NCBI GenBank assembly: GCA_018715595.1
Contig: DVLI01000025.1
Location: 1-64,000 of the forward strand
Source: Candidatus Caccoplasma merdavium
GTDB lineage: Bacteria; Bacteroidota; Bacteroidia; Bacteroidales; UBA11471
Direction: 5' to 3'
DNA: 64,000 nt
The notes under the pieces: model-generated
The model's input: the letters and a program-made list of their open reading frames with translations, nothing else
Databases searched by the model: none
What the model was told of the DNA's origin: nothing
Part shown: positions 1 through 64,000 of the stretch, piece after piece
Numbering within the stretch: position 1 is the stretch's first letter
Layout of the letters: each line of letters begins with the position of its first letter
Translations under genes and position numbers: made by a program

Positions 1-401
1 GATTCAAGAGCTGAGGGAGTTGAGTTTCAAACTATCTTATCTGCCTCTCGTTTATCCGACATTTTTTTTATGCGTCTTTCTGTCGCATCGGTCGTTTTCG
101 TTTCGGGTGCTTGAAAAGGTAGGGATTAGGGGATGCAAGGTTTTTCGGGAAAAATACTACCCGCAGGGCTGGAGATTTTTGCCGAAAACAGGAGGCTTGA
201 CCTTGCATTCCCGTCCAATCCCGGAATTACCTTTGCGCCCAGAACGGAAATGACTGCCTGATGCGGCGTCACTGAAAGACGCGAAAATGGAGGTAAACGG
301 AAGTGGAGGCAGATTAGACAGGAAAACTTCAAAAGAGAAATCTGTGAAAAAAAGAAATCCCCAAAAGGAAAAAAAGGGACATAGCCGGAAGCGTGAAACC
401 G

Positions 402-488
402 GGCAAACCACCGGCAAGGAAGTATGATTTTATATGTCTGGCCGAGCGTGTCCGGTCGGACATATAAAATCATTCTTCCCGGTTTGCC
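402..488. repeat. Long imperfect inverted repeat
   Basis: A perfect 15-bp inverted repeat (424-438 against 459-473) is extended inward by TGGCCG/CGGTCG (439-444 against 453-458, two wobble pairs). It is extended outward by GGAAG/CTTCC (418-422 against 475-479) and GGCAAACC/GGTTTGCC (402-409 against 481-488). The terminal loop is 8 nt. No T-run follows on either strand, so it is not a standard terminator. It could be a folded RNA, a protein site or a remnant of a small mobile element. Confidence 0.7.
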
Positions 489-793
489 TGCCGTGCATAA
501 CGGCTTGTTCCATTTATGGATCGGGCGGTCAGACACGGCTTTCCGCTTACGGCTCAAAGGAACAGCGAAAAAGAAATCGTCTGCGAACCCGTAAAAGCAC
601 CTCTCTGGCATAAGCACAAAAGAAATGGGCCTTGCATCATCAGTCTAAACTGTTGTTTAGGCGTGAGGCAAAGCCCTTTTCTCCGCTTATGCGGCAGTCG
701 GCATACGTTCATCCAAAATTCTTTTGGGCGATGGTGTGCCGACGGATAAAACAGCTTTTACGGAAAAACTTGTATGAGATAGAAAAAAAATTA

Positions 794-822
794 GGGAGAT
801 TCATTTCAAAATCTCCCGTTTT
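794..822. terminator. Bidirectional terminator-like hairpin
   Basis: A stem GGGAGAT (794-800) pairs perfectly with ATCTCCC (811-817) around a 10-nt loop. On the plus strand it is followed by GTTTTATT. On the minus strand it is followed by a run of eight T after TAA. It may end a transcript arriving from outside the window. Confidence 0.55.
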
Positions 823-827
823 ATTGT

Positions 828-835
828 TACTTTTG
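828..835 (+). promoter_or_regulatory. Orphan -7 element TACTTTTG
   Basis: Exact match to the Bacteroidetes -7 consensus TAnnTTTG. It lies directly after the hairpin at 794-817. No convincing gene begins downstream until mutY, which has its own element. It may be a chance match or the promoter of a short untranslated RNA. Confidence 0.3.
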
Positions 836-1094
836 CATATGAAGAGTTCTTTGAAGGTTACGCAACGCGCAGAAAGATGATGCAGTAGATAACTAACTAA
901 ATCGTAACCTATTACTATCATGAGCAATTAACCTACGCTCATTTCCAATGAATTACACTCTTTTCGTAACTTCCTGATGCAAACATACGAAAAATCTCGT
1001 CGCCGCGCATCGTTGCTTCGTGACTTCGGCCATGGGTGATGGATAAATTGGGGCTTTCTTGGAGCCGACGGCTGCAATACTGGTCGCTTTTCGT

Positions 1095-1102
1095 TACATT
1101 TG
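1095..1102 (+). promoter_or_regulatory. mutY promoter -7 element
   Basis: TACATTTG matches the Bacteroidetes -7 consensus TAnnTTTG. The expected transcript start is near 1109, leaving a leader of about 12 nt before the ATG at 1121. This placement argues against the upstream TTG at 1100 as the start codon. Confidence 0.6.
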
Positions 1103-1120
1103 CATCAAAATCGTTTTGCG

Positions 1121-2215
1121 ATGTCCGATAAGAAAAATTTTGCCCGTTCGCTTGAACGCTGGTTTGAGTCCAACAAGCGGCAGTTGCCGTGGCGGGAGAC
1201 AACCGACCCTTACTTGATTTGGGTGTCGGAGATTATCTTGCAACAGACGCGCGTGGCGCAGGGGCTCGATTACTACAACCGCTTTGTGTCGCGTTTTCCC
1301 GATGTGGCGGCATTGGCCGCCGCCACGGAAGACGAGGTGCTTAAATACTGGGAGGGGTTGGGATATTACAGTCGGGCCCGCAACATGCACGCTGCCGCCC
1401 GGCAGGTGATGCGCGATTTCGGGGGGCGTTTCCCCGATACTTACGAGGCGATACGTTCGCTCAAAGGGGTGGGCGATTACACGGCTGCGGCGATTGCTTC
1501 GTTTGCCTATGGGTTGTCCCATGCGGTGGTCGACGGCAACGTCTATCGGGTGCTTTCCCGCCTTTTTGCCGTCGATACCCCTATCGACACGACGGCCGGG
1601 CGTAAACTCTTTGCGGCTTTGGCCGATGAGTGGCTCGACCGGCATCGGCCGGCTCTTTATAACCAGGCGATTATGGAGCTGGGGGCATTGCAGTGCCTGC
1701 CCCGTTCGCCGCAGTGTCCTGTCTGTCCGTTGGCGGAGTGGTGCGAAGCCGCAGCCCTGGGGCGGGTCGAAGACTATCCGGTGAAGTCGGGAAAAACCGA
1801 GGTGCGCCCTCGTTATTTCAATTATTTGGCGATACGTTGCGGCGGCGACACGTTTATCGCCCGTCGTGATGGCAATGACATTTGGCGCAACCTTTATGAA
1901 TTTGTTTTGATAGAGAGCGACAGCGAATTGCCGTTTGAGGCGTTGCAGCAGACGCCCTCTTATCGGAATTTGCTCGGTGATGTCTCTGCCGTGGTGGTAT
2001 GCCCTCCGTTTGTGCATCGTCATGTGCTGTCGCATCGGGTCATTTATGCCACCTTCCATACGCTCGAAGTGCCGACGGTACCGGCTGCACTGACCGCTTT
2101 TCGTCGCGTGGCATGGGGCGATTTGGAGACATTCGCTTTTGCCCGTCTTACCGGGCTCTATTTCGAATGGCTCAATCGCCATGACATCGGCTCTCTCCCG
2201 TTGTTCGGCCGGTAG
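1121..2215 (+). CDS. mutY: A/G-specific adenine glycosylase MutY
   Basis: Cytoplasmic base-excision repair enzyme that removes adenine mispaired with guanine or 8-oxoguanine. The 364-residue protein has the expected length. Visible signatures are the catalytic Glu37 in WVSEIILQQTRV, the helix-hairpin-helix LKGVGDYTAAAI followed by the catalytic Asp138 (VVDGNV), and an iron-sulfur loop with Cys192, 199, 202 and 208 (C-x6-C-x2-C-x5-C). The C-terminal third is the NUDIX-like domain that reads 8-oxoguanine in known MutY. I chose the ATG at 1121 because the promoter element at 1095-1102 overlaps the upstream alternative start. The gene is monocistronic and convergent with rsmD. Confidence 0.95.
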   Translation: MSDKKNFARSLERWFESNKRQLPWRETTDPYLIWVSEIILQQTRVAQGLDYYNRFVSRFPDVAALAAATEDEVLKYWEGLGYYSRARNMHAAARQVMRDFGGRFPDTYEAIRSLKGVGDYTAAAIASFAYGLSHAVVDGNVYRVLSRLFAVDTPIDTTAGRKLFAALADEWLDRHRPALYNQAIMELGALQCLPRSPQCPVCPLAEWCEAAALGRVEDYPVKSGKTEVRPRYFNYLAIRCGGDTFIARRDGNDIWRNLYEFVLIESDSELPFEALQQTPSYRNLLGDVSAVVVCPPFVHRHVLSHRVIYATFHTLEVPTVPAALTAFRRVAWGDLETFAFARLTGLYFEWLNRHDIGSLPLFGR

Positions 2216-2250
2216 GCGCGGACATCTCCTCGGGCAAGGAGTGGCGCGAA

Positions 2251-2796
2251 TTACTCCTCGGCGGGCTTCAAGAAGAAACTGAAATGGACACTCCCGTAAA
2301 CCCGTTGCTGGTCAAACCCCGGCAGCGATGAGAAATCGTAGTGTTTGGAGTGTTCGAGTACGAAAATCCCGCCCGGGTTGAGCAAGTCGGCTTGCAGCAC
2401 CATGGGCGCCACCTCGGCAAAGCGGGGCAGGTCGTAGGGCGGGTCGGCGAAGATGAAATCGAATTTCTCGCGGCAAGCCGGAACAAAGTGGAACACATCG
2501 CCCTTGATGGGACGTATCTCTTGCGCGTTGAGCTGCTCGGCGACCTTGCAGATAAACCGGTATTGCACCGGATAGTTCTCGACGGTCACGACGCGGGAGC
2601 ACCCTCTCGATGCCAGTTCGAAACTGATGGCTCCGGTCCCTGCAAAAAGGTCGAGCGCTTTGAGCCCTTCGAAGTCGATGAGGTTTTGGAGCACGTTGAA
2701 GAGATTTTCCCGCGCAAAGTCGGTCGTAGGTCTTGCCTTGATGTTGGTCGGCACTTCAAAGCGGCGCCGGCCGTATTTGCCACTTATAATCCGCAT
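2251..2796 (-). CDS. rsmD: 16S rRNA (guanine966-N2)-methyltransferase RsmD
   Basis: Rossmann-fold methyltransferase of 181 residues that in known members methylates G966 of 16S rRNA using S-adenosylmethionine. It starts MRIISGKYGRR, typical of the family. It carries the SAM-binding motif LDLFAGTGAISFE (residues about 48-60) and the catalytic motif ADPPYD of N2-guanine methyltransferases (about 115-120). Its start overlaps the end of the upstream DUF3822 gene by 13 bp, so the two are translationally coupled in one transcript running from a promoter near 3690. Confidence 0.93.
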   Translation of the reverse strand: MRIISGKYGRRRFEVPTNIKARPTTDFARENLFNVLQNLIDFEGLKALDLFAGTGAISFELASRGCSRVVTVENYPVQYRFICKVAEQLNAQEIRPIKGDVFHFVPACREKFDFIFADPPYDLPRFAEVAPMVLQADLLNPGGIFVLEHSKHYDFSSLPGFDQQRVYGSVHFSFFLKPAEE

Positions 2797-3608
2797 AGAG
2801 GTATGGTTATCAGTTCAAAGGGAGCATCGATGGTCTCTTTCCCGAGGCGGAACAGTTGCGACGGGAAAGGATAGGGCAGCACGTTTTTTATATAGGTCTG
2901 CAAGAGCGCGGTGAGGGGTTGCCGCAGGCTTTTCTCCCCGGCGAGGTAGAGGCGGTCGCGGGTCTGGTCGAGGCTCAGTTGCTTCCAGGCCAGCAGCGTG
3001 AAGTAGGCCACATCGTCGGCCGTGTTGAAGTCGAAGGTGTTGCCCAGCAGGAGCCGTCCCTGCTTGTAGACGATGAGGTCGCAGCGCTCCTCCCGCAGGT
3101 GCAGATAGGCTTTTGCCTCGTTGCCGTTGCGGCTGTGCAGGAAAAAATATTCGCACAGCGGGGTCAACGGGTGAAGTATCGTCGGGTTGGCAAACGTGCG
3201 GCAGAGAAAGGTGTAGAGCTCGTGCTCGACGCCAAACAGGAGATAGGCGTGGTTGAGGGTCAGATGATTCTCGATGACCTCATCGGTGTGCCCGGCAAAA
3301 CAGTAGTCGTAGTAGGGCCGGCGGTTTTCTTCGCACGATTCGAGCTCTTCGGGAACGAAGGTGAAGTGGGGCGTGTCGATGAGCAGGTAGGTGCGGGCAT
3401 ACTCTTGCAGCAGCTGCGGATTTTCGTAGACGCAGTTCTTCACGTTTTCACACAGGGACTGGCTTTTGGAGGCGAAGGTGGCGGTATGATACTGGTAAGT
3501 GTCGTCTTCGAGCGGGTCGAACGTGGCAAAATAGATGCCGTCGTTGCGCAGGTTTACCAGCAGGTGGTTTCCCGATGGGTGTGTCGTTGAGCTTCCGGTT
3601 GTGGGCAT
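2784..3608 (-). CDS. DUF3822 family protein
   Basis: Protein of 274 residues resembling the DUF3822 family, which in Bacteroidetes sits next to rsmD as it does here. Its fold is thought to resemble type IV pilus assembly ATPase-like proteins, but no function is established. The sequence is soluble with no signal peptide. It includes a central segment rich in aromatic residues (ENRRPYYDYCF, about residue 98) and no obvious catalytic motif. I chose the ATG at 3608 over an upstream TTG at 3629. It is co-transcribed and overlapping with rsmD, so a link to ribosome modification is possible but inferred only from position. Confidence 0.8.
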   Translation of the reverse strand: MPTTGSSTTHPSGNHLLVNLRNDGIYFATFDPLEDDTYQYHTATFASKSQSLCENVKNCVYENPQLLQEYARTYLLIDTPHFTFVPEELESCEENRRPYYDYCFAGHTDEVIENHLTLNHAYLLFGVEHELYTFLCRTFANPTILHPLTPLCEYFFLHSRNGNEAKAYLHLREERCDLIVYKQGRLLLGNTFDFNTADDVAYFTLLAWKQLSLDQTRDRLYLAGEKSLRQPLTALLQTYIKNVLPYPFPSQLFRLGKETIDAPFELITIPLCGL

Positions 3609-3689
3609 GATAAAAATTCTTCTGGCCAAGAGCCGATGTTAGGAGCCCGGTTCCTTTGGAGGCGGGAGCCGGACTCGCGATTCTGTCTA

Positions 3690-3697
3690 CAAATGTA
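3690..3697 (-). promoter_or_regulatory. Promoter -7 element for DUF3822-rsmD
   Basis: On the minus strand this reads TACATTTG, a TAnnTTTG match. The transcript would start near 3683, about 75 nt before the ATG at 3608. It diverges from the peptidase promoter at 3813-3820. Confidence 0.5.
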
Positions 3698-3812
3698 ATG
3701 AAAAATATCGTTCGGCCGAAAAATATCGCGTTTTGCCGCATGCCTCTGTTAAAAATGCAGCGACAAGGCAAGAAAGCCTCCGCGGAAAGAAGTCTAAAAT
3801 CACAGATTCTTG

Positions 3813-3820
3813 TATTTTTG
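3813..3820 (+). promoter_or_regulatory. Promoter -7 element for the M64-type peptidase
   Basis: TATTTTTG matches TAnnTTTG. A transcript start near 3826 would give a leader of about 25 nt before the ATG at 3851. This supports that start rather than the in-frame upstream extension from 3656. Confidence 0.55.
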
Positions 3821-3850
3821 CAAATCAAAACATTTTATATCGTATTTTTT

Positions 3851-5476
3851 ATGGAATATAAATTTTTAAGCCGTCTTGCCCGACCGGCTTTTGCCTTGGC
3901 CTTGTGCCTTTTCTCACTGGCTTCCTGCTCCGATGAAGAGCCTTTTACCGACGACAACATCGTTGTGCCTCCCCCTGCCGATTCGATTCCCGAGGGAGAT
4001 GTGCTCATCGCCGATGAAAATCTGCGGGCGGCCTTGCTTACGCTTTTGAAAACCGACGAACTGACGCCCGAAAACCTGGCCACGGTGCACAACCTTTCGT
4101 TGCGCGCCAAGAACTATTCGACCCTCGAAGGCATTTCGGCCCTGGTCAATCTCGATTCGCTTACCATCGACAACAACACCGGAAAGGCGCTTATCGAATT
4201 TCCGTCGGAGATTGTCTCGATGAAGCATCTGACCTACCTCGATGCTTCGGGTGTTTTCCGGGGTACATTGCCCGATTCGTTGTCGGGATTTACCTATTTT
4301 TCCGTCGGAGAGAGTTTCATGGAGGGAAAGATTCCGCCTCATTTGATGGATCTCTCGGCCGAGCGCATCATGTTGCATATCAGCCGCAGCCGTTTCTCGG
4401 GACTTCCCGTCGATACCTGGATTAAACTCTGTGCCGATGCTGAGGAGTTTGAGATGACCCCGTCGCTGGCTCCCCAGGCCGATGGCTATTTCCTGTCGCT
4501 TTACGACCCCGACAGTGCGCTGCACACGCAATATCACGCCGATGGTGATTTTCAAATTTATCAGCCCCACAGCAAGGGGAACGGTATCAACATGTATATC
4601 GTCTGTGACGGGTTTGATCACTCTTGCAATGCGGTCGGCGGTATTGCCGAGAAGGTGATGAAATTCTGCGTCGAGCAGATGTTTGACATCGAGCCTATGA
4701 CGTCGTTGCGTGAATATTTCGACATCTACCTGGTCTATGCCGAGTCGCCCGAGAAGGGCATGACCTACTCTACAAGCGGCAACGAAAATGATTGGGACTG
4801 GTATGTCGAGACCAAGTTCAATACGCGTCAGCCGAGCGTGAGCGGCCGTTACTATCTCTGTGACACGCCGGGCATCATCGATTTCGTGGGGCAGAGCACC
4901 GGCACATCGGCTCGCAGTGGCATTGTGCTGCTCATCGCCCACAACATGATACATGGCGGTTCGGCCGGTATGGAGTATGTTGCCGATCGCACCTCGTTCA
5001 GCGTATCGACGATTGAGCCGAAGTTTGCCAAGACGGTATGGCATGAGTGCGTGGGTCACTCGATAGGCTGGCTGGCCGACGAATATGTCAGCTCCGAGAA
5101 TGCTCTGCTCGAAATACCTCAGGAGACGAAAGATTACATGGTGTGGGACTATAACCGGTATGACTATTGCCGCAACGTGGCATTCTCGAACGACACGGCT
5201 GCTGTGTGGTGGGCCGATTTCATTGGCGACGAACGTTATGCCGATGAGGAGATTGGCCTTTACGAAGGGGCCAACTACTGGGGCAAAGGCGTGTGGCGTC
5301 CTACCGACAACAGTATCATGAACACCTACGACCGTGACCAGCAGTTCAACGCGCCCTGTCGCGCCATTATCTACAAGGAGGTGATGACTCGCGCGTTGGG
5401 AAGTGAATTTACCTATTCTTATGAGGATTTTGTGAAATTTGACATGAAGGACGCTTACTATCCACTGGTGCCTTAG
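3851..5476 (+). CDS. M64-family (IgA-peptidase-like) zinc peptidase lipoprotein
   Basis: Predicted surface or periplasmic lipoprotein of 541 residues. The N-terminus has a signal peptide ending in the lipobox LASC with Cys26, followed by acidic SDEE, which in Bacteroidetes favours outer-surface export. Residues about 45-160 resemble leucine-rich-repeat material (LATVHNLSLR, LVNLDSLTID, MKHLTYLDAS). The C-terminal half carries the metal-site motif HECVGHSIGWLADEY (residues about 399-413), which matches the M64 peptidase signature with its trailing LADEY. The spacing is HExxxH, one residue longer than classical HExxH. The substrate is unknown and IgA cleavage should not be assumed. The gene is monocistronic with its own promoter and a strong terminator at 5501-5541. 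Confidence 0.82.
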   Translation: MEYKFLSRLARPAFALALCLFSLASCSDEEPFTDDNIVVPPPADSIPEGDVLIADENLRAALLTLLKTDELTPENLATVHNLSLRAKNYSTLEGISALVNLDSLTIDNNTGKALIEFPSEIVSMKHLTYLDASGVFRGTLPDSLSGFTYFSVGESFMEGKIPPHLMDLSAERIMLHISRSRFSGLPVDTWIKLCADAEEFEMTPSLAPQADGYFLSLYDPDSALHTQYHADGDFQIYQPHSKGNGINMYIVCDGFDHSCNAVGGIAEKVMKFCVEQMFDIEPMTSLREYFDIYLVYAESPEKGMTYSTSGNENDWDWYVETKFNTRQPSVSGRYYLCDTPGIIDFVGQSTGTSARSGIVLLIAHNMIHGGSAGMEYVADRTSFSVSTIEPKFAKTVWHECVGHSIGWLADEYVSSENALLEIPQETKDYMVWDYNRYDYCRNVAFSNDTAAVWWADFIGDERYADEEIGLYEGANYWGKGVWRPTDNSIMNTYDRDQQFNAPCRAIIYKEVMTRALGSEFTYSYEDFVKFDMKDAYYPLVP

Positions 5477-5500
5477 GCTTGCCGGGCAAGCGTTGAGATA

Positions 5501-5541
5501 AAAACGGAGCAGGCGCTTTTGCGCGCCTGTTCCGTTTTTTT
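5501..5541 (+). terminator. Rho-independent terminator of the peptidase gene
   Basis: Stem CGGAGCAGGCGC (5505-5516) pairs with GCGCCTGTTCCG (5523-5534, one wobble). It is flanked by AAAA on the left and a run of seven T on the right. It begins about 25 nt after the stop codon. Confidence 0.85.
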
Positions 5542-5580
5542 ATTCCTCCTCCACAAGGCTGCCGGCTGTGTGGCGTGTAT

Positions 5581-6001
5581 GCGGTTGTGTGGGAGAACTC
5601 CGAAGTATCGGAAAAATGGAAGGCCGGTGCGGCGGCGGATTGGAGGAGAAAAATCGGGTTGTGTCCCGGCGATGTGCTTGACAGGAGGCGTCTGCGGTTG
5701 TGTGGTAGGACTCCGAAGTATCGGAAAAAAAGGAAGGCCGGTGCGGTGGCGGGTTGGAGGCGAAAAATCGGGTGTGTCCCGGCGATGTGCTTGACAGGGG
5801 GCGTCTGCGGTTGTGTGGTAGGACTCCGAAGTATCGGAATAAAGGAAAACCTGTGCTGCGGCGGATTGGAGGCGAAAAATCGGGTGTGTCCCGGCAATGT
5901 GCTTGACAGGGAGCGTCTGCGCTTGTGTGGTAGGTCTCCGAAGTATCGGAAAAAAGGGAAGGCCGGTGCGGTGGCGGGTTGGAGGCGAAAAAATCGGGCG
6001 C
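5581..6001. repeat. Tandem array of four ~113-bp units
   Basis: Units begin at 5581, 5694, 5807 and 5919, with periods of 113, 113 and 112 bp. Each starts with GCG(G/C)TTGTGTGG, then CTCCGAAGTATCGGAAAA, then a variable GGCCGGTGCGG segment and GGAGGCGAAAAATCGGG. The fourth unit diverges at about 5995 into the terminator of the minus-strand thioredoxin gene. The period is not a multiple of three, so open frames across it are not conserved from unit to unit. The array lies between two convergent genes and their terminators. Confidence 0.85.
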
Positions 6002-6021
6002 GCCGTTGTGACGCGCCCGAT
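5987..6021 (-). terminator. Terminator of the SusCD-thioredoxin operon
   Basis: Perfect 10-bp stem (5993-6002 against 6012-6021). On the minus strand it is followed by six T. It lies about 30 nt past the stop codon of the thioredoxin gene. It sits inside the last copy of the tandem array. Confidence 0.85.
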
Positions 6022-6047
6022 AGGGAAATGTGTGTATGAGGGAAAAA

Positions 6048-7232
6048 TTATTTCATGGGAGCACGGAGTTCCGTAGCCATCTGTATGAAGTTGTTGCTTT
6101 GGGGACCCATGCGCATGGCCATGGTCATGCCGGTTTTGGCTTGTTGCTCTCTTCTTGCCTCTTCTTGTTCGAGAATGGAGGCGTATTTGTCGCACCAAAT
6201 CGCGGCGTGATTACGCAGTTTCTGGTCGGCACACAGCTTGTTGATGCGAAGTGCCCAGTTGTAGACTTCAAGCATGTCGGCATTGTATTTCGAGATGAGC
6301 TTGTCGCCGTAGGAGATGTATTTTTTCCAGTCTTGCGTGCACTCGGCATAATACATGAGGGTGGAGATTTCGATTTTCTTGGCATCTTTCACCTTGTTCT
6401 TTTTCATGTATTTCATGTAGTCGGCAAATCCTTCCTTGTCGAACGTGTAGGTGCCGTCATTGCCTTTTACCACATATTTGCGGCCATAAAGACTCCAAGT
6501 GTAGCGCTCTTTCATATTGACCTGCATGTTGCCGTATTGAGCGATAAACTTGTCTTTGTTTTCAAGGAAGAAGACATAGGGCTTGGAGTAGGGCGATTCG
6601 ATGTAACTCATGAAGAGGTTGAACAAGGTCCTGTTGGTGAGCATCTCTTCGTACTTCTTTTCGAGGTACGGGGTTACGACTTCGGAGAGGCGTCCTTTCT
6701 CGTTGGCTTCGGAGAGTATGCCGATGTATTCTTCGATAAACTCGTCGCTGCGTTCTCCGGCGTCATAGCGGGCATTCATGTTTTTGATGTTGTTTCCCGA
6801 CAAGCCCGAAGTGGTGCTTTTGAGCAGCGACTGGGCGTTGTTGTATCCGACGATTTTGTGAATGATTTCTTCGGTTGTGGGGTCGATGAAGACCATGGTC
6901 GGGTAGGCATTCACACCGAGTTTGTCTTTTTGGGCGACACCGTCGGGGGTTTCCATGTCGAGTTTCAGGTTGACAAACGAGCCGTTGAAGAACTCGGCAA
7001 CCTGGGCGTCTTTGAATGTGGTTCTTGATAATTGTTTGCAGGGACCGCACCATTGGGTGTAGCAGTCGATAAACAAGATGCGCCCGGCATCTTTGGCTTT
7101 TTGCAGGGCTTCGGCATAGGTGCATTCGAGGAATGTGATGCCGGTCTCGGGCTGAGCCGGAGTCTGTTGCTCTTGGGCCATCGCTCCGCACAGGGGAAGA
7201 AATGCGGCGATGAATAGCATTAATCTTTTCAT
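6048..7232 (-). CDS. Periplasmic thioredoxin-family protein
   Basis: Exported protein of 394 residues. The signal peptide MKRLMLFIAAFLPLCGAMA is followed by a thioredoxin domain (about 30-150) with the active site WCGPC near residue 62 and the cis-proline motif AYPTMVF. The remaining 240 residues form a helical, charged extension that I do not recognise. The WCGPC site suggests a role in reducing or isomerising disulfides in the periplasm or outer membrane. It is the last gene of the SusC-SusD transcript, 18 bp after susD, and is followed by a strong terminator. It may help folding of the products of this operon, which is inference. Confidence 0.85.
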   Translation of the reverse strand: MKRLMLFIAAFLPLCGAMAQEQQTPAQPETGITFLECTYAEALQKAKDAGRILFIDCYTQWCGPCKQLSRTTFKDAQVAEFFNGSFVNLKLDMETPDGVAQKDKLGVNAYPTMVFIDPTTEEIIHKIVGYNNAQSLLKSTTSGLSGNNIKNMNARYDAGERSDEFIEEYIGILSEANEKGRLSEVVTPYLEKKYEEMLTNRTLFNLFMSYIESPYSKPYVFFLENKDKFIAQYGNMQVNMKERYTWSLYGRKYVVKGNDGTYTFDKEGFADYMKYMKKNKVKDAKKIEISTLMYYAECTQDWKKYISYGDKLISKYNADMLEVYNWALRINKLCADQKLRNHAAIWCDKYASILEQEEARREQQAKTGMTMAMRMGPQSNNFIQMATELRAPMK

Positions 7233-7250
7233 ATAAAGTGGTTTTATAGG

Positions 7251-8768
7251 TTAGAATCCGGTGTTTTGCTTGATGACGCCGTCCGAAATCTGAACTTCAT
7301 ATTCGGGTATCGGCAGTATCTTTTTGTTGTTGGGCAGACCTTTGGTTTTCAGGTCGCGGCCGGTGCGAATGAGGTCCCAGCGGTAGTGGCCTTCCATGGC
7401 CAGCTCGCGGTTGCGCTCTACGAGTATCGAGTCGACAAAGGCTTCGACCGAGGGGAAGTCGGCGGCCGTGAGTGCTGCCGGTTTCTGTCCGTCGGGGAAG
7501 GGCTTGCGGCGAATGTCGTTGAGGTGTTGCAAGGCTTCGTCGTCGATGCTGTTGGTCGTGTAGGCCAGGGCTTCGGCTCTTGTGAGTTTGATTTCGGAGA
7601 GGCGAATGTATTGCACGTCGCAGTAGCAGCCGCCGTTGTCATACTTCATCGAGGCTTTGAGGTTGGAGTTGCTGGTGGCGGAGCCTTGTTGAATGAGGTA
7701 TTCGTTGGTTTCGCCATATCCGCGCAGGTCGCCCGGCAGATAGCTGTTGATGAGCGAGTCGGAGGTGGAGAAGCTGGTTTTGGCGTAGACCGACGTCCAC
7801 CCGCACGGGAATACGTTGGTGCTGATGCGGCTGGGTTGGAAGAATATCAACTCCGTGGCATAGTTGGTGGGGTCGGGGTAGGTAGAGTTCTCGTAGACAT
7901 TGTTCGGGAAGATGTTGGTGCGGTGGTCGTTGTAGCTGTCGTTGAAGGTGATGTTCGGTGATTTGAGCACCTCTCCGGCATAGTAGGCGGCTTCATTGAG
8001 TTCGGCTTGGTTTTTCGTGTATGTGCCCTTGTAAAGGTAGACCCGGGAGAGGAGTGCCTTGGCGACGGTGGCCGTGGCCCGGTAGCGGAGAGAGGGCTCA
8101 TAGTCGGTCTGTGGCAGGTCGGGAATCGCTTCGGTGAGGTCTTTTATGATCTGGGTGTAGACCGAATCTACCGTCTCGCGAGGCTGAATGTCTTCGGGTT
8201 TGTAGCCGTCGTAGGGGGTGAGCCGCATCACCAATCCCAATCCGTTGCCTTCGCCCACAAGGGCGCCGTCACCGTAGATGCAGAGAAGGGTGAAGTACTC
8301 GTAGGCGCGCAGGAATTTGGCTTCGGCGATGTGTTGTCTCATCATTGTGGGGTCGTATTGGCCAAATTCGTTGATGCCTGAAATGATGTTGTTGGCATAG
8401 TCGATGGCGTTGTAGCCATATTGGTATATGTCTTTGATGAATCCGTCCTGCTCGTCGGTGGTGTATTCGCATTTTTCCATGGCGAGGTACGACGACGCGC
8501 CGTTTTGTACCGTGATGTTTTCGGTACCGATGTCGGCCAGCTGGAAGGCAAAGGAGCTGTTGGTGTAGTTGTTTTGGTCGTTGGGGGCGCCTGAGAGCAG
8601 GACGCACAAGCGGGTGTAGGCGCCGACAAGGGCGGCTTGTGCGGTTTTTTCGTCTTTATAGACCGTCTCGTCGACCATCGTGTTTTGGGGGGCATAGTCG
8701 AGCTCGCAGGCGGTGAAGAGGGCCAGCGAGGTGAGTAGTGATATGGATAGCAGAATTGTTTTCTTCAT
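7251..8768 (-). CDS. SusD/RagB-family nutrient-binding lipoprotein
   Basis: Surface lipoprotein of 505 residues that, in known SusC/SusD pairs, caps the TonB-dependent channel and captures the ligand. The signal peptide ends in LFTAC (Cys21) followed by ELDYAPQNTMVDE, a typical SusD start. Helical TPR-like segments follow (for example EAKFLRAYEYFTLL and ATVAKALLSRVYLYKGTYT). The C-terminus has the family's RNRELAMEGHYRWDLIRTG motif. It starts 17 bp after the susC stop. No glycoside hydrolase or sensor gene lies beside it, so the cargo cannot be predicted. Confidence 0.93.
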   Translation of the reverse strand: MKKTILLSISLLTSLALFTACELDYAPQNTMVDETVYKDEKTAQAALVGAYTRLCVLLSGAPNDQNNYTNSSFAFQLADIGTENITVQNGASSYLAMEKCEYTTDEQDGFIKDIYQYGYNAIDYANNIISGINEFGQYDPTMMRQHIAEAKFLRAYEYFTLLCIYGDGALVGEGNGLGLVMRLTPYDGYKPEDIQPRETVDSVYTQIIKDLTEAIPDLPQTDYEPSLRYRATATVAKALLSRVYLYKGTYTKNQAELNEAAYYAGEVLKSPNITFNDSYNDHRTNIFPNNVYENSTYPDPTNYATELIFFQPSRISTNVFPCGWTSVYAKTSFSTSDSLINSYLPGDLRGYGETNEYLIQQGSATSNSNLKASMKYDNGGCYCDVQYIRLSEIKLTRAEALAYTTNSIDDEALQHLNDIRRKPFPDGQKPAALTAADFPSVEAFVDSILVERNRELAMEGHYRWDLIRTGRDLKTKGLPNNKKILPIPEYEVQISDGVIKQNTGF

Positions 8769-8785
8769 GTTGTTGTCCTCCTTGG

Positions 8786-11700
8786 TTAAAGTCCGAATCT
8801 TATGCCGAATTGGTAGCTGCGCGATGAGGGCATGGTCAGGTTGTCATATCCGGCGGCCGTGGCCGACGAACCGAATGCGCTCACCTCGGGGTCGAGTCCG
8901 GAGTATGGGCTGATGGTGAATACGTTGGTGAGAACGACAAAGAGCTTGATTTGGTTGAATGTGCGCGTCCTTCTCAACACTTGTTTGGGTAACGAATAGG
9001 AGAATTCCAATGTCTTCAATCGCAGGTAGGAACTCTTTTCGAGGAACCGGGTGGTGGTAATCGACGAGGTATAGTCGTAGTTGTTGACAATGGAGCTGTT
9101 TTTCAGCTTGGGAATGTCGGTCGTTTGTCCCGGAATCTGCCAGAAGTCGAGTATGTCGCGCGACAGGTTGTTGGCCGTCTCGGTGGCGTAGGTGAGCAGT
9201 TGGGCCCGTGTGGAGTTGATCATGTGGCCCCCTACCGAGAAGGTAAACATGGTATTCAGTTCAAACCCTTTGAATGTGAGTATGTTGGTGAAACTGCCGT
9301 AGAATTTGGGCTCGGCTGTTCCGCACACTTTCTTGTTGTCCATCGAGGTTTCGTAGTTCGAGGCCGGGGGAACGGTCGTTGTCGAGCCGTCGGCGAGGCG
9401 CCATATCGGGTCGCCGGTGTTGGGGTCGACGCCCACCCATTCGTGCAGGTACCACTGTGCCATGGGATAGCCCACGGCGTAGTATTTAAACGAGCTGTTG
9501 GCTTGGTCGAGCTGGTTGCCTTCGAAGTTGAGTTTCAATATCTTGTTGCTGTTGCGGGAGAGGTTCAGGATGGTTTGCCACAAGAAGTTCTTGCGCACGA
9601 TATTGTCCGAGATGACTTGTATCTCGATACCTTGGTTTTGCATGTCGGCAATGTTCTGGTATTGGGTCGAATATCCGGTATAAGCCGGCAGGTCCGACGA
9701 GAAGAGCATGTCGGTCGTGCGTTTGTAGTAGTAGTCGACGGTGAGTTTCAGCCGCTCTTTGAAGGCCGAGAAGTCGAGACCCAGGTCATAGGTGATGGTG
9801 CGTTCCCAGTCGAGGTTCACGTTGCTGGGCTGCGACATCGAGAGGAATTGTTCGTTGCCGTAGGAAGAGGCCGTGTTGAGCACATAGATGGCTTGTGCAC
9901 CGTAGTAGCTGTTGTTGGCGTCCTGGCTGGTCCAGCCTATCGAACCGCGGATTTTCATTTCGTCGATCCACGGGGCGTTGTAGGCGATGAAGTCTTCTTC
10001 GGAGAGTCGCCAGGCGGCCGACACGGCGGGAATGTTGATGAAGCGGTGCAGGCGGTTGTAGCGCGACGAACCGTCGATGCGGTAGGATACACCGAAGAGG
10101 TACCGGCGCATGAGCTGGTAGTTGACGCGGGCGAAGGCCGAGAGCAGGGCCCAGGTGTCTTCGCTGGCAGCGCCTACGCGGGAGGTCTGTGCCGAACCGA
10201 TGCCTTTGATGGCCGAGCTGAAAAAGTTCGAGCCGTAAATCTGTGAGTTGTATTCGTGCCCGATTTCATAGCTTTCGCCCAGCACGGCTTGCAGGTAGTG
10301 GCGTTCGTTGAATACTTTGTTCACCGTGATGGTGTTGTTGGTGACGATGCGGTATTTCAAGGCGTCGTTTTCCGATGCCTGGTTGTTGGGGGTGAGGTCG
10401 GCCACTTCTTCGGGCAATTCGGGCTTGTAGACGTAGGAACGGCCGTTGGAGATGTTGATACCGAGTTCGGTTTTGAGTTGCAGCCAATTTGTGACGTCAT
10501 ATTGCAGGTAGGTGTTGCCTATCGTGGTGATGTTTTTGCTTTGCGAGGTGACGTCATTGGCGTAGGCTACGGGGTTGTAGTTGTCGTTGTTGCCTTTGGT
10601 GTTGAGGTCGTGGCCGTAGTAGTAGGAGCTGTCTTCGTTGTATATCGGCAGGTTGGGGGCGCGCAGTATGGCGTCTTTATATACGGTGGGGGCCGTGAGG
10701 GCGTTGTTGTCGATGAATGAGAGGGTCACGTTGGCACCGAGGGTGAATTTGTCGTTGAGTTGGGTATCGAGATTCAGACGGGCCGAGTAACGTTGCAGGT
10801 CGTTGTTGATGATATATGATTCGTTGTTGGCGTAGGAGAGGCTGAAAAAGTAGCGGGTGCGAGTGTTTCCGCCCGAAATCGATGCGCTCAGGTTGTGGCT
10901 GAGGGCGTTGCGGGTCACGGCGTCTTGCCAGTCGGTATTGTAGCCGGCACGGTAAACGTCGGAGGGATAGTATTGCGAGTAGATTTGTGCGTATTCATCG
11001 CCGGTGAGCAGGTCGAGTTTGCCGATGGGCTGGTCGATGCTCATGGTGTAGGAGACGTTGATGGCTGTGCGGTCGCGGGAGCCGCTTTTGGTGGTGATGA
11101 GGATTACACCGGCCGAGCCGCGTGAACCGTAGATGGAGGTGGCGAAGGCATCTTTGAGAATTTCGATCGACTCAATGTCTTCGGGGTTGATGGAGAGTAG
11201 CGGGTTTTGCTCGAAAGAGTAGTTGAGGTCCATGTTGTTGGTCAGCGTTCCGCCTCCCGTTGAAGTTCCACCCATGCTGATGGCGCTCACCGAGCCGCCG
11301 CTGGTGCCGACCGAGTTGGCCGAGCGGTCGGTGCCGTAGATGGGTACGCCGTCGACGACGTAGAGGGGGTTGTTTTCGCCTATGATGGAGCTCACGCCGC
11401 GAATGGTGAGGAGGTTGGCTCCGCCGAGTGCTCCTGAGGAGTTGGATACGAACACGCCCGGGGCACGGCCTTGCAGCAACTGGTCTACCGACAGGAATGA
11501 TTTTTGTTCATCGAGTTTTACCGATGATACCGAGCCGGTAATATCACGCCGTTCTTGTTTGCCATAGCCTACGACGGTAATTTCGCGCATGGCATTTTCG
11601 GCCGGAATGAGTCTTATGGCTTCGACGGTTTTGGGATGATTTACGGTTACGGTTTCGGTCTCATAGCCAATGAACGAAAACGAGATGGTCGCACCTGTCG

Positions 11701-11899
11701 GTACATTGGTGAGGGTGAAAGAGCCGTCCGATGTGGACAGGGTGGCGCCTTTTCCGTTGACCGAAACGGTTACGCCCGCTAGGGGGGCGTTGTTTTCATC
11801 GAGAACGGTACCGGATATCTTGGTGAGATTTTGCGCCGAGGCTATTTCGCAACAGAATATACAACACAGTACCGTATATATTGTCCAAAATTTTTTCAT
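8786..11899 (-). CDS. SusC/RagA-family TonB-linked outer membrane protein
   Basis: Outer-membrane active transporter of 1037 residues, normally paired with SusD and energised by TonB-ExbBD. After the signal peptide (ending EIASAQ) comes a carboxypeptidase-regulatory-like domain (about 28-105, ISGTVLDENNAPLAGVTV). A TonB-box-like EITVVGYGKQERRDITGSVSSV and the plug follow (about 105-250, with LLTIRGVSSI and NPLYVVDGVPIYG). A long 22-stranded-type barrel ends the protein. Tyr- and Asn-rich loop segments are typical. It follows a lipoprotein gene after an 88-bp gap that contains a strong hairpin, and precedes susD by 17 bp. Confidence 0.95.
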   Translation of the reverse strand: MKKFWTIYTVLCCIFCCEIASAQNLTKISGTVLDENNAPLAGVTVSVNGKGATLSTSDGSFTLTNVPTGATISFSFIGYETETVTVNHPKTVEAIRLIPAENAMREITVVGYGKQERRDITGSVSSVKLDEQKSFLSVDQLLQGRAPGVFVSNSSGALGGANLLTIRGVSSIIGENNPLYVVDGVPIYGTDRSANSVGTSGGSVSAISMGGTSTGGGTLTNNMDLNYSFEQNPLLSINPEDIESIEILKDAFATSIYGSRGSAGVILITTKSGSRDRTAINVSYTMSIDQPIGKLDLLTGDEYAQIYSQYYPSDVYRAGYNTDWQDAVTRNALSHNLSASISGGNTRTRYFFSLSYANNESYIINNDLQRYSARLNLDTQLNDKFTLGANVTLSFIDNNALTAPTVYKDAILRAPNLPIYNEDSSYYYGHDLNTKGNNDNYNPVAYANDVTSQSKNITTIGNTYLQYDVTNWLQLKTELGINISNGRSYVYKPELPEEVADLTPNNQASENDALKYRIVTNNTITVNKVFNERHYLQAVLGESYEIGHEYNSQIYGSNFFSSAIKGIGSAQTSRVGAASEDTWALLSAFARVNYQLMRRYLFGVSYRIDGSSRYNRLHRFINIPAVSAAWRLSEEDFIAYNAPWIDEMKIRGSIGWTSQDANNSYYGAQAIYVLNTASSYGNEQFLSMSQPSNVNLDWERTITYDLGLDFSAFKERLKLTVDYYYKRTTDMLFSSDLPAYTGYSTQYQNIADMQNQGIEIQVISDNIVRKNFLWQTILNLSRNSNKILKLNFEGNQLDQANSSFKYYAVGYPMAQWYLHEWVGVDPNTGDPIWRLADGSTTTVPPASNYETSMDNKKVCGTAEPKFYGSFTNILTFKGFELNTMFTFSVGGHMINSTRAQLLTYATETANNLSRDILDFWQIPGQTTDIPKLKNSSIVNNYDYTSSITTTRFLEKSSYLRLKTLEFSYSLPKQVLRRTRTFNQIKLFVVLTNVFTISPYSGLDPEVSAFGSSATAAGYDNLTMPSSRSYQFGIRFGL

Positions 11900-11923
11900 A
11901 ATATTAAAGTCCCGGTGTTTAGT

Positions 11924-11965
11924 TGGAAAAAGTACTCTGTGCAGGGATTATGCACAGAGTACTTT
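11924..11965 (-). terminator. Hairpin between lipoprotein gene and susC
   Basis: Perfect 15-bp stem (11929-11943 against 11951-11965) with a 7-nt loop. On the minus strand it ends in ACTTTTTCC, a short T-run. It stands 22 nt past the lipoprotein stop and 29 nt before the susC ATG, leaving no room for a separate susC promoter. It is probably a partial terminator or an mRNA 3'-end stabiliser that sets different levels for the two halves of the operon. Confidence 0.7.
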
Positions 11966-11987
11966 GATGATTTAAAAAATGGAATTA

Positions 11988-13454
11988 TCAATTCAGAGCG
12001 AATGCCCAAGCGGCAAACGAGGGATCCATGTCGTCGACCGTGGTCGAGTAGGGAGTGTAGCTACCCGAGAAGCTGTTGAAGCCGCCGAATACCCAAGCGA
12101 TGTCGTTTTCATCGACAACGACACAAGGATTGAAGGTTCCGGTGTAGGCTTCATTGATACCTTCGACAGCCGTCCAGGTAACACCGTCGGTCGATTTATA
12201 GATGGTGTTGTTCATTACGCGGGCACCGGCCTCATCGTAATAGAGACCACCGAAGAGGTAAGCCGTGTTGCCGGCGTTGTTGGTAACGACAGTGGCACCG
12301 CAGATGGGACCAACGGCGGTCGAATCGGCAACAGTGGCGAAGTTCTCACCGTCGGTCGATTTGGCTACGGCCGATTGCAGGGTCGATGTACCGACAAAGC
12401 CTCTTGCTCCACCCAGCAGGAAGATTTCGTCGTTGAGAACAAATGTCGAGCAGAAGGCTCTCAGGAAACTTGATGCACCCGATACCATGGTATAAGTAGT
12501 ATCAGCTTTCACCCACATTTGAGAGTTGGCTCCTTGGAACTGACCGAATACCATCATTGAACCGCTTTCCATATAGAGGTTGTTGTTGTAGGTAAACGGA
12601 GTGGGACATACAAATCCGAAGGAGCCCCTACCTATCAGCATCTTGAACATATCGTCGGCCAAGGTCGAGTTACCTTCGATCGATTCATCGTTCCAAGTGC
12701 TGCCGTTGCCGGTCGATGCGATGCGGAAGCTTTTCAGCGTGAGGCTCGTAGACCAGCCGTTTGATTCAAGCTCGGGGGCATTTCCGCCTTGATCGGTTCC
12801 TAAAACGCGGATACCACCGATGACATAGAGCTTGTCATTGATAACGATGGGGCGTGCACCCATACCGCCGATGATGTCCTCGGTCGATACTTCGGTCCAG
12901 CGGATACCGTTGGTCGAGGTGAATACCTTGTAGAATCCGAGCGTATCGGCTGCATCGTAACCCGAGGTGAAGGCATAGAATTTACCGTCGAAGAGGGCTA
13001 CGGAGTAGTCGTAAACGTTGCCGGGGATACCTCCGCCACGAATGTCGGCGCTGATTTGTTTACCGGCAGCGAGGTCGTCTTCGGTATCGGAGATGACTAC
13101 GGTGAGGGTGTAGTCCTTGCTGCTACCTTCGTGGGTGGCGGTGAGGACGATGGGGTTGTTGAGGTCAAACGTTGCACCGGCAACAGCGGCACCGTTTACG
13201 GTAACCGTCGTGTTCATCGTAGCCGTCACGGTGAGTGTGCAGGCTTCGAGCTCAGAGGCTTGGGTTGTCATGGGGACGGTGCATTGAATCGTCAGACCCG
13301 AGTAGTTGATGACACCGTTGTAAGAAGCACCTTCGGCGGTGGTAACCGTTACACCGGTAATACCGAATCCCGAATCATTGCTGTCGTCGTTACACGATGT
13401 GAAGCTGAATACGGCGCAGAGGGCCATAAGCAGCAGAGCATTCAGTTTTTTCAT
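11988..13454 (-). CDS. Lipoprotein with N-terminal Ig-like and beta-propeller-like repeats (DUF6242-like)
   Basis: Lipoprotein of 488 residues. The signal peptide ends in SFTSC (Cys20) followed by NDDSNDSG. Residues about 30-120 look like a beta-sandwich domain (Thr- and Val-rich). From about residue 135 there are recurring blade-like units: FDGKFYAFTSG, NDKLYVIGGIRV, NNNLYMESGS, NDEIFLLGGARG, NTAYLFGGLYYDE and DIAWVFGGFN. Each pairs with TNGIRWTEV-type or TDGVTWTAV-type strands. This is Kelch-like architecture and resembles what databases call DUF6242, from memory. No catalytic residues are evident. The gene sits directly before susC, suggesting a surface accessory lipoprotein of the same uptake system. 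Confidence 0.75.
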   Translation of the reverse strand: MKKLNALLLMALCAVFSFTSCNDDSNDSGFGITGVTVTTAEGASYNGVINYSGLTIQCTVPMTTQASELEACTLTVTATMNTTVTVNGAAVAGATFDLNNPIVLTATHEGSSKDYTLTVVISDTEDDLAAGKQISADIRGGGIPGNVYDYSVALFDGKFYAFTSGYDAADTLGFYKVFTSTNGIRWTEVSTEDIIGGMGARPIVINDKLYVIGGIRVLGTDQGGNAPELESNGWSTSLTLKSFRIASTGNGSTWNDESIEGNSTLADDMFKMLIGRGSFGFVCPTPFTYNNNLYMESGSMMVFGQFQGANSQMWVKADTTYTMVSGASSFLRAFCSTFVLNDEIFLLGGARGFVGTSTLQSAVAKSTDGENFATVADSTAVGPICGATVVTNNAGNTAYLFGGLYYDEAGARVMNNTIYKSTDGVTWTAVEGINEAYTGTFNPCVVVDENDIAWVFGGFNSFSGSYTPYSTTVDDMDPSFAAWAFALN

Positions 13455-13508
13455 ACGAAAGATTAAATTTTGGGTTATGGTTTGTGATTAAAAATAGATG
13501 TTGTCATT

Positions 13509-14780
13509 TTACATCGACATGGCACCCATCGAAATCGATTTGCGCGGAGCCGGTTTCTCGGGAGCTACGCCGTTGAGGGCATTCTGTATGGCTTTGCGAA
13601 TGGCTTCACCACGGAGACCTTTGGCATAGAGGTTACCGTCGGCATCGACGAGAACGATGAAAGGTATTCCGCCGAACTGGTAGTCACTCATCAGTTTCTT
13701 GCCGCCGTCGGTGGCGTGTATCTGCAACCAAGGCATGTTTTCTTCGCCTGCGGCTTTGAGCCAAGCGTCTTTGTCGGCGTCGATGGATACGCTGAGGAAT
13801 TCTACGCCTTTGTCTTTGAACTCTTCATAATATTTTTTGAGATTGACAATCTCTTGGCGGCAGGGACCGCACCACGATGCCCAAAAGTCGACCAGGACGA
13901 TTTTGCCTTTGAGGTCGGAGAGCGAGAGCTCTTTACCGTCGATTTGGGGGTAAGTAAAGTCGGGAGCCGGCTTGCCGTTGTTCAGACGTTCGCGTTGAGC
14001 CTTGGCTTTGGCCACGCCGTCTTTGTAGTTCTGTATGGGGGCATAACCGGGGTGGGCGGCTTCGAGTTGCGACAGGATATTGTCGATGAGTTCCTTGTCG
14101 GCATCTTCTCTCAATGAGGGAAGCACGGCGAGTACGCTGGTGACCGTTGCATTGTGCTCGGCGATATAACGCATGCGGGCGGTCATGTCTTCGCTGTTGT
14201 GGGAATAGAGGGCGTCGCTGAGCATTTTGCGCTTCTCGGCATCGGGATTGGCGTTGTAGATGGCCTTGGAGATGGCAATCATGCTCTGATAGCTGCGGTA
14301 GTTGCAGAAGTTGACTTGGTTCATCACCTCATTCTTGGGACCGCCTTGGATATATACATAGGGGGGATTCTTGATTTTTACCCGGGCCGTGTCGAAGCCG
14401 CGGAAGTTGATGGTGAGGTCTTCATCTTCGCCCCAGATGCGTACCGATTGCCATTTTCCGCAATCGACCGTGTAGACGCCCGGAGTCTCGATGGGCAACG
14501 TCAGTGTGTATTCGTTGTTGTCATCGATTTCGGCCTCGGCGAAAATTTTGCGGCTGGTGCCTTGTTGTTGGTACACCGTCATTTTGAACTCGGGAGCCGG
14601 CTGGTCGTAATTCCAATACCCTTTGTAGGTGAATTGCACTTTTCCCTTGATGGTGATTTGGGAAGGGGCAGCTTGTTGCTCGGTGGTTTCTTTGTTTTCT
14701 TTCTTCGTCTTTTTTACTTTGGCCGATGCGTCAAAAATAATCAGCATGGCAGCCAGCATGGCGACAATACGAAATTTCAT
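13509..14780 (-). CDS. TlpA/ResA-like thiol-disulfide oxidoreductase
   Basis: Exported protein of 423 residues with an N-terminal signal peptide (MKFRIVAMLAAMLIIFDASA) and a Lys-rich linker. A beta-rich domain similar to DUF4369 follows (about 40-130). The C-terminal thioredoxin fold starts near residue 265 (GKPAPDFTYPQIDGKEL), with the WASWCGPCR active site and the cis-proline segment GGIPFIVLVD. Such proteins reduce disulfides or cytochrome c haem sites in the periplasm. It is the first gene of the five-gene minus-strand unit, with a promoter element at 14871-14878. The C-terminal tail after the thioredoxin fold is Pro-, Lys- and Met-rich (about 20 residues). Confidence 0.88.
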   Translation of the reverse strand: MKFRIVAMLAAMLIIFDASAKVKKTKKENKETTEQQAAPSQITIKGKVQFTYKGYWNYDQPAPEFKMTVYQQQGTSRKIFAEAEIDDNNEYTLTLPIETPGVYTVDCGKWQSVRIWGEDEDLTINFRGFDTARVKIKNPPYVYIQGGPKNEVMNQVNFCNYRSYQSMIAISKAIYNANPDAEKRKMLSDALYSHNSEDMTARMRYIAEHNATVTSVLAVLPSLREDADKELIDNILSQLEAAHPGYAPIQNYKDGVAKAKAQRERLNNGKPAPDFTYPQIDGKELSLSDLKGKIVLVDFWASWCGPCRQEIVNLKKYYEEFKDKGVEFLSVSIDADKDAWLKAAGEENMPWLQIHATDGGKKLMSDYQFGGIPFIVLVDADGNLYAKGLRGEAIRKAIQNALNGVAPEKPAPRKSISMGAMSM

Positions 14781-14870
14781 AGCGGTTGAGTTTTTAAGCG
14801 TTTGTTATTTGTTTCTCTTGGCGTAAGTGGTATTTAATGACTTTTTCTCGGTGAGTATATAACTATGCCG

Positions 14871-14878
14871 CAAATATA
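14871..14878 (-). promoter_or_regulatory. Promoter -7 element of the TlpA-SusCD operon
   Basis: On the minus strand this reads TATATTTG, an exact TAnnTTTG match. The transcript would start near 14865, giving a leader of about 84 nt. No other such element is seen before any of the five genes, which supports one long transcript. Confidence 0.55.
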
Positions 14879-15112
14879 GACATTTGTTTTATGAAATCTG
14901 CTTAAAAACATGTTTTTTTTATTTTTAGCCTCGAATTATATCTCTATTTGCAAGCGTATGCAATTTTTTTGTAATAAATTGTTGTATGCGTCTATCTTTT
15001 TTTGCTTTGATTTTGCGTGCCGCCAAAATCAAAACACGCATCGCCCTGTAAACTGAGCCTCCCAGGGAGATATAAAAGGGGGACGGTTTTTTTATATTGC
15101 CTTCGATTTTCT

Positions 15113-15120
15113 TATTTTTG
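15113..15120 (+). promoter_or_regulatory. Promoter -7 element of the helicase gene
   Basis: TATTTTTG matches TAnnTTTG. A transcript start near 15127 gives a leader of about 29 nt before the ATG at 15156. Confidence 0.55.
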
Positions 15121-15155
15121 TATCTTGTTATCGACCGTTATTTCTTATTCAATCC

Positions 15156-16583
15156 ATGCTCAGTGATTATTTCATACAGCGCCTTTCCGAAAACCTGCCC
15201 TATGTCCCTACCGAAGAGCAGGCCGGGCTGGTGGCCCGCTTGGCGGAGTTCCTGTGGGACGACAATGTCCCCTCGGTGTTTGTCATCAAAGGTTACGCCG
15301 GTACGGGAAAGACTTCGCTCGTCGGGGCGCTGGTCAAGACGCTGGAAACGTTCGAACGCGCGTGTGTATTGCTGGCTCCCACCGGACGTGCGGCCAAAGT
15401 CTTTGCTTCGTATGCGGCCCACCCGGCCTACACGATACACAAGAAAATCTATCGGCAACGAGCCTTTACGGGCGATTTCACGGGCTTCCAGTTGGCCCAT
15501 AATGCCCACAAGAATACCTTTTTTATTGTCGATGAGGCGTCGATGATTGCCAATGAAGCTGCCGAGGGAGCACACTACGGCTCGGGACTGTTGCTCGATG
15601 ACCTCTTCGATTTTGTCTATTCCGGTGCCGGCTGCCGTCTCATTTTGCTGGGCGACACGGCGCAGCTGCCGCCTGTGGGGCAGGTGCGCAGTCCGGCTCT
15701 CGATGAGGAATATTTGCGACGCTACGGTTACCCGGTCTTTTCGTGCGAATTGACCCATGTCGTGCGGCAGGTCGAGGAGTCGGGTGTGTTGTTCAATGCC
15801 ACGCGGTTGCGCAACGCCATGCAGGAAAATCCGCTTCCTGTGCCATCGATTGCCTGGCGGCGTTTCCCCGATGTGAGCCTCGTGGGAGGAGACGAACTCA
15901 TAGAGGTACTCTCGTCGGCCTATCGCCGTGATGGCATGGACGAGACCATTATTGTCACCCGCTCGAACAAGCGGGCCAACATCTTCAACCAGGGCATTCG
16001 CAACCGCATTCTCTATCGGGAGGAAGAACTTGCCTCGGGCGACCTGTTGCTGGTGGCCCGCAACAACTATTTTTGGAGCGAGAAGTATGAGAAACTCGAC
16101 TTCATCGCCAACGGCGATGTGGCTCGTGTCGTGCGGGTGCGTCGCGTGTGTGAGATGTACGGTTTCAGGTTTGCCGATGTGGTGCTCTATTTCCCCGACT
16201 ATGAAGAGGAGATGGAGGCCAAGGTCATTCTCGACACGTTGCATTCGGAGTCACCTTCACTCACGGCCGAGGAGAACACCCGCCTGTTCAATGCCGTGAT
16301 GGAAGATTATGCCGACGTGCCCTCCAAGCGCGAGCGTCTCAAACGGCTCAAAAACGACCCCTGGTTCAATGCCTTGCAGGTGAAGTATGCCTATGCCGTG
16401 ACCTGCCACAAGGCGCAGGGCGGACAGTGGGCCAATGTCTTTATTGATATGGGATATATCCGTCCCGACATGCTCGGCCTCGATTTCTACCGGTGGCTCT
16501 ATACGGCCTTCACGCGCACGACGGGTCGGCTTTGGCTCATCAATGTGTCGCCCGATTACATCGAGGAGAAGCCGTCCGACTGA
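15156..16583 (+). CDS. RecD2-like superfamily 1 DNA helicase
   Basis: ATP-dependent helicase of 475 residues, probably acting on DNA ends or forks. Walker A is GYAGTGKTS (about 47-55), followed by LLAPTGRAAK (motif Ia). Walker B is FFIVDEAS (about 123-130), then LLGDTAQLPPVG (motif III). The UvrD-C-like end has VTCHKAQGGQW (about 414-424) and the motif VI region YTAFTRTTGRLWL. It is shorter than RecD2 (about 700 residues) and lacks the N-terminal extension, which fits the compact Bacteroidetes type often annotated as an AAA family ATPase. It has its own promoter. Confidence 0.88.
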   Translation: MLSDYFIQRLSENLPYVPTEEQAGLVARLAEFLWDDNVPSVFVIKGYAGTGKTSLVGALVKTLETFERACVLLAPTGRAAKVFASYAAHPAYTIHKKIYRQRAFTGDFTGFQLAHNAHKNTFFIVDEASMIANEAAEGAHYGSGLLLDDLFDFVYSGAGCRLILLGDTAQLPPVGQVRSPALDEEYLRRYGYPVFSCELTHVVRQVEESGVLFNATRLRNAMQENPLPVPSIAWRRFPDVSLVGGDELIEVLSSAYRRDGMDETIIVTRSNKRANIFNQGIRNRILYREEELASGDLLLVARNNYFWSEKYEKLDFIANGDVARVVRVRRVCEMYGFRFADVVLYFPDYEEEMEAKVILDTLHSESPSLTAEENTRLFNAVMEDYADVPSKRERLKRLKNDPWFNALQVKYAYAVTCHKAQGGQWANVFIDMGYIRPDMLGLDFYRWLYTAFTRTTGRLWLINVSPDYIEEKPSD

Positions 16584-16702
16584 AAACGCCCCGCACCCTT
16601 TCCCTCATTTGCAACGAGAGGGAGACCGCTTGGCGCATCGGCCGATGGTTTTTGTGGGGGGATAATGATGCCGAAAAAGTGAGAATTGAAAATCCAGAAT
16701 AT

Positions 16703-17492
16703 ATGAAAACATTTGTAATCATGGGCTGCGGCCGTTTGGCCGGCATTGTGTCCGATGCTGTTGTCAAGGGCTTGCTGCCCGAGTATGAATTGGTGGGAGT
16801 CTATTCCCGCACGACCGCCAAGTCGGAGCGGATAGCGGCTCAAATGCAACGTGCCGGCAAGGCTTGCGAGGTGTGCCTCTCGACCGAGGAATTGCTGGCC
16901 TTGAAGCCCGACGTTTTGGTCGAGACGGCTTCGCCGGCTGCCCTTCGGGAAGTGGCTCTTCCGGCACTGGAAGCCGGCATTTCGGTGGTGACTCTTTCTA
17001 TCGGGGCGCTGGCCGACGAGGGGTTTTACCGGGCTGTTTCGGCTGCTGCCCGTGAAAGCGGCGCACGCATCTATTTGGCATCGGGGGCTACCGGCGGATT
17101 TGATGTCTTGCGCACGGTCTCGTTGATGGGTGGTGCGTCGGCTCGCTTTTTCAATGAAAAGGGTCCCGACGCCTTGAAGGGTACGCCGGTGTATGACGAC
17201 TCTTTACAAGCCGAGCAGCGGGTCGTTTTCTCGGGGAATGCCGCCGAGGCCATCTCCCTGTTCCCGACCAAGGTGAATGTCACCGTGGCGGCATCTCGCG
17301 CGTCGGTCGGTCCCGAGGCGATGCAGGTGACCATACCGCTCTACTCCCGGATTCAAAGGCGATACACAGCGGGTGGAGATTGAAAATGAGCAGGTGCGGG
17401 CTGTCGTCGACGTGTATAGCGCGACGGCCGAGATTGCCGGCTGGTCGGTTGTGAACACGTTGCTCAATATCGTTTCACCCGTGGTATTCTGA
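16703..17492 (+). pseudogene. Aspartate dehydrogenase-like gene with frameshift
   Basis: The start MKTFVIMGCGRLAG opens an NAD(P)-binding Rossmann domain. The body (SRTTAKSERIAAQM, DVLVETASPAALREVA, LASGATGGFDVLRTV) resembles the aspartate dehydrogenase/DUF108 family, which oxidises L-aspartate for NAD or nitrogen metabolism. The frame stops at 17383 after an unrelated tail. From 17349 the next frame reads on with GFKGDTQRVEIENEQ and ends VNTLLNIVSPVVF at 17492, which fits the family C-terminus. One extra base in the CCC run at 17346-17348 would explain it. It is either a recent pseudogene or a sequencing error. Its true end overlaps the end of the convergent dehydrogenase-like gene by 18 bp. 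Confidence 0.8.
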
Positions 17493-18386
17493 GAGGTTGG
17501 ACAGGACTTTCTCGCTCAGGCGCACAAATGCCTGGCGGGTGCGGCCGGTCGACACCTGCATGCAGTGAATGTGCGGGTGGGCCAGCAGATGCGCTCCGCC
17601 GAGGGCTCCTACGGTGTCGCAGAAACAAAGGTTGTCGCCTGCAATCCACTCCATGAACGGCTTTTCATCCCAGGCGGGCGATAGCCCGGTGTTGAATAGA
17701 ATCTTGTGGTGGCCGAGCTGTTCAAATTCGGCCTCGTGCAGCAGTACGGTGTTTTTGTTCAGGCAGCAGAAGACCACTTCACTCCCGGCCAGCAGCTTGT
17801 GCAGGGGGGCGAACGTGTAACCTTTTTCCCTGGCCTCGTTTTTTTCGCTGCGGGCGAAGTAGGTGATGTCGGCGCCGAAGAATTTCAGGGCGTCGGCTAT
17901 CATGCCGCCCGATTTGCCCAGGCCGATGATGCCCACTTTGAGTCCCGTGATTTCCTGCGGCTCTCCGTTCCACGCAGGTTGGCCGAAGCCATGCAGGCAG
18001 CGCACCAGTTCGCTTATGACATATTCCACGACCCCTTCGTCGCCGTAATCACGAATGCCTTTCACCGTGATGCCCCGTTCCTCGGCATAGCGTATGTCGA
18101 CGTTGGCGCTTTCGGGTGAATAGAGCGAGCAGCACATGCCGATGTATTTGATGTTGGGGCATTGTTGCATGACGCTTCGACCGAGAGTCGAGGTGTAGCT
18201 GAGCAGTACCGCGTCGGCATCTCCGATGCGGCGCACGATTTCTTCGTCGCTTTGGGGAATGTCGGAGTGGAGCGTCACTTCTCTGGCGTAATTGTGCAGG
18301 GCCTCTTCGGCCGAGGGAATAAGGCTTATGGGCTCTATGGCTACGAGTTTGTTGAACATGTGTGTATATATTATGGGGTCTGACAT
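17475..18386 (-). CDS. D-2-hydroxyacid dehydrogenase-like protein with altered active site
   Basis: Protein of 303 residues with the fold signature of D-isomer-specific 2-hydroxyacid dehydrogenases. It has an N-terminal substrate domain, then the NAD-binding motif VGIIGLGKSGG (about 154-164). The usual catalytic Arg in the N-x-x-RG motif is missing: the corresponding stretch reads LFNTGLSPAWDE. The family Glu and His motifs are not recognisable in the C-terminal part (FCDTVGALGGAHLL, MQVSTGRTRQAF). It may bind a dinucleotide without the normal reaction or use another mechanism. I chose the ATG at 18386 rather than a GTG at 18410. It lies downstream of cls by 34 bp and may share its transcript. 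Confidence 0.72.
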   Translation of the reverse strand: MSDPIIYTHMFNKLVAIEPISLIPSAEEALHNYAREVTLHSDIPQSDEEIVRRIGDADAVLLSYTSTLGRSVMQQCPNIKYIGMCCSLYSPESANVDIRYAEERGITVKGIRDYGDEGVVEYVISELVRCLHGFGQPAWNGEPQEITGLKVGIIGLGKSGGMIADALKFFGADITYFARSEKNEAREKGYTFAPLHKLLAGSEVVFCCLNKNTVLLHEAEFEQLGHHKILFNTGLSPAWDEKPFMEWIAGDNLCFCDTVGALGGAHLLAHPHIHCMQVSTGRTRQAFVRLSEKVLSNLSEYHG

Positions 18387-18420
18387 TGAAATTAGCCGCC
18401 GCAGTGTCACACGCGCGCGT

Positions 18421-19872
18421 CTATAATATGGGGCTCATGAGGCGCACAAACGACTCGACGACTTTGGTGTAAATCGGGCGGCGTTTCCATCGGCTGAGGG
18501 TTATACGCTTGCATTGTTTCATGTCGTTGAGGAAGATTTTCTTCATGCGGGCATTGGTCTCGGGGCTATACATGAATGCGTTGATTTCGAAGTTGTGGTC
18601 GAAACTGCGAAAATCGAAGTTGGTCGAGCCGATGGTCGAAAATTCGTTGTCGATGACCAGGCTCTTGGCATGAAGGAATCCTCCTTCGTAGAAATAGACC
18701 TTGATGCCGGCGCGCAAGACGTCTTTGAGGTAAGACTGCGAGGCATATTGCAAGAGCCGGGAGTCGCTGTGCCGGGGAACCATGAGGCGCACGTCGACCT
18801 TGGCGAGTGCGGCGGCTTGCAGGGCTTTGAGCAAACTGTCGGTGGGGAGGAAGTAGGGGGTCTGTATGTAGATGCACTCCCGGGCATTGGCGATGGCTTT
18901 CAGGAAAGACATCGCAATTTCTTTCCATTCGCCCAACGGGCCGCTGGTGAGTATCTGTATGTCGGTGTCGCCTGACTCTTCGGTGGGCGGGTAGTAGCGT
19001 GCCTCGGAGAGGAATTCCCGGGTGGTAAAACTCCAATCGATGGAGAAGGCCGTTTGCAGTCCGTACACGGCGGGGCCTTGTATGCGGGCGTGCGTGTCGC
19101 GCCAGATGCCCCATGAGAGACCGTCGCAGTAGCGGTCGGCAATGTTCATGCCGCCGATGTATCCGATTTTCCCGTCGATGACGGCGACTTTGCGGTGGTT
19201 GCGGTAATTGAGTTTGTTGGCCAGTTGCGGGAAGGAGACTTTGAAGAAGGGTTTTATCTCGATGCCGGCTTTGCGCATCTCTCTGAAAAATTTGGCTTTG
19301 ACCCGCCAGGACCCCACATCGTCGTAGAGCACACGCACTTTCACGCCCTGTCGGGCTTTTTCGGCGAGGATGGTCTTGATGGTGCGCCCCAGTGTGTCGT
19401 TGTTGAAGATATAGTATTGCAGGTGTATGAAGTCGGTTGCTTTTTCGAGGTCTTCGATGAGCGCGTTGAATTTGCTTTCTCCGTCGGTGAATATCTCCAC
19501 CCGGTTATGGACGGTGAGGCGGGTACCGCCCAACTGGTATCCCAGGGAGATCTGTTGCTGGCTTTCGGGCGACAGTTTGTTGCCCGTCTCCGTTTCGTCG
19601 CTTTGTGTCGTGCTGCTCGACATGCGTTGCAAGATGCGTCGCTTGCGTTTTGAAATCATGCGGGTGTGGCGGTACTGCTGCCCGAAGAACAGGTAGAGGA
19701 TAAATCCGCCTATGGGGATAAAAATCAGGACGACAATCCAGGCGAGGCTTTTTACGGGATTGCGGTTTTCGAGGACGACAACGATGACCGTGAAGATAAT
19801 CGTGAGGATAAAACCCGTGTAAATCCCAAAATACAACCAGTCGCTCCAAGGGTAGGTGTATGCTCCGAACAT
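18421..19872 (-). CDS. cls: Cardiolipin synthase (phospholipase D family)
   Basis: Membrane enzyme of 483 residues that joins two phosphatidylglycerol molecules into cardiolipin. Two N-terminal hydrophobic segments (about 14-33 and 41-60) are followed by two PLD catalytic repeats: NHRKVAVIDG near residue 225 and LHAKSLVIDN near residue 405, each an HxK(x)4D motif with following GGMN or GSTNFD. The length and layout match bacterial Cls. The dehydrogenase-like gene follows on the same strand after 34 bp. Confidence 0.94.
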   Translation of the reverse strand: MFGAYTYPWSDWLYFGIYTGFILTIIFTVIVVVLENRNPVKSLAWIVVLIFIPIGGFILYLFFGQQYRHTRMISKRKRRILQRMSSSTTQSDETETGNKLSPESQQQISLGYQLGGTRLTVHNRVEIFTDGESKFNALIEDLEKATDFIHLQYYIFNNDTLGRTIKTILAEKARQGVKVRVLYDDVGSWRVKAKFFREMRKAGIEIKPFFKVSFPQLANKLNYRNHRKVAVIDGKIGYIGGMNIADRYCDGLSWGIWRDTHARIQGPAVYGLQTAFSIDWSFTTREFLSEARYYPPTEESGDTDIQILTSGPLGEWKEIAMSFLKAIANARECIYIQTPYFLPTDSLLKALQAAALAKVDVRLMVPRHSDSRLLQYASQSYLKDVLRAGIKVYFYEGGFLHAKSLVIDNEFSTIGSTNFDFRSFDHNFEINAFMYSPETNARMKKIFLNDMKQCKRITLSRWKRRPIYTKVVESFVRLMSPIL

Positions 19873-20057
19873 GGTTTTCTCTTATACTAGTGTGCAATAT
19901 GTGCTAAGGTATATATTTTTTTGCGAAACGGGTGCCGAAATATCGACTTTTTTGCAATTCGTTTTTCGAATCCTTGGGTTGTGTGCGCGCACGGCGTTTG
20001 GGTGACGTTCCGATGGTTTGGCTGCTATTGGCTGTGTATCAAGGTGATAATATAAAA

Positions 20058-20093
20058 CAAAAAGGAACTTTTTCGCAAAAGCTCCTTTTTTAT
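20058..20093. terminator. Bidirectional terminator-like hairpin
   Basis: AAAGGAACTTTT pairs with AAAAGCTCCTTT at 11 of 12 positions around the loop TCGC. It is flanked by A and T runs, so it could end transcripts from either side. No gene ends close to it. Confidence 0.6.
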
Positions 20094-20143
20094 TAGGTTT
20101 TCAATAGGTATTAATTTTTTAAGGTAAAAAAGATTGTTATAGG

Positions 20144-20253
20144 TTACAGCAACAAAGGTGAGACTTTTTTTTAGAATCCCAAAACTTTATTATATGTTTT
20201 ATAGCACTTTTTAAGTGTTGAAAATACAATCATAAAGAGTTTTGTTGCTGTAA
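20144..20253. repeat. Widely spaced 13-bp inverted repeat
   Basis: TTACAGCAACAAA (20144-20156) is the exact reverse complement of 20241-20253. GG before the left arm and CC after the right arm also match with one unpaired base. The 84-bp interior is AT-rich with no open frame. The layout resembles the ends of a very small element or a two-site operator. Confidence 0.6.
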
Positions 20254-20300
20254 ACCAATCGGTTAATCTGTTTTTGTAAATAGATATATTTTTTAATTCC

Positions 20301-20344
20301 GTGTGCGGACACGATGCGGTTTCATGCGGTTCGTGTCCGCACAC
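20301..20344 (-). terminator. Hairpin downstream of the branching enzyme
   Basis: Perfect 14-bp stem (20301-20314 against 20331-20344) with a 16-nt loop. It lies about 25 nt past the stop codon. No T-run follows on the minus strand, so it may protect the 3' end after processing rather than terminate by itself. Confidence 0.5.
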
Positions 20345-20368
20345 GATGGGTCGGGTGGCAGATATGGG

Positions 20369-22381
20369 TTATTTTTTCTTTTGGAGTTGCAGTACCATGG
20401 CCGTGCGGGCCGGCAGGTAGAGCATGAGCCACTCTTTTTTCTCTTTTTTATACAACGGGTCGGGCTGCGTGAAGTGCTCGATATTCTGGTTGATGCGGGC
20501 ATAGCCGCCAAATTGGGGCTGGTCGCTGTCGAGAATGCATTTGTAGCTGCCTTTGGGAGTCAGTATGCCATATCCTTCGTAGGAGCGGGTGGGGCTGAAA
20601 TTGAAAACGAATACCAGGTCTTTGCGCATGAAGGCCAGTATTTGGTCTTCGCCGCTGTCCCACAGTTTTACGATGGGGCGTTGCTCAAAATGCCGTATGC
20701 TGTTGACGAGATGGATCATGGCTTTGTCGAAGGCGCCGAGATAGCAATATTTCAGGTCTTTGCGGTCGACGAGGCTCCATTGCCGGCGGGCATATTTGTA
20801 GGACCAGTTGTTGCCTTCTCGCGGGAAGTCGATCCACTCGGGGTGGCCAAACTCGTTCCCCATGAAGTTGAGGTAGCCGCCGTTGATGGTGGCGAGAGTA
20901 ACCAGTCTTATCATCTTATGCAGGGCCATGCCGCGGTCTACGGCCATGCTGTTGGTGTCGTCTTTCATCATGTGCCAGTACATCTCGGCGTCGATGAGGC
21001 GGAAGATGATGGTCTTGTCGCCTACCAGGGCTTGGTCGTGGCTCTCGGCGTAGTTGATGGTTTTTTCGTCGGCACGGCGGTTGGTGAGTTCCCAGAAGAT
21101 GCCGGTCGGGTGCCAGTCTTCGTCTTTTTTCTCCTTGATGGTTTTTATCCAGAAGTCGGGGATACCCATGGCCATGCGGTAGTCAAATCCGATGCCGCCG
21201 TCTTCGATTTTGGCGGCGAGGCCGGGCATGCCGCTCATCTCTTCGGCGATGGTGATGGCGTGCGGGTTGACTTCGTGTATCAGCCGGTTGGCCAGGGTGA
21301 GGTAGGTGATGGCGTTCTCGTCTTGTCCGCCATCGTAGTAGTCGCCATAGCCGCCAAATGCCTTGCCCAGTCCGTGGTCGTAGTAGAGCATCGAGGTTAC
21401 GCCGTCGAAGCGGAATCCGTCGAAACGAAACTCTTCGAGCCAGTATTTGCAGTTGGAGAGCAGGAAGTGTATGACCGAGTTTTTGCCGTAATCGAAGCAG
21501 AGCGAGTCCCAGGCCGGGTGTTCGCGGCGATGGTCACCGTAGAAGAACTGGTCGGGGGTACCGTCGAAACGGCCGAGACCTTCGTTTTCATTCTTTACGG
21601 CATGGGAGTGCACGATGTCCATGATGACGGCGATGCCGTTGCGGTGGGCTTCGTCGATGAGGTGTTTCAGTTCGTCGGGGGTGCCGAAGCGCGATGAGGG
21701 GGCGAAGAAACTCGATACATGGTAGCCGAACGACCCGTAGTAGGGGTGTTCCTGAATGGCCATGATTTGAATGGCGTTGTAGCCGTCGGCGACGATGCGG
21801 GGCAGTACTTTTTCTCTGAACTCGTCGTAGCTGCCAATGCGTTCGTCTTCCTGTGCCATGCCTATGTGGCACTCGTAGATGAGCAGGGGGGCGGTATTGG
21901 GTGTGAAGTTTTTCTTCTTGAATTTGTAGGGTTTCTCGGGGGCCCACACTTGTGCCGAGAAGATGTAGGTGGTGTCGTCTTGCACGACGCGGGTGGCCCA
22001 TGCCGGTACGCGTTCGCCCTGTCCGCCCTTCCAGTGCATCGAGAGTTTATAGAGGTCGAGGTGGTGTAACTGGTTGGGGGCGAGCTTGATTTCCCACACG
22101 CCGTTGGGAAGTGATTTGAAGCGGTAGGCCTGAGACTCTTTCCAGTCAGAGAAATCGCCGATGAGGTATATCTCGGTGGCGTTGGGAGCCCATTCCCGTA
22201 TGATCCACTCTTTCTTGTCGTTGCGGTGCAGGCCGAAGTAGAGGTATCCGTCGGCAAAATCGGAGAGGGTTCCCTTTTTGCCGCAAAGCTCTTTTTCTTT
22301 TTCGAGTGCGAGGTGATGACGATATTCGATGGTCGGTGAGAACGGTTCGAGCCACGGATCGTTTTTTATCAGGTTGAGCAT
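20369..22381 (-). CDS. glgB: 1,4-alpha-glucan branching enzyme, eukaryotic type (GH13)
   Basis: Enzyme of 670 residues that makes alpha-1,6 branches in glycogen. An N-terminal CBM48-like domain (about 60-150, WAPNATEIYLIGDFSDW) precedes the GH13 barrel. Catalytic residues are visible in FRFDGVTSMLYYDHG (Asp near 323), IAEEMSG (Glu near 380) and ESHDQ. The GVTSMLY sequence and overall form resemble GH13 subfamily 8 enzymes of eukaryotes rather than the classic bacterial GlgB. No other glycogen gene is next to it. The 80-bp gap to yhcH contains a terminator, so it is probably transcribed alone. Confidence 0.9.
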   Translation of the reverse strand: MLNLIKNDPWLEPFSPTIEYRHHLALEKEKELCGKKGTLSDFADGYLYFGLHRNDKKEWIIREWAPNATEIYLIGDFSDWKESQAYRFKSLPNGVWEIKLAPNQLHHLDLYKLSMHWKGGQGERVPAWATRVVQDDTTYIFSAQVWAPEKPYKFKKKNFTPNTAPLLIYECHIGMAQEDERIGSYDEFREKVLPRIVADGYNAIQIMAIQEHPYYGSFGYHVSSFFAPSSRFGTPDELKHLIDEAHRNGIAVIMDIVHSHAVKNENEGLGRFDGTPDQFFYGDHRREHPAWDSLCFDYGKNSVIHFLLSNCKYWLEEFRFDGFRFDGVTSMLYYDHGLGKAFGGYGDYYDGGQDENAITYLTLANRLIHEVNPHAITIAEEMSGMPGLAAKIEDGGIGFDYRMAMGIPDFWIKTIKEKKDEDWHPTGIFWELTNRRADEKTINYAESHDQALVGDKTIIFRLIDAEMYWHMMKDDTNSMAVDRGMALHKMIRLVTLATINGGYLNFMGNEFGHPEWIDFPREGNNWSYKYARRQWSLVDRKDLKYCYLGAFDKAMIHLVNSIRHFEQRPIVKLWDSGEDQILAFMRKDLVFVFNFSPTRSYEGYGILTPKGSYKCILDSDQPQFGGYARINQNIEHFTQPDPLYKKEKKEWLMLYLPARTAMVLQLQKKK

Positions 22382-22416
22382 ACCGGTAGATTTAAGGGGT
22401 TAGGGGGTGAGAAAAG

Positions 22417-22449
22417 TTTCGGACGGCACACGGGGGTGGTGCCGTCCGA
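22417..22449 (-). terminator. Terminator-like hairpin after the YhcH gene
   Basis: Stem TCGGACGGCA (22419-22428) pairs perfectly with TGCCGTCCGA (22440-22449). On the minus strand it is followed by AACTTTTC, a weak T-run. It begins 12 nt past the stop codon. Confidence 0.65.
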
Positions 22450-22461
22450 GGGTGAATAATG

Positions 22462-22908
22462 TTAGATTTTTACTTTGACGATGACCTTGCGGAAGTTGCC
22501 TTCGGCAATGCCGGGGGCATGGCCGTCTTCGGGGAAGAAGATGGCAAATTCGCCCGGTTGCACGTCGACGTAGGTTGTGGGTTTGTCGGCAAAGAAGGTG
22601 ATGTCTTTCTCGGGGTTGTAGGGTGCGGTGGGCTCTTTCAGTTCGTTGGTGGCTTTCCAGCCCATGGTCTCGACGGCGGTCAGCGGCATCTGTATGTCGA
22701 TGTATTTGTCATGGGTTTCCATGCGGGCCGTTTCTTTGGTCTTGCCGGTGGGCTCGGCTACCGAGATGTAGAGTTTGTCGCCGTCGAGGACGATTTTGCC
22801 GGCGGGTACGGTGCTGAAATCGGTGGCTTTGATATAGTCAAAAGCTTTTTTGAAAAGCGGGTGCAGCGACTCTATCGAGGCGGAGTCTTTCAATGAATTT
22901 AAAATCAT
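22462..22908 (-). CDS. YhcH/YjgK/YiaL family protein
   Basis: Small cytoplasmic protein of 148 residues with a cupin-like beta-sandwich, the family once called beta-galactosidase subunit beta or DUF386. Characteristic segments are METHDKYIDIQMPL (about 68-81), with likely metal-binding His and Glu, and GEFAIFFPEDGHAPGI (about 119-134), with a further His. Some relatives act on sialic acid or other sugars, but the substrate here is unknown. A promoter element lies at 22982-22989. Confidence 0.88.
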   Translation of the reverse strand: MILNSLKDSASIESLHPLFKKAFDYIKATDFSTVPAGKIVLDGDKLYISVAEPTGKTKETARMETHDKYIDIQMPLTAVETMGWKATNELKEPTAPYNPEKDITFFADKPTTYVDVQPGEFAIFFPEDGHAPGIAEGNFRKVIVKVKI

Positions 22909-22981
22909 GATGCTGGTTTTTTATGGGTTTGAAAAAGCGTGTTTGTTTCTCGGTCGGGAAAAACCGTTCCCCGACTTCTTG

Positions 22982-22989
22982 CAAATATA
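22982..22989 (-). promoter_or_regulatory. Promoter -7 element of the YhcH gene
   Basis: On the minus strand this reads TATATTTG. The leader of about 68 nt would begin with a small hairpin (GTCGGG 22953-22958 pairing with CCCGAC 22970-22975). Confidence 0.55.
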
Positions 22990-23103
22990 ATCAAATAATT
23001 AAGATAATTGTCGTTTATCTCCTTAAATTTTTATGCCCTGGGTCGGGCTTCGGGCGGTCGGGTGAGGAGGAGAGGGCCGCCCGGTTGTCTCGGCAGGCGG
23101 TTT

Positions 23104-24516
23104 TTACCAGGTGGGTAGGTAGAGGTCGTCGGGAAGATAGCCGCTGCGTATGCGCCACTCCGTGGGGTAGAGGTTGTTGATGCGGTTGCCGAGATGGTTG
23201 CACCACCCCAGCGGAGAGCCTTCGTAGACGACAAGCCGGGTACCGCGGTGATGGGAGTCGGGCACGACGGCCGGTGCTTCGCGACGCAGATAGGTGATGG
23301 CATCGACGAGGGAGAGCGGGAGCGGCTCGAAGGCGTCGGGTGCGAGTCCGGTCGAGAGGGCGAGGGCGTGGTGGGGCTGCCAATCACGTCCTTTGAGGGA
23401 GGCTACCGGTATGCCGCGATGCACGACTTCGAAGTGGGTGGCGAAGAAGGCGTGGTCGGTGGCATAGGCCGAAGGCAGTGCGGTGACCGTGGTGTCGCCG
23501 ATGTCGAAGGTGTAGTCGTCGGGTGCGGCGAGCCATGTGCGCCAAGAAGCCGGGTTGCCTTTGCCGGGCTGGCGCGGATTCTTGCTTTTGCCCCCTTTGC
23601 GGGAGGTGCGCGGCAACCATTCGTCGCGTTGGCACTCCTCTTCGTACCCCGGTTTGCGCAGCACGGCCATGAAAAGCCCTTCGCCGCGGGTGTAGTGGGG
23701 CATGAACCGGTAGGCGGGCAGGTCGGTGTCGAGCGAGGGGCGAATGTGCCATGCCTCGGAGGGCGACGCGTCGAGCGGGGTGGCTCCGAACCGCTCGCAC
23801 AAGAAGTGTACGATGTCTTCGTTTTCCTCGCGGTTGTAGGTGCAGGTGCTGTATATGAGCAGTCCGCCGGGGCGCAGGGCGTCCCACACATCGGTGAGGA
23901 TTTCGCGCTGGCGGTCGGCGCAGAGTCCCACTTGCGCGGGCGACCATTCGGCTATGGCCTGCGGGTCTTTGCGGAACATGCCTTCGCCCGAACAGGGCGC
24001 GTCGACCAGTATGACGTCGAAATAGTGGGTCAGTTTTCCGAAGTCGGCCGCCGAGTTGCGGGTTACGATGGTATTGTCATATCCCCACTTGATAAGGTTC
24101 TCGGCCAATATATGGGTGCGGGGGCGCACCACTTCGTTGCATACCGCCAGACTGCCGGCCGGCAGGGCTGCAAGGGCGAGCGTGCTTTTCCCTCCGGGAG
24201 CCGCGCACAGGTCGAGATAGCGCACGGGACGGTCGACAAAGCGGCGCAGCACATGGTCGAGGAACATCGAGGAGGCCTCCTGCACATAGTAGAGGCCGCC
24301 ATGCAACCGGGGGTCGAAGGTAAAGGCCGGTCGGGTATCGAGGTAATAGGCGTTGCGGCACCACGGCACCGGGCGATAGTCGGGCTGCCGGTCGCATTTG
24401 GCCGGGTTGAGGCGCAAGCTGGTCTGCGGTTCGGTGGAGAGGGCGGCTTCAAAATCGATATATTCGTCACCCAACAGGCGGCGCATACGGGTAGAAAACT
24501 CGGCAGGTAAATCCAT
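23104..24516 (-). CDS. rRNA (cytosine-5)-methyltransferase, NOL1/NOP2/Sun family (RsmF-like)
   Basis: Enzyme of 470 residues that methylates cytosine C5 in rRNA using S-adenosylmethionine. Visible motifs are CAAPGGKST (SAM binding, 104-112), DAPCSGEGMF (motif IV, Cys175) and YSTCTYNREENE (motif VI, catalytic Cys225). The C-terminal 170 residues match the extra RsmF-type PUA-like domain. This domain composition fits RsmF, which acts on C1407 of 16S rRNA in E. coli, although the exact target here is inferred. Its promoter overlaps back to back with that of the divergent methyltransferase gene. Confidence 0.9.
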   Translation of the reverse strand: MDLPAEFSTRMRRLLGDEYIDFEAALSTEPQTSLRLNPAKCDRQPDYRPVPWCRNAYYLDTRPAFTFDPRLHGGLYYVQEASSMFLDHVLRRFVDRPVRYLDLCAAPGGKSTLALAALPAGSLAVCNEVVRPRTHILAENLIKWGYDNTIVTRNSAADFGKLTHYFDVILVDAPCSGEGMFRKDPQAIAEWSPAQVGLCADRQREILTDVWDALRPGGLLIYSTCTYNREENEDIVHFLCERFGATPLDASPSEAWHIRPSLDTDLPAYRFMPHYTRGEGLFMAVLRKPGYEEECQRDEWLPRTSRKGGKSKNPRQPGKGNPASWRTWLAAPDDYTFDIGDTTVTALPSAYATDHAFFATHFEVVHRGIPVASLKGRDWQPHHALALSTGLAPDAFEPLPLSLVDAITYLRREAPAVVPDSHHRGTRLVVYEGSPLGWCNHLGNRINNLYPTEWRIRSGYLPDDLYLPTW

Positions 24517-24544
24517 TTCTTGTGGGAATGATTCTATGTTTGGG

Positions 24545-24552
24545 CAAAATTA
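24545..24552 (-). promoter_or_regulatory. Promoter -7 element of the rsmF-like gene
   Basis: On the minus strand this reads TAATTTTG. The leader would be about 20 nt. It lies 2 bp from the divergent plus-strand element at 24555-24562. Confidence 0.5.
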
Positions 24553-24554
24553 AC

Positions 24555-24562
24555 TATTTTTG
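24555..24562 (+). promoter_or_regulatory. Promoter -7 element of the RsmI-like gene
   Basis: TATTTTTG matches TAnnTTTG. The transcript would start near 24568, about 92 nt before the ATG at 24660. Confidence 0.5.
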
Positions 24563-24659
24563 CCGAGAAATTTTGAAAAGAGGTGCTCTATTCGGCAGAA
24601 TCGGTTCTGCATCTCCGTCTCTTTCAAGTCCGATTTCTGCAAAAACACAACCGTAAGCT

Positions 24660-25367
24660 ATGCTCGAAGCAGCTCTATATCTCATACCCGTCACTTTGGG
24701 AGACACCCCGCATGACCGCGTCTTGCCGGCCTATAATCGCGAAGTGACGTCGGGAATACGCCATTTTGTGGTGGAGAACGTGCGTTCGGCGCGGCGTTTC
24801 TTGAAACGTTGCGACCCGGCGACCGACATCGACGCCATAACCTTTTACACCCTCGACCGCCACACGCCGCCCGAGGCGGTGGCCGGTTTTCTCGCCCCTT
24901 TGGCCCAAGGGTTGCCCGTGGGGGTGATTTCCGAGGCCGGCTGTCCTGCGGTGGCCGACCCCGGTGCCGACGTGGTGGCCGTTGCACAACGCAAAGGCTA
25001 TAAGGTGGTGCCGCTGGTGGGACCCTCGTCGATACTCTTGTCGCTCATGGCGTCGGGATTCAACGGGCAGAGTTTTGCCTTCCACGGTTATCTGCCCATC
25101 GACGGTGGAGAGCGGGCCAAGGCCATGAAGCGTCTCGAACAGCGCATCTACAACGAGAACGAGACACAGATTTTCATCGAGACCCCCTATCGCAACGACA
25201 AGATGGTCGACGACTGCCTGCGCTATTGCCGTCCGCAGACGCGCCTGTGCATAGCCTTGGGCATCACCACGGCCGAGGAGTCGATACGCACACTCACACT
25301 CGCCGAGTGGGCCCGTCACAAACCCGTATTACCTAAAACGCCTTGTATATTTTTATTGTATAAGTGA
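24660..25367 (+). CDS. SAM-dependent methyltransferase, tetrapyrrole-methylase fold (RsmI-like)
   Basis: Protein of 235 residues related to RsmI, the enzyme that 2'-O-methylates C1402 of 16S rRNA. Recognisable parts are LYLIPVTLGD at the start, the SAM-site segment GVISEAGCPAVADPGADVV (about 93-111), VPLVGPSSILLSLMASG (about 119-135) and FIETPYRN. It differs from classical RsmI at the N-terminus (TLGD in place of TPIGNL), as in a Bacteroidetes branch often annotated only as SAM-dependent methyltransferase. The YycJ-like hydrolase follows after 134 bp on the same strand. Confidence 0.85.
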   Translation: MLEAALYLIPVTLGDTPHDRVLPAYNREVTSGIRHFVVENVRSARRFLKRCDPATDIDAITFYTLDRHTPPEAVAGFLAPLAQGLPVGVISEAGCPAVADPGADVVAVAQRKGYKVVPLVGPSSILLSLMASGFNGQSFAFHGYLPIDGGERAKAMKRLEQRIYNENETQIFIETPYRNDKMVDDCLRYCRPQTRLCIALGITTAEESIRTLTLAEWARHKPVLPKTPCIFLLYK

Positions 25368-25501
25368 CGCTCTTGCTTGAAAGATTCCCGAGTGCGGTTC
25401 GCTCCGGAGGTATGAAGTAAACACCTCAGGTAAGAATTGCCTGTCGGAAAAAGAAGGGTGCCATTTTCAAGGCGTACAAGATTTGCTTTTGGAGAAGAAA
25501 C

Positions 25502-26344
25502 ATGACGATACGATTTTTGAGCCTGTCGAGCGGTAGCAGCGGAAACTGTTATTATCTGGGTACCGACACTTACGGTATTCTCATCGATGCGGGCATTTCG
25601 GCGCGGCAGATAAAGAAGTCGCTGGCGGCCAACGGCATCGCCTTCGAGTCGATTGTCGCGGTGTGCATCACCCACGACCATGCCGACCACATCAGGGGGG
25701 CGGGTTATGTGGGCGAGAAGTGCGGCATTCCCGTCTACACGACGCAGACGATTCTCAACGGCATGAACCGCTGCTATGCCATGACGCAGAAAATCTATTC
25801 CGTGGGTCGTCCCATTCTCAAAGAGAACCCGTTCACGATACGCGACTTCACCGTTACCGCCTTCGAGGTGCCTCACGACGGTACCGACAATGTCGGCTAT
25901 CGCGTCGAGGTCTGCGGCCGTTGTTTTGTCTTTGCCACCGACCTGGGGTACATTCCCGACAGTGTGGCGGCCTATTTGCAACAGGCTCACTGCCTTGTGC
26001 TCGAAGCCAATTACGACAGGGAGATGTTGCAGCAGGGGCCTTATCCCTATTATTTGAAGAAGCGCATCGTTTCCCGCTCGGGACACTTGTGCAACAACGA
26101 TACGGCCGAGTTTCTCGCCACCCATTACCACCCCGGGCTCGAATATGTTTTCTTGTGCCACCTTAGCCGCGAGAACAATACGCCCGAACTGGCCTGCCGC
26201 ACCATCGAGGCGCGCCTCCTGCAAAGCAACATCGCCGTGGGCCGTGACGTGCAGTTGGCGCCTCTGCCGCGCAACACGGCGAGTGAACTCTATCTCTTTC
26301 CGCTTGGAAAAGAGCCGTGTTACAGGCAGATGTGCTTGTTCTGA
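25502..26344 (+). CDS. Metallo-beta-lactamase-fold hydrolase, YycJ/WalJ-like
   Basis: Protein of 280 residues with the MBL metal motif THDHADHI (about 58-65) after FLSLSSGSSGNCYYL, the hallmark start of the YycJ/WalJ group. Further likely ligands are in VPHDG (about 122), FATDLG (Asp near 144) and the C-terminal LCHLSRENN. Relatives act as nucleases, and B. subtilis YycJ is linked to DNA repair, so a phosphodiesterase or exonuclease role is likely. The start codon at 25502 follows the RsmI-like gene, with which it is probably co-transcribed. Confidence 0.88.
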   Translation: MTIRFLSLSSGSSGNCYYLGTDTYGILIDAGISARQIKKSLAANGIAFESIVAVCITHDHADHIRGAGYVGEKCGIPVYTTQTILNGMNRCYAMTQKIYSVGRPILKENPFTIRDFTVTAFEVPHDGTDNVGYRVEVCGRCFVFATDLGYIPDSVAAYLQQAHCLVLEANYDREMLQQGPYPYYLKKRIVSRSGHLCNNDTAEFLATHYHPGLEYVFLCHLSRENNTPELACRTIEARLLQSNIAVGRDVQLAPLPRNTASELYLFPLGKEPCYRQMCLF

Positions 26345-26429
26345 ACCGGCCGCATTATGGCGCAGTCGTTGTATTGTTCTTGTTTATAAATGGTTGTCGA
26401 TTGTTTGCTGCTTTCTTTATTCCCCTTTT

Positions 26430-26491
26430 GTAATTGTTTCTTAACATAATTGTTACTGTTCTATAACAGGCTTGTTATTCCCTTGTAATAA
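26430..26491 (+). promoter_or_regulatory. 11-bp-phased repeat array upstream of the TonB receptor
   Basis: Six 7-bp elements each followed by a 4-bp spacer lie in exact 11-bp register: GTAATTG, TTAACAT, GTTACTG, ATAACAG, GTTATTC, GTAATAA. TTAACAT and ATAACAG are 22 bp apart. The register and the TTAACA-like cores resemble the binding pattern of PhoP/PhoB-type response regulators, but a match by eye is weak evidence. The array ends 8 bp before the -7 element at 26500. Confidence 0.4.
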
Positions 26492-26499
26492 GGGCCCGG

Positions 26500-26507
26500 T
26501 ACTTTTG
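26500..26507 (+). promoter_or_regulatory. Promoter -7 element of the TonB receptor operon
   Basis: TACTTTTG matches TAnnTTTG. The transcript would start near 26513, about 26 nt before the ATG at 26539. Confidence 0.6.
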
Positions 26508-26538
26508 CGCTGTCAAAATAATTATCCAAAACGACAGT

Positions 26539-29271
26539 ATGATCAAGGCAAAAGTTATTTTATCAATTCTCCTTGTTTTTGTGGCTTTCTCACGCATGGC
26601 TTCGGCCTATACGTTGAGCGGAGTCGTGATAGACAAACACACGGGCGATGTGCTTATCGGCGCGACGGTTGTCGTGAAAGAGAGGCCGTCGATGGGTACG
26701 GCTGCCGGTCTCGACGGGACTTTCCAGTTGAAAGACCTTCCCCAAGACATGAAAATGACCCTTGTGGCTCGTTATTTGGGATATAACGAGGGCGAGTATG
26801 TGGTTTCTCCCGAGACAGAGAATATAAGAATCGAACTCGAACCCCAAAGCCACAGCCTCAACGAGGTGGTGGTCGAGGCCAAGTATGACCGGGCGACCGA
26901 CATGGGCGCCCGTTACATCGAGCGGAACGCTCCTACGGTGATGAATGTGATGAGCGCCCGCAGCATCGAGATTTCACCCGATGTGACGGTGGCCAATGTG
27001 TTGCAACGCATCTCGGGTGTGACGATGGAGCGCGAGAGCTCGGGCGAAGGCCAGTATGCCGTGTTACGCGGTATGGACAAACGCTACAACTACACGCTGG
27101 TCAATGGCGTGAAGATACCCAGCCCCGAGAACAAGGACCGTTACATCGCTCTTGATATTTTCCCCAGCGAGATGCTCGACCGTCTCGAAGTGACCAAGTC
27201 GCTCACGCCCGACATGGAAGGCGATGCCACCGGTGGTGTGGTAAACCTCATCATGAAAGAGGCTCCCTCGTCGCGACTCTTCAACATCAATGCCTCGGTG
27301 GGTTACAACTCGCTGTTTTTCAACAATCGGTTTATGACCTTCGACCGCGGCGGGGTGATGATGGCTTCGCCGCGCGAGACCTTCGGCAAGGAGTATCACG
27401 CCACACCCGCCGACTTTGAGCAGGGCACGATGAGTTACAAGCAGCGTGCCGCGCTGCCCGATGTGACGTTTGGCCTCTCGTGGGGCGACCGTTACTTCGA
27501 CGACCGGCTGGGTATCGTGCTCTCGGGCAGTTTCCAGAATTTCAACCGCGGCACCGAGTCGCTCTTCTTCGAAGACAACATGCCGCAGAGCGAGTCGACG
27601 GTGCGTCTCTCGTCAATGCGGGAGCGCTTCTACTCCGAGATGAAGATGCAGTATGCCTTGCACCTGAAAAGCGATTTCCGCCTCAACAAGTACAATACTT
27701 TCTCGCTCTATGGCGTGTATGTGGGCAACAACTCAATGGGGGTGCGCGACAGCAAGATTACCGACCTCTCGCTCAACTATGCTCCCGAGAAGGGCAATTC
27801 GCTCGAAGAGTGGGAGACCCGTTCGGTTTTTGAACGGCAGAACATCGTCTCGTTCACCCTGCAAGGCGACCACCGGCTGGGTCGTGGTGTCGAGGCCGAC
27901 TGGTCGCTCGTGTGGGCCAACGCCACCAACGATGCCCCCGACCGCACCTATGTCGTGCTCGAAAACGACCGCAACAACTACGTCGACAAGGTGCGTGCCG
28001 ACCACATGGAGCGCCGCTGGGAGAGCAACAGCGACCGTGACCTCTCGGCAGCTGCCAACTTCGAATGGAAACACGATGAGGCTTTCGCTCCGATGTCGTT
28101 GAAGTGGGGCGGGCTCTACCGCGACAAACGCCGCACCAACGATTATGTGTCGTACCTTTTTACCCCCGACGGCCAGCAATATCAGGGGAGTGACTTCTCT
28201 GCCGTCACCGACATTGTGTGGAAGTTGCAGGCTTCGCAAGGTAGTGTGGGTCCGCTCGATTACGATGCCCATGAGCGCATCGGCGCGGCCTATCTCATGT
28301 ATCGTCTCGGCGACGATGTGTGGAACGTCATTGCCGGCCTCCGCGCCGAGCACACCGACCAAGGCTACCACATGTATTACCCCAACTACAAGGACGACCC
28401 CGACGGCGGTCAGGTGTATTGGGATTTCCTGCCGTCGCTCCACCTCAAATATTCGCCCGTCGAGGCGATGAACCTGCGCCTCTCCTACTTCCGGTCGGTA
28501 AACCGTCCCGGTTTCTTCGAAGTCGTTCCCTATTCGATTATCAACGAAGACTACACTGAGTTCGGAAACAAAGACCTGAAACGGGCCCGCATCGACAATG
28601 TCGACCTGCGTTGGGAGTGGTTCCCCTCGGTTACCGACCAGGTGATGGTGGGCGTTTTCTACAAGAACATACAGGACCCTATCGAGTATGCCTATTACTC
28701 GGTCAACAACCGGCAGTTCGGTTACGGCCCGGCCAACCTGGGTAACGCCCGCAACGTGGGTGTCGAGGTCGATGTCATCAAATATTTCCGCTACATCGGC
28801 ATCAAGGCCAACTACACCTACACCCATTCGCAGATTACCACCCCCAAGACACTCTATTCGCGTGAGAGCGGTTCGCTCCAACGCCTCTCGGTCGACCAGA
28901 CCCGCCCGCTCGTAGGCCAGGCTCCGCATGTGGCCAACCTCTCGCTCCTTTATAAGAATGCCGAGAAAGGGTGGGACGCCCAACTCTCCTTCTCCTACAC
29001 CGGTGAGAAGATGGCCGTCGTGTCGCACTATTACGAGGCCGACTACTGGGACAGTCCCGTCTTCTCACTCGATGCTTCGGTCGAGAAAAAGCTGGGTAAG
29101 TTCTCGCTTTACGCCAAGGCGACCAATCTGCTCAACACCCATTACAAACGCTACATCAAGACCACCAATGCCTATAACTACGACTTCCCGTCGCAGGGCC
29201 AGGACCGAACCCTTATTCGGGATAACTACTCCGGCATAGGATTCATGGTGGGCGTGCGCTATAAACTGTGA
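26539..29271 (+). CDS. TonB-dependent outer membrane receptor with N-terminal carboxypeptidase-like domain
   Basis: Outer-membrane transporter of 910 residues. The signal peptide ends near residue 23 (SRMASA). A carboxypeptidase-regulatory-like domain follows (about 24-110, LSGVVIDKHTGDVLIGATV), then a TonB-box-like LNEVVVEA. The plug (about 125-235) has VANVLQRISGVTMERE, LRGMDKRYNYTLVNG and GDATGGVVNLIMK. The barrel runs to the C-terminus. The plug resembles the Caulobacter/Xanthomonas receptor type rather than SusC, and no SusD follows. It heads a three-gene unit with a beta-helix lipoprotein and a phosphatase-like enzyme, so uptake of a phosphorylated ligand is a reasonable inference. Confidence 0.9.
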   Translation: MIKAKVILSILLVFVAFSRMASAYTLSGVVIDKHTGDVLIGATVVVKERPSMGTAAGLDGTFQLKDLPQDMKMTLVARYLGYNEGEYVVSPETENIRIELEPQSHSLNEVVVEAKYDRATDMGARYIERNAPTVMNVMSARSIEISPDVTVANVLQRISGVTMERESSGEGQYAVLRGMDKRYNYTLVNGVKIPSPENKDRYIALDIFPSEMLDRLEVTKSLTPDMEGDATGGVVNLIMKEAPSSRLFNINASVGYNSLFFNNRFMTFDRGGVMMASPRETFGKEYHATPADFEQGTMSYKQRAALPDVTFGLSWGDRYFDDRLGIVLSGSFQNFNRGTESLFFEDNMPQSESTVRLSSMRERFYSEMKMQYALHLKSDFRLNKYNTFSLYGVYVGNNSMGVRDSKITDLSLNYAPEKGNSLEEWETRSVFERQNIVSFTLQGDHRLGRGVEADWSLVWANATNDAPDRTYVVLENDRNNYVDKVRADHMERRWESNSDRDLSAAANFEWKHDEAFAPMSLKWGGLYRDKRRTNDYVSYLFTPDGQQYQGSDFSAVTDIVWKLQASQGSVGPLDYDAHERIGAAYLMYRLGDDVWNVIAGLRAEHTDQGYHMYYPNYKDDPDGGQVYWDFLPSLHLKYSPVEAMNLRLSYFRSVNRPGFFEVVPYSIINEDYTEFGNKDLKRARIDNVDLRWEWFPSVTDQVMVGVFYKNIQDPIEYAYYSVNNRQFGYGPANLGNARNVGVEVDVIKYFRYIGIKANYTYTHSQITTPKTLYSRESGSLQRLSVDQTRPLVGQAPHVANLSLLYKNAEKGWDAQLSFSYTGEKMAVVSHYYEADYWDSPVFSLDASVEKKLGKFSLYAKATNLLNTHYKRYIKTTNAYNYDFPSQGQDRTLIRDNYSGIGFMVGVRYKL

Positions 29272-29325
29272 TGACAAATCCATTTTCAAAATAGAAATTT
29301 TTCCAAAACCAATTTTTTTAAAGAC

Positions 29326-30636
29326 ATGAAACTGACAAAAATCATGGCAATGTTTTTTGCCGCAACCACTATCTTTGCAACCGCGTGCTCCGAGGAGGAC
29401 AAGAACAACGACGGCATCGATTCCGGATCCAACAGCCTGCCCGGCAATGTTATCGTCTGGCCCAAAGACACCACGGTAACCCTTACCGACCACTTCCTCG
29501 TAGACGAAGGCCAGGTGCTTGTTGTCGAAGAAGGTGCGACCGTGATAGCGGCCAATACCGAGGTGAAACCCGAAATCGTCGTCCTCGGCAGCATGTACTG
29601 CCTGGGTACCGAAGAGAATCCCGTTACCTTCACCGTTGAAGCCTCGTCGAAGGGGAACCGCTTCTCCCGCAACTGGGGCGGCATCATCTGCGGATATGAT
29701 TGTCCCGAACTGGTATTGCTCCATACCGTTGTCGAGTATGGAGGGGCATTGACGACCGAAAACTCGCTCTCGTTCCGCAATCAGCTCTTCAAGACAGAGA
29801 CCGGCGAGGGTGTACCGGCTGTACACTTCTGCAACCCCGATGGTAAGATGTTGATTCAGAACTGTGTGTTCCGCAACAACGCCGAAGACCAGATTTACAT
29901 CACCGGCGGTGAGTCGATTGTTTCCAACAACTATTTCATCTGCAACGGTGAAGAGGGTGGCGAAGCCATCAACTACAAGTCGGAGTGCAAGGCCGATATT
30001 GCCTATAACCTCATCTACGATGCCAATACCAACGGATTCAAACTCTCCAACTCGGGATTTACCAACGTACAGTCGCATCTCTATTGCTACAACAATACGA
30101 TTGTGAACAGCGGCTGGCGTCGTCCCAAGAAAAAAGGTGGTTCAATATGGCTCGAAGAGGGTATCTATGCCGAGATGTACAACAACATGATTTACGACTG
30201 CCGCTGGGGTCTGAAACACGATACCGAGGCTTTTGAAGACGAGAAGTGCGTGATTACGCCCAACTACTATTTTGCCTCGACCGCCGAAGGCGTGGAACAG
30301 ATGCAAGCCGATGAGAGTGAAGGTATTCTCAATGGTGCCAATGACATCATGAGCGCCACGGCCGGCGACAAAGACCCGCTCTTTGTGAACTTTACCCGCC
30401 AAAGCGACATTAACATCAATGTCGGTGCCAATGAGGCCGGCGCACCCCAAGAGTGGAACGATGCCTGGGATTTCCACCTCGCAGCAGGTTCACCGGCTCT
30501 CACCGGCGGTAACACCTCGTTTACCCGCCATTATGCCAATGGCCTGACCTTCGAGGGTCTCGAAGGTATCTATTCGCAGACGACCTTTGTTTCGCCCGCC
30601 CCCTCGGCCTTCTTCGGCGCTTTCGGAAGTAAATAA
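29326..30636 (+). CDS. Right-handed beta-helix-like lipoprotein
   Basis: Lipoprotein of 436 residues. The signal peptide ends in FATAC (Cys21) followed by SEEDKNNDG, an acidic surface-export type sequence. The body has short repeated turns such as MLIQNCVFRNNAED, SIVSNNYFICNGEE, KADIAYNLIYDANT, HLYCYNNTIVNSG and AEMYNNMIYDCRW. These are typical of parallel beta-helix proteins of the pectate-lyase type. No polysaccharide-lyase catalytic set is clear. It lies 54 bp behind the TonB receptor and just before the phosphatase-like gene, so it may be a surface ligand-binding partner. Confidence 0.75.
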   Translation: MKLTKIMAMFFAATTIFATACSEEDKNNDGIDSGSNSLPGNVIVWPKDTTVTLTDHFLVDEGQVLVVEEGATVIAANTEVKPEIVVLGSMYCLGTEENPVTFTVEASSKGNRFSRNWGGIICGYDCPELVLLHTVVEYGGALTTENSLSFRNQLFKTETGEGVPAVHFCNPDGKMLIQNCVFRNNAEDQIYITGGESIVSNNYFICNGEEGGEAINYKSECKADIAYNLIYDANTNGFKLSNSGFTNVQSHLYCYNNTIVNSGWRRPKKKGGSIWLEEGIYAEMYNNMIYDCRWGLKHDTEAFEDEKCVITPNYYFASTAEGVEQMQADESEGILNGANDIMSATAGDKDPLFVNFTRQSDININVGANEAGAPQEWNDAWDFHLAAGSPALTGGNTSFTRHYANGLTFEGLEGIYSQTTFVSPAPSAFFGAFGSK

Positions 30637-30662
30637 CCATCATTCACTTGAAAAACCGTCTT

Positions 30663-31610
30663 ATGAAAATCAAACATCTGTTTTATGCCCTTTTGCTGTC
30701 GGCCTGCTTTGCCGGCGCCGCTGTGGCTCAGACCTCGGTCGAAGTACCTGCCATAAGCGAAGAGGCCCACTCGTTCATCGTCGCCAATGACCTCGGCCGC
30801 AACGGCTATTACGAACAGAAACCCATTGCCGAGCTCATGGGGCAGTTGGCCGAAAATGTCGACATTGAGTTTGTCGCCGCTTTGGGTGACGTGCATCACT
30901 TTGAGGGCGTGGCTTCGGTCGACGACCCGTTGTGGCTCACCAACTACGAACTCATCTATGCACACCCCGAATTGATGATTGACTGGTATGCCATACTCGG
31001 CAACCACGAATATCGTGGTAATACCCAGGCTGTTCTCGATTACACCAAGGTGAGCCGTCGCTGGTCGACCGAGGGTCGTTACTACGCCATTGAGCAGGAA
31101 GCCGGCGACAACGAAAAGATGCTCCTTGTCTTTATCGATACCACCCCCCTCATCGACAAGTATCGCGAAGACAGTGAGAAGTATGCCGATGCCGGGAAGC
31201 AAAACATGAAAAAGCAACTCGACTGGATAGAGAAAACGCTGAAAAACAGCACGGCCAAATGGAAAATCGTGATGGGTCATCACCCGGTCTTTGCCGATAC
31301 CTACAAAGACGAGTCGGAGCGCCGCGATATGCAGGAGCGCATCAAACCGCTGCTCGATGCCTACGGCGTAGACCTCTACCTGTGTGGCCATATACACAAT
31401 TTCCAGCACATACGTCCTGCCGGCAGTGAGGTGCAGTATGTGGTCAATTCGTCGGGTTCGCTGGCGCGTGATGTCAAGCCCACCGAGGGGACGCTCTTTT
31501 GCAGTTCCGATGCCGGATTTTCGGTTGTCTCGGCCGACGATGATACTTTGACGTTGTATATGATAAACGCCGAAGGAAAGATTATATATAGTTTCTCGAT
31601 AAAGAAATAA
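30663..31610 (+). CDS. Purple acid phosphatase (TRAP)-like metallophosphoesterase
   Basis: Exported enzyme of 315 residues with a signal peptide (MKIKHLFYALLLSACFAGAAVA). Its layout follows tartrate-resistant acid phosphatase: Asp43 in ANDLGR, Asp76 in GDVHHFEGV, DPLWLTNYE, Asn114 in GNHEYRGN, His206 in GHHP, and His243 and His245 in GHIHN. In known TRAP the motif is GDNFYxxG, whose Tyr binds iron and gives the purple colour. Here that position is His79. It presumably hydrolyses phosphate esters in the periplasm or at the surface. I chose the ATG at 30663 rather than a TTG at 30648. A terminator follows at 31657. Confidence 0.87.
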   Translation: MKIKHLFYALLLSACFAGAAVAQTSVEVPAISEEAHSFIVANDLGRNGYYEQKPIAELMGQLAENVDIEFVAALGDVHHFEGVASVDDPLWLTNYELIYAHPELMIDWYAILGNHEYRGNTQAVLDYTKVSRRWSTEGRYYAIEQEAGDNEKMLLVFIDTTPLIDKYREDSEKYADAGKQNMKKQLDWIEKTLKNSTAKWKIVMGHHPVFADTYKDESERRDMQERIKPLLDAYGVDLYLCGHIHNFQHIRPAGSEVQYVVNSSGSLARDVKPTEGTLFCSSDAGFSVVSADDDTLTLYMINAEGKIIYSFSIKK

Positions 31611-31656
31611 TTACCATACTGTCGTGATAAGCGGAAAGGAATCCCCTTTCCAAAGG

Positions 31657-31692
31657 GAGAGGCGGCCTTGTGAAAGGTCGCCTCTCTTGGTT
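31657..31692 (+). terminator. Terminator of the receptor-phosphatase operon
   Basis: Stem GAGAGGCG (31657-31664) pairs with CGCCTCTC (31679-31686), extended inward by GCCTT/AAGGT with one wobble around a GTGA tetraloop. It is followed by TTGGTTTC. It lies about 45 nt after the stop codon. Confidence 0.7.
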
Positions 31693-31728
31693 TCTAACGG
31701 GAACTTTGTTCCTTGTCGTTTCATGCGG

Positions 31729-32103
31729 CTATCTCATGCCCAAAATGATGCCGAGGACATAGGGTATGAGCCAAAAGGCCCACACGAAAACGCTGAATTT
31801 GCTGAAATTGCGTTTTGCCTTCATGCTACCTTTCCAATAGGTGAGAATGGCCCACAAGGCGTGTACCGCCATGAGAAAGAGTGCGGCGGCTCCGGTAATG
31901 CCGTGTAATACATCTTTGTTTACCGGGTCGTTCATCTCGGTCATCAGGGCTGTGCCGAAGGAGTCGGCACATAGTCCCAGCAAGAAGAAAACGATGTGCC
32001 ACAGGCGTAAACGTTTTTCGATGCGTTCACCCCATGTGCCGATGGAATAAAAGACAAGGGCCAATGTCATGCTTACAATGGCTAATCCTAAAAGTGCGTT
32101 CAT
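31729..32103 (-). CDS. HsmA-like small membrane protein
   Basis: Integral membrane protein of 124 residues with four predicted helices: about 2-20, 33-52, 65-84 and 103-121. Its sequence (MNALLGLAIVSMTLALVFYS, FFLLGLCADSFGTALM, HGITGAAALFLMAVHALWAI) matches the small family annotated TIGR03987 or HsmA, as I recall it. Function is not established. The start is the ATG at 32103; an upstream in-frame extension is unlikely. It is the last gene of the minus-strand run from lpxK, 87 bp past the TlpA gene. Confidence 0.75.
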   Translation of the reverse strand: MNALLGLAIVSMTLALVFYSIGTWGERIEKRLRLWHIVFFLLGLCADSFGTALMTEMNDPVNKDVLHGITGAAALFLMAVHALWAILTYWKGSMKAKRNFSKFSVFVWAFWLIPYVLGIILGMR

Positions 32104-32190
32104 AATATGGGTCGAAAGAATCGCCCGAGATTGAAACCGGGCGATTCGCATTGTTAATAATGAGTGTGTTGTCGGAATTGTAGGGGGTGA

Positions 32191-33267
32191 TTATTTGCCC
32201 AAGGCTTTTTCTACGGCTTCGTCGATGGCTTTCCCGTGCAGGTCGCGGGCGATGATGTTGCCTTCGGGTGAGAAAAGGATTACTTGCGGAATGCCGGTGA
32301 AGCCATAGATGTTGGCCGGAATGTCTTGTGCGTCGATGATTTGCGGCCAAGGCATCTGTTCTTCTTCCAGTGCTTTGAGGGTGGCTTCCCGTTTATCCCA
32401 TACGGCAACACTCACAACCTCGAAGTTCTCTCCTCCATATTCTTTGTAGAGCTCTTTGATGCCGGGTATGCCGCCACGGCAGGGAGCGCACCACGATGCC
32501 CAGAAATCGACCAGGACATATTTGCCTTTGCCCACATAGTCGGAGAGCGAAACGGGGGTACCGTCGATATTGCCGTTCTCGATGGTGAAGTCGATGAAGC
32601 GGCTGCCGGGACGGTTGGCTTTCATGCCGTTATTTACGTTTACCGATTTTTGTATGACGGCACTTTCCTTGATGCTGGCGGGAACATGGCTCAGAGCCTC
32701 GTCAAATTCGTCGGTGCCTATGGCGTAACTCAGCCATTCAGAGGCGCAATAATCTCCCACGGAGGTCCCGGCATATTCCAGGGCGGCTTCTTTGTAAATC
32801 ATGCGCAAGGTGTCGTTGCAAGCTGCGCTGATGCCGTCGCGTGTTTTTTCGAAGTCGGGTTTTTTGGCGTCGAGGGCAAGGATTTGGAATGTGGTCGAAA
32901 ATTGCAACGAGATGTCGCGGGCCTTTATGTTGATGAGGGAATCGTTTTGCTCGGTGCCGCTGGTCTCATAAATGATGTTGAATACCGGGTTGATCGAGAG
33001 TCTTATCTCTCCCGGTTCAATGATGAGAATGGCCGATTTGCCGTCGCCATAGTTGGCCTGGGCGACGTAGCTTTTACTGATTTCACCCTCGAACAGGGCT
33101 TTCCCGTCGGTAAAGACAGTGCTGTCGACGACTTCATTGGTGAAGTAGTTGAGCAGGACGATGGGGGTGTTGTCCGCGACGTTTTCGTAGTCGACAGCGA
33201 CCCGATAAGGTTTGCTGCATGCTGTGAGCAGTAGTGCCGAGGCAAAGATAAATAGAGCTTTTTTCAT
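32191..33267 (-). CDS. TlpA-like lipoprotein, thiol-disulfide oxidoreductase (copy 1)
   Basis: Lipoprotein of 358 residues with lipobox LLTAC (Cys17). A DUF4369-like beta domain (about 20-115) and a helical middle (about 120-220) precede a C-terminal thioredoxin fold (about 225-358) with active site WASWCAPCR and cis-proline motif GIPQVILF. It is probably anchored in the inner or outer membrane facing the periplasm, where it would reduce disulfides. It is clearly paralogous to the next gene upstream: SLSDYVGKGKYVLVDFWASW is identical in both. The active site here is CAPC, not CGPC. Confidence 0.88.
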   Translation of the reverse strand: MKKALFIFASALLLTACSKPYRVAVDYENVADNTPIVLLNYFTNEVVDSTVFTDGKALFEGEISKSYVAQANYGDGKSAILIIEPGEIRLSINPVFNIIYETSGTEQNDSLINIKARDISLQFSTTFQILALDAKKPDFEKTRDGISAACNDTLRMIYKEAALEYAGTSVGDYCASEWLSYAIGTDEFDEALSHVPASIKESAVIQKSVNVNNGMKANRPGSRFIDFTIENGNIDGTPVSLSDYVGKGKYVLVDFWASWCAPCRGGIPGIKELYKEYGGENFEVVSVAVWDKREATLKALEEEQMPWPQIIDAQDIPANIYGFTGIPQVILFSPEGNIIARDLHGKAIDEAVEKALGK

Positions 33268-33342
33268 GATGTGATGATGTTTTTTTTGAGGAGAGGGCGG
33301 CTCTGTTTAGGGATCCATACCCTCTCGGTGTTATTCATTGGG

Positions 33343-34440
33343 TTACTTTTCCAGGGTGGAGGCGATGAATTGTTTCATGCTATCGCCGCGCAGGTCGCGG
33401 GCAAGAATGGTGCCGTCGGGCCCGAAGAGCATGATTTGGGGTATGCCGCTGATGCCGTAGAGGTTGGTCGGTATCTGTCCCGCGTCGATGATTTGCGGCC
33501 ACGGCAACTGTTCCTCTTCGATGGCTTTGAGCGTATCGTCGCGTTTATCCCATACGGCGACACTCACGATTTCGAAGTTTTCACCGGCAAATTGCTTGTA
33601 AATCGCTTTCAGGTTGGGTGTCTCGGCACGGCACGGGCCGCACCACGATGCCCAGAAATCGACCAGCACATATTTGCCTTTGCCCACATAGTCGGAGAGG
33701 GAGACCGACGTCCCGTCGATGTTGCCGTTGATGATGGTGAAGTCTGTAAACATCGAGCCGACTTTGGTCGCATTCAATTTTTTGTTCTCATCGATGCAGC
33801 GTGCTATCATCGGGTATTTGAGGTCGTCGCTGGTGACGAGAGCCGCGGTTTTGTCAAATTCGTCGCCGCCGACCAGCATGTTGAGCCAGTTGGCCAATGC
33901 GTAGGTGGCTACGCGACTGCCCGGCATGGCTTCGACGTAATGGGCCGAGATGGTGCCGAAAGCCTCCATCATCTCTTTTTGCAGGGCAATGTCTTGTTCT
34001 TCTGTGCCGGTGCCGCTTTCGGCCAGGGCCTGATGGCGGGCAAAGAATTTTTCTTGTATTTCCTTGACGTCGGAGTAGAAACTTTGCAGGGAGTCATTTT
34101 GCGGGGTTCCCGCAACGGTCCAGTTTGGAGGGTCGATGGTGATATTTCCCCCTTCGAGAATGAAGACGGCGCTTTCGCCATATGGGGAGTCGACAAAGAG
34201 CTGGCAGAGCTTGGCGTCGTTGCATCTCCCTTTGAAGATGGCTTTGTCATTGCTTACGACGACGCTGTCCATGGGCTTTTCGGTCGTAAGGTCGATGATA
34301 AATGCCTGTTTGCCGTTGCTGGTGGCATCGCATTTGACGGTGACGGTGTACTGCGGGGTGCAGGCCGAGAAGAGCAGCAGGGCGAGTCCCCCGATGAAAC
34401 CTTTGGCCGCTTGTGTCCGTAGGGAAAGAATGGTCTTCAC
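33343..34440 (-). CDS. TlpA-like lipoprotein, thiol-disulfide oxidoreductase (copy 2)
   Basis: Lipoprotein of 365 residues with signal peptide ending LLLFSAC. The domain order is the same as in the downstream paralogue: a DUF4369-like beta domain, a helical region and a thioredoxin fold with WASWCGPCR and GIPQIMLF. The start codon appears to be GTG at 34440; no in-frame ATG comes before the signal sequence. It stands 11 bp after thiL in the lpxK-pnp-thiL run. The two copies share long stretches in the thioredoxin half but differ in the N-terminal half, which suggests different partners. Confidence 0.87.
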   Translation of the reverse strand: MKTILSLRTQAAKGFIGGLALLLFSACTPQYTVTVKCDATSNGKQAFIIDLTTEKPMDSVVVSNDKAIFKGRCNDAKLCQLFVDSPYGESAVFILEGGNITIDPPNWTVAGTPQNDSLQSFYSDVKEIQEKFFARHQALAESGTGTEEQDIALQKEMMEAFGTISAHYVEAMPGSRVATYALANWLNMLVGGDEFDKTAALVTSDDLKYPMIARCIDENKKLNATKVGSMFTDFTIINGNIDGTSVSLSDYVGKGKYVLVDFWASWCGPCRAETPNLKAIYKQFAGENFEIVSVAVWDKRDDTLKAIEEEQLPWPQIIDAGQIPTNLYGISGIPQIMLFGPDGTILARDLRGDSMKQFIASTLEK

Positions 34441-34451
34441 GGGTATGGGAA

Positions 34452-35528
34452 TTAGTTTTCGGTTTCGATGTTCTTGTTTGAGTCGGTGTTTTCGTCGGAG
34501 AGGGAGTTCCAGCCTTGTGCGCGGAGCTCTATTTCGTTGCCGTCGCGGGTAATCATGTAGAGCCCCAGCGACGGAGCGGTGATGTGTCCGATGATGTGCA
34601 CGCCGGGAATGGCGGCTACGTCGTCGTGGCAGCCGAGCGGGACGGTGAAGAGGAGCTCATAGTCTTCCCCTCCGTTGAGGGCGGCGGTGACGAGGCTCAT
34701 GTTGAACTCTTCGGCCATGACGGCTGTCTGGTAGTCGATGGGTATGCGCTCTTCGTAGATGCGGCAACCGGTGTGGCTCTGCCGGCAGATGTGGAGCAGC
34801 TCCGAGGAGAGCCCGTCGGAGATGTCCATCATGGCCGTGGGCACGATGTTGCGTTTGGCCAGTTCGGCGATGATGTCTTTCCGGGCTTCGGGTTTGAGTT
34901 GGCGTTCGAGAATGTACTCTTTGCCTTCGAATGCGGGGGTGAAGTCTTGTTCTCCCGCAAAGATTTTTTTTTCGCGTTCGAGCAGTTGCAGCCCCATGTA
35001 GGCGGCGCCGAGGTCTCCGCTCACGCAGATGAGGTCGTTTTCCCTGGCTCCGTTGCGGTACACGATTTTGCCCTCATCTCCTTCTCCGATGCAGGTGATG
35101 CTGATGGTGAGGCCGGTCATCGAGGCCGAGGTGTCGCCGCCGACGAGGTCGACGCCGTAGATGTCGCAGGCCAGGCGGATTCCGGCATACAACTCTTCCA
35201 GGTCTTCGACCGAGAATCGCTTGGAGATGCCCAGCGACACGGTAATCTGTCGGGGCTGGCCGTTCATGGCGTAGATGTCGGAGAAGTTGACCACGGCCGA
35301 TTTGTATCCGAGGTGTTTGAGGGGGACGTAGGTGAGGTCGAAGTGTATGCCTTCGAGCAGGAGGTCGGTGGTGACCAATACGCGTTTCTTGTCGTAGTCG
35401 AGCACGGCGGCGTCGTCGCCCACGCCTTTGAGCGAGGAGCTGTTGCGCAAGGGGGCCTCTTTTGTCAGGTGGTGTATGAGACCGAACTCACCGAGTGTGG
35501 CGATGTCGGTCTGTGGCTTATGTTCCAT
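34452..35528 (-). CDS. thiL: Thiamine-monophosphate kinase
   Basis: Cytoplasmic enzyme of 358 residues that phosphorylates thiamine monophosphate to the active cofactor thiamine diphosphate. It has the PurM-like fold: GVGDDAAVLD (about 36-45), LLLEGIHFD (about 56-64), VVGGDT-type segment VDLVGGDTSAS (about 125-135), MDISDGLSSELLHI (about 223-236) and NGGEDYELLFTVP (about 277-289). The length is normal. It lies 28 bp after pnp and 11 bp before the TlpA copy, in one apparent transcript. No thiamine riboswitch is seen. Confidence 0.95.
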   Translation of the reverse strand: MEHKPQTDIATLGEFGLIHHLTKEAPLRNSSSLKGVGDDAAVLDYDKKRVLVTTDLLLEGIHFDLTYVPLKHLGYKSAVVNFSDIYAMNGQPRQITVSLGISKRFSVEDLEELYAGIRLACDIYGVDLVGGDTSASMTGLTISITCIGEGDEGKIVYRNGARENDLICVSGDLGAAYMGLQLLEREKKIFAGEQDFTPAFEGKEYILERQLKPEARKDIIAELAKRNIVPTAMMDISDGLSSELLHICRQSHTGCRIYEERIPIDYQTAVMAEEFNMSLVTAALNGGEDYELLFTVPLGCHDDVAAIPGVHIIGHITAPSLGLYMITRDGNEIELRAQGWNSLSDENTDSNKNIETEN

Positions 35529-35556
35529 GAGGATTCGGGTTAGGTAGTAGGATTGT

Positions 35557-36372
35557 TTATGCGATTTCTTCGATGAGTTGGCGCATGATGAGGGTCATGC
35601 GGGGTTGGGCTTCGGCGGCGGCTTTTTGCACCTCTTCGTGAGAGCATTTTACGATGTCGCCGAAGCCGCCGAGGTCGGTGATGACCGATATGGCGAAGAC
35701 CTCCATGCCGCCGTGATGGGCGACGATGACTTCGGGCACGGTCGACATGCCCACGGCGTCGCCGCCGATGACGCGGTAGTAGCGGTATTCGGCCGGAGTC
35801 TCGAACGAGGGCCCTTGTGTGCCCACATACACGCCCTCCTGCACTTCGATGCCGTTGCGGCGGGCTATTTCCTTGGCTTTTGCGATGAGGCGGGGGGTGT
35901 AGGCTTCGCTCATGTCGGGGAAGCGCGGACCTCTCTGTTCATCGTTCTTCCCGCGCAGGGGGTTGTCGGGAAACGTGTTGATGTGGTCGGTGATAATCAT
36001 GAGGTCGCCCACTTTGAAGCGGGGATTCATGCCTCCGGCGGCGTTTGACACAAAGAGCGTTTTTACGCCTAATTCCTGCATGACCCGCACCGGAAAAGTG
36101 ACCTGTTGCATGGTGTACCCTTCGTAGTAGTGAAAGCGTCCCTGCATGGCAAGAATCCTGCGGTGCCCGAGGTTGCCGACGATGAGTTTGCCGCTGTGAC
36201 CTTCGACGGTCGAGAGGGGGAAGTTGGGAATTTCGGCGTAGGGGAGTTCTTGTTTACAGTCGATGTGTCCGGCCAGTTCGCCCAGTCCGGTACCCAAAAT
36301 GATGGCGGTGGAGGGAATTTCTCCGAATTTGGCGGCAATGTAGGCCGCCGTTTCTTTGATGGGGTCGAGCAT
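35557..36372 (-). CDS. Purine nucleoside phosphorylase
   Basis: Enzyme of 271 residues that splits purine nucleosides with phosphate in the salvage pathway. It belongs to the trimeric family: ILGTGLGELA (about 24-33), phosphate-site GHSGKLIVG (about 60-68), GRFHYYEGY (about 79-87), SNAAGGMNP (about 110-118) and GVYVGTQGPSFETPAEYR (about 185-202). The start is the ATG at 36372 (MLDPIKETAAYIAAKFG), although the frame is open further upstream across the end of lpxK. It lies between lpxK and thiL with short gaps, suggesting an operon. Confidence 0.93.
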   Translation of the reverse strand: MLDPIKETAAYIAAKFGEIPSTAIILGTGLGELAGHIDCKQELPYAEIPNFPLSTVEGHSGKLIVGNLGHRRILAMQGRFHYYEGYTMQQVTFPVRVMQELGVKTLFVSNAAGGMNPRFKVGDLMIITDHINTFPDNPLRGKNDEQRGPRFPDMSEAYTPRLIAKAKEIARRNGIEVQEGVYVGTQGPSFETPAEYRYYRVIGGDAVGMSTVPEVIVAHHGGMEVFAISVITDLGGFGDIVKCSHEEVQKAAAEAQPRMTLIMRQLIEEIA

Positions 36373-36389
36373 GGTTGTGCGGTTATAGG

Positions 36390-37520
36390 TTATTTTTTCT
36401 TTTGAATTACATGGCGACGGAAACGGACGACAGACTCTTTGATTTGATTGTTGAATGCCGTTTCCTGTTCGAGCATGAAGTGTATGCGCAGGGGCAGGTA
36501 ATAGAGGTGGCTTTTGAGCAGAGAGGGTACGCGCGGACAGTCGAGCAGCCGGGCGGCATCTTTCTCGGTGACGATGACATGCCCGCGCCCCCCGCTTTCG
36601 ACCGAGGTGGCAATCCATTTCTCGATTTTGCGTAATTCTCGGGAGGTGAACTCGTGGTGGTCGCCAAAGCTCCACAACCGGGTATGCGGCGTGAACCGGC
36701 TGATGTATTCGGCAAAGAGACCGGGCGAGGCGATGCCGGCGACAAGAAGTGTTTCGCCCGGTGTGTCGCGTAATTGTTCGACGGTGACGCGGGTGGGATT
36801 TTCGGTCGGGAACACGGCTTTGAGCTCGTCATAATGCAATCCCGTGAAATAGAGGCTTTGGTAAGGGTAGAGGTTGAGGTGCTTGGCCAGCAGCCGGTAG
36901 TCGATGGGTTTGAGGGCCTCGGGGCATTTGGTGACGATGACGATGTTGGCGCGCGATTTTTCCACGACCGGCTCTCTGAGTCGACCCACGGGGAGGAGCT
37001 TGTCTTCATATATCATACGCTCGTAGCTGGTGAGGAGTATCGACGTCGAAGGGGTCACAAACCGGTGTTGGTAGGCGTCGTCGAGCAGCACGATGTCGAT
37101 GCCGTGGGTTTGCTCGGTGAGTTTGCGAATGCCCCGTCGGCGATTGGCGTCGACCGCCACGGTGACGGTGGGAAATTTATGTTTGATTTGGAGCGGTTCG
37201 TCACCTACTTCGGCGGCCGTCGACGTCATGGTGACCAACTTGAAACCGCGCGTGTGCCGTTTGTATCCACGGCTGAGGACGGCTACTCGGTAGGAGGCAT
37301 CGGAGAAGGTGCGTATGAGATGTTCGATGTGAGGGGTTTTCCCGGTACCGCCTACCGTGATGTTGCCCACGCTGATGACGGGAACATCGAAACTCTCCGA
37401 GGAGAGAATGTTCCAGTCGAAGAGCCGGTTGCGGAACCATACGATTACCCCGTAGAGCCATGCCAGGGGGGCGAGTAGCGGATAATATTTTATGCCGGAA
37501 GATTCCTGTCGATTGTTCAT
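36390..37520 (-). CDS. lpxK: Tetraacyldisaccharide 4'-kinase
   Basis: Inner-membrane-associated kinase of 376 residues that phosphorylates the lipid A precursor at the 4' position. It has an N-terminal hydrophobic stretch (LLAPLAWLYGVIVWFRN), the P-loop VGNITVGGTGKTPH (about 51-64), LSRGYKRHTRGF (about 83-94), VAVDANRRRGI and LLDDAYQHRF (about 140-149). All are standard LpxK motifs. It is the first gene of the minus-strand run with a promoter element at 37581-37588. Placement before purine nucleoside phosphorylase is common in Bacteroidetes, as I recall. Confidence 0.94.
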   Translation of the reverse strand: MNNRQESSGIKYYPLLAPLAWLYGVIVWFRNRLFDWNILSSESFDVPVISVGNITVGGTGKTPHIEHLIRTFSDASYRVAVLSRGYKRHTRGFKLVTMTSTAAEVGDEPLQIKHKFPTVTVAVDANRRRGIRKLTEQTHGIDIVLLDDAYQHRFVTPSTSILLTSYERMIYEDKLLPVGRLREPVVEKSRANIVIVTKCPEALKPIDYRLLAKHLNLYPYQSLYFTGLHYDELKAVFPTENPTRVTVEQLRDTPGETLLVAGIASPGLFAEYISRFTPHTRLWSFGDHHEFTSRELRKIEKWIATSVESGGRGHVIVTEKDAARLLDCPRVPSLLKSHLYYLPLRIHFMLEQETAFNNQIKESVVRFRRHVIQKKK

Positions 37521-37580
37521 GCCGTTCTGCTTTTAGAAATACAACACGCAATGGCACGCTTTTGTGCCCGTAACTCTTAG

Positions 37581-37588
37581 CAAAGATA
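37581..37588 (-). promoter_or_regulatory. Promoter -7 element of the lpxK operon
   Basis: On the minus strand this reads TATCTTTG. The leader is about 55 nt and can fold into a small GGCAC/GTGCC hairpin. Confidence 0.55.
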
Positions 37589-37823
37589 GAACATTTTTGT
37601 CAAAATGCCAACCTGTTGCGAGGGATATTCATATAAGAAGAAAAAGTCGGGCCCGAAGTGTGAATAAATCTTTTGAAAGTACAAAAAAATCAGTCTTTCC
37701 AGTCGGTTTTTGGAGAAATAATTTGTGTGGCTGCATTTTATTCTGTTACTTTGAAGCACTTTTGAGGAAAGAGGTTTTTGCCTCCCTTTTTTCGAAGCCT
37801 TGACAAAGAGGTTTCGATGTTCT

Positions 37824-37831
37824 TATTTTTG
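37824..37831 (+). promoter_or_regulatory. Promoter -7 element of the nuo-atp-nuo run
   Basis: TATTTTTG matches TAnnTTTG. The transcript would start near 37837, about 43 nt before nuoA. I see no other such element with suitable spacing between here and nuoN, but internal promoters in coding sequence cannot be excluded. Confidence 0.55.
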
Positions 37832-37879
37832 ATTGCGAAACATTGAATAACAAAGAATTAGCTTGATATTATAGGTGAA

Positions 37880-38230
37880 ATGAATTTATCCTTGTTAGTA
37901 GTCGTTTTCCTTACCGGCATTGTGCTGGTGACCGCAGCCCTGCTCATCGCATGGCTCATCTCACCCCGCTCGTATAACAGGCAGAAAGGAGAAGCCTATG
38001 AGTGCGGTATTCCCACACACGGAACGTCGTGGATGCAATTTAAGGTGGGATATTATCTGTTTGCCATTCTGTTTTTGATGTTCGACGTCGAGACGGTACT
38101 TCTGTTTCCGTGGGCAGTCATTGTCCGTGACTTGGGAGTCGCCGGCTTGGTGAACATTTTGTTTTTCTTGATAATCCTTGTCTTGGGTCTTGCCTATGCT
38201 TGGAAGAAAGGAGCGTTGGAATGGAAATGA
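37880..38230 (+). CDS. nuoA: NADH-quinone oxidoreductase subunit A
   Basis: Membrane subunit of complex I, 116 residues with three helices (about 4-27, 55-78, 84-108). The conserved [11 protein letters not shown] loop (38-48) and [11 protein letters not shown] (about 69-79) are typical. It helps link the membrane and peripheral arms. nuoB starts 10 bp before its stop codon, indicating translational coupling. Confidence 0.95.
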
Positions 38231-38817
38231 AAAAACCGAAAATAAAATCGATGCAATACGAGGACTTCAAAGACAACGAGTCTCTCGAAAAAATGGTGGA
38301 GGAGCTCCGTGCCAACGGTACCAACGTGGTAGTGGGAGTCCTCGACGATGTCATCAATTGGGGCCGGTCCAATTCCCTCTGGCCGCTTACGTTCGCTACC
38401 AGCTGCTGCGGTATCGAATTCATGTCAGTGGGAGCTGCGCGCTATGACATGGCGCGATTCGGGTTCGAGGTGGCCCGTGCCAGTCCGCGTCAGGCCGACT
38501 TTATCATGGTCGCCGGCACGATAGTACATAAAATGGCCCCCGTACTCAAACGTCTCTACGACCAGATGGCCGAACCCAAATATGTGATTGCCGTCGGCGG
38601 TTGCGCCGTATCGGGCGGTCCTTTCAAAAACTCTTACCATGTGCTCAACGGGGTGGGAGAGATACTCCCCGTCGATGTGTACATACCCGGTTGCCCGCCC
38701 CGTCCCGAGGCCATGCTCTATGGTATGATGCAGTTGCAGCGCAAAGTAAAACTCGAAAAGTTCTTCGGCGGCGTGAACCGTCAGGAACAAAAACCGATAG
38801 AAGAATCCGAAGATTAA
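38221..38817 (+). CDS. nuoB: NADH-quinone oxidoreductase subunit B
   Basis: Peripheral-arm subunit of 198 residues that holds the terminal iron-sulfur cluster N2 next to the quinone site. The cluster ligands appear in [10 protein letters not shown] (about 60-69), [11 protein letters not shown] (about 125-135) and [10 protein letters not shown] (about 155-164). The ATG at 38221 overlaps nuoA and is preceded by GGAGCG. nuoCD follows after 22 bp. Confidence 0.96.
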
Positions 38818-38839
38818 CCTCCTGATAAGATTACCTTTG

Positions 38840-40468
38840 ATGGCAAATATACAAGAAAAGATAACCGCCTTCCTTCCGGAAGTTGTTTTTGAAGAAGGCC
38901 AATATCCGACCTTTACCGTCCCGACCGGAAAAATGCCGGCTTTGGCTCGTTACCTGCATGATGACGAGGAGCTGCAATTCGACAATCTCGCCGCTCTTGT
39001 CGGCATGGATTGGGGCGAGACCCTCGGCGTGGTCTATTATCTCAACTCGGTGAAGTATAACCACTGGGTGATTCTCAAAGCCGTGGCGGCCGACCGCAAA
39101 GACCCCCTGCTCTACACGGTGAGCGATGTGTGGGCAAACGCCAATTTCGAAGAACGCGAAGTCTACGATTTCTATGGCATACGTTTTATCGGTCACCCCG
39201 ACATGCGCCGTATCTTCCTGCGTGAAGACTGGAATGGTTTTCCCATGCGCAAGGACTATGACACCAGCCGCGAAAACAACCCCATACCCGAAACCAACGA
39301 AGAGTGCTCCGATACGACCGTGGCACTGGCTCTTGGTGCCGACGGGAAGGTCGAAAAGAAAGTCGTGGACATTTTTGACAAAAACGACTACATCGTCAAT
39401 ATCGGCCCGCAGCACCCCGCCACGCACGGCGTATTGCGTTTCCGCACTTCGCTCGAAGGAGAGATCATCAAGAAAATCGACGTGCATTGCGGCTACATAC
39501 ACCGCGGTATCGAGAAATTGTGGGAAGGAATGACCTACCCGCAAACGCTCCACATGACCGACCGTCTCGATTACCTCTCGGCACATCAAAACCGCCATGC
39601 CCTGTGCATGTGCATCGAAGACGCCCTGCAACTCGAAGTTCCCCAGCGCGCACAATATATCCGCACGATGATGGACGAGTTGATGCGTATCTCGTCGCAC
39701 TTGCTCTTCTTCTCGACCCTCTGCATGGACCTCGGTGCCCTTACGGCCTTCTTCTATGGCTTCCGTGAACGAGAGCTTGTACTCGACATCTTCGAGGAGA
39801 CCTGCGGTGCCCGCATGTCGATGAACTACAATACCATAGGCGGTGTCATGGCCGACATTCACCCCGACTTCCAACGCAAGGTCAAGGAGTTCATCAAAAT
39901 CATGCCGGCCCGTCTGAAAGAGTATAATCAGGTATTTACCGGCAACGTCATAGCCCGCAACCGTATGATCGGCGTAGGACATCTCTCGCTCGAAGATGCC
40001 ATACGTTACAACGCCACCGGACCCACCGGCCGTGCCTCGGGCTGGGCTTGCGACGTGCGCAAACGCACCCCTTATGCCGCATACGACAAGGTGCAATTCG
40101 ACGAAGTGCTGTCGCACGAGGGCGATTCCTATGCCCGTTACAATGTGCGACTTGCCGAAATCGAGCAGTCGCTGCACATTCTCGAACAACTCGTCGATAA
40201 TATCCCCGAAGGCGATTATGCCGTGAAGACCAAACCCATCATCAAAGTACCCGAAGGCCGCTACTTCAAGCAAGTCGAAGCCTCCCGCGGTGCATTCGGC
40301 ATCTATCTCGAAAGCCGGGGCGACAAGACACCCTATCGCCTCAAAGTGGTATCGCCGGGCTTTGCCCTCGTGGGGGTTGTCGACCACCTCGTGCGGGGTG
40401 CGAAAATCGCCGACCTCATCACCATCGGTGGCTCGCTCGACTATGTGGTGCCCGACATCGACCGTTGA
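38840..40468 (+). CDS. nuoCD: NADH-quinone oxidoreductase fused subunits C and D
   Basis: Fusion protein of 542 residues. The N-terminal third (about 30-140) is NuoC, with the 30-kDa signature NFEEREVYDFYGIRFIGHPD. The rest is NuoD, the 49-kDa subunit lining the quinone cavity, with NIGPQHPATHGVLRF (about 187-201), HCGYIHRGIEKL, RNRMIGVG (about 374-381) and the C-terminal VVPDIDR. C-D fusion is known in several groups including Bacteroidetes. It is followed by nuoH after 50 bp, without the NADH-module genes nuoE, nuoF and nuoG found in other bacteria. Confidence 0.96.
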   Translation: MANIQEKITAFLPEVVFEEGQYPTFTVPTGKMPALARYLHDDEELQFDNLAALVGMDWGETLGVVYYLNSVKYNHWVILKAVAADRKDPLLYTVSDVWANANFEEREVYDFYGIRFIGHPDMRRIFLREDWNGFPMRKDYDTSRENNPIPETNEECSDTTVALALGADGKVEKKVVDIFDKNDYIVNIGPQHPATHGVLRFRTSLEGEIIKKIDVHCGYIHRGIEKLWEGMTYPQTLHMTDRLDYLSAHQNRHALCMCIEDALQLEVPQRAQYIRTMMDELMRISSHLLFFSTLCMDLGALTAFFYGFRERELVLDIFEETCGARMSMNYNTIGGVMADIHPDFQRKVKEFIKIMPARLKEYNQVFTGNVIARNRMIGVGHLSLEDAIRYNATGPTGRASGWACDVRKRTPYAAYDKVQFDEVLSHEGDSYARYNVRLAEIEQSLHILEQLVDNIPEGDYAVKTKPIIKVPEGRYFKQVEASRGAFGIYLESRGDKTPYRLKVVSPGFALVGVVDHLVRGAKIADLITIGGSLDYVVPDIDR

Positions 40469-40518
40469 AACATACACACAGAAACCTTATTAAGTAGAAC
40501 AAAATAACCTGCAACAAT

Positions 40519-41595
40519 ATGTTCGATTTCTCGATAGTAACACAATGGATTGACTCTTTCCTGAGAGAGTATATGCCCGAGTGGGGCGCCCTCTTGATTG
40601 AATTTGTCTTGATTGGAGTCGCCCTCCTGTTGCTATATGCACTTATCGCTTTGGCATTGATTTACGGCGAACGTAAAATCTGTGCCTTCTTCCAATGCCG
40701 TCTCGGCCCCAACCGTGTAGGCCCTTATGGAATATTCCAAAGTGTCGCCGATATGGTCAAAATCCTCATCAAGGAGCTTATTACCATCAAGCGTAGTGAC
40801 CGGTTCCTTTTCAATCTGGCCCCCTATTTGGTGATACTTGCTTCGATGCTCACCTTCGGGTGCATGCCTTTCGGTCGTGGATTGCAAGTGCTCGACTTCA
40901 ATATCGGCGTATTCTTCATCATGGCCGTCTCTTCGATAGGTGTGTTGGGAATCCTGTTGGCCGGCTGGTCGAGTAACAACAAGTTCACCCTCATCGGTGC
41001 CATGCGAAGCGGCGCCCAGATGGTAAGTTATGAGCTTTCCATCGGCCTCTCGATGCTTTCGGTCGTGGTGTTTGCCGGTACGATGCAGACCTCGCAACTC
41101 ATCGAGTTGCAAAGCCGTGGCTGGTTTATCTTCACCGGTCACATACCCATGCTCATAGCCTTCATCATCTACCTCATCGCCGGAACGGCCGAGACCAATC
41201 GCGGCCCGTTTGACCTTCCCGAGGCAGAGTCGGAGCTCACCGCCGGTTATCACACCGAGTATTCGGGAATCCACTTCGGATTCTACTATTTGGCCGAGTA
41301 CCTCAATATGTTTATCGTCTCGGGTATTGCCAGCCTGCTCTTCCTGGGCGGTTGGATGCCCTTGCACATCGGAGGCTGGGACGCATTCAACCAGGTCATG
41401 GATTATATCCCCTCGATTATCTGGTTCTTTGGCAAGACCGCCGTGGTGATGTTTATCATCATGTGGTTCAAGTGGACGTTCCCCCGTCTGCGTATCGACC
41501 AGTTGTTGAGCCTCGAATGGAAATATCTGGTACCCATAGGATTTGTCAACCTCCTGCTCGTGGTGCTGATAACCATCTTTGGCATACACTTCTAA
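40519..41595 (+). CDS. nuoH: NADH-quinone oxidoreductase subunit H
   Basis: Membrane subunit of 358 residues with about eight helices that forms the quinone entry tunnel. It contains [20 protein letters not shown] (about 49-68), [20 protein letters not shown] (about 221-240) and [10 protein letters not shown]. The next gene is atpD, only 31 bp later, where nuoI would be expected. No terminator separates them. Confidence 0.96.
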
Positions 41596-41617
41596 GAAAA
41601 AATACATAATGCAATAA

Positions 41618-43135
<1,518 letters not shown>

Positions 43136-43155
43136 TTTGTTAAAACGTCTGCACC

Positions 43156-43389
43156 ATGACACTCGAGATTATTTCCCCCACCGGAATCCTTTTCCAAGGC
43201 GAAGCAACTCGCGTTACCTTGCCGGGGACTGTCGGTTCTTTCACCGTGTTGCAAGACCATGCTTCTCTGCTCTCGACCCTCAAAGCCGGAGAGTTGGAGT
43301 ATGAAAGCGACGGTGAAGTAAAAACCTTGACGGTTGAAGGCGGATTTGTAGACGTAAACAACAACCGTGTTGTTGTGTGCCTCAAATAA
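43156..43389 (+). CDS. atpC: ATP synthase F1 subunit epsilon, short form
   Basis: Subunit of 77 residues forming only the N-terminal beta-sandwich (LEIISPTGILFQGEATRVTL, GFVDVNNNRVVVC). Typical epsilon subunits have about 135 residues with a C-terminal helical hairpin that can block rotation. That part is absent here, so autoinhibition by epsilon is not expected. Short epsilons occur in Bacteroidetes. It is separated from atpD by 20 bp and from atpB by 31 bp. Confidence 0.93.
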   Translation: MTLEIISPTGILFQGEATRVTLPGTVGSFTVLQDHASLLSTLKAGELEYESDGEVKTLTVEGGFVDVNNNRVVVCLK

Positions 43390-43420
43390 GCCGAAGCTTA
43401 CGATAAAAAACCAACCAGAG

Positions 43421-44500
43421 ATGAAAAAATATATGTTCCATCGTATCGCCTTGCTCCTTGCCTTGGCTTTTGCCATCGCCCCCGTGGCCAACGCGGCCGA
43501 GGAAGGGGAAGAGCAGGCTTTCGACGCCAAAGAGATCATATTCGAGCATGTGCTCGATAATTACGGTTGGGAAGTGCCATTCTCTCACAGCACTCGCATA
43601 CCGTTGCCCGTCATCGTGCGCGACAAGGACGGAAATTGGAGCGTGTTCGGCTCTCACCGCGTCATGCACGGGGAGACTTATGAGGGCTATTACGTTGCCT
43701 CCGACGGCGATTTCAAGGGAAAGGTCGTGACTCGCGATGAGGCGGGAAACGAATATCGCCCGTTCGACATCTCGATTACCAAGAACGTGGCGGCACTTTT
43801 TATCACGGCCTTGCTGTTGTGTGTCTGCTTCATACCCATGGCGCGCTGGTACCGTCGTCACCCCAACGGGGCACCCCGCAAGTGGTTCGGGTTTATGGAA
43901 CTGGTTTTTGACATGCTCTACAACGACCTCATAAAGCCGGTGCTTGGAGCCGATTCTCGTCGGTATGCTCCCTATCTGCTGACGGTATTCTTCTTCATCT
44001 TCTTCATGAATATTCTCGGCCTGATGGTGATTTTCCCGGCCGGAGCCAACCTCACGGGCAATATTTCCATCACGATGGTTTTGGCCTTGTGCACATTCTT
44101 GGTTGTGAACCTGACCGGGACCAAGCATTATTGGAAAGACCTTTTCTGGCCCGAGGTACCCATGTGGATGAAGTGTCCCGTGCCGTTGATGCCCATCATC
44201 GAAATCTTCGGAGCCTTCACCAAACCGGTGGCTCTCATGATACGTCTCTTTGCCAATATGCTGGGCGGTCACCTCATCGTGTTGGTACTCATCTCGCTGA
44301 TATTCATCTTCGGCTCCATGGGCGCGGCTGTGCTCACGGGAACGACAGTTATCTCGGTCTTCTTCTCGCTGTTCATGATGCTGCTCGATGTGCTTATCAG
44401 TTTCATTCAAGCCTATGTGTTCACCATCCTCTCCACCATATTCATCAGCTTGGCCCGCGTGAAGGGAGAGTCGTCACACGAATCACCCGTGAAAGAATAA
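43421..44500 (+). CDS. atpB: ATP synthase Fo subunit a
   Basis: Membrane stator subunit of 359 residues that forms the proton half-channels with the c-ring. The essential Arg lies in the helix KPVALMIRLFANMLGGH (near residue 275). The protein has a signal-peptide-like start (ending VANAAEEGEEQ) and an extracytoplasmic N-terminal region of about 100 residues, longer than in E. coli but usual in Bacteroidetes. I chose the ATG at 43421; the open frame extends into atpC upstream without support. No atpI lies near. Confidence 0.95.
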   Translation: MKKYMFHRIALLLALAFAIAPVANAAEEGEEQAFDAKEIIFEHVLDNYGWEVPFSHSTRIPLPVIVRDKDGNWSVFGSHRVMHGETYEGYYVASDGDFKGKVVTRDEAGNEYRPFDISITKNVAALFITALLLCVCFIPMARWYRRHPNGAPRKWFGFMELVFDMLYNDLIKPVLGADSRRYAPYLLTVFFFIFFMNILGLMVIFPAGANLTGNISITMVLALCTFLVVNLTGTKHYWKDLFWPEVPMWMKCPVPLMPIIEIFGAFTKPVALMIRLFANMLGGHLIVLVLISLIFIFGSMGAAVLTGTTVISVFFSLFMMLLDVLISFIQAYVFTILSTIFISLARVKGESSHESPVKE

Positions 44501-44512
44501 AGAAAAAAATAG

Positions 44513-44794
<282 letters not shown>

Positions 44795-44812
44795 TACAAA
44801 AAAATAGACACC

Positions 44813-45310
44813 ATGGAACTGTTTACTCCCGAATTCGGATTGGTATTCTGGATGTTCCTTGTGTTTGTCATTCTCTTTGTGATATTGGCAAAATATGCAT
44901 GGCCTGCCATCATGAACAGCGTCGACGCTCGAGCCGACCTCATCGATAAAGGCGTAGCCTATGCGCAGGAAGCCAAAAGCCAGCTCGAACATGCGACCGA
45001 AAATGCCCAGGTTCTTATCGGGGAAGCCCAGCAGAAACAACTCGAAATCTTGCGGGAAGCTGCCCAAATGAAGAGCCAAATCATCGAGGAAGCCCGCCAG
45101 GCAGCGACCGTCGAAGCCAAGAAAATCATCGATGCCGCCAATGTGTCGATAGAATTGGCCCGCAAGGAGTCGGAACGGCAATTCCGTCAGCAAGTCAGTG
45201 ACTTCGCTTTGCAGATAGCCGAGAAGCTGATGCGGAAAGAACTGGCCGGAGACAAACAACAAGCTGAGTTGGTCGACAAACTATTAAGTGATATCGAGAA
45301 TAAAAACTAA
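44813..45310 (+). CDS. atpF: ATP synthase Fo subunit b
   Basis: Peripheral stalk subunit of 165 residues. One N-terminal membrane helix (about 6-28, FGLVFWMFLVFVILFVILAK) is followed by a long charged coiled coil rich in Ala, Glu, Gln and Lys. Only one b-type gene is present, so the stalk is probably a homodimer. It lies 18 bp after atpE and 6 bp before atpH. Confidence 0.95.
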   Translation: MELFTPEFGLVFWMFLVFVILFVILAKYAWPAIMNSVDARADLIDKGVAYAQEAKSQLEHATENAQVLIGEAQQKQLEILREAAQMKSQIIEEARQAATVEAKKIIDAANVSIELARKESERQFRQQVSDFALQIAEKLMRKELAGDKQQAELVDKLLSDIENKN

Positions 45311-45316
45311 TACAAT

Positions 45317-45877
45317 ATGAACGAAGGACTTATTGCCCGCCGATATGCCAAGGCTTTGCTCAAATATGCGCAAGAGAAGGACAAGACCCTTCCCGTATAT
45401 GAAGCCGCTCGGCAAGTAGAAGCGAGTTTCATCGCCCGTCCCGATTTGCAGGAAGCGCTGCTCAACCCGGTGCTCAGTGCAGGCGAGAAAGAGGCGTTAA
45501 TGCTCTCTGCTGCCGGTGTCGATGCCGCTTCTTCGGAAGAATACCTTCGTTTTGCACGTCTGCTTCTGCATGAGCGTCGCGAAGACCATCTGCGCCAAAT
45601 CATGCTCATGTACCAAAAGATTTATCGCGACGTGAACCATATTGTCAGAGCCCAAATCATAACGGCTGCCCCTCTCGACAAGAAGATTCTTTCTCGCATC
45701 GAAGCCATCATCGAGCAACACTGCCCCAGTGCCCGCTTGGAGTTTGAACACATGGTCGACCCCGGAATCATCGGCGGTTTTGTGTTGAACGTCGGCGGTG
45801 AGCAGCTCGACGCTTCCCTCGAAAAAGAACTGAAACAATTGCGGTTAAAATTAATAAACAGCAAAACACGATTATGA
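45317..45877 (+). CDS. atpH: ATP synthase F1 subunit delta
   Basis: Stator subunit of 186 residues joining F1 to the b stalk. It has the family start [16 protein letters not shown] and the C-terminal segment [23 protein letters not shown] (shown in part; about 149-171). The stop codon overlaps the atpA start (ATGA overlap of 4 bp), so the two are translationally coupled. Confidence 0.94.
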
Positions 45878-47454
45878 TTAAACCAAGTGAGATTTCAGAT
45901 ATATTGAAACAGCAACTCGAAGAGGTCGACTCGAAGGTCTCTTTCGAAGAAGTCGGTACCGTGCTTGACGTCGGCGACGGTGTTGCCCACGTTTTCGGTC
46001 TCGACAACGTCAGTTCGAGTGAGCTCGTCGAGTTTGAAAACGGTGTGCGCGGTGTGGCCATGAACCTCGAAGAGAGCAACGTCGGTGTCATCTTGATGGG
46101 TGCCGACAGCAATACCGTAAAAGAGAACATGACCGTGCGTCGCACCGGCAAGATAGCCTCTATTCCCGTAGGCGATGGCTTGATAGGTCGTGTTATCAAT
46201 ACCCTGGGTGACCCTATCGACGGTGCCGGCCCCATTACCGGTGAAACCCTCACGTTGCCCCTCGACCGGAAAGCTCCCGGTGTGATTTTCCGTCAGCCCG
46301 TGAACCAGCCGTTGCAGACCGGTATCAAGGCTGTCGACGCCATGGTGCCCATCGGACGCGGACAGCGCGAGTTGATTATCGGTGACCGCCAGATCGGCAA
46401 GACATCGATTGCCATCGATACCATTATCAACCAACGTAAAAATTTTCTCGCCGGAGACCCTGTATACTGCATCTATGTCGCCATCGGACAGAAAGCCTCT
46501 TCGGTAGCCACCTTGGTCAACACCCTGCGTGAACACGGTGCCATGGACTATACCATCGTGCTGGCTGCCAATGCCTCCGACTCGGCGTCGATGCGCTATT
46601 ATGCTCCCTTTGCCGGAGCCACCATCGGTGAGTATTTCCGCGACAGCGGCCGTCATGCCCTTGTCGTGTATGACGACCTCTCGAAACAGGCCGTGGCCTA
46701 CCGTGAAATTTCGCTTATCTTGCGCCGACCCTCAGGACGTGAGGCTTACCCCGGAGATATTTTCTACCTCCACTCGCGTCTATTGGAGAGAGCCGCCAAG
46801 ATTATTGCCAATGATGCGGTTGCCGCTACGATGAACGACCTGCCCGAAGCGCTGAAACCTATTGTCAAAGGTGGCGGTTCGCTCACGGCACTTCCCATCA
46901 TCGAAACCCAGGCCGGTGACGTTTCGGCCTATATCCCGACCAACGTCATCTCCATTACCGACGGTCAGATATTCCTCGAAACGGGCCTCTTCAACCAAGG
47001 TATGCGTCCCGCCATCAACGTCGGTATCTCGGTATCGCGTGTCGGTGGCAACGCCCAAGTCAAAGCCATGAAGAAGGTGGCCGGTACCTTGAAAATCGAC
47101 CAGGCCCAATATCGTGAGCTCGAAGCCTTCACCAAGTTCGGCGGTGACCTCGACCCCGTAACCGCCATGGTTATCGACAAAGGCCGCAAGAACAGCATGT
47201 TGCTGGTGCAACCCCAGTACACGCCCATGCCTGTCGAGGAAGAAATCGCCGTTGTCTATTGCGGTACCCGCGGCCTGTTGGCCGATGTGCCCGTAGAAAA
47301 TGTGGCTGAGTTTGAGAAATATTTCCTCGAAATATTACGCGGTCGTCACGAGCAAGACGTTCTTACCCCGTTGCGTGAAGGAAAACTTACCCCCGAGGTC
47401 GAGACCATCTTGAAAGAAACAGCCCAAGAAGTAGTGAAACGCTTTAAGAAATAA
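45874..47454 (+). CDS. atpA: ATP synthase F1 subunit alpha
   Basis: Non-catalytic nucleotide-binding subunit of 526 residues. The P-loop [15 protein letters not shown] starts near residue 170. The signature [17 protein letters not shown] lies near residue 376. It overlaps atpH by 4 bp and precedes atpG by 6 bp. Confidence 0.97.
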
Positions 47455-47460
47455 TCTGCT

Positions 47461-48336
47461 ATGTCGACAATGCGCGAGTTGAAGGGAAGAATCGGCTCGG
47501 TAGAGTCTTCCCAGAAAATCACCGGTGCCATGAAGATGATTTCATCGGCAAAGTTGCGTAAAGCCGAGCAGGCTTTGCGTGGCATGGCACCCTACCGGGA
47601 ACAGTTGCAGTTGACCATCAACAATCTTCTCGAAGCCGACCGCGACTACGAGTCGCCCCTGACACAACAACGTCCTGTGCACCGGGTGGCCATCGTCCTG
47701 CTGGCTTCCGACGAGGGATTGTGCGGCGCTTACAACTCCAATCTCTACAAAGCCCTGCTTGCCCGCATCACCGAGTTGCATGCCGAGTTTTCCAGACAAC
47801 TTGCCATCGACGTCTATCCCGCCGGGAAAAAAGTCGTTTCGGCCGTGAACCGCACGGTCGGGATAACCTCTTGCCGGCGAGATGGCTTCCACGCCAAAAG
47901 CACGCCCGATGAGTTGAAACAGTTCATCGGCGAGATGACCCGAGCGTTTCTCGATGGGACCTATGACCGCGTAGAGTGCATCTATACCCACTATAAGAGC
48001 ATGGCCTCTCAAATCGTCAAGACGCGTACCCTGTTGCCTGTCAGTATCGAGGCCACGTCTGTTGCCAAAGCTCCCGCCCGGGTTACCCCCTATATCTATG
48101 AGCCGGGCAGTGCCGCCATTTTCGAGACGGTGTTGCCCCTCTTTGTCAATGCTTCGTTTATCGAAGCCTGCCTGCAAAGCCGCACGTCGGAGCAGGGCGC
48201 CCGCATCATTGCCATGCAGACCGCCAGTGACAATGCCGGCAAGTTGCTCGATGAGTTACGCATCGAATACAACAAGTTGCGCCAGCAAGGCATTACAAAC
48301 GAACTGCTCGACATCGTCGGCGGTTCGGTCAGATAA
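47461..48336 (+). CDS. atpG: ATP synthase F1 subunit gamma
   Basis: Central rotor shaft of 291 residues. It begins MSTMRELKGRIGSVESSQKI and ends with the conserved helix NNELLDIVGG-like sequence (NELLDIVGGS), both coiled-coil parts of gamma. The middle contains DEGLCGAYNSNL (about 82-93). It closes the ATP synthase block. An 88-bp gap with a terminator-like hairpin separates it from nuoI. Confidence 0.95.
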   Translation: MSTMRELKGRIGSVESSQKITGAMKMISSAKLRKAEQALRGMAPYREQLQLTINNLLEADRDYESPLTQQRPVHRVAIVLLASDEGLCGAYNSNLYKALLARITELHAEFSRQLAIDVYPAGKKVVSAVNRTVGITSCRRDGFHAKSTPDELKQFIGEMTRAFLDGTYDRVECIYTHYKSMASQIVKTRTLLPVSIEATSVAKAPARVTPYIYEPGSAAIFETVLPLFVNASFIEACLQSRTSEQGARIIAMQTASDNAGKLLDELRIEYNKLRQQGITNELLDIVGGSVR

Positions 48337-48353
48337 AACCAGACAACCAAACA

Positions 48354-48386
48354 AAAAGTACCGGGTTCCGGCCTGGTACTTTTATA
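48354..48386 (+). terminator. Terminator-like hairpin between atpG and nuoI
   Basis: AAAAGTACC (48354-48362) pairs perfectly with GGTACTTTT (48375-48383) around a GC-rich loop. It is followed by ATATG, so the T-run is only the four T of the stem. It would be a partial terminator. No TAnnTTTG element is seen between it and nuoI at 48425, so nuoI-N probably depends on readthrough. Confidence 0.65.
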
Positions 48387-48424
48387 TGTAAAAACGAAAA
48401 AAAGAAAGAGCTACATTACCATTT

Positions 48425-48886
48425 ATGGAAAGTTTAAAAAATTACTTTGTCAATTTCTGGAAAGGACTGTGGAGTCTTCTCGTGGGAATGAAAGTAACAG
48501 GCACCGAGTTTGTTACGCCGAAAGTGACCGAGCAATATCCCGAGAATCGTGAGACGTTGCATATTGCCGACCGTTTCAGAGCCACTCTTACGCTCAAATT
48601 CGACGCCGAAGGTCAACACAAATGTATCGCGTGCGGTATTTGTCAGATGAACTGCCCCAACCACACCATACAGGTCATCTCCAAGAAAGTCGAGACCGAA
48701 GACGGGAAATCCAAACGGGTGCTCGACGACTATATCTATGACCTGGGCAGTTGCGTCTTCTGCCAGCTGTGCGTAAATACCTGTCCGCATGACGCGCTCG
48801 AATTTACCAACGAGTTCGAACAAGCCGTCTTCGACCGCACCAAACTGGTAAAGCATCTCAACCGTAAACCTGAAAATTCAAAATAA
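48425..48886 (+). CDS. nuoI: NADH-quinone oxidoreductase subunit I
   Basis: Ferredoxin-like peripheral-arm subunit of 153 residues that carries clusters N6a and N6b. The two 4Fe-4S motifs are CIACGICQMNCP (about 61-72) and CVFCQLCVNTCP (about 108-119). An amphipathic N-terminal helix (NYFVNFWKGLWSLLVGM) contacts the membrane. It resumes the nuo series after the ATP synthase block. Confidence 0.96.
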   Translation: MESLKNYFVNFWKGLWSLLVGMKVTGTEFVTPKVTEQYPENRETLHIADRFRATLTLKFDAEGQHKCIACGICQMNCPNHTIQVISKKVETEDGKSKRVLDDYIYDLGSCVFCQLCVNTCPHDALEFTNEFEQAVFDRTKLVKHLNRKPENSK

Positions 48887-48895
48887 CATTTCGAT

Positions 48896-49408
48896 ATGGA
48901 ACAAGTAGCCAATCAAGTCATATTCTTCCTGCTCTCGGCAGTCATTGTCGTGTGCTCGATTATGGCCGTGACCAGCCGTCGCATCTTGCGTGCAGCCACC
49001 TATCTGCTCTTTGTGCTCTTTGCAACGGCCGGGTATTATTTTCAACTCGATTACCATTTCTTGGGAGCCGTGCAGGTGACCATCTACGCCGGAGGTATCT
49101 TGGTGCTCTTCGTCTTTGCCATCTTGCTCACCAGCAAGTTGGGGGAGAAAAGCGACCGCATCTCTTCCCGCAAGCGCGGCTGGGGGCTCTTTGCCGCCAT
49201 TCTCGGTGCCTGCATCTGCGGATATACCCTCCTCACTCACGATTTCTTCCCCTCTCAGTTCGCCGCCGGTGGTGAGCTCGATATGAAGACGGTGGGACAT
49301 GCGCTCATGGGTATGGATAAATATCAATATCTTTTGCCCTTTGAAGCCATCAGTGTGCTGTTACTCGCTTGTATAATCGGAGGCATCATGATTGCCCGTA
49401 AAAGATAA
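48896..49408 (+). CDS. nuoJ: NADH-quinone oxidoreductase subunit J
   Basis: Membrane subunit of 170 residues with five helices. The conserved third-helix region YHFLGAVQVTIYAGGILVLF (about 57-76) contains the pi-bulge segment of this family. It lies 9 bp after nuoI and 8 bp before nuoK. Confidence 0.95.
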   Translation: MEQVANQVIFFLLSAVIVVCSIMAVTSRRILRAATYLLFVLFATAGYYFQLDYHFLGAVQVTIYAGGILVLFVFAILLTSKLGEKSDRISSRKRGWGLFAAILGACICGYTLLTHDFFPSQFAAGGELDMKTVGHALMGMDKYQYLLPFEAISVLLLACIIGGIMIARKR

Positions 49409-49416
49409 GAAAGACT

Positions 49417-49728
49417 ATGGAAATACCCATGATTTACTATGTTGTGGTGAGTACCATCATGTTCTTTGCCGGAGTCTACGGCTTTGTGACCCGTCATAAC
49501 CTGCTGGCTATTCTCATATCGCTCGAACTGATGCTCAACGCGGTCGACATCAACTTTGTCGTCTTCAACCGCTATCTCTTCCCCGGTCAGCTCGAAGGTT
49601 TCTTCTTCACCCTCTTTGCCGTGGCCATAGCCGCTGCCGAGACCGCGATTGCCATTGCCATCATCATCAACATCTATCGGAATATCCGTAACATCAATGT
49701 CGATAACGTCGACAAAATGAAATATTGA
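49417..49728 (+). CDS. nuoK: NADH-quinone oxidoreductase subunit K
   Basis: Membrane subunit of 103 residues with three helices. Conserved Glu residues in the second and third helices, part of the proton path, are visible in ISLELMLNAVDINFV (about 34-48) and AIAAAETAIAIAI (about 68-80). A later start at 49429 is possible. Confidence 0.95.
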   Translation: MEIPMIYYVVVSTIMFFAGVYGFVTRHNLLAILISLELMLNAVDINFVVFNRYLFPGQLEGFFFTLFAVAIAAAETAIAIAIIINIYRNIRNINVDNVDKMKY

Positions 49729-49754
49729 GAAACTATCGCTACTGAACAACGATT

Positions 49755-51659
49755 ATGGAATACGCTTATATCATACTGTTGTTGCCGATGCTGATGTTTA
49801 TCACGCTCGGTCTTTGCGGCCATAAAATGTCGCACCGCACGGCCGGGTTGTTAGGCACGTCGGCTCTTTTTGTCATTACCATTCTGTCATACATCGTCGC
49901 TGCTCAATATTTCATGCAGCCGCGTGTCGATGGCATTTATCCCACTCTCACGCCCTATCACTTCGAGTGGTTGCGTTTCACCGAGTGGCTGCACATCGAC
50001 TTGGGTATCATGCTCGACCCCATTTCGGTCATGATGCTGGTGGTCATTACCACCGTATCGTCGATGGTGCACCTTTACAGCCTTGGCTATATGCACGGTG
50101 AAGTAGGGTTCCAGCGTTACTATGCTTTCCTTTCGCTCTTCACCTTCTCCATGCTCGGACTGGTGGTCGCCACCAACATTTTCCAAATGTATATCTTCTG
50201 GGAGCTTGTGGGTGTGTCGTCATACCTGCTCATCGGCTTCTATTACACCCGCCAGTCGGCCGTTGCCGCCTCGAAAAAGGCGTTCATCGTCACCCGTTTT
50301 GCCGACCTGGGTTTCCTGCTCGGTATCTTGTTGCTCTCCTATTATACCAAGACGTTCGACTTTGCCACCCTCACCAGCGGTGAAGTTTCGCTCGTGGGCA
50401 CAACGGCCGGAAAGACATTCCTCGGTGTGTCGGTTGCTTCTTGGGCCATGATGTTGGTATTTATGGGAGGTGCCGGTAAGTCGGCCATGTTCCCGTTGCA
50501 CATTTGGTTGCCCGATGCCATGGAAGGTCCTACCCCTGTCTCGGCCCTTATCCATGCCGCAACGATGGTGGTGGCCGGTGTGTTCCTGGTGGCACGTCTC
50601 TTCCCTATCTATGTCACCACCCCCGAGGTACTCACCGTCATTACGGTCATCGGCGCCGTTACCGCTCTCTATGCGGCCGTCGTGGCTTGTGTGCAGACCG
50701 ACATTAAGCGTGTGCTGGCATTCTCTACCATTTCGCAGATTGCCTTTATGATTGTCGCTCTCGGCGTGACCACCGAGATGAACGGACACGGAGCCCTCGG
50801 TTATATGGCTTCCATGTTCCACCTCTTTACCCACGCCATGTTCAAGGCCCTTCTCTTCCTCGGTGCCGGTGCCATCATTCATGCTGTGCACTCCAACGAG
50901 ATGTCGGAGATGGGCGGCTTGCGCAAATATATGCCGATAACCCACATTACCTTCCTCATCGCCTGCTTGGCCATTGCCGGTATTCCTCCCTTCTCGGGCT
51001 TTTTCAGCAAAGACGAGATTTTGGCTGCCGCTTTTGAAAAGAGCACGTTCTGGGGCGTGTGGATGTCGCTTGTTGCCGGTCTCACGGCTTTCTACATGTT
51101 CCGTCTTTACTACAACATTTTCTGGGGCAAGGAGGCTCACCACGAGCACACGCCGCATGAGGCACCCAAGACGATGTCGATACCTCTCATTTTCTTGGCC
51201 TTGGTTACCTGCTTTGCCGGGTTCATACCCTTCGGCCACTTTGTGACGGCCAGCGGTCTTTCCTATACCATTCACCTCAACTGGGCTGTGGCCGGTACCA
51301 GCATCGGTATTGCCATCGTGGGAATCGCCTTGGCCACCTGGCTCTATATGAAGCCCAATGACAAGCCGGCTCGCATGGCTCAGTCGATGAGTGCTCTCCA
51401 TCGCTGGGCTTATCACCGCTTCTACATCGATGAGGTATATATGTATATTACCCACAAAATCATCTTCCGCCATATCTCGACGCCCATTGCCTGGTTTGAC
51501 CGCCATGTCGTCGACGGGACGATGAATCTCATGGCGACCCTCACCCAGTCGGCCTCTTACCACATCAGAGGCTTGCAGTCGGGACGCTTGCAGTCTTACG
51601 CCGTTGTCTTCCTGCTTGGCGCCATGATTATCGCATTCGTTGTATTGTGTTGCTTCTAA
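49755..51659 (+). CDS. nuoL: NADH-quinone oxidoreductase subunit L
   Basis: Antiporter-like proton-pumping subunit of 634 residues at the far end of the membrane arm. It has FWELVGVSSYLLIGFYY (about 144-160), the core SAMFPLHIWLPDAMEGPTPV (about 242-261) and IHAATMVVAGVFL. The long lateral helix is in the C-terminal part. The length is normal. nuoM starts 40 bp downstream. Confidence 0.96.
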   Translation: MEYAYIILLLPMLMFITLGLCGHKMSHRTAGLLGTSALFVITILSYIVAAQYFMQPRVDGIYPTLTPYHFEWLRFTEWLHIDLGIMLDPISVMMLVVITTVSSMVHLYSLGYMHGEVGFQRYYAFLSLFTFSMLGLVVATNIFQMYIFWELVGVSSYLLIGFYYTRQSAVAASKKAFIVTRFADLGFLLGILLLSYYTKTFDFATLTSGEVSLVGTTAGKTFLGVSVASWAMMLVFMGGAGKSAMFPLHIWLPDAMEGPTPVSALIHAATMVVAGVFLVARLFPIYVTTPEVLTVITVIGAVTALYAAVVACVQTDIKRVLAFSTISQIAFMIVALGVTTEMNGHGALGYMASMFHLFTHAMFKALLFLGAGAIIHAVHSNEMSEMGGLRKYMPITHITFLIACLAIAGIPPFSGFFSKDEILAAAFEKSTFWGVWMSLVAGLTAFYMFRLYYNIFWGKEAHHEHTPHEAPKTMSIPLIFLALVTCFAGFIPFGHFVTASGLSYTIHLNWAVAGTSIGIAIVGIALATWLYMKPNDKPARMAQSMSALHRWAYHRFYIDEVYMYITHKIIFRHISTPIAWFDRHVVDGTMNLMATLTQSASYHIRGLQSGRLQSYAVVFLLGAMIIAFVVLCCF

Positions 51660-51699
51660 TGAACTCTATCGGAAACAGAAAAAACGAGTTGAATATATT

Positions 51700-53199
51700 A
51701 TGAACTTTTTATCTTTATTCGTGCTTATCCCTCTTTTGATGATGGCCGGTCTGGCCCTCTCGAAAGAGATGAAACAAATACGCGCCGTTGCCGTCATCGG
51801 CTCGTCGTTGCAGCTGGTTCTGTCCTTCGTCTTGTTGTTTATGTTCTTGGGCGAACGTGCTGCCGGTAACACGGCCGAGATGCTTTTTGTCGCCGATACC
51901 GTGTGGTATGCGCCGCTGGGCATTCATTATACGGTGGGTGTCGACGGGGTGTCGGTTGCCATGCTGGTGCTCTCGGCCATCATCGTTTTTGCCGGGGTTT
52001 TCGCTTCGTGGAAAATCGAACCGCTGCCCAAGGAATTTTTCTTGTGGCTGATACTCCTCTCGATTGGCGTGTTCGGGTTCTTCATCTCCATCAACCTCTT
52101 CACGATGTTCATGTTCTATGAGATAGCCCTTATCCCCATGTACCTGCTCATCGGTGTGTGGGGGAGCGGCAACAAGACCTACTCGGCCATGAAGCTGACC
52201 TTGATGCTCATGGGCGGTTCGGCTCTTCTGCTGGTGGGTATCCTGGGCATCTACTTCAACTCTTCGGCCGATGGGAATCTGACCATGAATATCCTCGAAA
52301 TAGCCCGTAACAATGCCATACCCCACGAGATGCAATATTATCTCTTCCCGCTCACATTTGTGGGATTCGGCGTGCTGGGAGCCATGTTCCCCTTCCACAC
52401 ATGGTCGCCCGACGGTCACGCCTCGGCGCCTACGGCCGTGTCGATGTTGCACGCCGGTGTGCTCATGAAACTGGGAGGTTACGGCTGCTTCCGCGTGGCC
52501 ATGTACCTCATGCCTTGGGCTACTACCGAACTGTCGTGGATTTTCTTGATTCTTACCGGTATCAGTGTTGTCTATGGGGCATTCAGCGCTTGCGTGCAGA
52601 CCGACCTCAAATACATCAACGCCTACTCTTCGGTGAGCCACTGCGGTCTTGTGCTCTTCGCCTTGCTCATGTGGAACACCACCGCCATGACCGGTGCCGT
52701 GTTGCAGATGCTCTCGCACGGATTGATGACGGCTCTCTTCTTTGCCCTCATCGGTATGATTTACGGTCGTACCCACACCCGTGACATTCGCGAGATGGGT
52801 GGGCTTATGAAAATCATGCCTTTCCTCTCGGCCTGCTATGTGATTGCCGGTCTTGCTTCACTGGGTCTTCCCGGACTGAGCGGCTTCGTGGCCGAGATGA
52901 CTGTCTTTGTCGGTTCGTTCCAGTGGGACGATACTTTCCGTCGCGTCTTTACCATCGTAGCCTGCACCTCTATTGTGATTACCGCCGTCTATATTTTGCG
53001 GGTGGTCGGCAAGTTGCTCTATGGTAAAGTGCAGAACGAGCACCATCGTGAGTTGACCGATGCCGCTTGGTTTGAACGCCTTTCGGCTATCACCCTCATC
53101 GTGGGTGTAGCCGCCATCGGTATGGCTCCGGGTTGGATTGCCAATCTTATCAGCGACAGCATGAGTGTGATCAGTGAACGTATTTTGCAATATATCTAA
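51700..53199 (+). CDS. nuoM: NADH-quinone oxidoreductase subunit M
   Basis: Antiporter-like proton-pumping subunit of 499 residues. It has FMFYEIALIPMYLLIGVWG (about 138-156), PFHTWSPDGHASAPTAVSML (about 232-251) and AGVLMKLGGYG. The open frame begins at 51640, but the ATG at 51700 (MNFLSLFVLIPLLMMAG) gives the normal N-terminal helix. It is followed by nuoN after 15 bp. Confidence 0.95.
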   Translation: MNFLSLFVLIPLLMMAGLALSKEMKQIRAVAVIGSSLQLVLSFVLLFMFLGERAAGNTAEMLFVADTVWYAPLGIHYTVGVDGVSVAMLVLSAIIVFAGVFASWKIEPLPKEFFLWLILLSIGVFGFFISINLFTMFMFYEIALIPMYLLIGVWGSGNKTYSAMKLTLMLMGGSALLLVGILGIYFNSSADGNLTMNILEIARNNAIPHEMQYYLFPLTFVGFGVLGAMFPFHTWSPDGHASAPTAVSMLHAGVLMKLGGYGCFRVAMYLMPWATTELSWIFLILTGISVVYGAFSACVQTDLKYINAYSSVSHCGLVLFALLMWNTTAMTGAVLQMLSHGLMTALFFALIGMIYGRTHTRDIREMGGLMKIMPFLSACYVIAGLASLGLPGLSGFVAEMTVFVGSFQWDDTFRRVFTIVACTSIVITAVYILRVVGKLLYGKVQNEHHRELTDAAWFERLSAITLIVGVAAIGMAPGWIANLISDSMSVISERILQYI

Positions 53200-53214
53200 T
53201 CAGAAACTAAGTAT

Positions 53215-54636
53215 ATGGATTTTTCAAACTTTCTGTGGATGCGCGATGAGTTGTCGCTCTTGACAATTATTCTTGTCCTCTTCCTTTACGACACATTCGG
53301 CACGGAGAAGAGCCGCCGCGCTTTCTCGTGGGTGGCCTGCCTGTTGCTGGCAGCCCAGACGGCTTTCCTCTTTTTCAATCCCGTGACGGGGGAAGCCTTC
53401 GGCGGTATGTACCAGACATCGCCCGTCATCAACGTCGTGAAAATCGTACTCAATATAGGAACCTTGCTGGTACTCATTCAGGCCAATGCCTGGGCCAAGT
53501 CGCCCGACATGGCGGTGCGCCGGGGTGAGTTCTACGTCCTCACGCTCATGACCCTGCTGGGTATGTACCTGATGATTTCCTCGGGCAACTTCCTGCTCTT
53601 CTTCATCGGGCTCGAAATGGCATCGCTGCCCCTCACGGCCTTGGTGGCCATTGAGAAGTACCACCAGCTCTCCTACGAGGCGGCTGCCAAATATGTCTTT
53701 GTGGCGCTCTTTTCCTCGTCGCTCATGCTGTTGGGCATCTCCTTCATCTACGGCGCCGTGGGTACGCTCTATTTTACCGACATGGCGGCTCAACTCCTGG
53801 GTACCCCGCTGCTCTATGTGGGCCTCGTGCTTTTCCTGGCCGGCATGGGCTTCAAAATTTCCATCGTGCCCTTCCACCTCTGGACGGCCGATGTTTACCA
53901 GGGCGCTCCGACCTCTATCACCGCCTATCTCTCGGTTATCTCAAAAGGGGCTGCGGCCTTTGCCTTGATGGTGGTTCTCTTCAAGGTATTCTCTTCGGTG
54001 GCTGTCGTGTGGCAACCGGTTCTGTGGGGACTTATCGTGATTACGATTACCATCGGTAACCTCTTTGCCGTGCGTCAGAAAAACCTCAAACGCTTCATGG
54101 CCTTCTCGTCGATTTCGCAAGCCGGATACATTCTGTTGGGTGTCATTGCCGGTTCGGCTGTGGGCATGACCTCGCTCATCTATTATGTGCTGGTGTATGT
54201 CTTCTCCAACTTGGCCGTCTTCGGTGTGATTTCTGTTATCGAGAATGCGACGGGTAAGGTCGGCATGGACGATTACAACGGTCTCTACCGCACCAACCCC
54301 AAGTTGAGCGTGGCCATGATGCTGGCTCTTTTCTCGCTGGCCGGTATTCCTCCCTTCGCCGGATTTTTCAGCAAGTTCTTCATCTTCTATGCCGCCGTCG
54401 AGGAGGGATTCTATGTATTGGTGTTCATCGCCTTGCTCAATACCATCATCTCTCTCTACTACTATCTGCTGGTGGTGAAGGCGATGTTTATCCGTCAGGA
54501 CGATTGCGTGATACCCACTATCCAGAGCGACGGCGCCTCGAAACTCAGCATTTCGCTCTGCGTGCTTGGCGTGCTGTTGGTGGGATTGATCAGCGGTATC
54601 TATTCGTCGATTACCCCCTTATCGTTCGGAATGTAA
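53215..54636 (+). CDS. nuoN: NADH-quinone oxidoreductase subunit N
   Basis: Antiporter-like proton-pumping subunit of 473 residues. It has FFIGLEMASLPLTALVAIEK (about 128-147), VPFHLWTADVYQGAPTSITA (about 221-240) and AGIPPFAGFFSKFFIF. It is the last gene of the nuo-atp-nuo run and is followed by a strong terminator. Confidence 0.95.
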   Translation: MDFSNFLWMRDELSLLTIILVLFLYDTFGTEKSRRAFSWVACLLLAAQTAFLFFNPVTGEAFGGMYQTSPVINVVKIVLNIGTLLVLIQANAWAKSPDMAVRRGEFYVLTLMTLLGMYLMISSGNFLLFFIGLEMASLPLTALVAIEKYHQLSYEAAAKYVFVALFSSSLMLLGISFIYGAVGTLYFTDMAAQLLGTPLLYVGLVLFLAGMGFKISIVPFHLWTADVYQGAPTSITAYLSVISKGAAAFALMVVLFKVFSSVAVVWQPVLWGLIVITITIGNLFAVRQKNLKRFMAFSSISQAGYILLGVIAGSAVGMTSLIYYVLVYVFSNLAVFGVISVIENATGKVGMDDYNGLYRTNPKLSVAMMLALFSLAGIPPFAGFFSKFFIFYAAVEEGFYVLVFIALLNTIISLYYYLLVVKAMFIRQDDCVIPTIQSDGASKLSISLCVLGVLLVGLISGIYSSITPLSFGM

Positions 54637-54665
54637 TTTTGTAATTGATTATAACGACGACAGGT

Positions 54666-54706
54666 GCAGGCGGCAGAACGTAGGTTTTGCCGCCTGCCGT
54701 TTTTTT
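54666..54706 (+). terminator. Terminator of the nuo-atp-nuo run
   Basis: GCAGGCGGCA (54666-54675) pairs perfectly with TGCCGCCTGC (54688-54697). It is followed by CG and seven T. It lies 30 nt after the nuoN stop codon. Confidence 0.88.
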
Positions 54707-54828
54707 CTCCCGCCGGCAATGCGTGGCGGATTGGAAGTGTGACCAGTATGATGAATTTCCACTTTCGGTGTCGGGGGCTTTGTGCCGCTCCGCAGCCGAG
54801 GCCGTGGGGTATTGGGAGTCGGCTGGTA

Positions 54829-54862
54829 CAAAAAAAGCGACGTTCGATGAAGAACGTCGCTT
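54829..54862 (-). terminator. Terminator of fabD
   Basis: AAGCGACGTTC (54835-54845) pairs perfectly with GAACGTCGCTT (54852-54862). On the minus strand it is followed by a run of T. Confidence 0.85.
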
Positions 54863-54925
54863 GTCGAATAAAGGTTTACAAAGATAACGGGTCGTTTTTT
54901 CCGAATCGCCCGTGGGGCGTGCCAG

Positions 54926-55807
54926 TTACTGAACACCTGCCGTTTCGACCTCTTTGTTGATTTTCTTGATGAGGCCTTGCAGTACGCTGCCGGGACCTAC
55001 TTCGGTAAACGAGGTGGCGCCGTCGGCAATCATGTTGAGTACCGATTGTGTCCAGCGAACGGGAGCCGTAAGTTGGGCTATCAGGTTGGCTTTGATGGCG
55101 GCGGGATCGGTGACAGCCTGTGCGCTCACGTTTTGGTAAACGGGGCATTTCGGCTCGAAGAATTGGGTGTGGGCGATGGCTTCGGCCAGTTCGGCACGGG
55201 CCGGCTCCATGATGGGCGAGTGGAAGGCCCCGCCCACTTTCAGTTTCAGAGCACGTTTGGCACCGGCGGCGAGCATCTTTTCGCAAGCAGCGTCGATGCC
55301 TTTTTCGTCGCCCGAGATAACGACTTGTCCCGGGCAGTTATAGTTGGCGGGAACGACAACGCCTTCGGTGACCGAAGCGCAAATCTCTTCGATTTTCTCA
55401 TCGGGGAGAGCCAAGACGGCGGCCATCGTCGAGGGCGTGGCTTCGCAGGCTTTCTGCATGGCGCGGGCACGGGCGGCAACCAGGCGCACACCGTCTTCGA
55501 ACGAGAGGGCACCGGCAGCTACAAGTGCCGAAAATTCACCGAGCGAGTGGCCGGCTACCATTTCGGGGCAGAAGGCGTCGCCCATGGTTTTGGCAAGAAT
55601 CACCGAGTGCAGGAAGATGGCGGGTTGCGTCACTTTGGTTTGGCGCAGATCCTCGTCGGTACCGGCAAACATCAGGTCGGTGATGCGGAAGCCTAATATC
55701 TCGTTGGCTTTCTCAAACATGGCTTTGGCTTCGCTGTTGTTGTCATACAGCTCTTTGCCCATACCTACGAATTGGGCGCCTTGTCCCGGAAATACAAATG
55801 CTTTCAT
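54926..55807 (-). CDS. fabD: Malonyl-CoA:acyl carrier protein transacylase
   Basis: Cytoplasmic enzyme of 293 residues that loads malonate onto acyl carrier protein to start fatty-acid elongation. The oxyanion motif PGQGAQ lies at 7-12. The nucleophile Ser88 is in GHSLGE. The catalytic His is in GGAFHSPIM near residue 192. The gene stands alone with its own promoter (55844-55851) and terminator, not next to other fab genes. Confidence 0.96.
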   Translation of the reverse strand: MKAFVFPGQGAQFVGMGKELYDNNSEAKAMFEKANEILGFRITDLMFAGTDEDLRQTKVTQPAIFLHSVILAKTMGDAFCPEMVAGHSLGEFSALVAAGALSFEDGVRLVAARARAMQKACEATPSTMAAVLALPDEKIEEICASVTEGVVVPANYNCPGQVVISGDEKGIDAACEKMLAAGAKRALKLKVGGAFHSPIMEPARAELAEAIAHTQFFEPKCPVYQNVSAQAVTDPAAIKANLIAQLTAPVRWTQSVLNMIADGATSFTEVGPGSVLQGLIKKINKEVETAGVQ

Positions 55808-55843
55808 AATTGTCAGGTTAAAATGTTTTTGTTAAAAACTGCA

Positions 55844-55851
55844 CAAAGGTA
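55844..55851 (-). promoter_or_regulatory. Promoter -7 element of fabD
   Basis: On the minus strand this reads TACCTTTG, a TAnnTTTG match. The leader would be about 30 nt. Confidence 0.55.
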
Positions 55852-56043
55852 GTTATTTTTTATCGAAAAGTACATTTTTGGCCGAGAATCGCGCCCGGAA
55901 TCTTTTTTGTGACCTGCTTCCCGACACCAAAAGGGCGCTTTCGGGGCGTGTCGGGACTTCTTGCAGGGGCAAGAGAAGAACAATGGAAAAGTTTCTGAGA
56001 AAACTTTGGGAATATCTGCGCGTTTCTATTGGGGTATTTTCGT

Positions 56044-56051
56044 TATCTTTG
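56044..56051 (+). promoter_or_regulatory. Promoter -7 element of the PCMD protein gene
   Basis: TATCTTTG matches TAnnTTTG. The transcript would start near 56057, 16 nt before the ATG at 56073, which excludes the longer open frame beginning at 55878. Confidence 0.6.
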
Positions 56052-56072
56052 CGGCAAATTCAATCGGAATAT

Positions 56073-57044
56073 ATGATAAAAAAGAGTTTGTTGATAGGTG
56101 CATTTTGTTTTCCCCTCGTTTTGTGGGCACAGGCACCCGCTGAGATGACCGAGCGGGTCGAGTTGATTCCTTACGGTGATATGGAGCGCTGGACGACGCG
56201 CGTCATCAAGGAGTCGGCCCTGCTGGGCGGTGCCACCAAGGAGGTATATCACTTAGGCCCTGAGCAGACCATCACCGGCGCCGAGCCGTGGGTGCGGGAG
56301 TCGAGCGACTCCCCGTGGGGCGGGTCGAGCGTGTGGGCCAGCCCCGTGGGTATCGACAAGGTGAGCGTTACCGTCTTTCCCGAGGAGCGAGAGCCGGGAA
56401 ACCGGTGTGCGCGGCTCGAAGTGCGCAAGGAGACCTGCAAGGCTCTCGGTATGGTGAACATTACGGTGGTCGCCACCGGTTCGGTGTTTCTGGGTGCGGT
56501 AAAAGAGCCCGTGAAGAATGCCAAGAATCCGCAAGGGAAACTCGACCAGGGAATTCCTTTTACTCAACGACCCAAAGCGTTGCAACTCGACTATAAATTG
56601 CAGTTGGCCGACCAGTTGGTGAAGGCCACCGGCCTCCGCTCGTCGGAGATTGAAGGCAAGGACAATGCCGAGATAAGCCTCTATCTCATACAACGCTGGG
56701 AAGACGAGGAGGGCAATGTCTATGCCCGTCGGGTGGGAACGGCCTACCACAAGTTTGCCGAGTCTGTTGCCGAGTGGCAGAACGGCTATCGCATACCCAT
56801 CTATTACGGCGACATCAGCCAGGAATCTTGTTACACCCCCGAGATGGCACTTGTCTTGCCCGACGGCCCCCGCTACACGACCAACAGCCGGGGCGAGAAT
56901 GTGCCCATACAGGTGGTGGGTTGGGCCGACGCCGATGCACAGCCCACGCATCTGATGCTGCGCATCTCTTCGGGCGACAAGGGCGCTTTTATAGGTGCTG
57001 TGGGTACCTGCTTCTGGATAGACAATGTTTCGCTCGTGTATTGA
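56073..57044 (+). CDS. Secreted PCMD-domain-like protein
   Basis: Exported protein of 323 residues. The signal peptide MIKKSLLIGAFCFPLVLWAQ is followed by a region typical of PCMD, a putative carbohydrate-metabolism domain common in Bacteroidetes. It includes IPYGDMERWTTR (about 32-43), WASPVGIDKVSVTVFPEERE (about 90-109), KPLQLDY-type segment PKALQLDYKLQ (about 168-178) and the end GAVGTCFWIDNVSLVY. PCMD proteins often have a beta-sandwich fold and sit at the surface. The function is not known. It is monocistronic, with a shared bidirectional terminator. Confidence 0.82.
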   Translation: MIKKSLLIGAFCFPLVLWAQAPAEMTERVELIPYGDMERWTTRVIKESALLGGATKEVYHLGPEQTITGAEPWVRESSDSPWGGSSVWASPVGIDKVSVTVFPEEREPGNRCARLEVRKETCKALGMVNITVVATGSVFLGAVKEPVKNAKNPQGKLDQGIPFTQRPKALQLDYKLQLADQLVKATGLRSSEIEGKDNAEISLYLIQRWEDEEGNVYARRVGTAYHKFAESVAEWQNGYRIPIYYGDISQESCYTPEMALVLPDGPRYTTNSRGENVPIQVVGWADADAQPTHLMLRISSGDKGAFIGAVGTCFWIDNVSLVY

Positions 57045-57103
57045 GCGGTTAGGTGCAAAAGTACGGATTGTGCCTCCCTGCCATAGACATGAGAAATGAT
57101 ATA

Positions 57104-57139
57104 AACAACGGGCTGCATAAGATGCAGCCCGTTGTTTTA
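57104..57139. terminator. Bidirectional terminator
   Basis: AACAACGGGCTGCA (57104-57117) pairs perfectly with TGCAGCCCGTTGTT (57123-57136). T-runs stand on both sides. It serves the PCMD gene on the plus strand. The stop codon of the convergent minus-strand gene directly abuts it. Confidence 0.85.
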
Positions 57140-57835
57140 TCGCTTATGCTGTTTTTCTATTTCTTTGAGCGTAATTCCCATGACATAATAGTGTGGGAGT
57201 CTATCGAAAATCTCTTCTGTCATTTCTGCGGTAATGTTTCCGTAGCATGAGCGGGACATGTTGTGCTTCTCATCGAAGAAGTAAGAGTTGTAGATAATGA
57301 GAGGAATTTCTTGCGTATTTTCCGTTATCGGGGCAATTTCGAATGTGCGAAAATCGTATATGGGTTTTTTGTTTTGAGGGAGGGCCTCAATTTTTACTTG
57401 TTTGTTAATCGACCCAAGAGGACAGCTCATGGTGATGGTCACGGTAGAATCGCTTTCCGGTGTAACGTATATGCTCATCTGATTTAGTGTCCAATATTTC
57501 GCCTTTTTTGAGATGTCGAGGTTAAGAGACTTTATGAATGCAGCACGTTCATCGGCCTTTTCAGGCAGGTCTTGCCGGTTTCGTCCTATTTTGAAATTGG
57601 CGATACGGTTGGTTTTTTCCCCGAGTCTGTATTCATCGATATAGAAGTTGATATTGTATTCTTTTTGGTCGAGTTCGCTCAAATCGAAATGGGCTATGTG
57701 TATGTCCATTTCTTCGAGGACATTTATGATATCTGTGTGGGTAATCTTGTCAGCTTTTATGCGAGGCTCTTTCTCTTTGGCATTGATGGGTAATAATAAG
57801 CTTGCAAATAATAATGTCAGGAATAAGTGTTTCAT
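57137..57835 (-). CDS. Secreted protein of unknown function, paralogue A (DUF5041-like)
   Basis: Exported protein of 232 residues with signal peptide MKHLFLTLLFASLLLPINA. It shares clear repeats of sequence with the upstream gene: the NFYIDEY/TLYIDEY strand (about 65), the Cys-containing SRSCYGNITAEMTEEIF (about 203-219) and the C-terminal PHYYVMGITL. I recall similar proteins under DUF5041, with low certainty. No catalytic motif is apparent and no function is known. The ATG at 57835 is preceded by a promoter element at 57899-57906. Confidence 0.75.
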   Translation of the reverse strand: MKHLFLTLLFASLLLPINAKEKEPRIKADKITHTDIINVLEEMDIHIAHFDLSELDQKEYNINFYIDEYRLGEKTNRIANFKIGRNRQDLPEKADERAAFIKSLNLDISKKAKYWTLNQMSIYVTPESDSTVTITMSCPLGSINKQVKIEALPQNKKPIYDFRTFEIAPITENTQEIPLIIYNSYFFDEKHNMSRSCYGNITAEMTEEIFDRLPHYYVMGITLKEIEKQHKR

Positions 57836-57898
57836 GATTTTAGGGTATTGGATTTTATATGTTAGACGCACTATAAACAGAAAGGTTACACCTTGCTG

Positions 57899-57906
57899 CA
57901 AAATTA
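57899..57906 (-). promoter_or_regulatory. Promoter -7 element of paralogue A
   Basis: On the minus strand this reads TAATTTTG. The leader would be about 58 nt. The element lies between the two paralogues, so each may be transcribed separately. Confidence 0.5.
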
Positions 57907-58014
57907 GTTTATACATTTTTTTCAACCTACTATAATGTAATTTTTTTTTCGACAGAATATTATCCGGCACAAATGGCCATTGTACCAAGGGAGCTGTCCT
58001 GACCATGATATGCG

Positions 58015-58050
58015 GGCGAGGGCCGGCAAGAAATTTTGCCGGCCCTCGCC
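58015..58050 (-). terminator. Strong hairpin after paralogue B
   Basis: Perfect 15-bp GC-rich stem (58015-58029 against 58036-58050) with a 6-nt loop, 22 nt past the stop codon. No T-run follows on the minus strand. It may be a processing or stabilising structure, or a weak terminator. Confidence 0.6.
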
Positions 58051-58072
58051 TGTTGATAAATTGGGGGGTGAA

Positions 58073-58765
58073 TTATTTCTCCCGCTTGTCGAGCCGGATA
58101 CCTATTACATAGTAGTGGGGCGACAACGTGAAGACTTCTTCGCTCATACTGGCTGTAATGTCGCCGTAGCAAGAGCGGCATATGTCGATTTTCGGATCGA
58201 ACCAGAAGGAGTTGTAAATGGCCAAGGGTATCACCTGCCGTTGTTGGTCGGTAAGAGGTGCTATGGCGAAGGGGCGGAAATCATAGCGTATCAGCTTGTA
58301 GTAATATTGGGGTACGGCCTGCAACCGCACTTCTTTTATCGCATTCCTTCGCGGTGTGCGAATAACTATTTTTGAGATACTGTCGTTTTTGGGTACGAGA
58401 TAGATGTTCATTTTATCAATGTGCCAGCGTGTGGCTTTTCTCGGAACATCGAGATTTTTCTTTTTGATAAATTCTTTGCGCTTGTCGGCATCTTCGGGTA
58501 GGGGTTGCCAGTTGTCTCCGATGGTAAGTTCGTAGTCGCGTTTTACTTTTTTACCATTCTTGTATTCGTCGATGTAGAGGGTGAGTTTGTAGGTCTCGTT
58601 GCGAAGTGCGCTCAGGTCGAAGTTTGCAATTTTTACCCCCATAGCATCGAATATGTTGTACACATTGTCGGTGGGATAGATGATTTCTACCGACCGTTCT
58701 TTTTTTTGTGCCGCCAGCGGGAGAAGAACGGTTGCCAGCAGGCCGATAAGCAACAGGCGTTTCAT
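58073..58765 (-). CDS. Secreted protein of unknown function, paralogue B (DUF5041-like)
   Basis: Exported protein of 230 residues with signal peptide MKRLLLIGLLATVLLPLAAQ. It aligns along its length with paralogue A: LTLYIDEYKNGKKVKRD (about 62-78), PLTDQQRQVIPLAIYNSFWF, CRSCYGDITASMSEEVF (about 200-216) and SPHYYVIGI. The shared single Cys and the PHYYV end suggest a conserved fold. The N-terminal part (IYPTDNVYNIFDAMGVKIANF) matches LEEMDIHIAHF in paralogue A, so duplication and divergence is likely. No function is known. Confidence 0.75.
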   Translation of the reverse strand: MKRLLLIGLLATVLLPLAAQKKERSVEIIYPTDNVYNIFDAMGVKIANFDLSALRNETYKLTLYIDEYKNGKKVKRDYELTIGDNWQPLPEDADKRKEFIKKKNLDVPRKATRWHIDKMNIYLVPKNDSISKIVIRTPRRNAIKEVRLQAVPQYYYKLIRYDFRPFAIAPLTDQQRQVIPLAIYNSFWFDPKIDICRSCYGDITASMSEEVFTLSPHYYVIGIRLDKREK

Positions 58766-58834
58766 GGTTGTTGTGGTTTTCGGGTTTTTGTTATTTCAAA
58801 GAAGAGAAGGGTTCTCGGGAGAATGTGATGCGGG

Positions 58835-59932
58835 TTACTCCGTCAGCGTGTCGATGACCCGGAAGAATGCCACCTTGGGTTGTTGCAGCGTATCGAAGAG
58901 CAGCGGGTAGTCGCGGCGCCCCTTTACGGGGTGGTTGTTGAGCCAGGTGTGGTTGTCGGCGATGCCCCACAGGGTAACCGACGAAATCTTGTCGCTGTTG
59001 CGGCGGAATACCTCGAAAAAGCGGGCGTAAGCCTCGGCCTGCCGTCGGCTTGTCTCGGCATCGTAGGGGAGGGTGGCCGTGGTCGCCTGGCGGGCGCCGT
59101 CGTGATAGTTGCCGTAGATGGTGAGGTCGAGCTCGGTGATGTGTATGTCGAGTCCCAGCATGGCAAAGGAGTCGACGGCTGTCTGTATCTGTTCGGCGGT
59201 AACCGCGTTGTTCCAGTGGGCCTGCATACCCACACCGTCGATGGGTACCCCCTCGGCCAGCAGCTGGCGCAGCATGGTGAGGGTGCGTTGCAACTTGTCG
59301 GGGTAGACGAGGCTGTAATCGTTGTAGAAGAGTTTCATGTCGGGGCGTATGCGATGGGCCGTGCGGAAAGCCCAGGCAATGTAATCGGCTCCGCAGATGC
59401 GGTACCACGGCGAGTCTTGACGGTAGATGCTCCCTTCGCCGTCGCGCTCGGCGATGGCCTCGTTCACGACGTCCCAGCAGAAGACGGTGCTGTCGAAGTG
59501 GGTGAGTACGGCGCGCATATAGGCTTCGGTGCGGCGGTAGAGTGCAGCCGAGTCGAGGTCGTTGCCGTTCTCGTCTTTGAAAAATGCGGCGGGCGCGTTG
59601 TGCCATATCAAGGTGTGTCCCCGCACTTTCATGCCGTTTTCGCGGGCAAAGTCGACGATGCGGTCGGCAGCGGCCCAGCGGTAGGCGGCACTGTCGTCGC
59701 CCGTCCACAGGGCATACATCTTCATGGCGTTCTCGGCGGTAAGGGTATTGACCTGCCCTTTCAGCAGTTCGCCCTCCGGGCCTTGCAGCTGGTGGGGCTC
59801 GACGGCCGCGCCTATGTAGAACAGGCCGTCGGCGGCGCCGGAGAGTGAGGGTGTCGGGGTGCCGGTCTGTGCGAAGAGCGGGGCGCAGCAACAGAACGCA
59901 CCCGAGAGAATAAGACGTCGGAATAAGTGCAT
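58835..59932 (-). CDS. Endo-1,4-beta-xylanase, GH10
   Basis: Secreted glycoside hydrolase of 365 residues that cuts xylan backbones. The signal peptide ends near residue 21 (APLFAQ). The TIM-barrel shows AENAMKMYALW (about 66-76), GHTLIWHN (about 105-112), the acid/base Glu158 in WDVVNEA and the nucleophile Glu267 in HITELDL. WGIADNHTWL near residue 330 completes the active site. It stands alone: no SusCD pair or other xylan gene adjoins it. A promoter element lies at 59956-59963. Confidence 0.94.
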   Translation of the reverse strand: MHLFRRLILSGAFCCCAPLFAQTGTPTPSLSGAADGLFYIGAAVEPHQLQGPEGELLKGQVNTLTAENAMKMYALWTGDDSAAYRWAAADRIVDFARENGMKVRGHTLIWHNAPAAFFKDENGNDLDSAALYRRTEAYMRAVLTHFDSTVFCWDVVNEAIAERDGEGSIYRQDSPWYRICGADYIAWAFRTAHRIRPDMKLFYNDYSLVYPDKLQRTLTMLRQLLAEGVPIDGVGMQAHWNNAVTAEQIQTAVDSFAMLGLDIHITELDLTIYGNYHDGARQATTATLPYDAETSRRQAEAYARFFEVFRRNSDKISSVTLWGIADNHTWLNNHPVKGRRDYPLLFDTLQQPKVAFFRVIDTLTE

Positions 59933-59955
59933 AACAAGGTGAATATGATTTTATA

Positions 59956-59963
59956 CAAAGATA
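59956..59963 (-). promoter_or_regulatory. Promoter -7 element of the xylanase gene
   Basis: On the minus strand this reads TATCTTTG. The leader would be about 17 nt. Confidence 0.55.
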
Positions 59964-59984
59964 TGTTTTTTTCTCTCTCCCAAA

Positions 59985-60031
59985 AGAAAGGAGAAACCCC
60001 GTTGTGATTTTTTTTGACAGGGTTTCTCCTT
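59985..60031 (-). terminator. Hairpin downstream of the YeiH-like gene
   Basis: AAGGAGAAACCC (59988-59999) pairs perfectly with GGGTTTCTCCTT (60020-60031) around a 20-nt loop. On the minus strand it is followed by a pyrimidine-rich stretch CTTTTGG. It lies upstream of the xylanase promoter and about 220 nt past the YeiH stop codon. Confidence 0.5.
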
Positions 60032-60253
60032 CGTTGTAACCTTTTTCAATCTTGGGAAAGAGACCTTGGCCTTTTTCCTCGAACTTATAACGGAAAAAAC
60101 ACAAAAACTGTTTGGTCGGGGCGGTGGGGCGACCTGTGTGCGGGGTGCGTTTCCAAAGCCCTTTGACCATAAGACCTGCAAATGGGCCGAAGGTTACATC
60201 GGCCGGTCGATATTTAACAGTTTTTACCGAAATCGTTTTCTCCTGTTATCGGC

Positions 60254-61330
60254 TTAGGACAGGGCCGGCACAAGGTATTTACACAGGGCATATCCGCCGA
60301 AGAGGAGCCACAGGTAGATGATGCCGGCCAGATAGAAGGGCTTGGCACCGGCTTGTTTGAACTTGTCGATGCTGGTCTCGGCACCGAGGGCGGTCATGGC
60401 CATGGTGAGCAGGAAGTTGTCGAAGCTGTTGATGGCGCTGATGCCGGTGCTCATCACCTCCGCGGGTATGAAGGTGAACGATTGCAGCAGCGAGTTGAGG
60501 GCAATGACCAGCAGGAATCCGAAGGCGAACCAGGGAACCGATATCTTGCTCTTTCCGTCGGCGGCAACGTCGGTGTGGCGGGCGCGGCGCACACGGGCTA
60601 TGATGTAGCTCATGATGAGCAGCACGGGAGCCAGCATCATGACGCGAATCATTTTGGTGATGGTGGCTTGGTCGGCCAGGTGCAGGGCGCCGTCGGGGTC
60701 CATGGCGTTGCCGGCGCCTACCACATGGGCAACCTCATGCAGGGTCGAACCGGCATAGATGGCCATCTCCTGCGGCGAGAGGTCGAAGACGCCGGTGCGG
60801 TAGAGTATGGGATAGAGGAACATCGAGAGCGTACCAAAGATGACCACCGTCGACACGGCAATGGCGGTCTTGTGCGGGGCGCATTTCACAACGGGCTCGG
60901 CACCCAGCACGGCGGCTGCTCCGCAAATGGCGCTTCCGGTCGAAACCATGAGCGAAGTCTTCTCGTCCATCTTCATCAACCGGCCGGCCACCACGCCCAA
61001 AAGCAGGGTTATGACGATGACGATGACGTCGATGATGATGGCGGGCAGTCCGATGGCAAGTACCTGTTGGAAGGTGAGGCGGAAACCGTAGAGAACGATA
61101 CCCGTGCGCAGAATCTGTTTGGTGCAGAATTTGATGCCGGGAACCCAGGTCTCGGGAATGTAGTTGCGCAGGCTGTTGGCATATATCATACCTAAGATGA
61201 TACCCACGATGAGCGGGCTGAGCGACAGGTCTTTGACCCATTGGAACTCGCTGATGTAAAAGGCCGAGAAAGAAAACAGGGCCATGAGGAGTATGCCATG
61301 CGAGACGGCGGCTTTCTGTTCCGAAATCAT
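60254..61330 (-). CDS. YeiH/UPF0324 family putative sulfate exporter
   Basis: Integral membrane protein of 358 residues with about ten helices. Family segments include SPLIVGIILGMIYANSLR (about 37-54), GIVLYGFRLTFQQVLAIG (about 77-94), STGSAICGAAAVLGAEPV (about 129-146) and YAGSTLHEVAHVVGAGNAMD (about 191-210). The family is annotated as a sulfate or sulfonate exporter, on limited evidence. The ATG at 61330 follows the promoter element at 61362-61369; an upstream open extension lies too close to that element. Confidence 0.88.
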   Translation of the reverse strand: MISEQKAAVSHGILLMALFSFSAFYISEFQWVKDLSLSPLIVGIILGMIYANSLRNYIPETWVPGIKFCTKQILRTGIVLYGFRLTFQQVLAIGLPAIIIDVIVIVITLLLGVVAGRLMKMDEKTSLMVSTGSAICGAAAVLGAEPVVKCAPHKTAIAVSTVVIFGTLSMFLYPILYRTGVFDLSPQEMAIYAGSTLHEVAHVVGAGNAMDPDGALHLADQATITKMIRVMMLAPVLLIMSYIIARVRRARHTDVAADGKSKISVPWFAFGFLLVIALNSLLQSFTFIPAEVMSTGISAINSFDNFLLTMAMTALGAETSIDKFKQAGAKPFYLAGIIYLWLLFGGYALCKYLVPALS

Positions 61331-61361
61331 AGATGATGGGATTAAGATTTTTTTGAGACGG

Positions 61362-61369
61362 CAAAAATA
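61362..61369 (-). promoter_or_regulatory. Promoter -7 element of the YeiH-like gene
   Basis: On the minus strand this reads TATTTTTG. The leader would be about 26 nt. Confidence 0.55.
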
Positions 61370-61723
61370 CAAAATAAACTGGAATCTGCCTTTTCATTGA
61401 CGGCGGGGAGATGGACGGAAACCGTATTTTTTTTCATGGAAAAGAGATTGTTTTGTCATCATATTGTCACAACTGGAATCTATTTTTGCCCTCGAAAAAG
61501 GAGGCAGAAAGGTTTGTGAGATTCTGTCGTAGGTTTCGTAGGAGTCATAGCCTCCTGTGACAAGGTAAAAGATTGTTATTGTTTTTTCGTTATAGTGTGT
61601 TGAAGGAGCTTCTCTGTCGAAGAGCGGCTCTTTTGTTGTATGGTCGTGTATGTGCCATGTTACAATCTTGTTACATTTTGCGGTTTGCGCATCTGCCTGC
61701 AAACAGTTTCGCACGGAATCGCG

Positions 61724-61731
61724 TATATTTG
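61724..61731 (+). promoter_or_regulatory. Promoter -7 element of the calcium ATPase gene
   Basis: TATATTTG matches TAnnTTTG. The transcript would start near 61738, about 28 nt before the ATG at 61765. Confidence 0.6.
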
Positions 61732-61764
61732 CGAGACGTAATTCTAAAAACAACTTGCGTAGAA

Positions 61765-64000
61765 ATGGAACAGAAGCATACCTACACGGGTCTGACCGAT
61801 GAACAGGTCGCCGAGAGCCGTCGTTTGCACGGGGAAAATGTGTTGACTCCGCCCAAGAAAAAATCGGTGTGGATACTTTTCTTGGAAAAATTCAATGACC
61901 CCATCATCAAGATATTGTTGATAGCCCTGTTGCTTTCGGTGGGTGTGGCCGTGTATGAGTTTGTGAGTCTCGGACATGGAGCCGAAGTCTTTTTCGAGCC
62001 GGCGGGTATTTTTGTGGCGGTGATACTGGCCACGGCCGTAGGCTTCTTCTTTGAATTGAGCGCCAACAAGAAATTCGACATACTCAATCAGGTCAATGAC
62101 GATGTGCCGGTGAAGGTGATTCGCAACGGCAATATCTGTGAAATATCCAAGAAAGAGGTCGTTGTCGACGATATTGTCGTACTCGAACTGGGCGAGGAGG
62201 TGCCGGCCGATGCCGTGTTGCTCGAAAGCGTCTCGCTGCAAATCAACGAGTCGACCCTCACCGGTGAGCCGGTGGTCTCCAAAACCACCAATGAAGACGA
62301 CTTCGATGCCGATGCCACCTATCCGTCGAACGAGGTGTTGCGAGGAACCACCGTGGTCGACGGGCACGGCGTGTGCCGCATCACCGCCGTGGGTGACGCC
62401 ACCGAGTATGGCAAGGTGTATGAGGGCTCGCAGATACAGAACGATACCAAGACGCCTCTCAACCGCCAGCTCGACGGGCTGGGACGTCTCATCTCTTATG
62501 CCAGCTACACGATAGCCGGCCTGATTATTGTGGCGCGGCTCGTCTTGTTCTTCATGCAGAACACTTCGCCCGACTGGACCGAGACGCTTACCTACATCTT
62601 CCAGACCCTCATGATTGCCATCACGCTCGTCGTGGTTTCGGTGCCCGAGGGATTGCCCATGAGCATCGTGCTGAGCCTGGCGTTGAGCATGAAACGCATG
62701 CTGGCCACCAACAACCTGGTGCGCAAGATGCACGCCTGCGAGACGATGGGGGCGGTGTCGGTCATCTGCACCGACAAGACCGGTACCCTCACCAAGAACC
62801 AGATGCAGGTGGCTCAGGCCGATTTCTGGGCGCTGGGTGACCGCTCGCTCTCCGACAACGAACTGGGCAACCTCATACGCGAAGGCATTGCCGTCAACTC
62901 GACCGCTTTCCTCGATGAGTCCGGTGAGAAACCCCGTGTCATCGGCAACCCCACCGAAGGGGCGTTGCTCTTGTGGTTGAAGGCACAAGGCGAGAATTAC
63001 CTCACGCTGCGCGAAGAGGCTGCGGTGTCCGACCAGTTGACGTTCTCGACCGAACGCAAATATATGGCCACCATCGTCGAGTCGCCTCTCTTGGGCAAAA
63101 AGGTGCTGTATGTCAAGGGGGCTCCCGAGATTGTCCTGGGAGAGAGCCGCCGCGCCCTCACCGCGAAGGGCTTGATACCGGCGGCCGATTACAAGACGAC
63201 GGTCGATGAGCAACTTCTCGCTTACCAGTCGCAGGCCATGCGCACCTTGGGATTTGCCTATCAGATTCTCGACGATGACCAGCCCCGTTTTGCCGACGGC
63301 CGGTTGTGCAACGTCGACCTCACCTTTATCGGCATCGTCGCCATTTCCGACCCTGTGCGCGACGATGTCCCCGCCGCCATCAAGTCGTGCCTCGACGCAG
63401 GTGTGGCGGTGAAGATTGTTACCGGCGACACGCCGGGAACCGCCCGGGAGATAGGCCGCCAGATAGGCTTGTGGCTTCCGTCCGACAGTGACGCCAACCT
63501 GATGACCGGCGTGCAGTTTGCTGCTACGTCCGATGAGGAACTCTTGCGTCGCCTGCCCGACATAAAGATTATCTCCCGTGCCCGTCCCATGGACAAGGAG
63601 CGGCTCGTGCGCCTCTTGCAGAAACTCGGCTATGTCGTGGCGGTGACCGGTGACGGTACCAACGATGCTCCGGCCCTCAATGCCGCACAGGTGGGCCTTT
63701 CGATGGGCGACGGCACGACAGTGGCCAAGGAGGCGAGCAGCATCACGATTCTCGACAACTCGTTCCGCAGCATCACGCGGGCGGTGATGTGGGGGCGTTC
63801 GCTTTACCAGAACATACAACGCTTCCTCCTTTTCCAGATGACTGTCAACGTGGTGGCCTGTCTCATCGTGCTCATCGGCGCGTTCCTCGGCACGCAATCG
63901 CCGCTCACCGTCACGCAGATGTTGTGGGTGAACCTCATCATGGATACCTTTGCCGCCATGGCGCTGGCCTCCCTGCCGCCGAGCGAACGGGTGATGAAAG
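61765..64000 (+). CDS. P-type calcium-translocating ATPase (partial, cut by window end)
   Basis: Membrane ion pump, 745 codons visible, the C-terminus missing at the window edge. The N-terminus has the cation-ATPase start (GLTDEQVAESRRLHGENVLT). The actuator motif is STLTGEP. The ion-site helix VVVSVPEGLPMSIVLSLALS contains PEGLP, typical of plasma-membrane-type calcium pumps. The phosphorylated Asp337 is in CTDKTGTLT. The nucleotide domain has YVKGAPEIVL, and the hinge has VAVTGDGTNDAPAL. Calcium is the best guess for the ion. The last visible residues, SLPPSERVMK, are the usual start of the C-terminal membrane half. Confidence 0.93.
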   Translation, partial: MEQKHTYTGLTDEQVAESRRLHGENVLTPPKKKSVWILFLEKFNDPIIKILLIALLLSVGVAVYEFVSLGHGAEVFFEPAGIFVAVILATAVGFFFELSANKKFDILNQVNDDVPVKVIRNGNICEISKKEVVVDDIVVLELGEEVPADAVLLESVSLQINESTLTGEPVVSKTTNEDDFDADATYPSNEVLRGTTVVDGHGVCRITAVGDATEYGKVYEGSQIQNDTKTPLNRQLDGLGRLISYASYTIAGLIIVARLVLFFMQNTSPDWTETLTYIFQTLMIAITLVVVSVPEGLPMSIVLSLALSMKRMLATNNLVRKMHACETMGAVSVICTDKTGTLTKNQMQVAQADFWALGDRSLSDNELGNLIREGIAVNSTAFLDESGEKPRVIGNPTEGALLLWLKAQGENYLTLREEAAVSDQLTFSTERKYMATIVESPLLGKKVLYVKGAPEIVLGESRRALTAKGLIPAADYKTTVDEQLLAYQSQAMRTLGFAYQILDDDQPRFADGRLCNVDLTFIGIVAISDPVRDDVPAAIKSCLDAGVAVKIVTGDTPGTAREIGRQIGLWLPSDSDANLMTGVQFAATSDEELLRRLPDIKIISRARPMDKERLVRLLQKLGYVVAVTGDGTNDAPALNAAQVGLSMGDGTTVAKEASSITILDNSFRSITRAVMWGRSLYQNIQRFLLFQMTVNVVACLIVLIGAFLGTQSPLTVTQMLWVNLIMDTFAAMALASLPPSERVMK

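Follow-up and report, generated by a model that had tools for sequence, protein, structure and literature searches.

The gene at 30663 to 31610 of the DNA examined here, a 64,000-nucleotide stretch of Candidatus Caccoplasma merdavium (Bacteroidales) referred to below as the window, probably encodes an exported phosphatase of the phosphate-starvation type, with a binuclear metal site and from a non-purple subfamily derived from tartrate-resistant acid phosphatase (TRAP), in which the Tyr on metal 1 has been replaced by His. A rough probability of 0.6 is assigned to this reading. The features on which the argument draws are listed below.

26472-26488, + strand: Pho-box-like tandem 11-bp repeat TTGTTATTCCCTTGTAA, ending 50 bases before the receptor start

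26539-29271, + strand: TonB-dependent receptor of 910 aa, TIGR01782-like (267 bits, under the model cut-off of 310)

29326-30636, + strand: beta-helix protein of 436 aa (PF13229, 31.6 bits), encoded between the receptor and phosphatase genes; ATAC near residue 21 resembles a lipobox

30663-31610, + strand: TRAP-like metallophosphoesterase of 315 aa (PF00149, 67.4 bits) with a signal-like N-terminus of uncertain cleavage type

30789-30791, + strand: codon of Asp43, a predicted metal-1 ligand; the preceding residue 42 is Asn, as against Gly in Tyr-type enzymes

30885-30899, + strand: GDVHH codons, the final one (30897-30899) being His79, in the column of the iron-binding Tyr of TRAP

Translation of 30663-31610 gives a complete frame, and the metal-binding motifs lie where the sequence-only reading had placed them: D43 in NDLG (from residue 42), D76 and H78-H79 in GDVHH (from 75), N114 in GNHE (from 113), H206 in GHHP (from 205), and H243 and H245 in GHIHN (from 242). 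That reading had also put His79 in the position of the ligand Tyr, and the alignments bear it out. In the phmmer comparison with the PDB, GDNFYFTGV stands over GDVHHFEGV without gaps, rat TRAP having Y in this column, and a 60-sequence profile gives the same ungapped register. No other Tyr that could serve as the ligand occurs in residues 74-84 of the window protein, and a misalignment hiding one is ruled out by the phmmer alignment, the tree alignment, and the 60-sequence profile. In the set of 169 homologues described below, a Tyr one residue before position 79 is found only in three GDNYH rows. Six of the seven ligands of the strict purple acid phosphatase (PAP) set, which includes the Tyr of GDxxY, are present and the Tyr is replaced by His79, leaving the protein outside that set.

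The relationship to TRAP is apparent in both sequence and fold. The best PDB sequence matches found by phmmer are rat, human, and pig TRAP (best E 4e-30), and mammalian TRAPs also come first with the 60-sequence profile (2.1e-38), aligned over profile positions 58 to 314. With the AF2 model (mean pLDDT 83.1, pTM 0.85), the top Foldseek match is human TRAP 1war (E 2.8e-23), and VIA-align 2 superposes pig TRAP 7ov2 with a Z of 32.5 and an rmsd of 2.5 over 270 aligned residues. TRAPs reach Z values of about 31-32.5 in this comparison, plant PAPs about 22, and GpdQ and Rv0805 about 18-19. The pLDDT falls below 50 at residues 79-93 and 117-125, and the placement of His79 in the model is unreliable. 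With TRAP as the best sequence and fold match over the domain, the protein belongs to the TRAP/ACP5-like branch of PF00149. It resembles mammalian TRAP type 5 (ACP5; 1war, 1qfc, 1ute) across nearly the whole domain, in six of the seven metal ligands, and in motif order, but has His79 for Tyr and GNHE for GNHD, and is bacterial and operon-encoded. In Bacteroidota and gammaproteobacteria there are also TRAP-like proteins of the Tyr type, for instance those of Catenovulum (L171) and Pseudoalteromonas (L172); they are about 26-42% identical and share the other ligands. They differ in carrying GDNFY or GDNIY, and at residue 42; some of them likewise adjoin a TonB receptor.

The ligand roles known from PAP structures, transferred through the alignment, would have metal 1 held by Asp43, Asp76 (bridging), His79, and His245, and metal 2 by Asp76, Asn114, His206, and His243. 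The metal-1 set predicted in this way (Asp, Asp, His, His) is of the Mre11/Rv0805/CpdA type. In metallophosphoesterases of that type, the His of motif I (DxH) is a metal-1 ligand. Motif I of the window protein is D43-L44-G45, without a His, which separates it from them; the His near metal 1 would be supplied by GDxxH. Since the predicted set also matches the CpdA/Rv0805/GpdQ type, the enzyme could be regarded as chiefly a phosphodiesterase or cyclic-nucleotide phosphodiesterase. No NCBIfam model was matched above its cut-off, and two of the three matches below it, all of them far below, are cyclic-nucleotide phosphodiesterases; the fold matches include GpdQ and Rv0805. The TRAPs, however, give far better scores than these (Z 31-32 as against 18-19) over the profile positions stated above, and a principal phosphodiesterase function appears very improbable.

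As to the metals, the sequence-only reading is partly supported. It had predicted a different metal pair, which His79 does not require: calcineurin and Rv0805 have a His in the metal-1 site and still bind Fe(III). A different pair in the His79 enzyme is possible, not necessary. The predicted absence of purple colour has fared better, the tyrosinate needed for charge transfer to Fe(III), from which the colour of PAP arises according to part of PMC8366450, being missing from the sequence.

A survey of this position in Bacteroidetes homologues, proposed together with the original observation, showed that the swap is widespread. GD[VIT]HH occurs in 81 of 81 sequences, i.e., the window and the best 80 of 354 Bacteroidales loci, a selection biased toward close relatives. 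Their agreement rules out a sequencing error or a pseudogene. The wider set was assembled from overlapping genome samples, with matches in 68 of 395 genomes for the phylum (at 1e-10; 61 genomes of the phylum were drawn again), 28 of 295 for the order, and 22 of 395 for the class (both at 1e-20), and was completed by additional stretches and three plasmid loci. At E 1e-20 it comprises 182 frames, 169 of them unique (170 and 157 in an earlier set); own-genome loci L173-L179 were excluded, and the divergent L137 frame (GDVHQ) falls outside. Position 79 is His in 108 of the 169 homologues, Tyr in 56, Gln in three, Arg in one, and a gap in one fragment. The six other ligands are intact in 165 of the 167 H/Y/Q rows, the remaining two being truncated frames. 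Across the sequences compared, the swap is no one-off but a constant feature that marks an entire Bacteroidales branch. The constant replacement is residue 79 and not residue 78, because the latter varies among the His rows (H 100, F 5, Y 3), which disfavours H78 as a substitute ligand.

The Gln rows (GDNFQ) are L159 and L163, from one genome, and L160, with the other ligands all intact. The Arg row (L130) represents a TRAP-like homologue in which several further metal ligands are missing, possibly a non-catalytic relative. In genome G393 (L111, 17 kb), two TRAP-like paralogues lie about 12 kb apart, one with GDVHH and the other with GDNYH. Viral homologues of the phosphatase were looked for and none were found.

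Residues around the site differ together with residue 79. At residue 42, the His rows have N, S, or T in 106 of 108 cases and the Gln rows S in 3/3, as against G in 54 of the 56 Tyr rows, the other two having an A and a gap. For residue 116, E is found in 104 of the 108 His rows and D in all Tyr (56/56) and Gln (3/3) rows, and residue 77 is N in every Tyr row (56/56) and mainly V/I/T in the His rows; residues 44, 80, 244, 246, 262, and 263 likewise distinguish His from Tyr rows in the 169-row set. Much of this companion change can be shared ancestry; with few independent transitions, the pair tests (79-42, 79-116) had too few independent pairs to tell coupling apart from descent. Judged from these residues, the His rows have a common remodelled second shell, of which shared descent explains part. 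Such remodelling bears on the alternative that His79 is nearly neutral and that the enzyme is an unchanged TRAP-like Fe(III)-M(II) phosphatase, with the same chemistry, pH, and substrates save for its colour. The remaining ligands are indeed all unchanged, and TonB-receptor neighbours are common to Tyr-type and His-type proteins, but the invariance of residue 79 in the His clade and its covariation with the residues named here (42, 44, 77, 80, 116, 244, 246, 262, and 263), even if partly due to shared descent, make a neutral exchange unlikely.

The history of the loss was examined in a tree of 90 rows obtained by a quick method with the trait columns omitted. The 98 HH rows are represented in it by 34 sequences (below 72% mutual identity; L158 omitted), to which 55 other rows and rat TRAP were added; L164, L130, L137_1, and L122, which are fragments or divergent, were excluded. 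The GDxHH and GDxFH proteins form a single 36-row clade (SH-aLRT 99) and the GDNYH and GDNFH proteins a second group (SH-aLRT 89), with the GDNFQ, GDMFH, and GDFFH rows unplaced. Parsimony requires at least two changes for Tyr versus not-Tyr and four for Y/H/Q. Nevertheless, the test does not reject a tree in which all 45 non-Tyr rows are constrained into one group (p-AU 0.616, likelihood 6.18 higher), nor one in which the 42 His rows are (p 0.487). Repeated independent losses of the Tyr, suggested by the two parsimony changes, are therefore not adopted, as one non-Tyr clade survives the test; on this tree, one single loss is possible.

Receptor, beta-helix gene, and phosphatase all lie on the + strand with short gaps, the phosphatase being last. 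Downstream, on the opposite strand, the phosphatase adjoins a gene for an HsmA-family membrane protein (31729-32151, -; TIGR03987, 147.5 bits), beyond which are two tandem thioredoxin-fold proteins (32191-33267 and 33343-34440, -), each with an N-terminal DUF4369 domain. A TonB receptor stands upstream of the phosphatase in 73 of 80 Bacteroidales loci (L002-L081, the best 80 of 354). These comprise 42 loci with receptor and beta-helix gene and 31 with the receptor alone, which is of a distant type, about 25% identical. Among the other loci of these best 80, four have the beta-helix gene alone (three with less than 1.6 kb of upstream sequence) and three have neither (L043, L058, L077). Of the 108 His rows, 37 have a lipobox-like string within their N-terminal 32 residues, and the export signal may be either an ordinary signal peptide or that of a lipoprotein.

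In the Tyr-type relatives from Catenovulum and Pseudoalteromonas, the operons consist of a TonB receptor, the TRAP-like gene, and a phytase. Both operons are plasmid-borne and adjoin AraC-type and GGDEF/diguanylate cyclase genes. The role of the operon seems independent of His79, because some Tyr-type relatives also accompany TonB receptors, there with phytases. Together with a His-type member, L153, which has a phytase-like gene upstream (1e-51), these operons have to be considered in favour of a dedicated inositol-phosphate phosphatase partnered with a beta-propeller phytase. The Catenovulum phytase, however, has no match in the window and the best 80 of 354 loci (L001-L081), and the nearest relatives have a beta-helix gene or nothing in the place of the phytase; such a specialised role seems improbable for the window protein, and general phosphate scavenging by the non-purple enzyme is preferred.

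A comparable gene pair has been described in Flavobacterium johnsoniae, where PUSIII and PUSIV (Fjoh_3856/3857 and Fjoh_0545/0546) are phosphate-regulated pairs of a TonB receptor and a lipoprotein, as reported in part of PMC8115612. One of the lipoproteins is annotated IPR011050, and the authors relate it to a low-phosphate lipoprotein of Caulobacter (parts of PMC8115612 and PMC2996285). The likeness to the window operon, compared by description alone, consists in a TonB receptor with a lipoprotein, one of them of pectin-lyase-type fold (same part of PMC8115612). The portion of PMC8115612 concerned describes no TRAP-like phosphatase with these pairs, in which they differ from the window.

A possible link to phosphate is provided by the repeat TTGTTATTCCCTTGTAA before the receptor. 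From this site, a looser pattern, TGTNA-N6-TGTNA, was defined after the site had been seen. Of 69 receptors, that of the window included, 24 are preceded by it, with 0.97 expected and a maximum of 4 in 100 first-order Markov resamplings, and eight by the reversed control pattern. After removal of near-identical upstreams, the counts are 21/57 versus 8/57 (Fisher p 0.009). In the whole genome of the organism the pattern is not enriched and is unspecific alone, with 32 matches versus 29 for the reversed control. There, one match (L176 6629-6644) precedes the PstS-type gene of pst-phoU by 44 bases, another (L178 5980-6006) sits where a PHO4 phosphate permease gene begins, with a Porin_O_P gene after it, and a third (L177 4678-4706) is 88 bases ahead of an OmpR-type response regulator. 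At C20:158523 (L179), Pfam revealed no phosphate gene in the two neighbours scanned. The window operon thus has a Pho-box-type repeat in common with the pst genes, as would be expected of a Pho-regulon member, with the caveat of the reversed-pattern counts. The strict form TTGTWA-N5-TTGTWA has a single genome match, at the receptor, and is descriptive only, having been written from that very site. The classic TGTCA Pho-box pattern gave 26 matches with two mismatches, versus 47.7 expected, and says little when taken alone. Elsewhere in the window, an exact TGTCA-N6-TGTCA and a TGTTA repeat (61454-61469 and 61658-61675) are located upstream of a PF03601 gene (60254-61372, -).

According to the preferred reading, phosphate limitation probably induces the operon for receptor, beta-helix lipoprotein, and, last, phosphatase through the Pho-box-like site. 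The phosphatase would be exported and would free phosphate from organophosphates captured at, or imported through, the outer membrane. Catalysis would follow the course known from TRAP and other metallophosphoesterases, with a metal-bound hydroxide attacking the phosphate monoester. Lacking the tyrosinate, the enzyme should be colourless, and a pH optimum nearer to neutral may be expected.

A more far-reaching and tentative proposal, which we hold with less than even confidence, is that a large natural TRAP branch lost its defining Tyr, perhaps once, and that a His-type metal-1 site was rebuilt from GDxxY, with Gln (GDNFQ), FH, YH, and HH as surviving stages. The resulting phosphatase would be colourless and work at neutral pH, perhaps using only divalent metals, and would fit anaerobic gut bacteria short of phosphate. 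If this were true, the ligand set that other metallophosphoesterases obtain from DxH would have been reached in a different way.

Within the superfamily, an exchange of Tyr for His is already on record, human CPPED1 being reported to have His where PAP has Tyr, as in the window protein (part of PMC8366450). According to the same part of that paper, CPPED1 differs in being without three PAP active-site residues and is classed by the authors with class III cAMP phosphodiesterases, not forming a TRAP branch (PMC8366450). A His-type TRAP branch in Bacteroidota was not recognised by title or abstract start in the openly licensed PMC literature. The role of the PAP Tyr has usually been probed with mutants. 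The more than 100 natural His homologues and the few Gln ones, with an otherwise constant ligand set and second-shell changes included, permit a direct test of how the Tyr affects the choice of metal, the redox state, and the pH. In addition, the operon and its Pho-box-like site hint at a route of phosphate scavenging in gut Bacteroidales that has been little studied.
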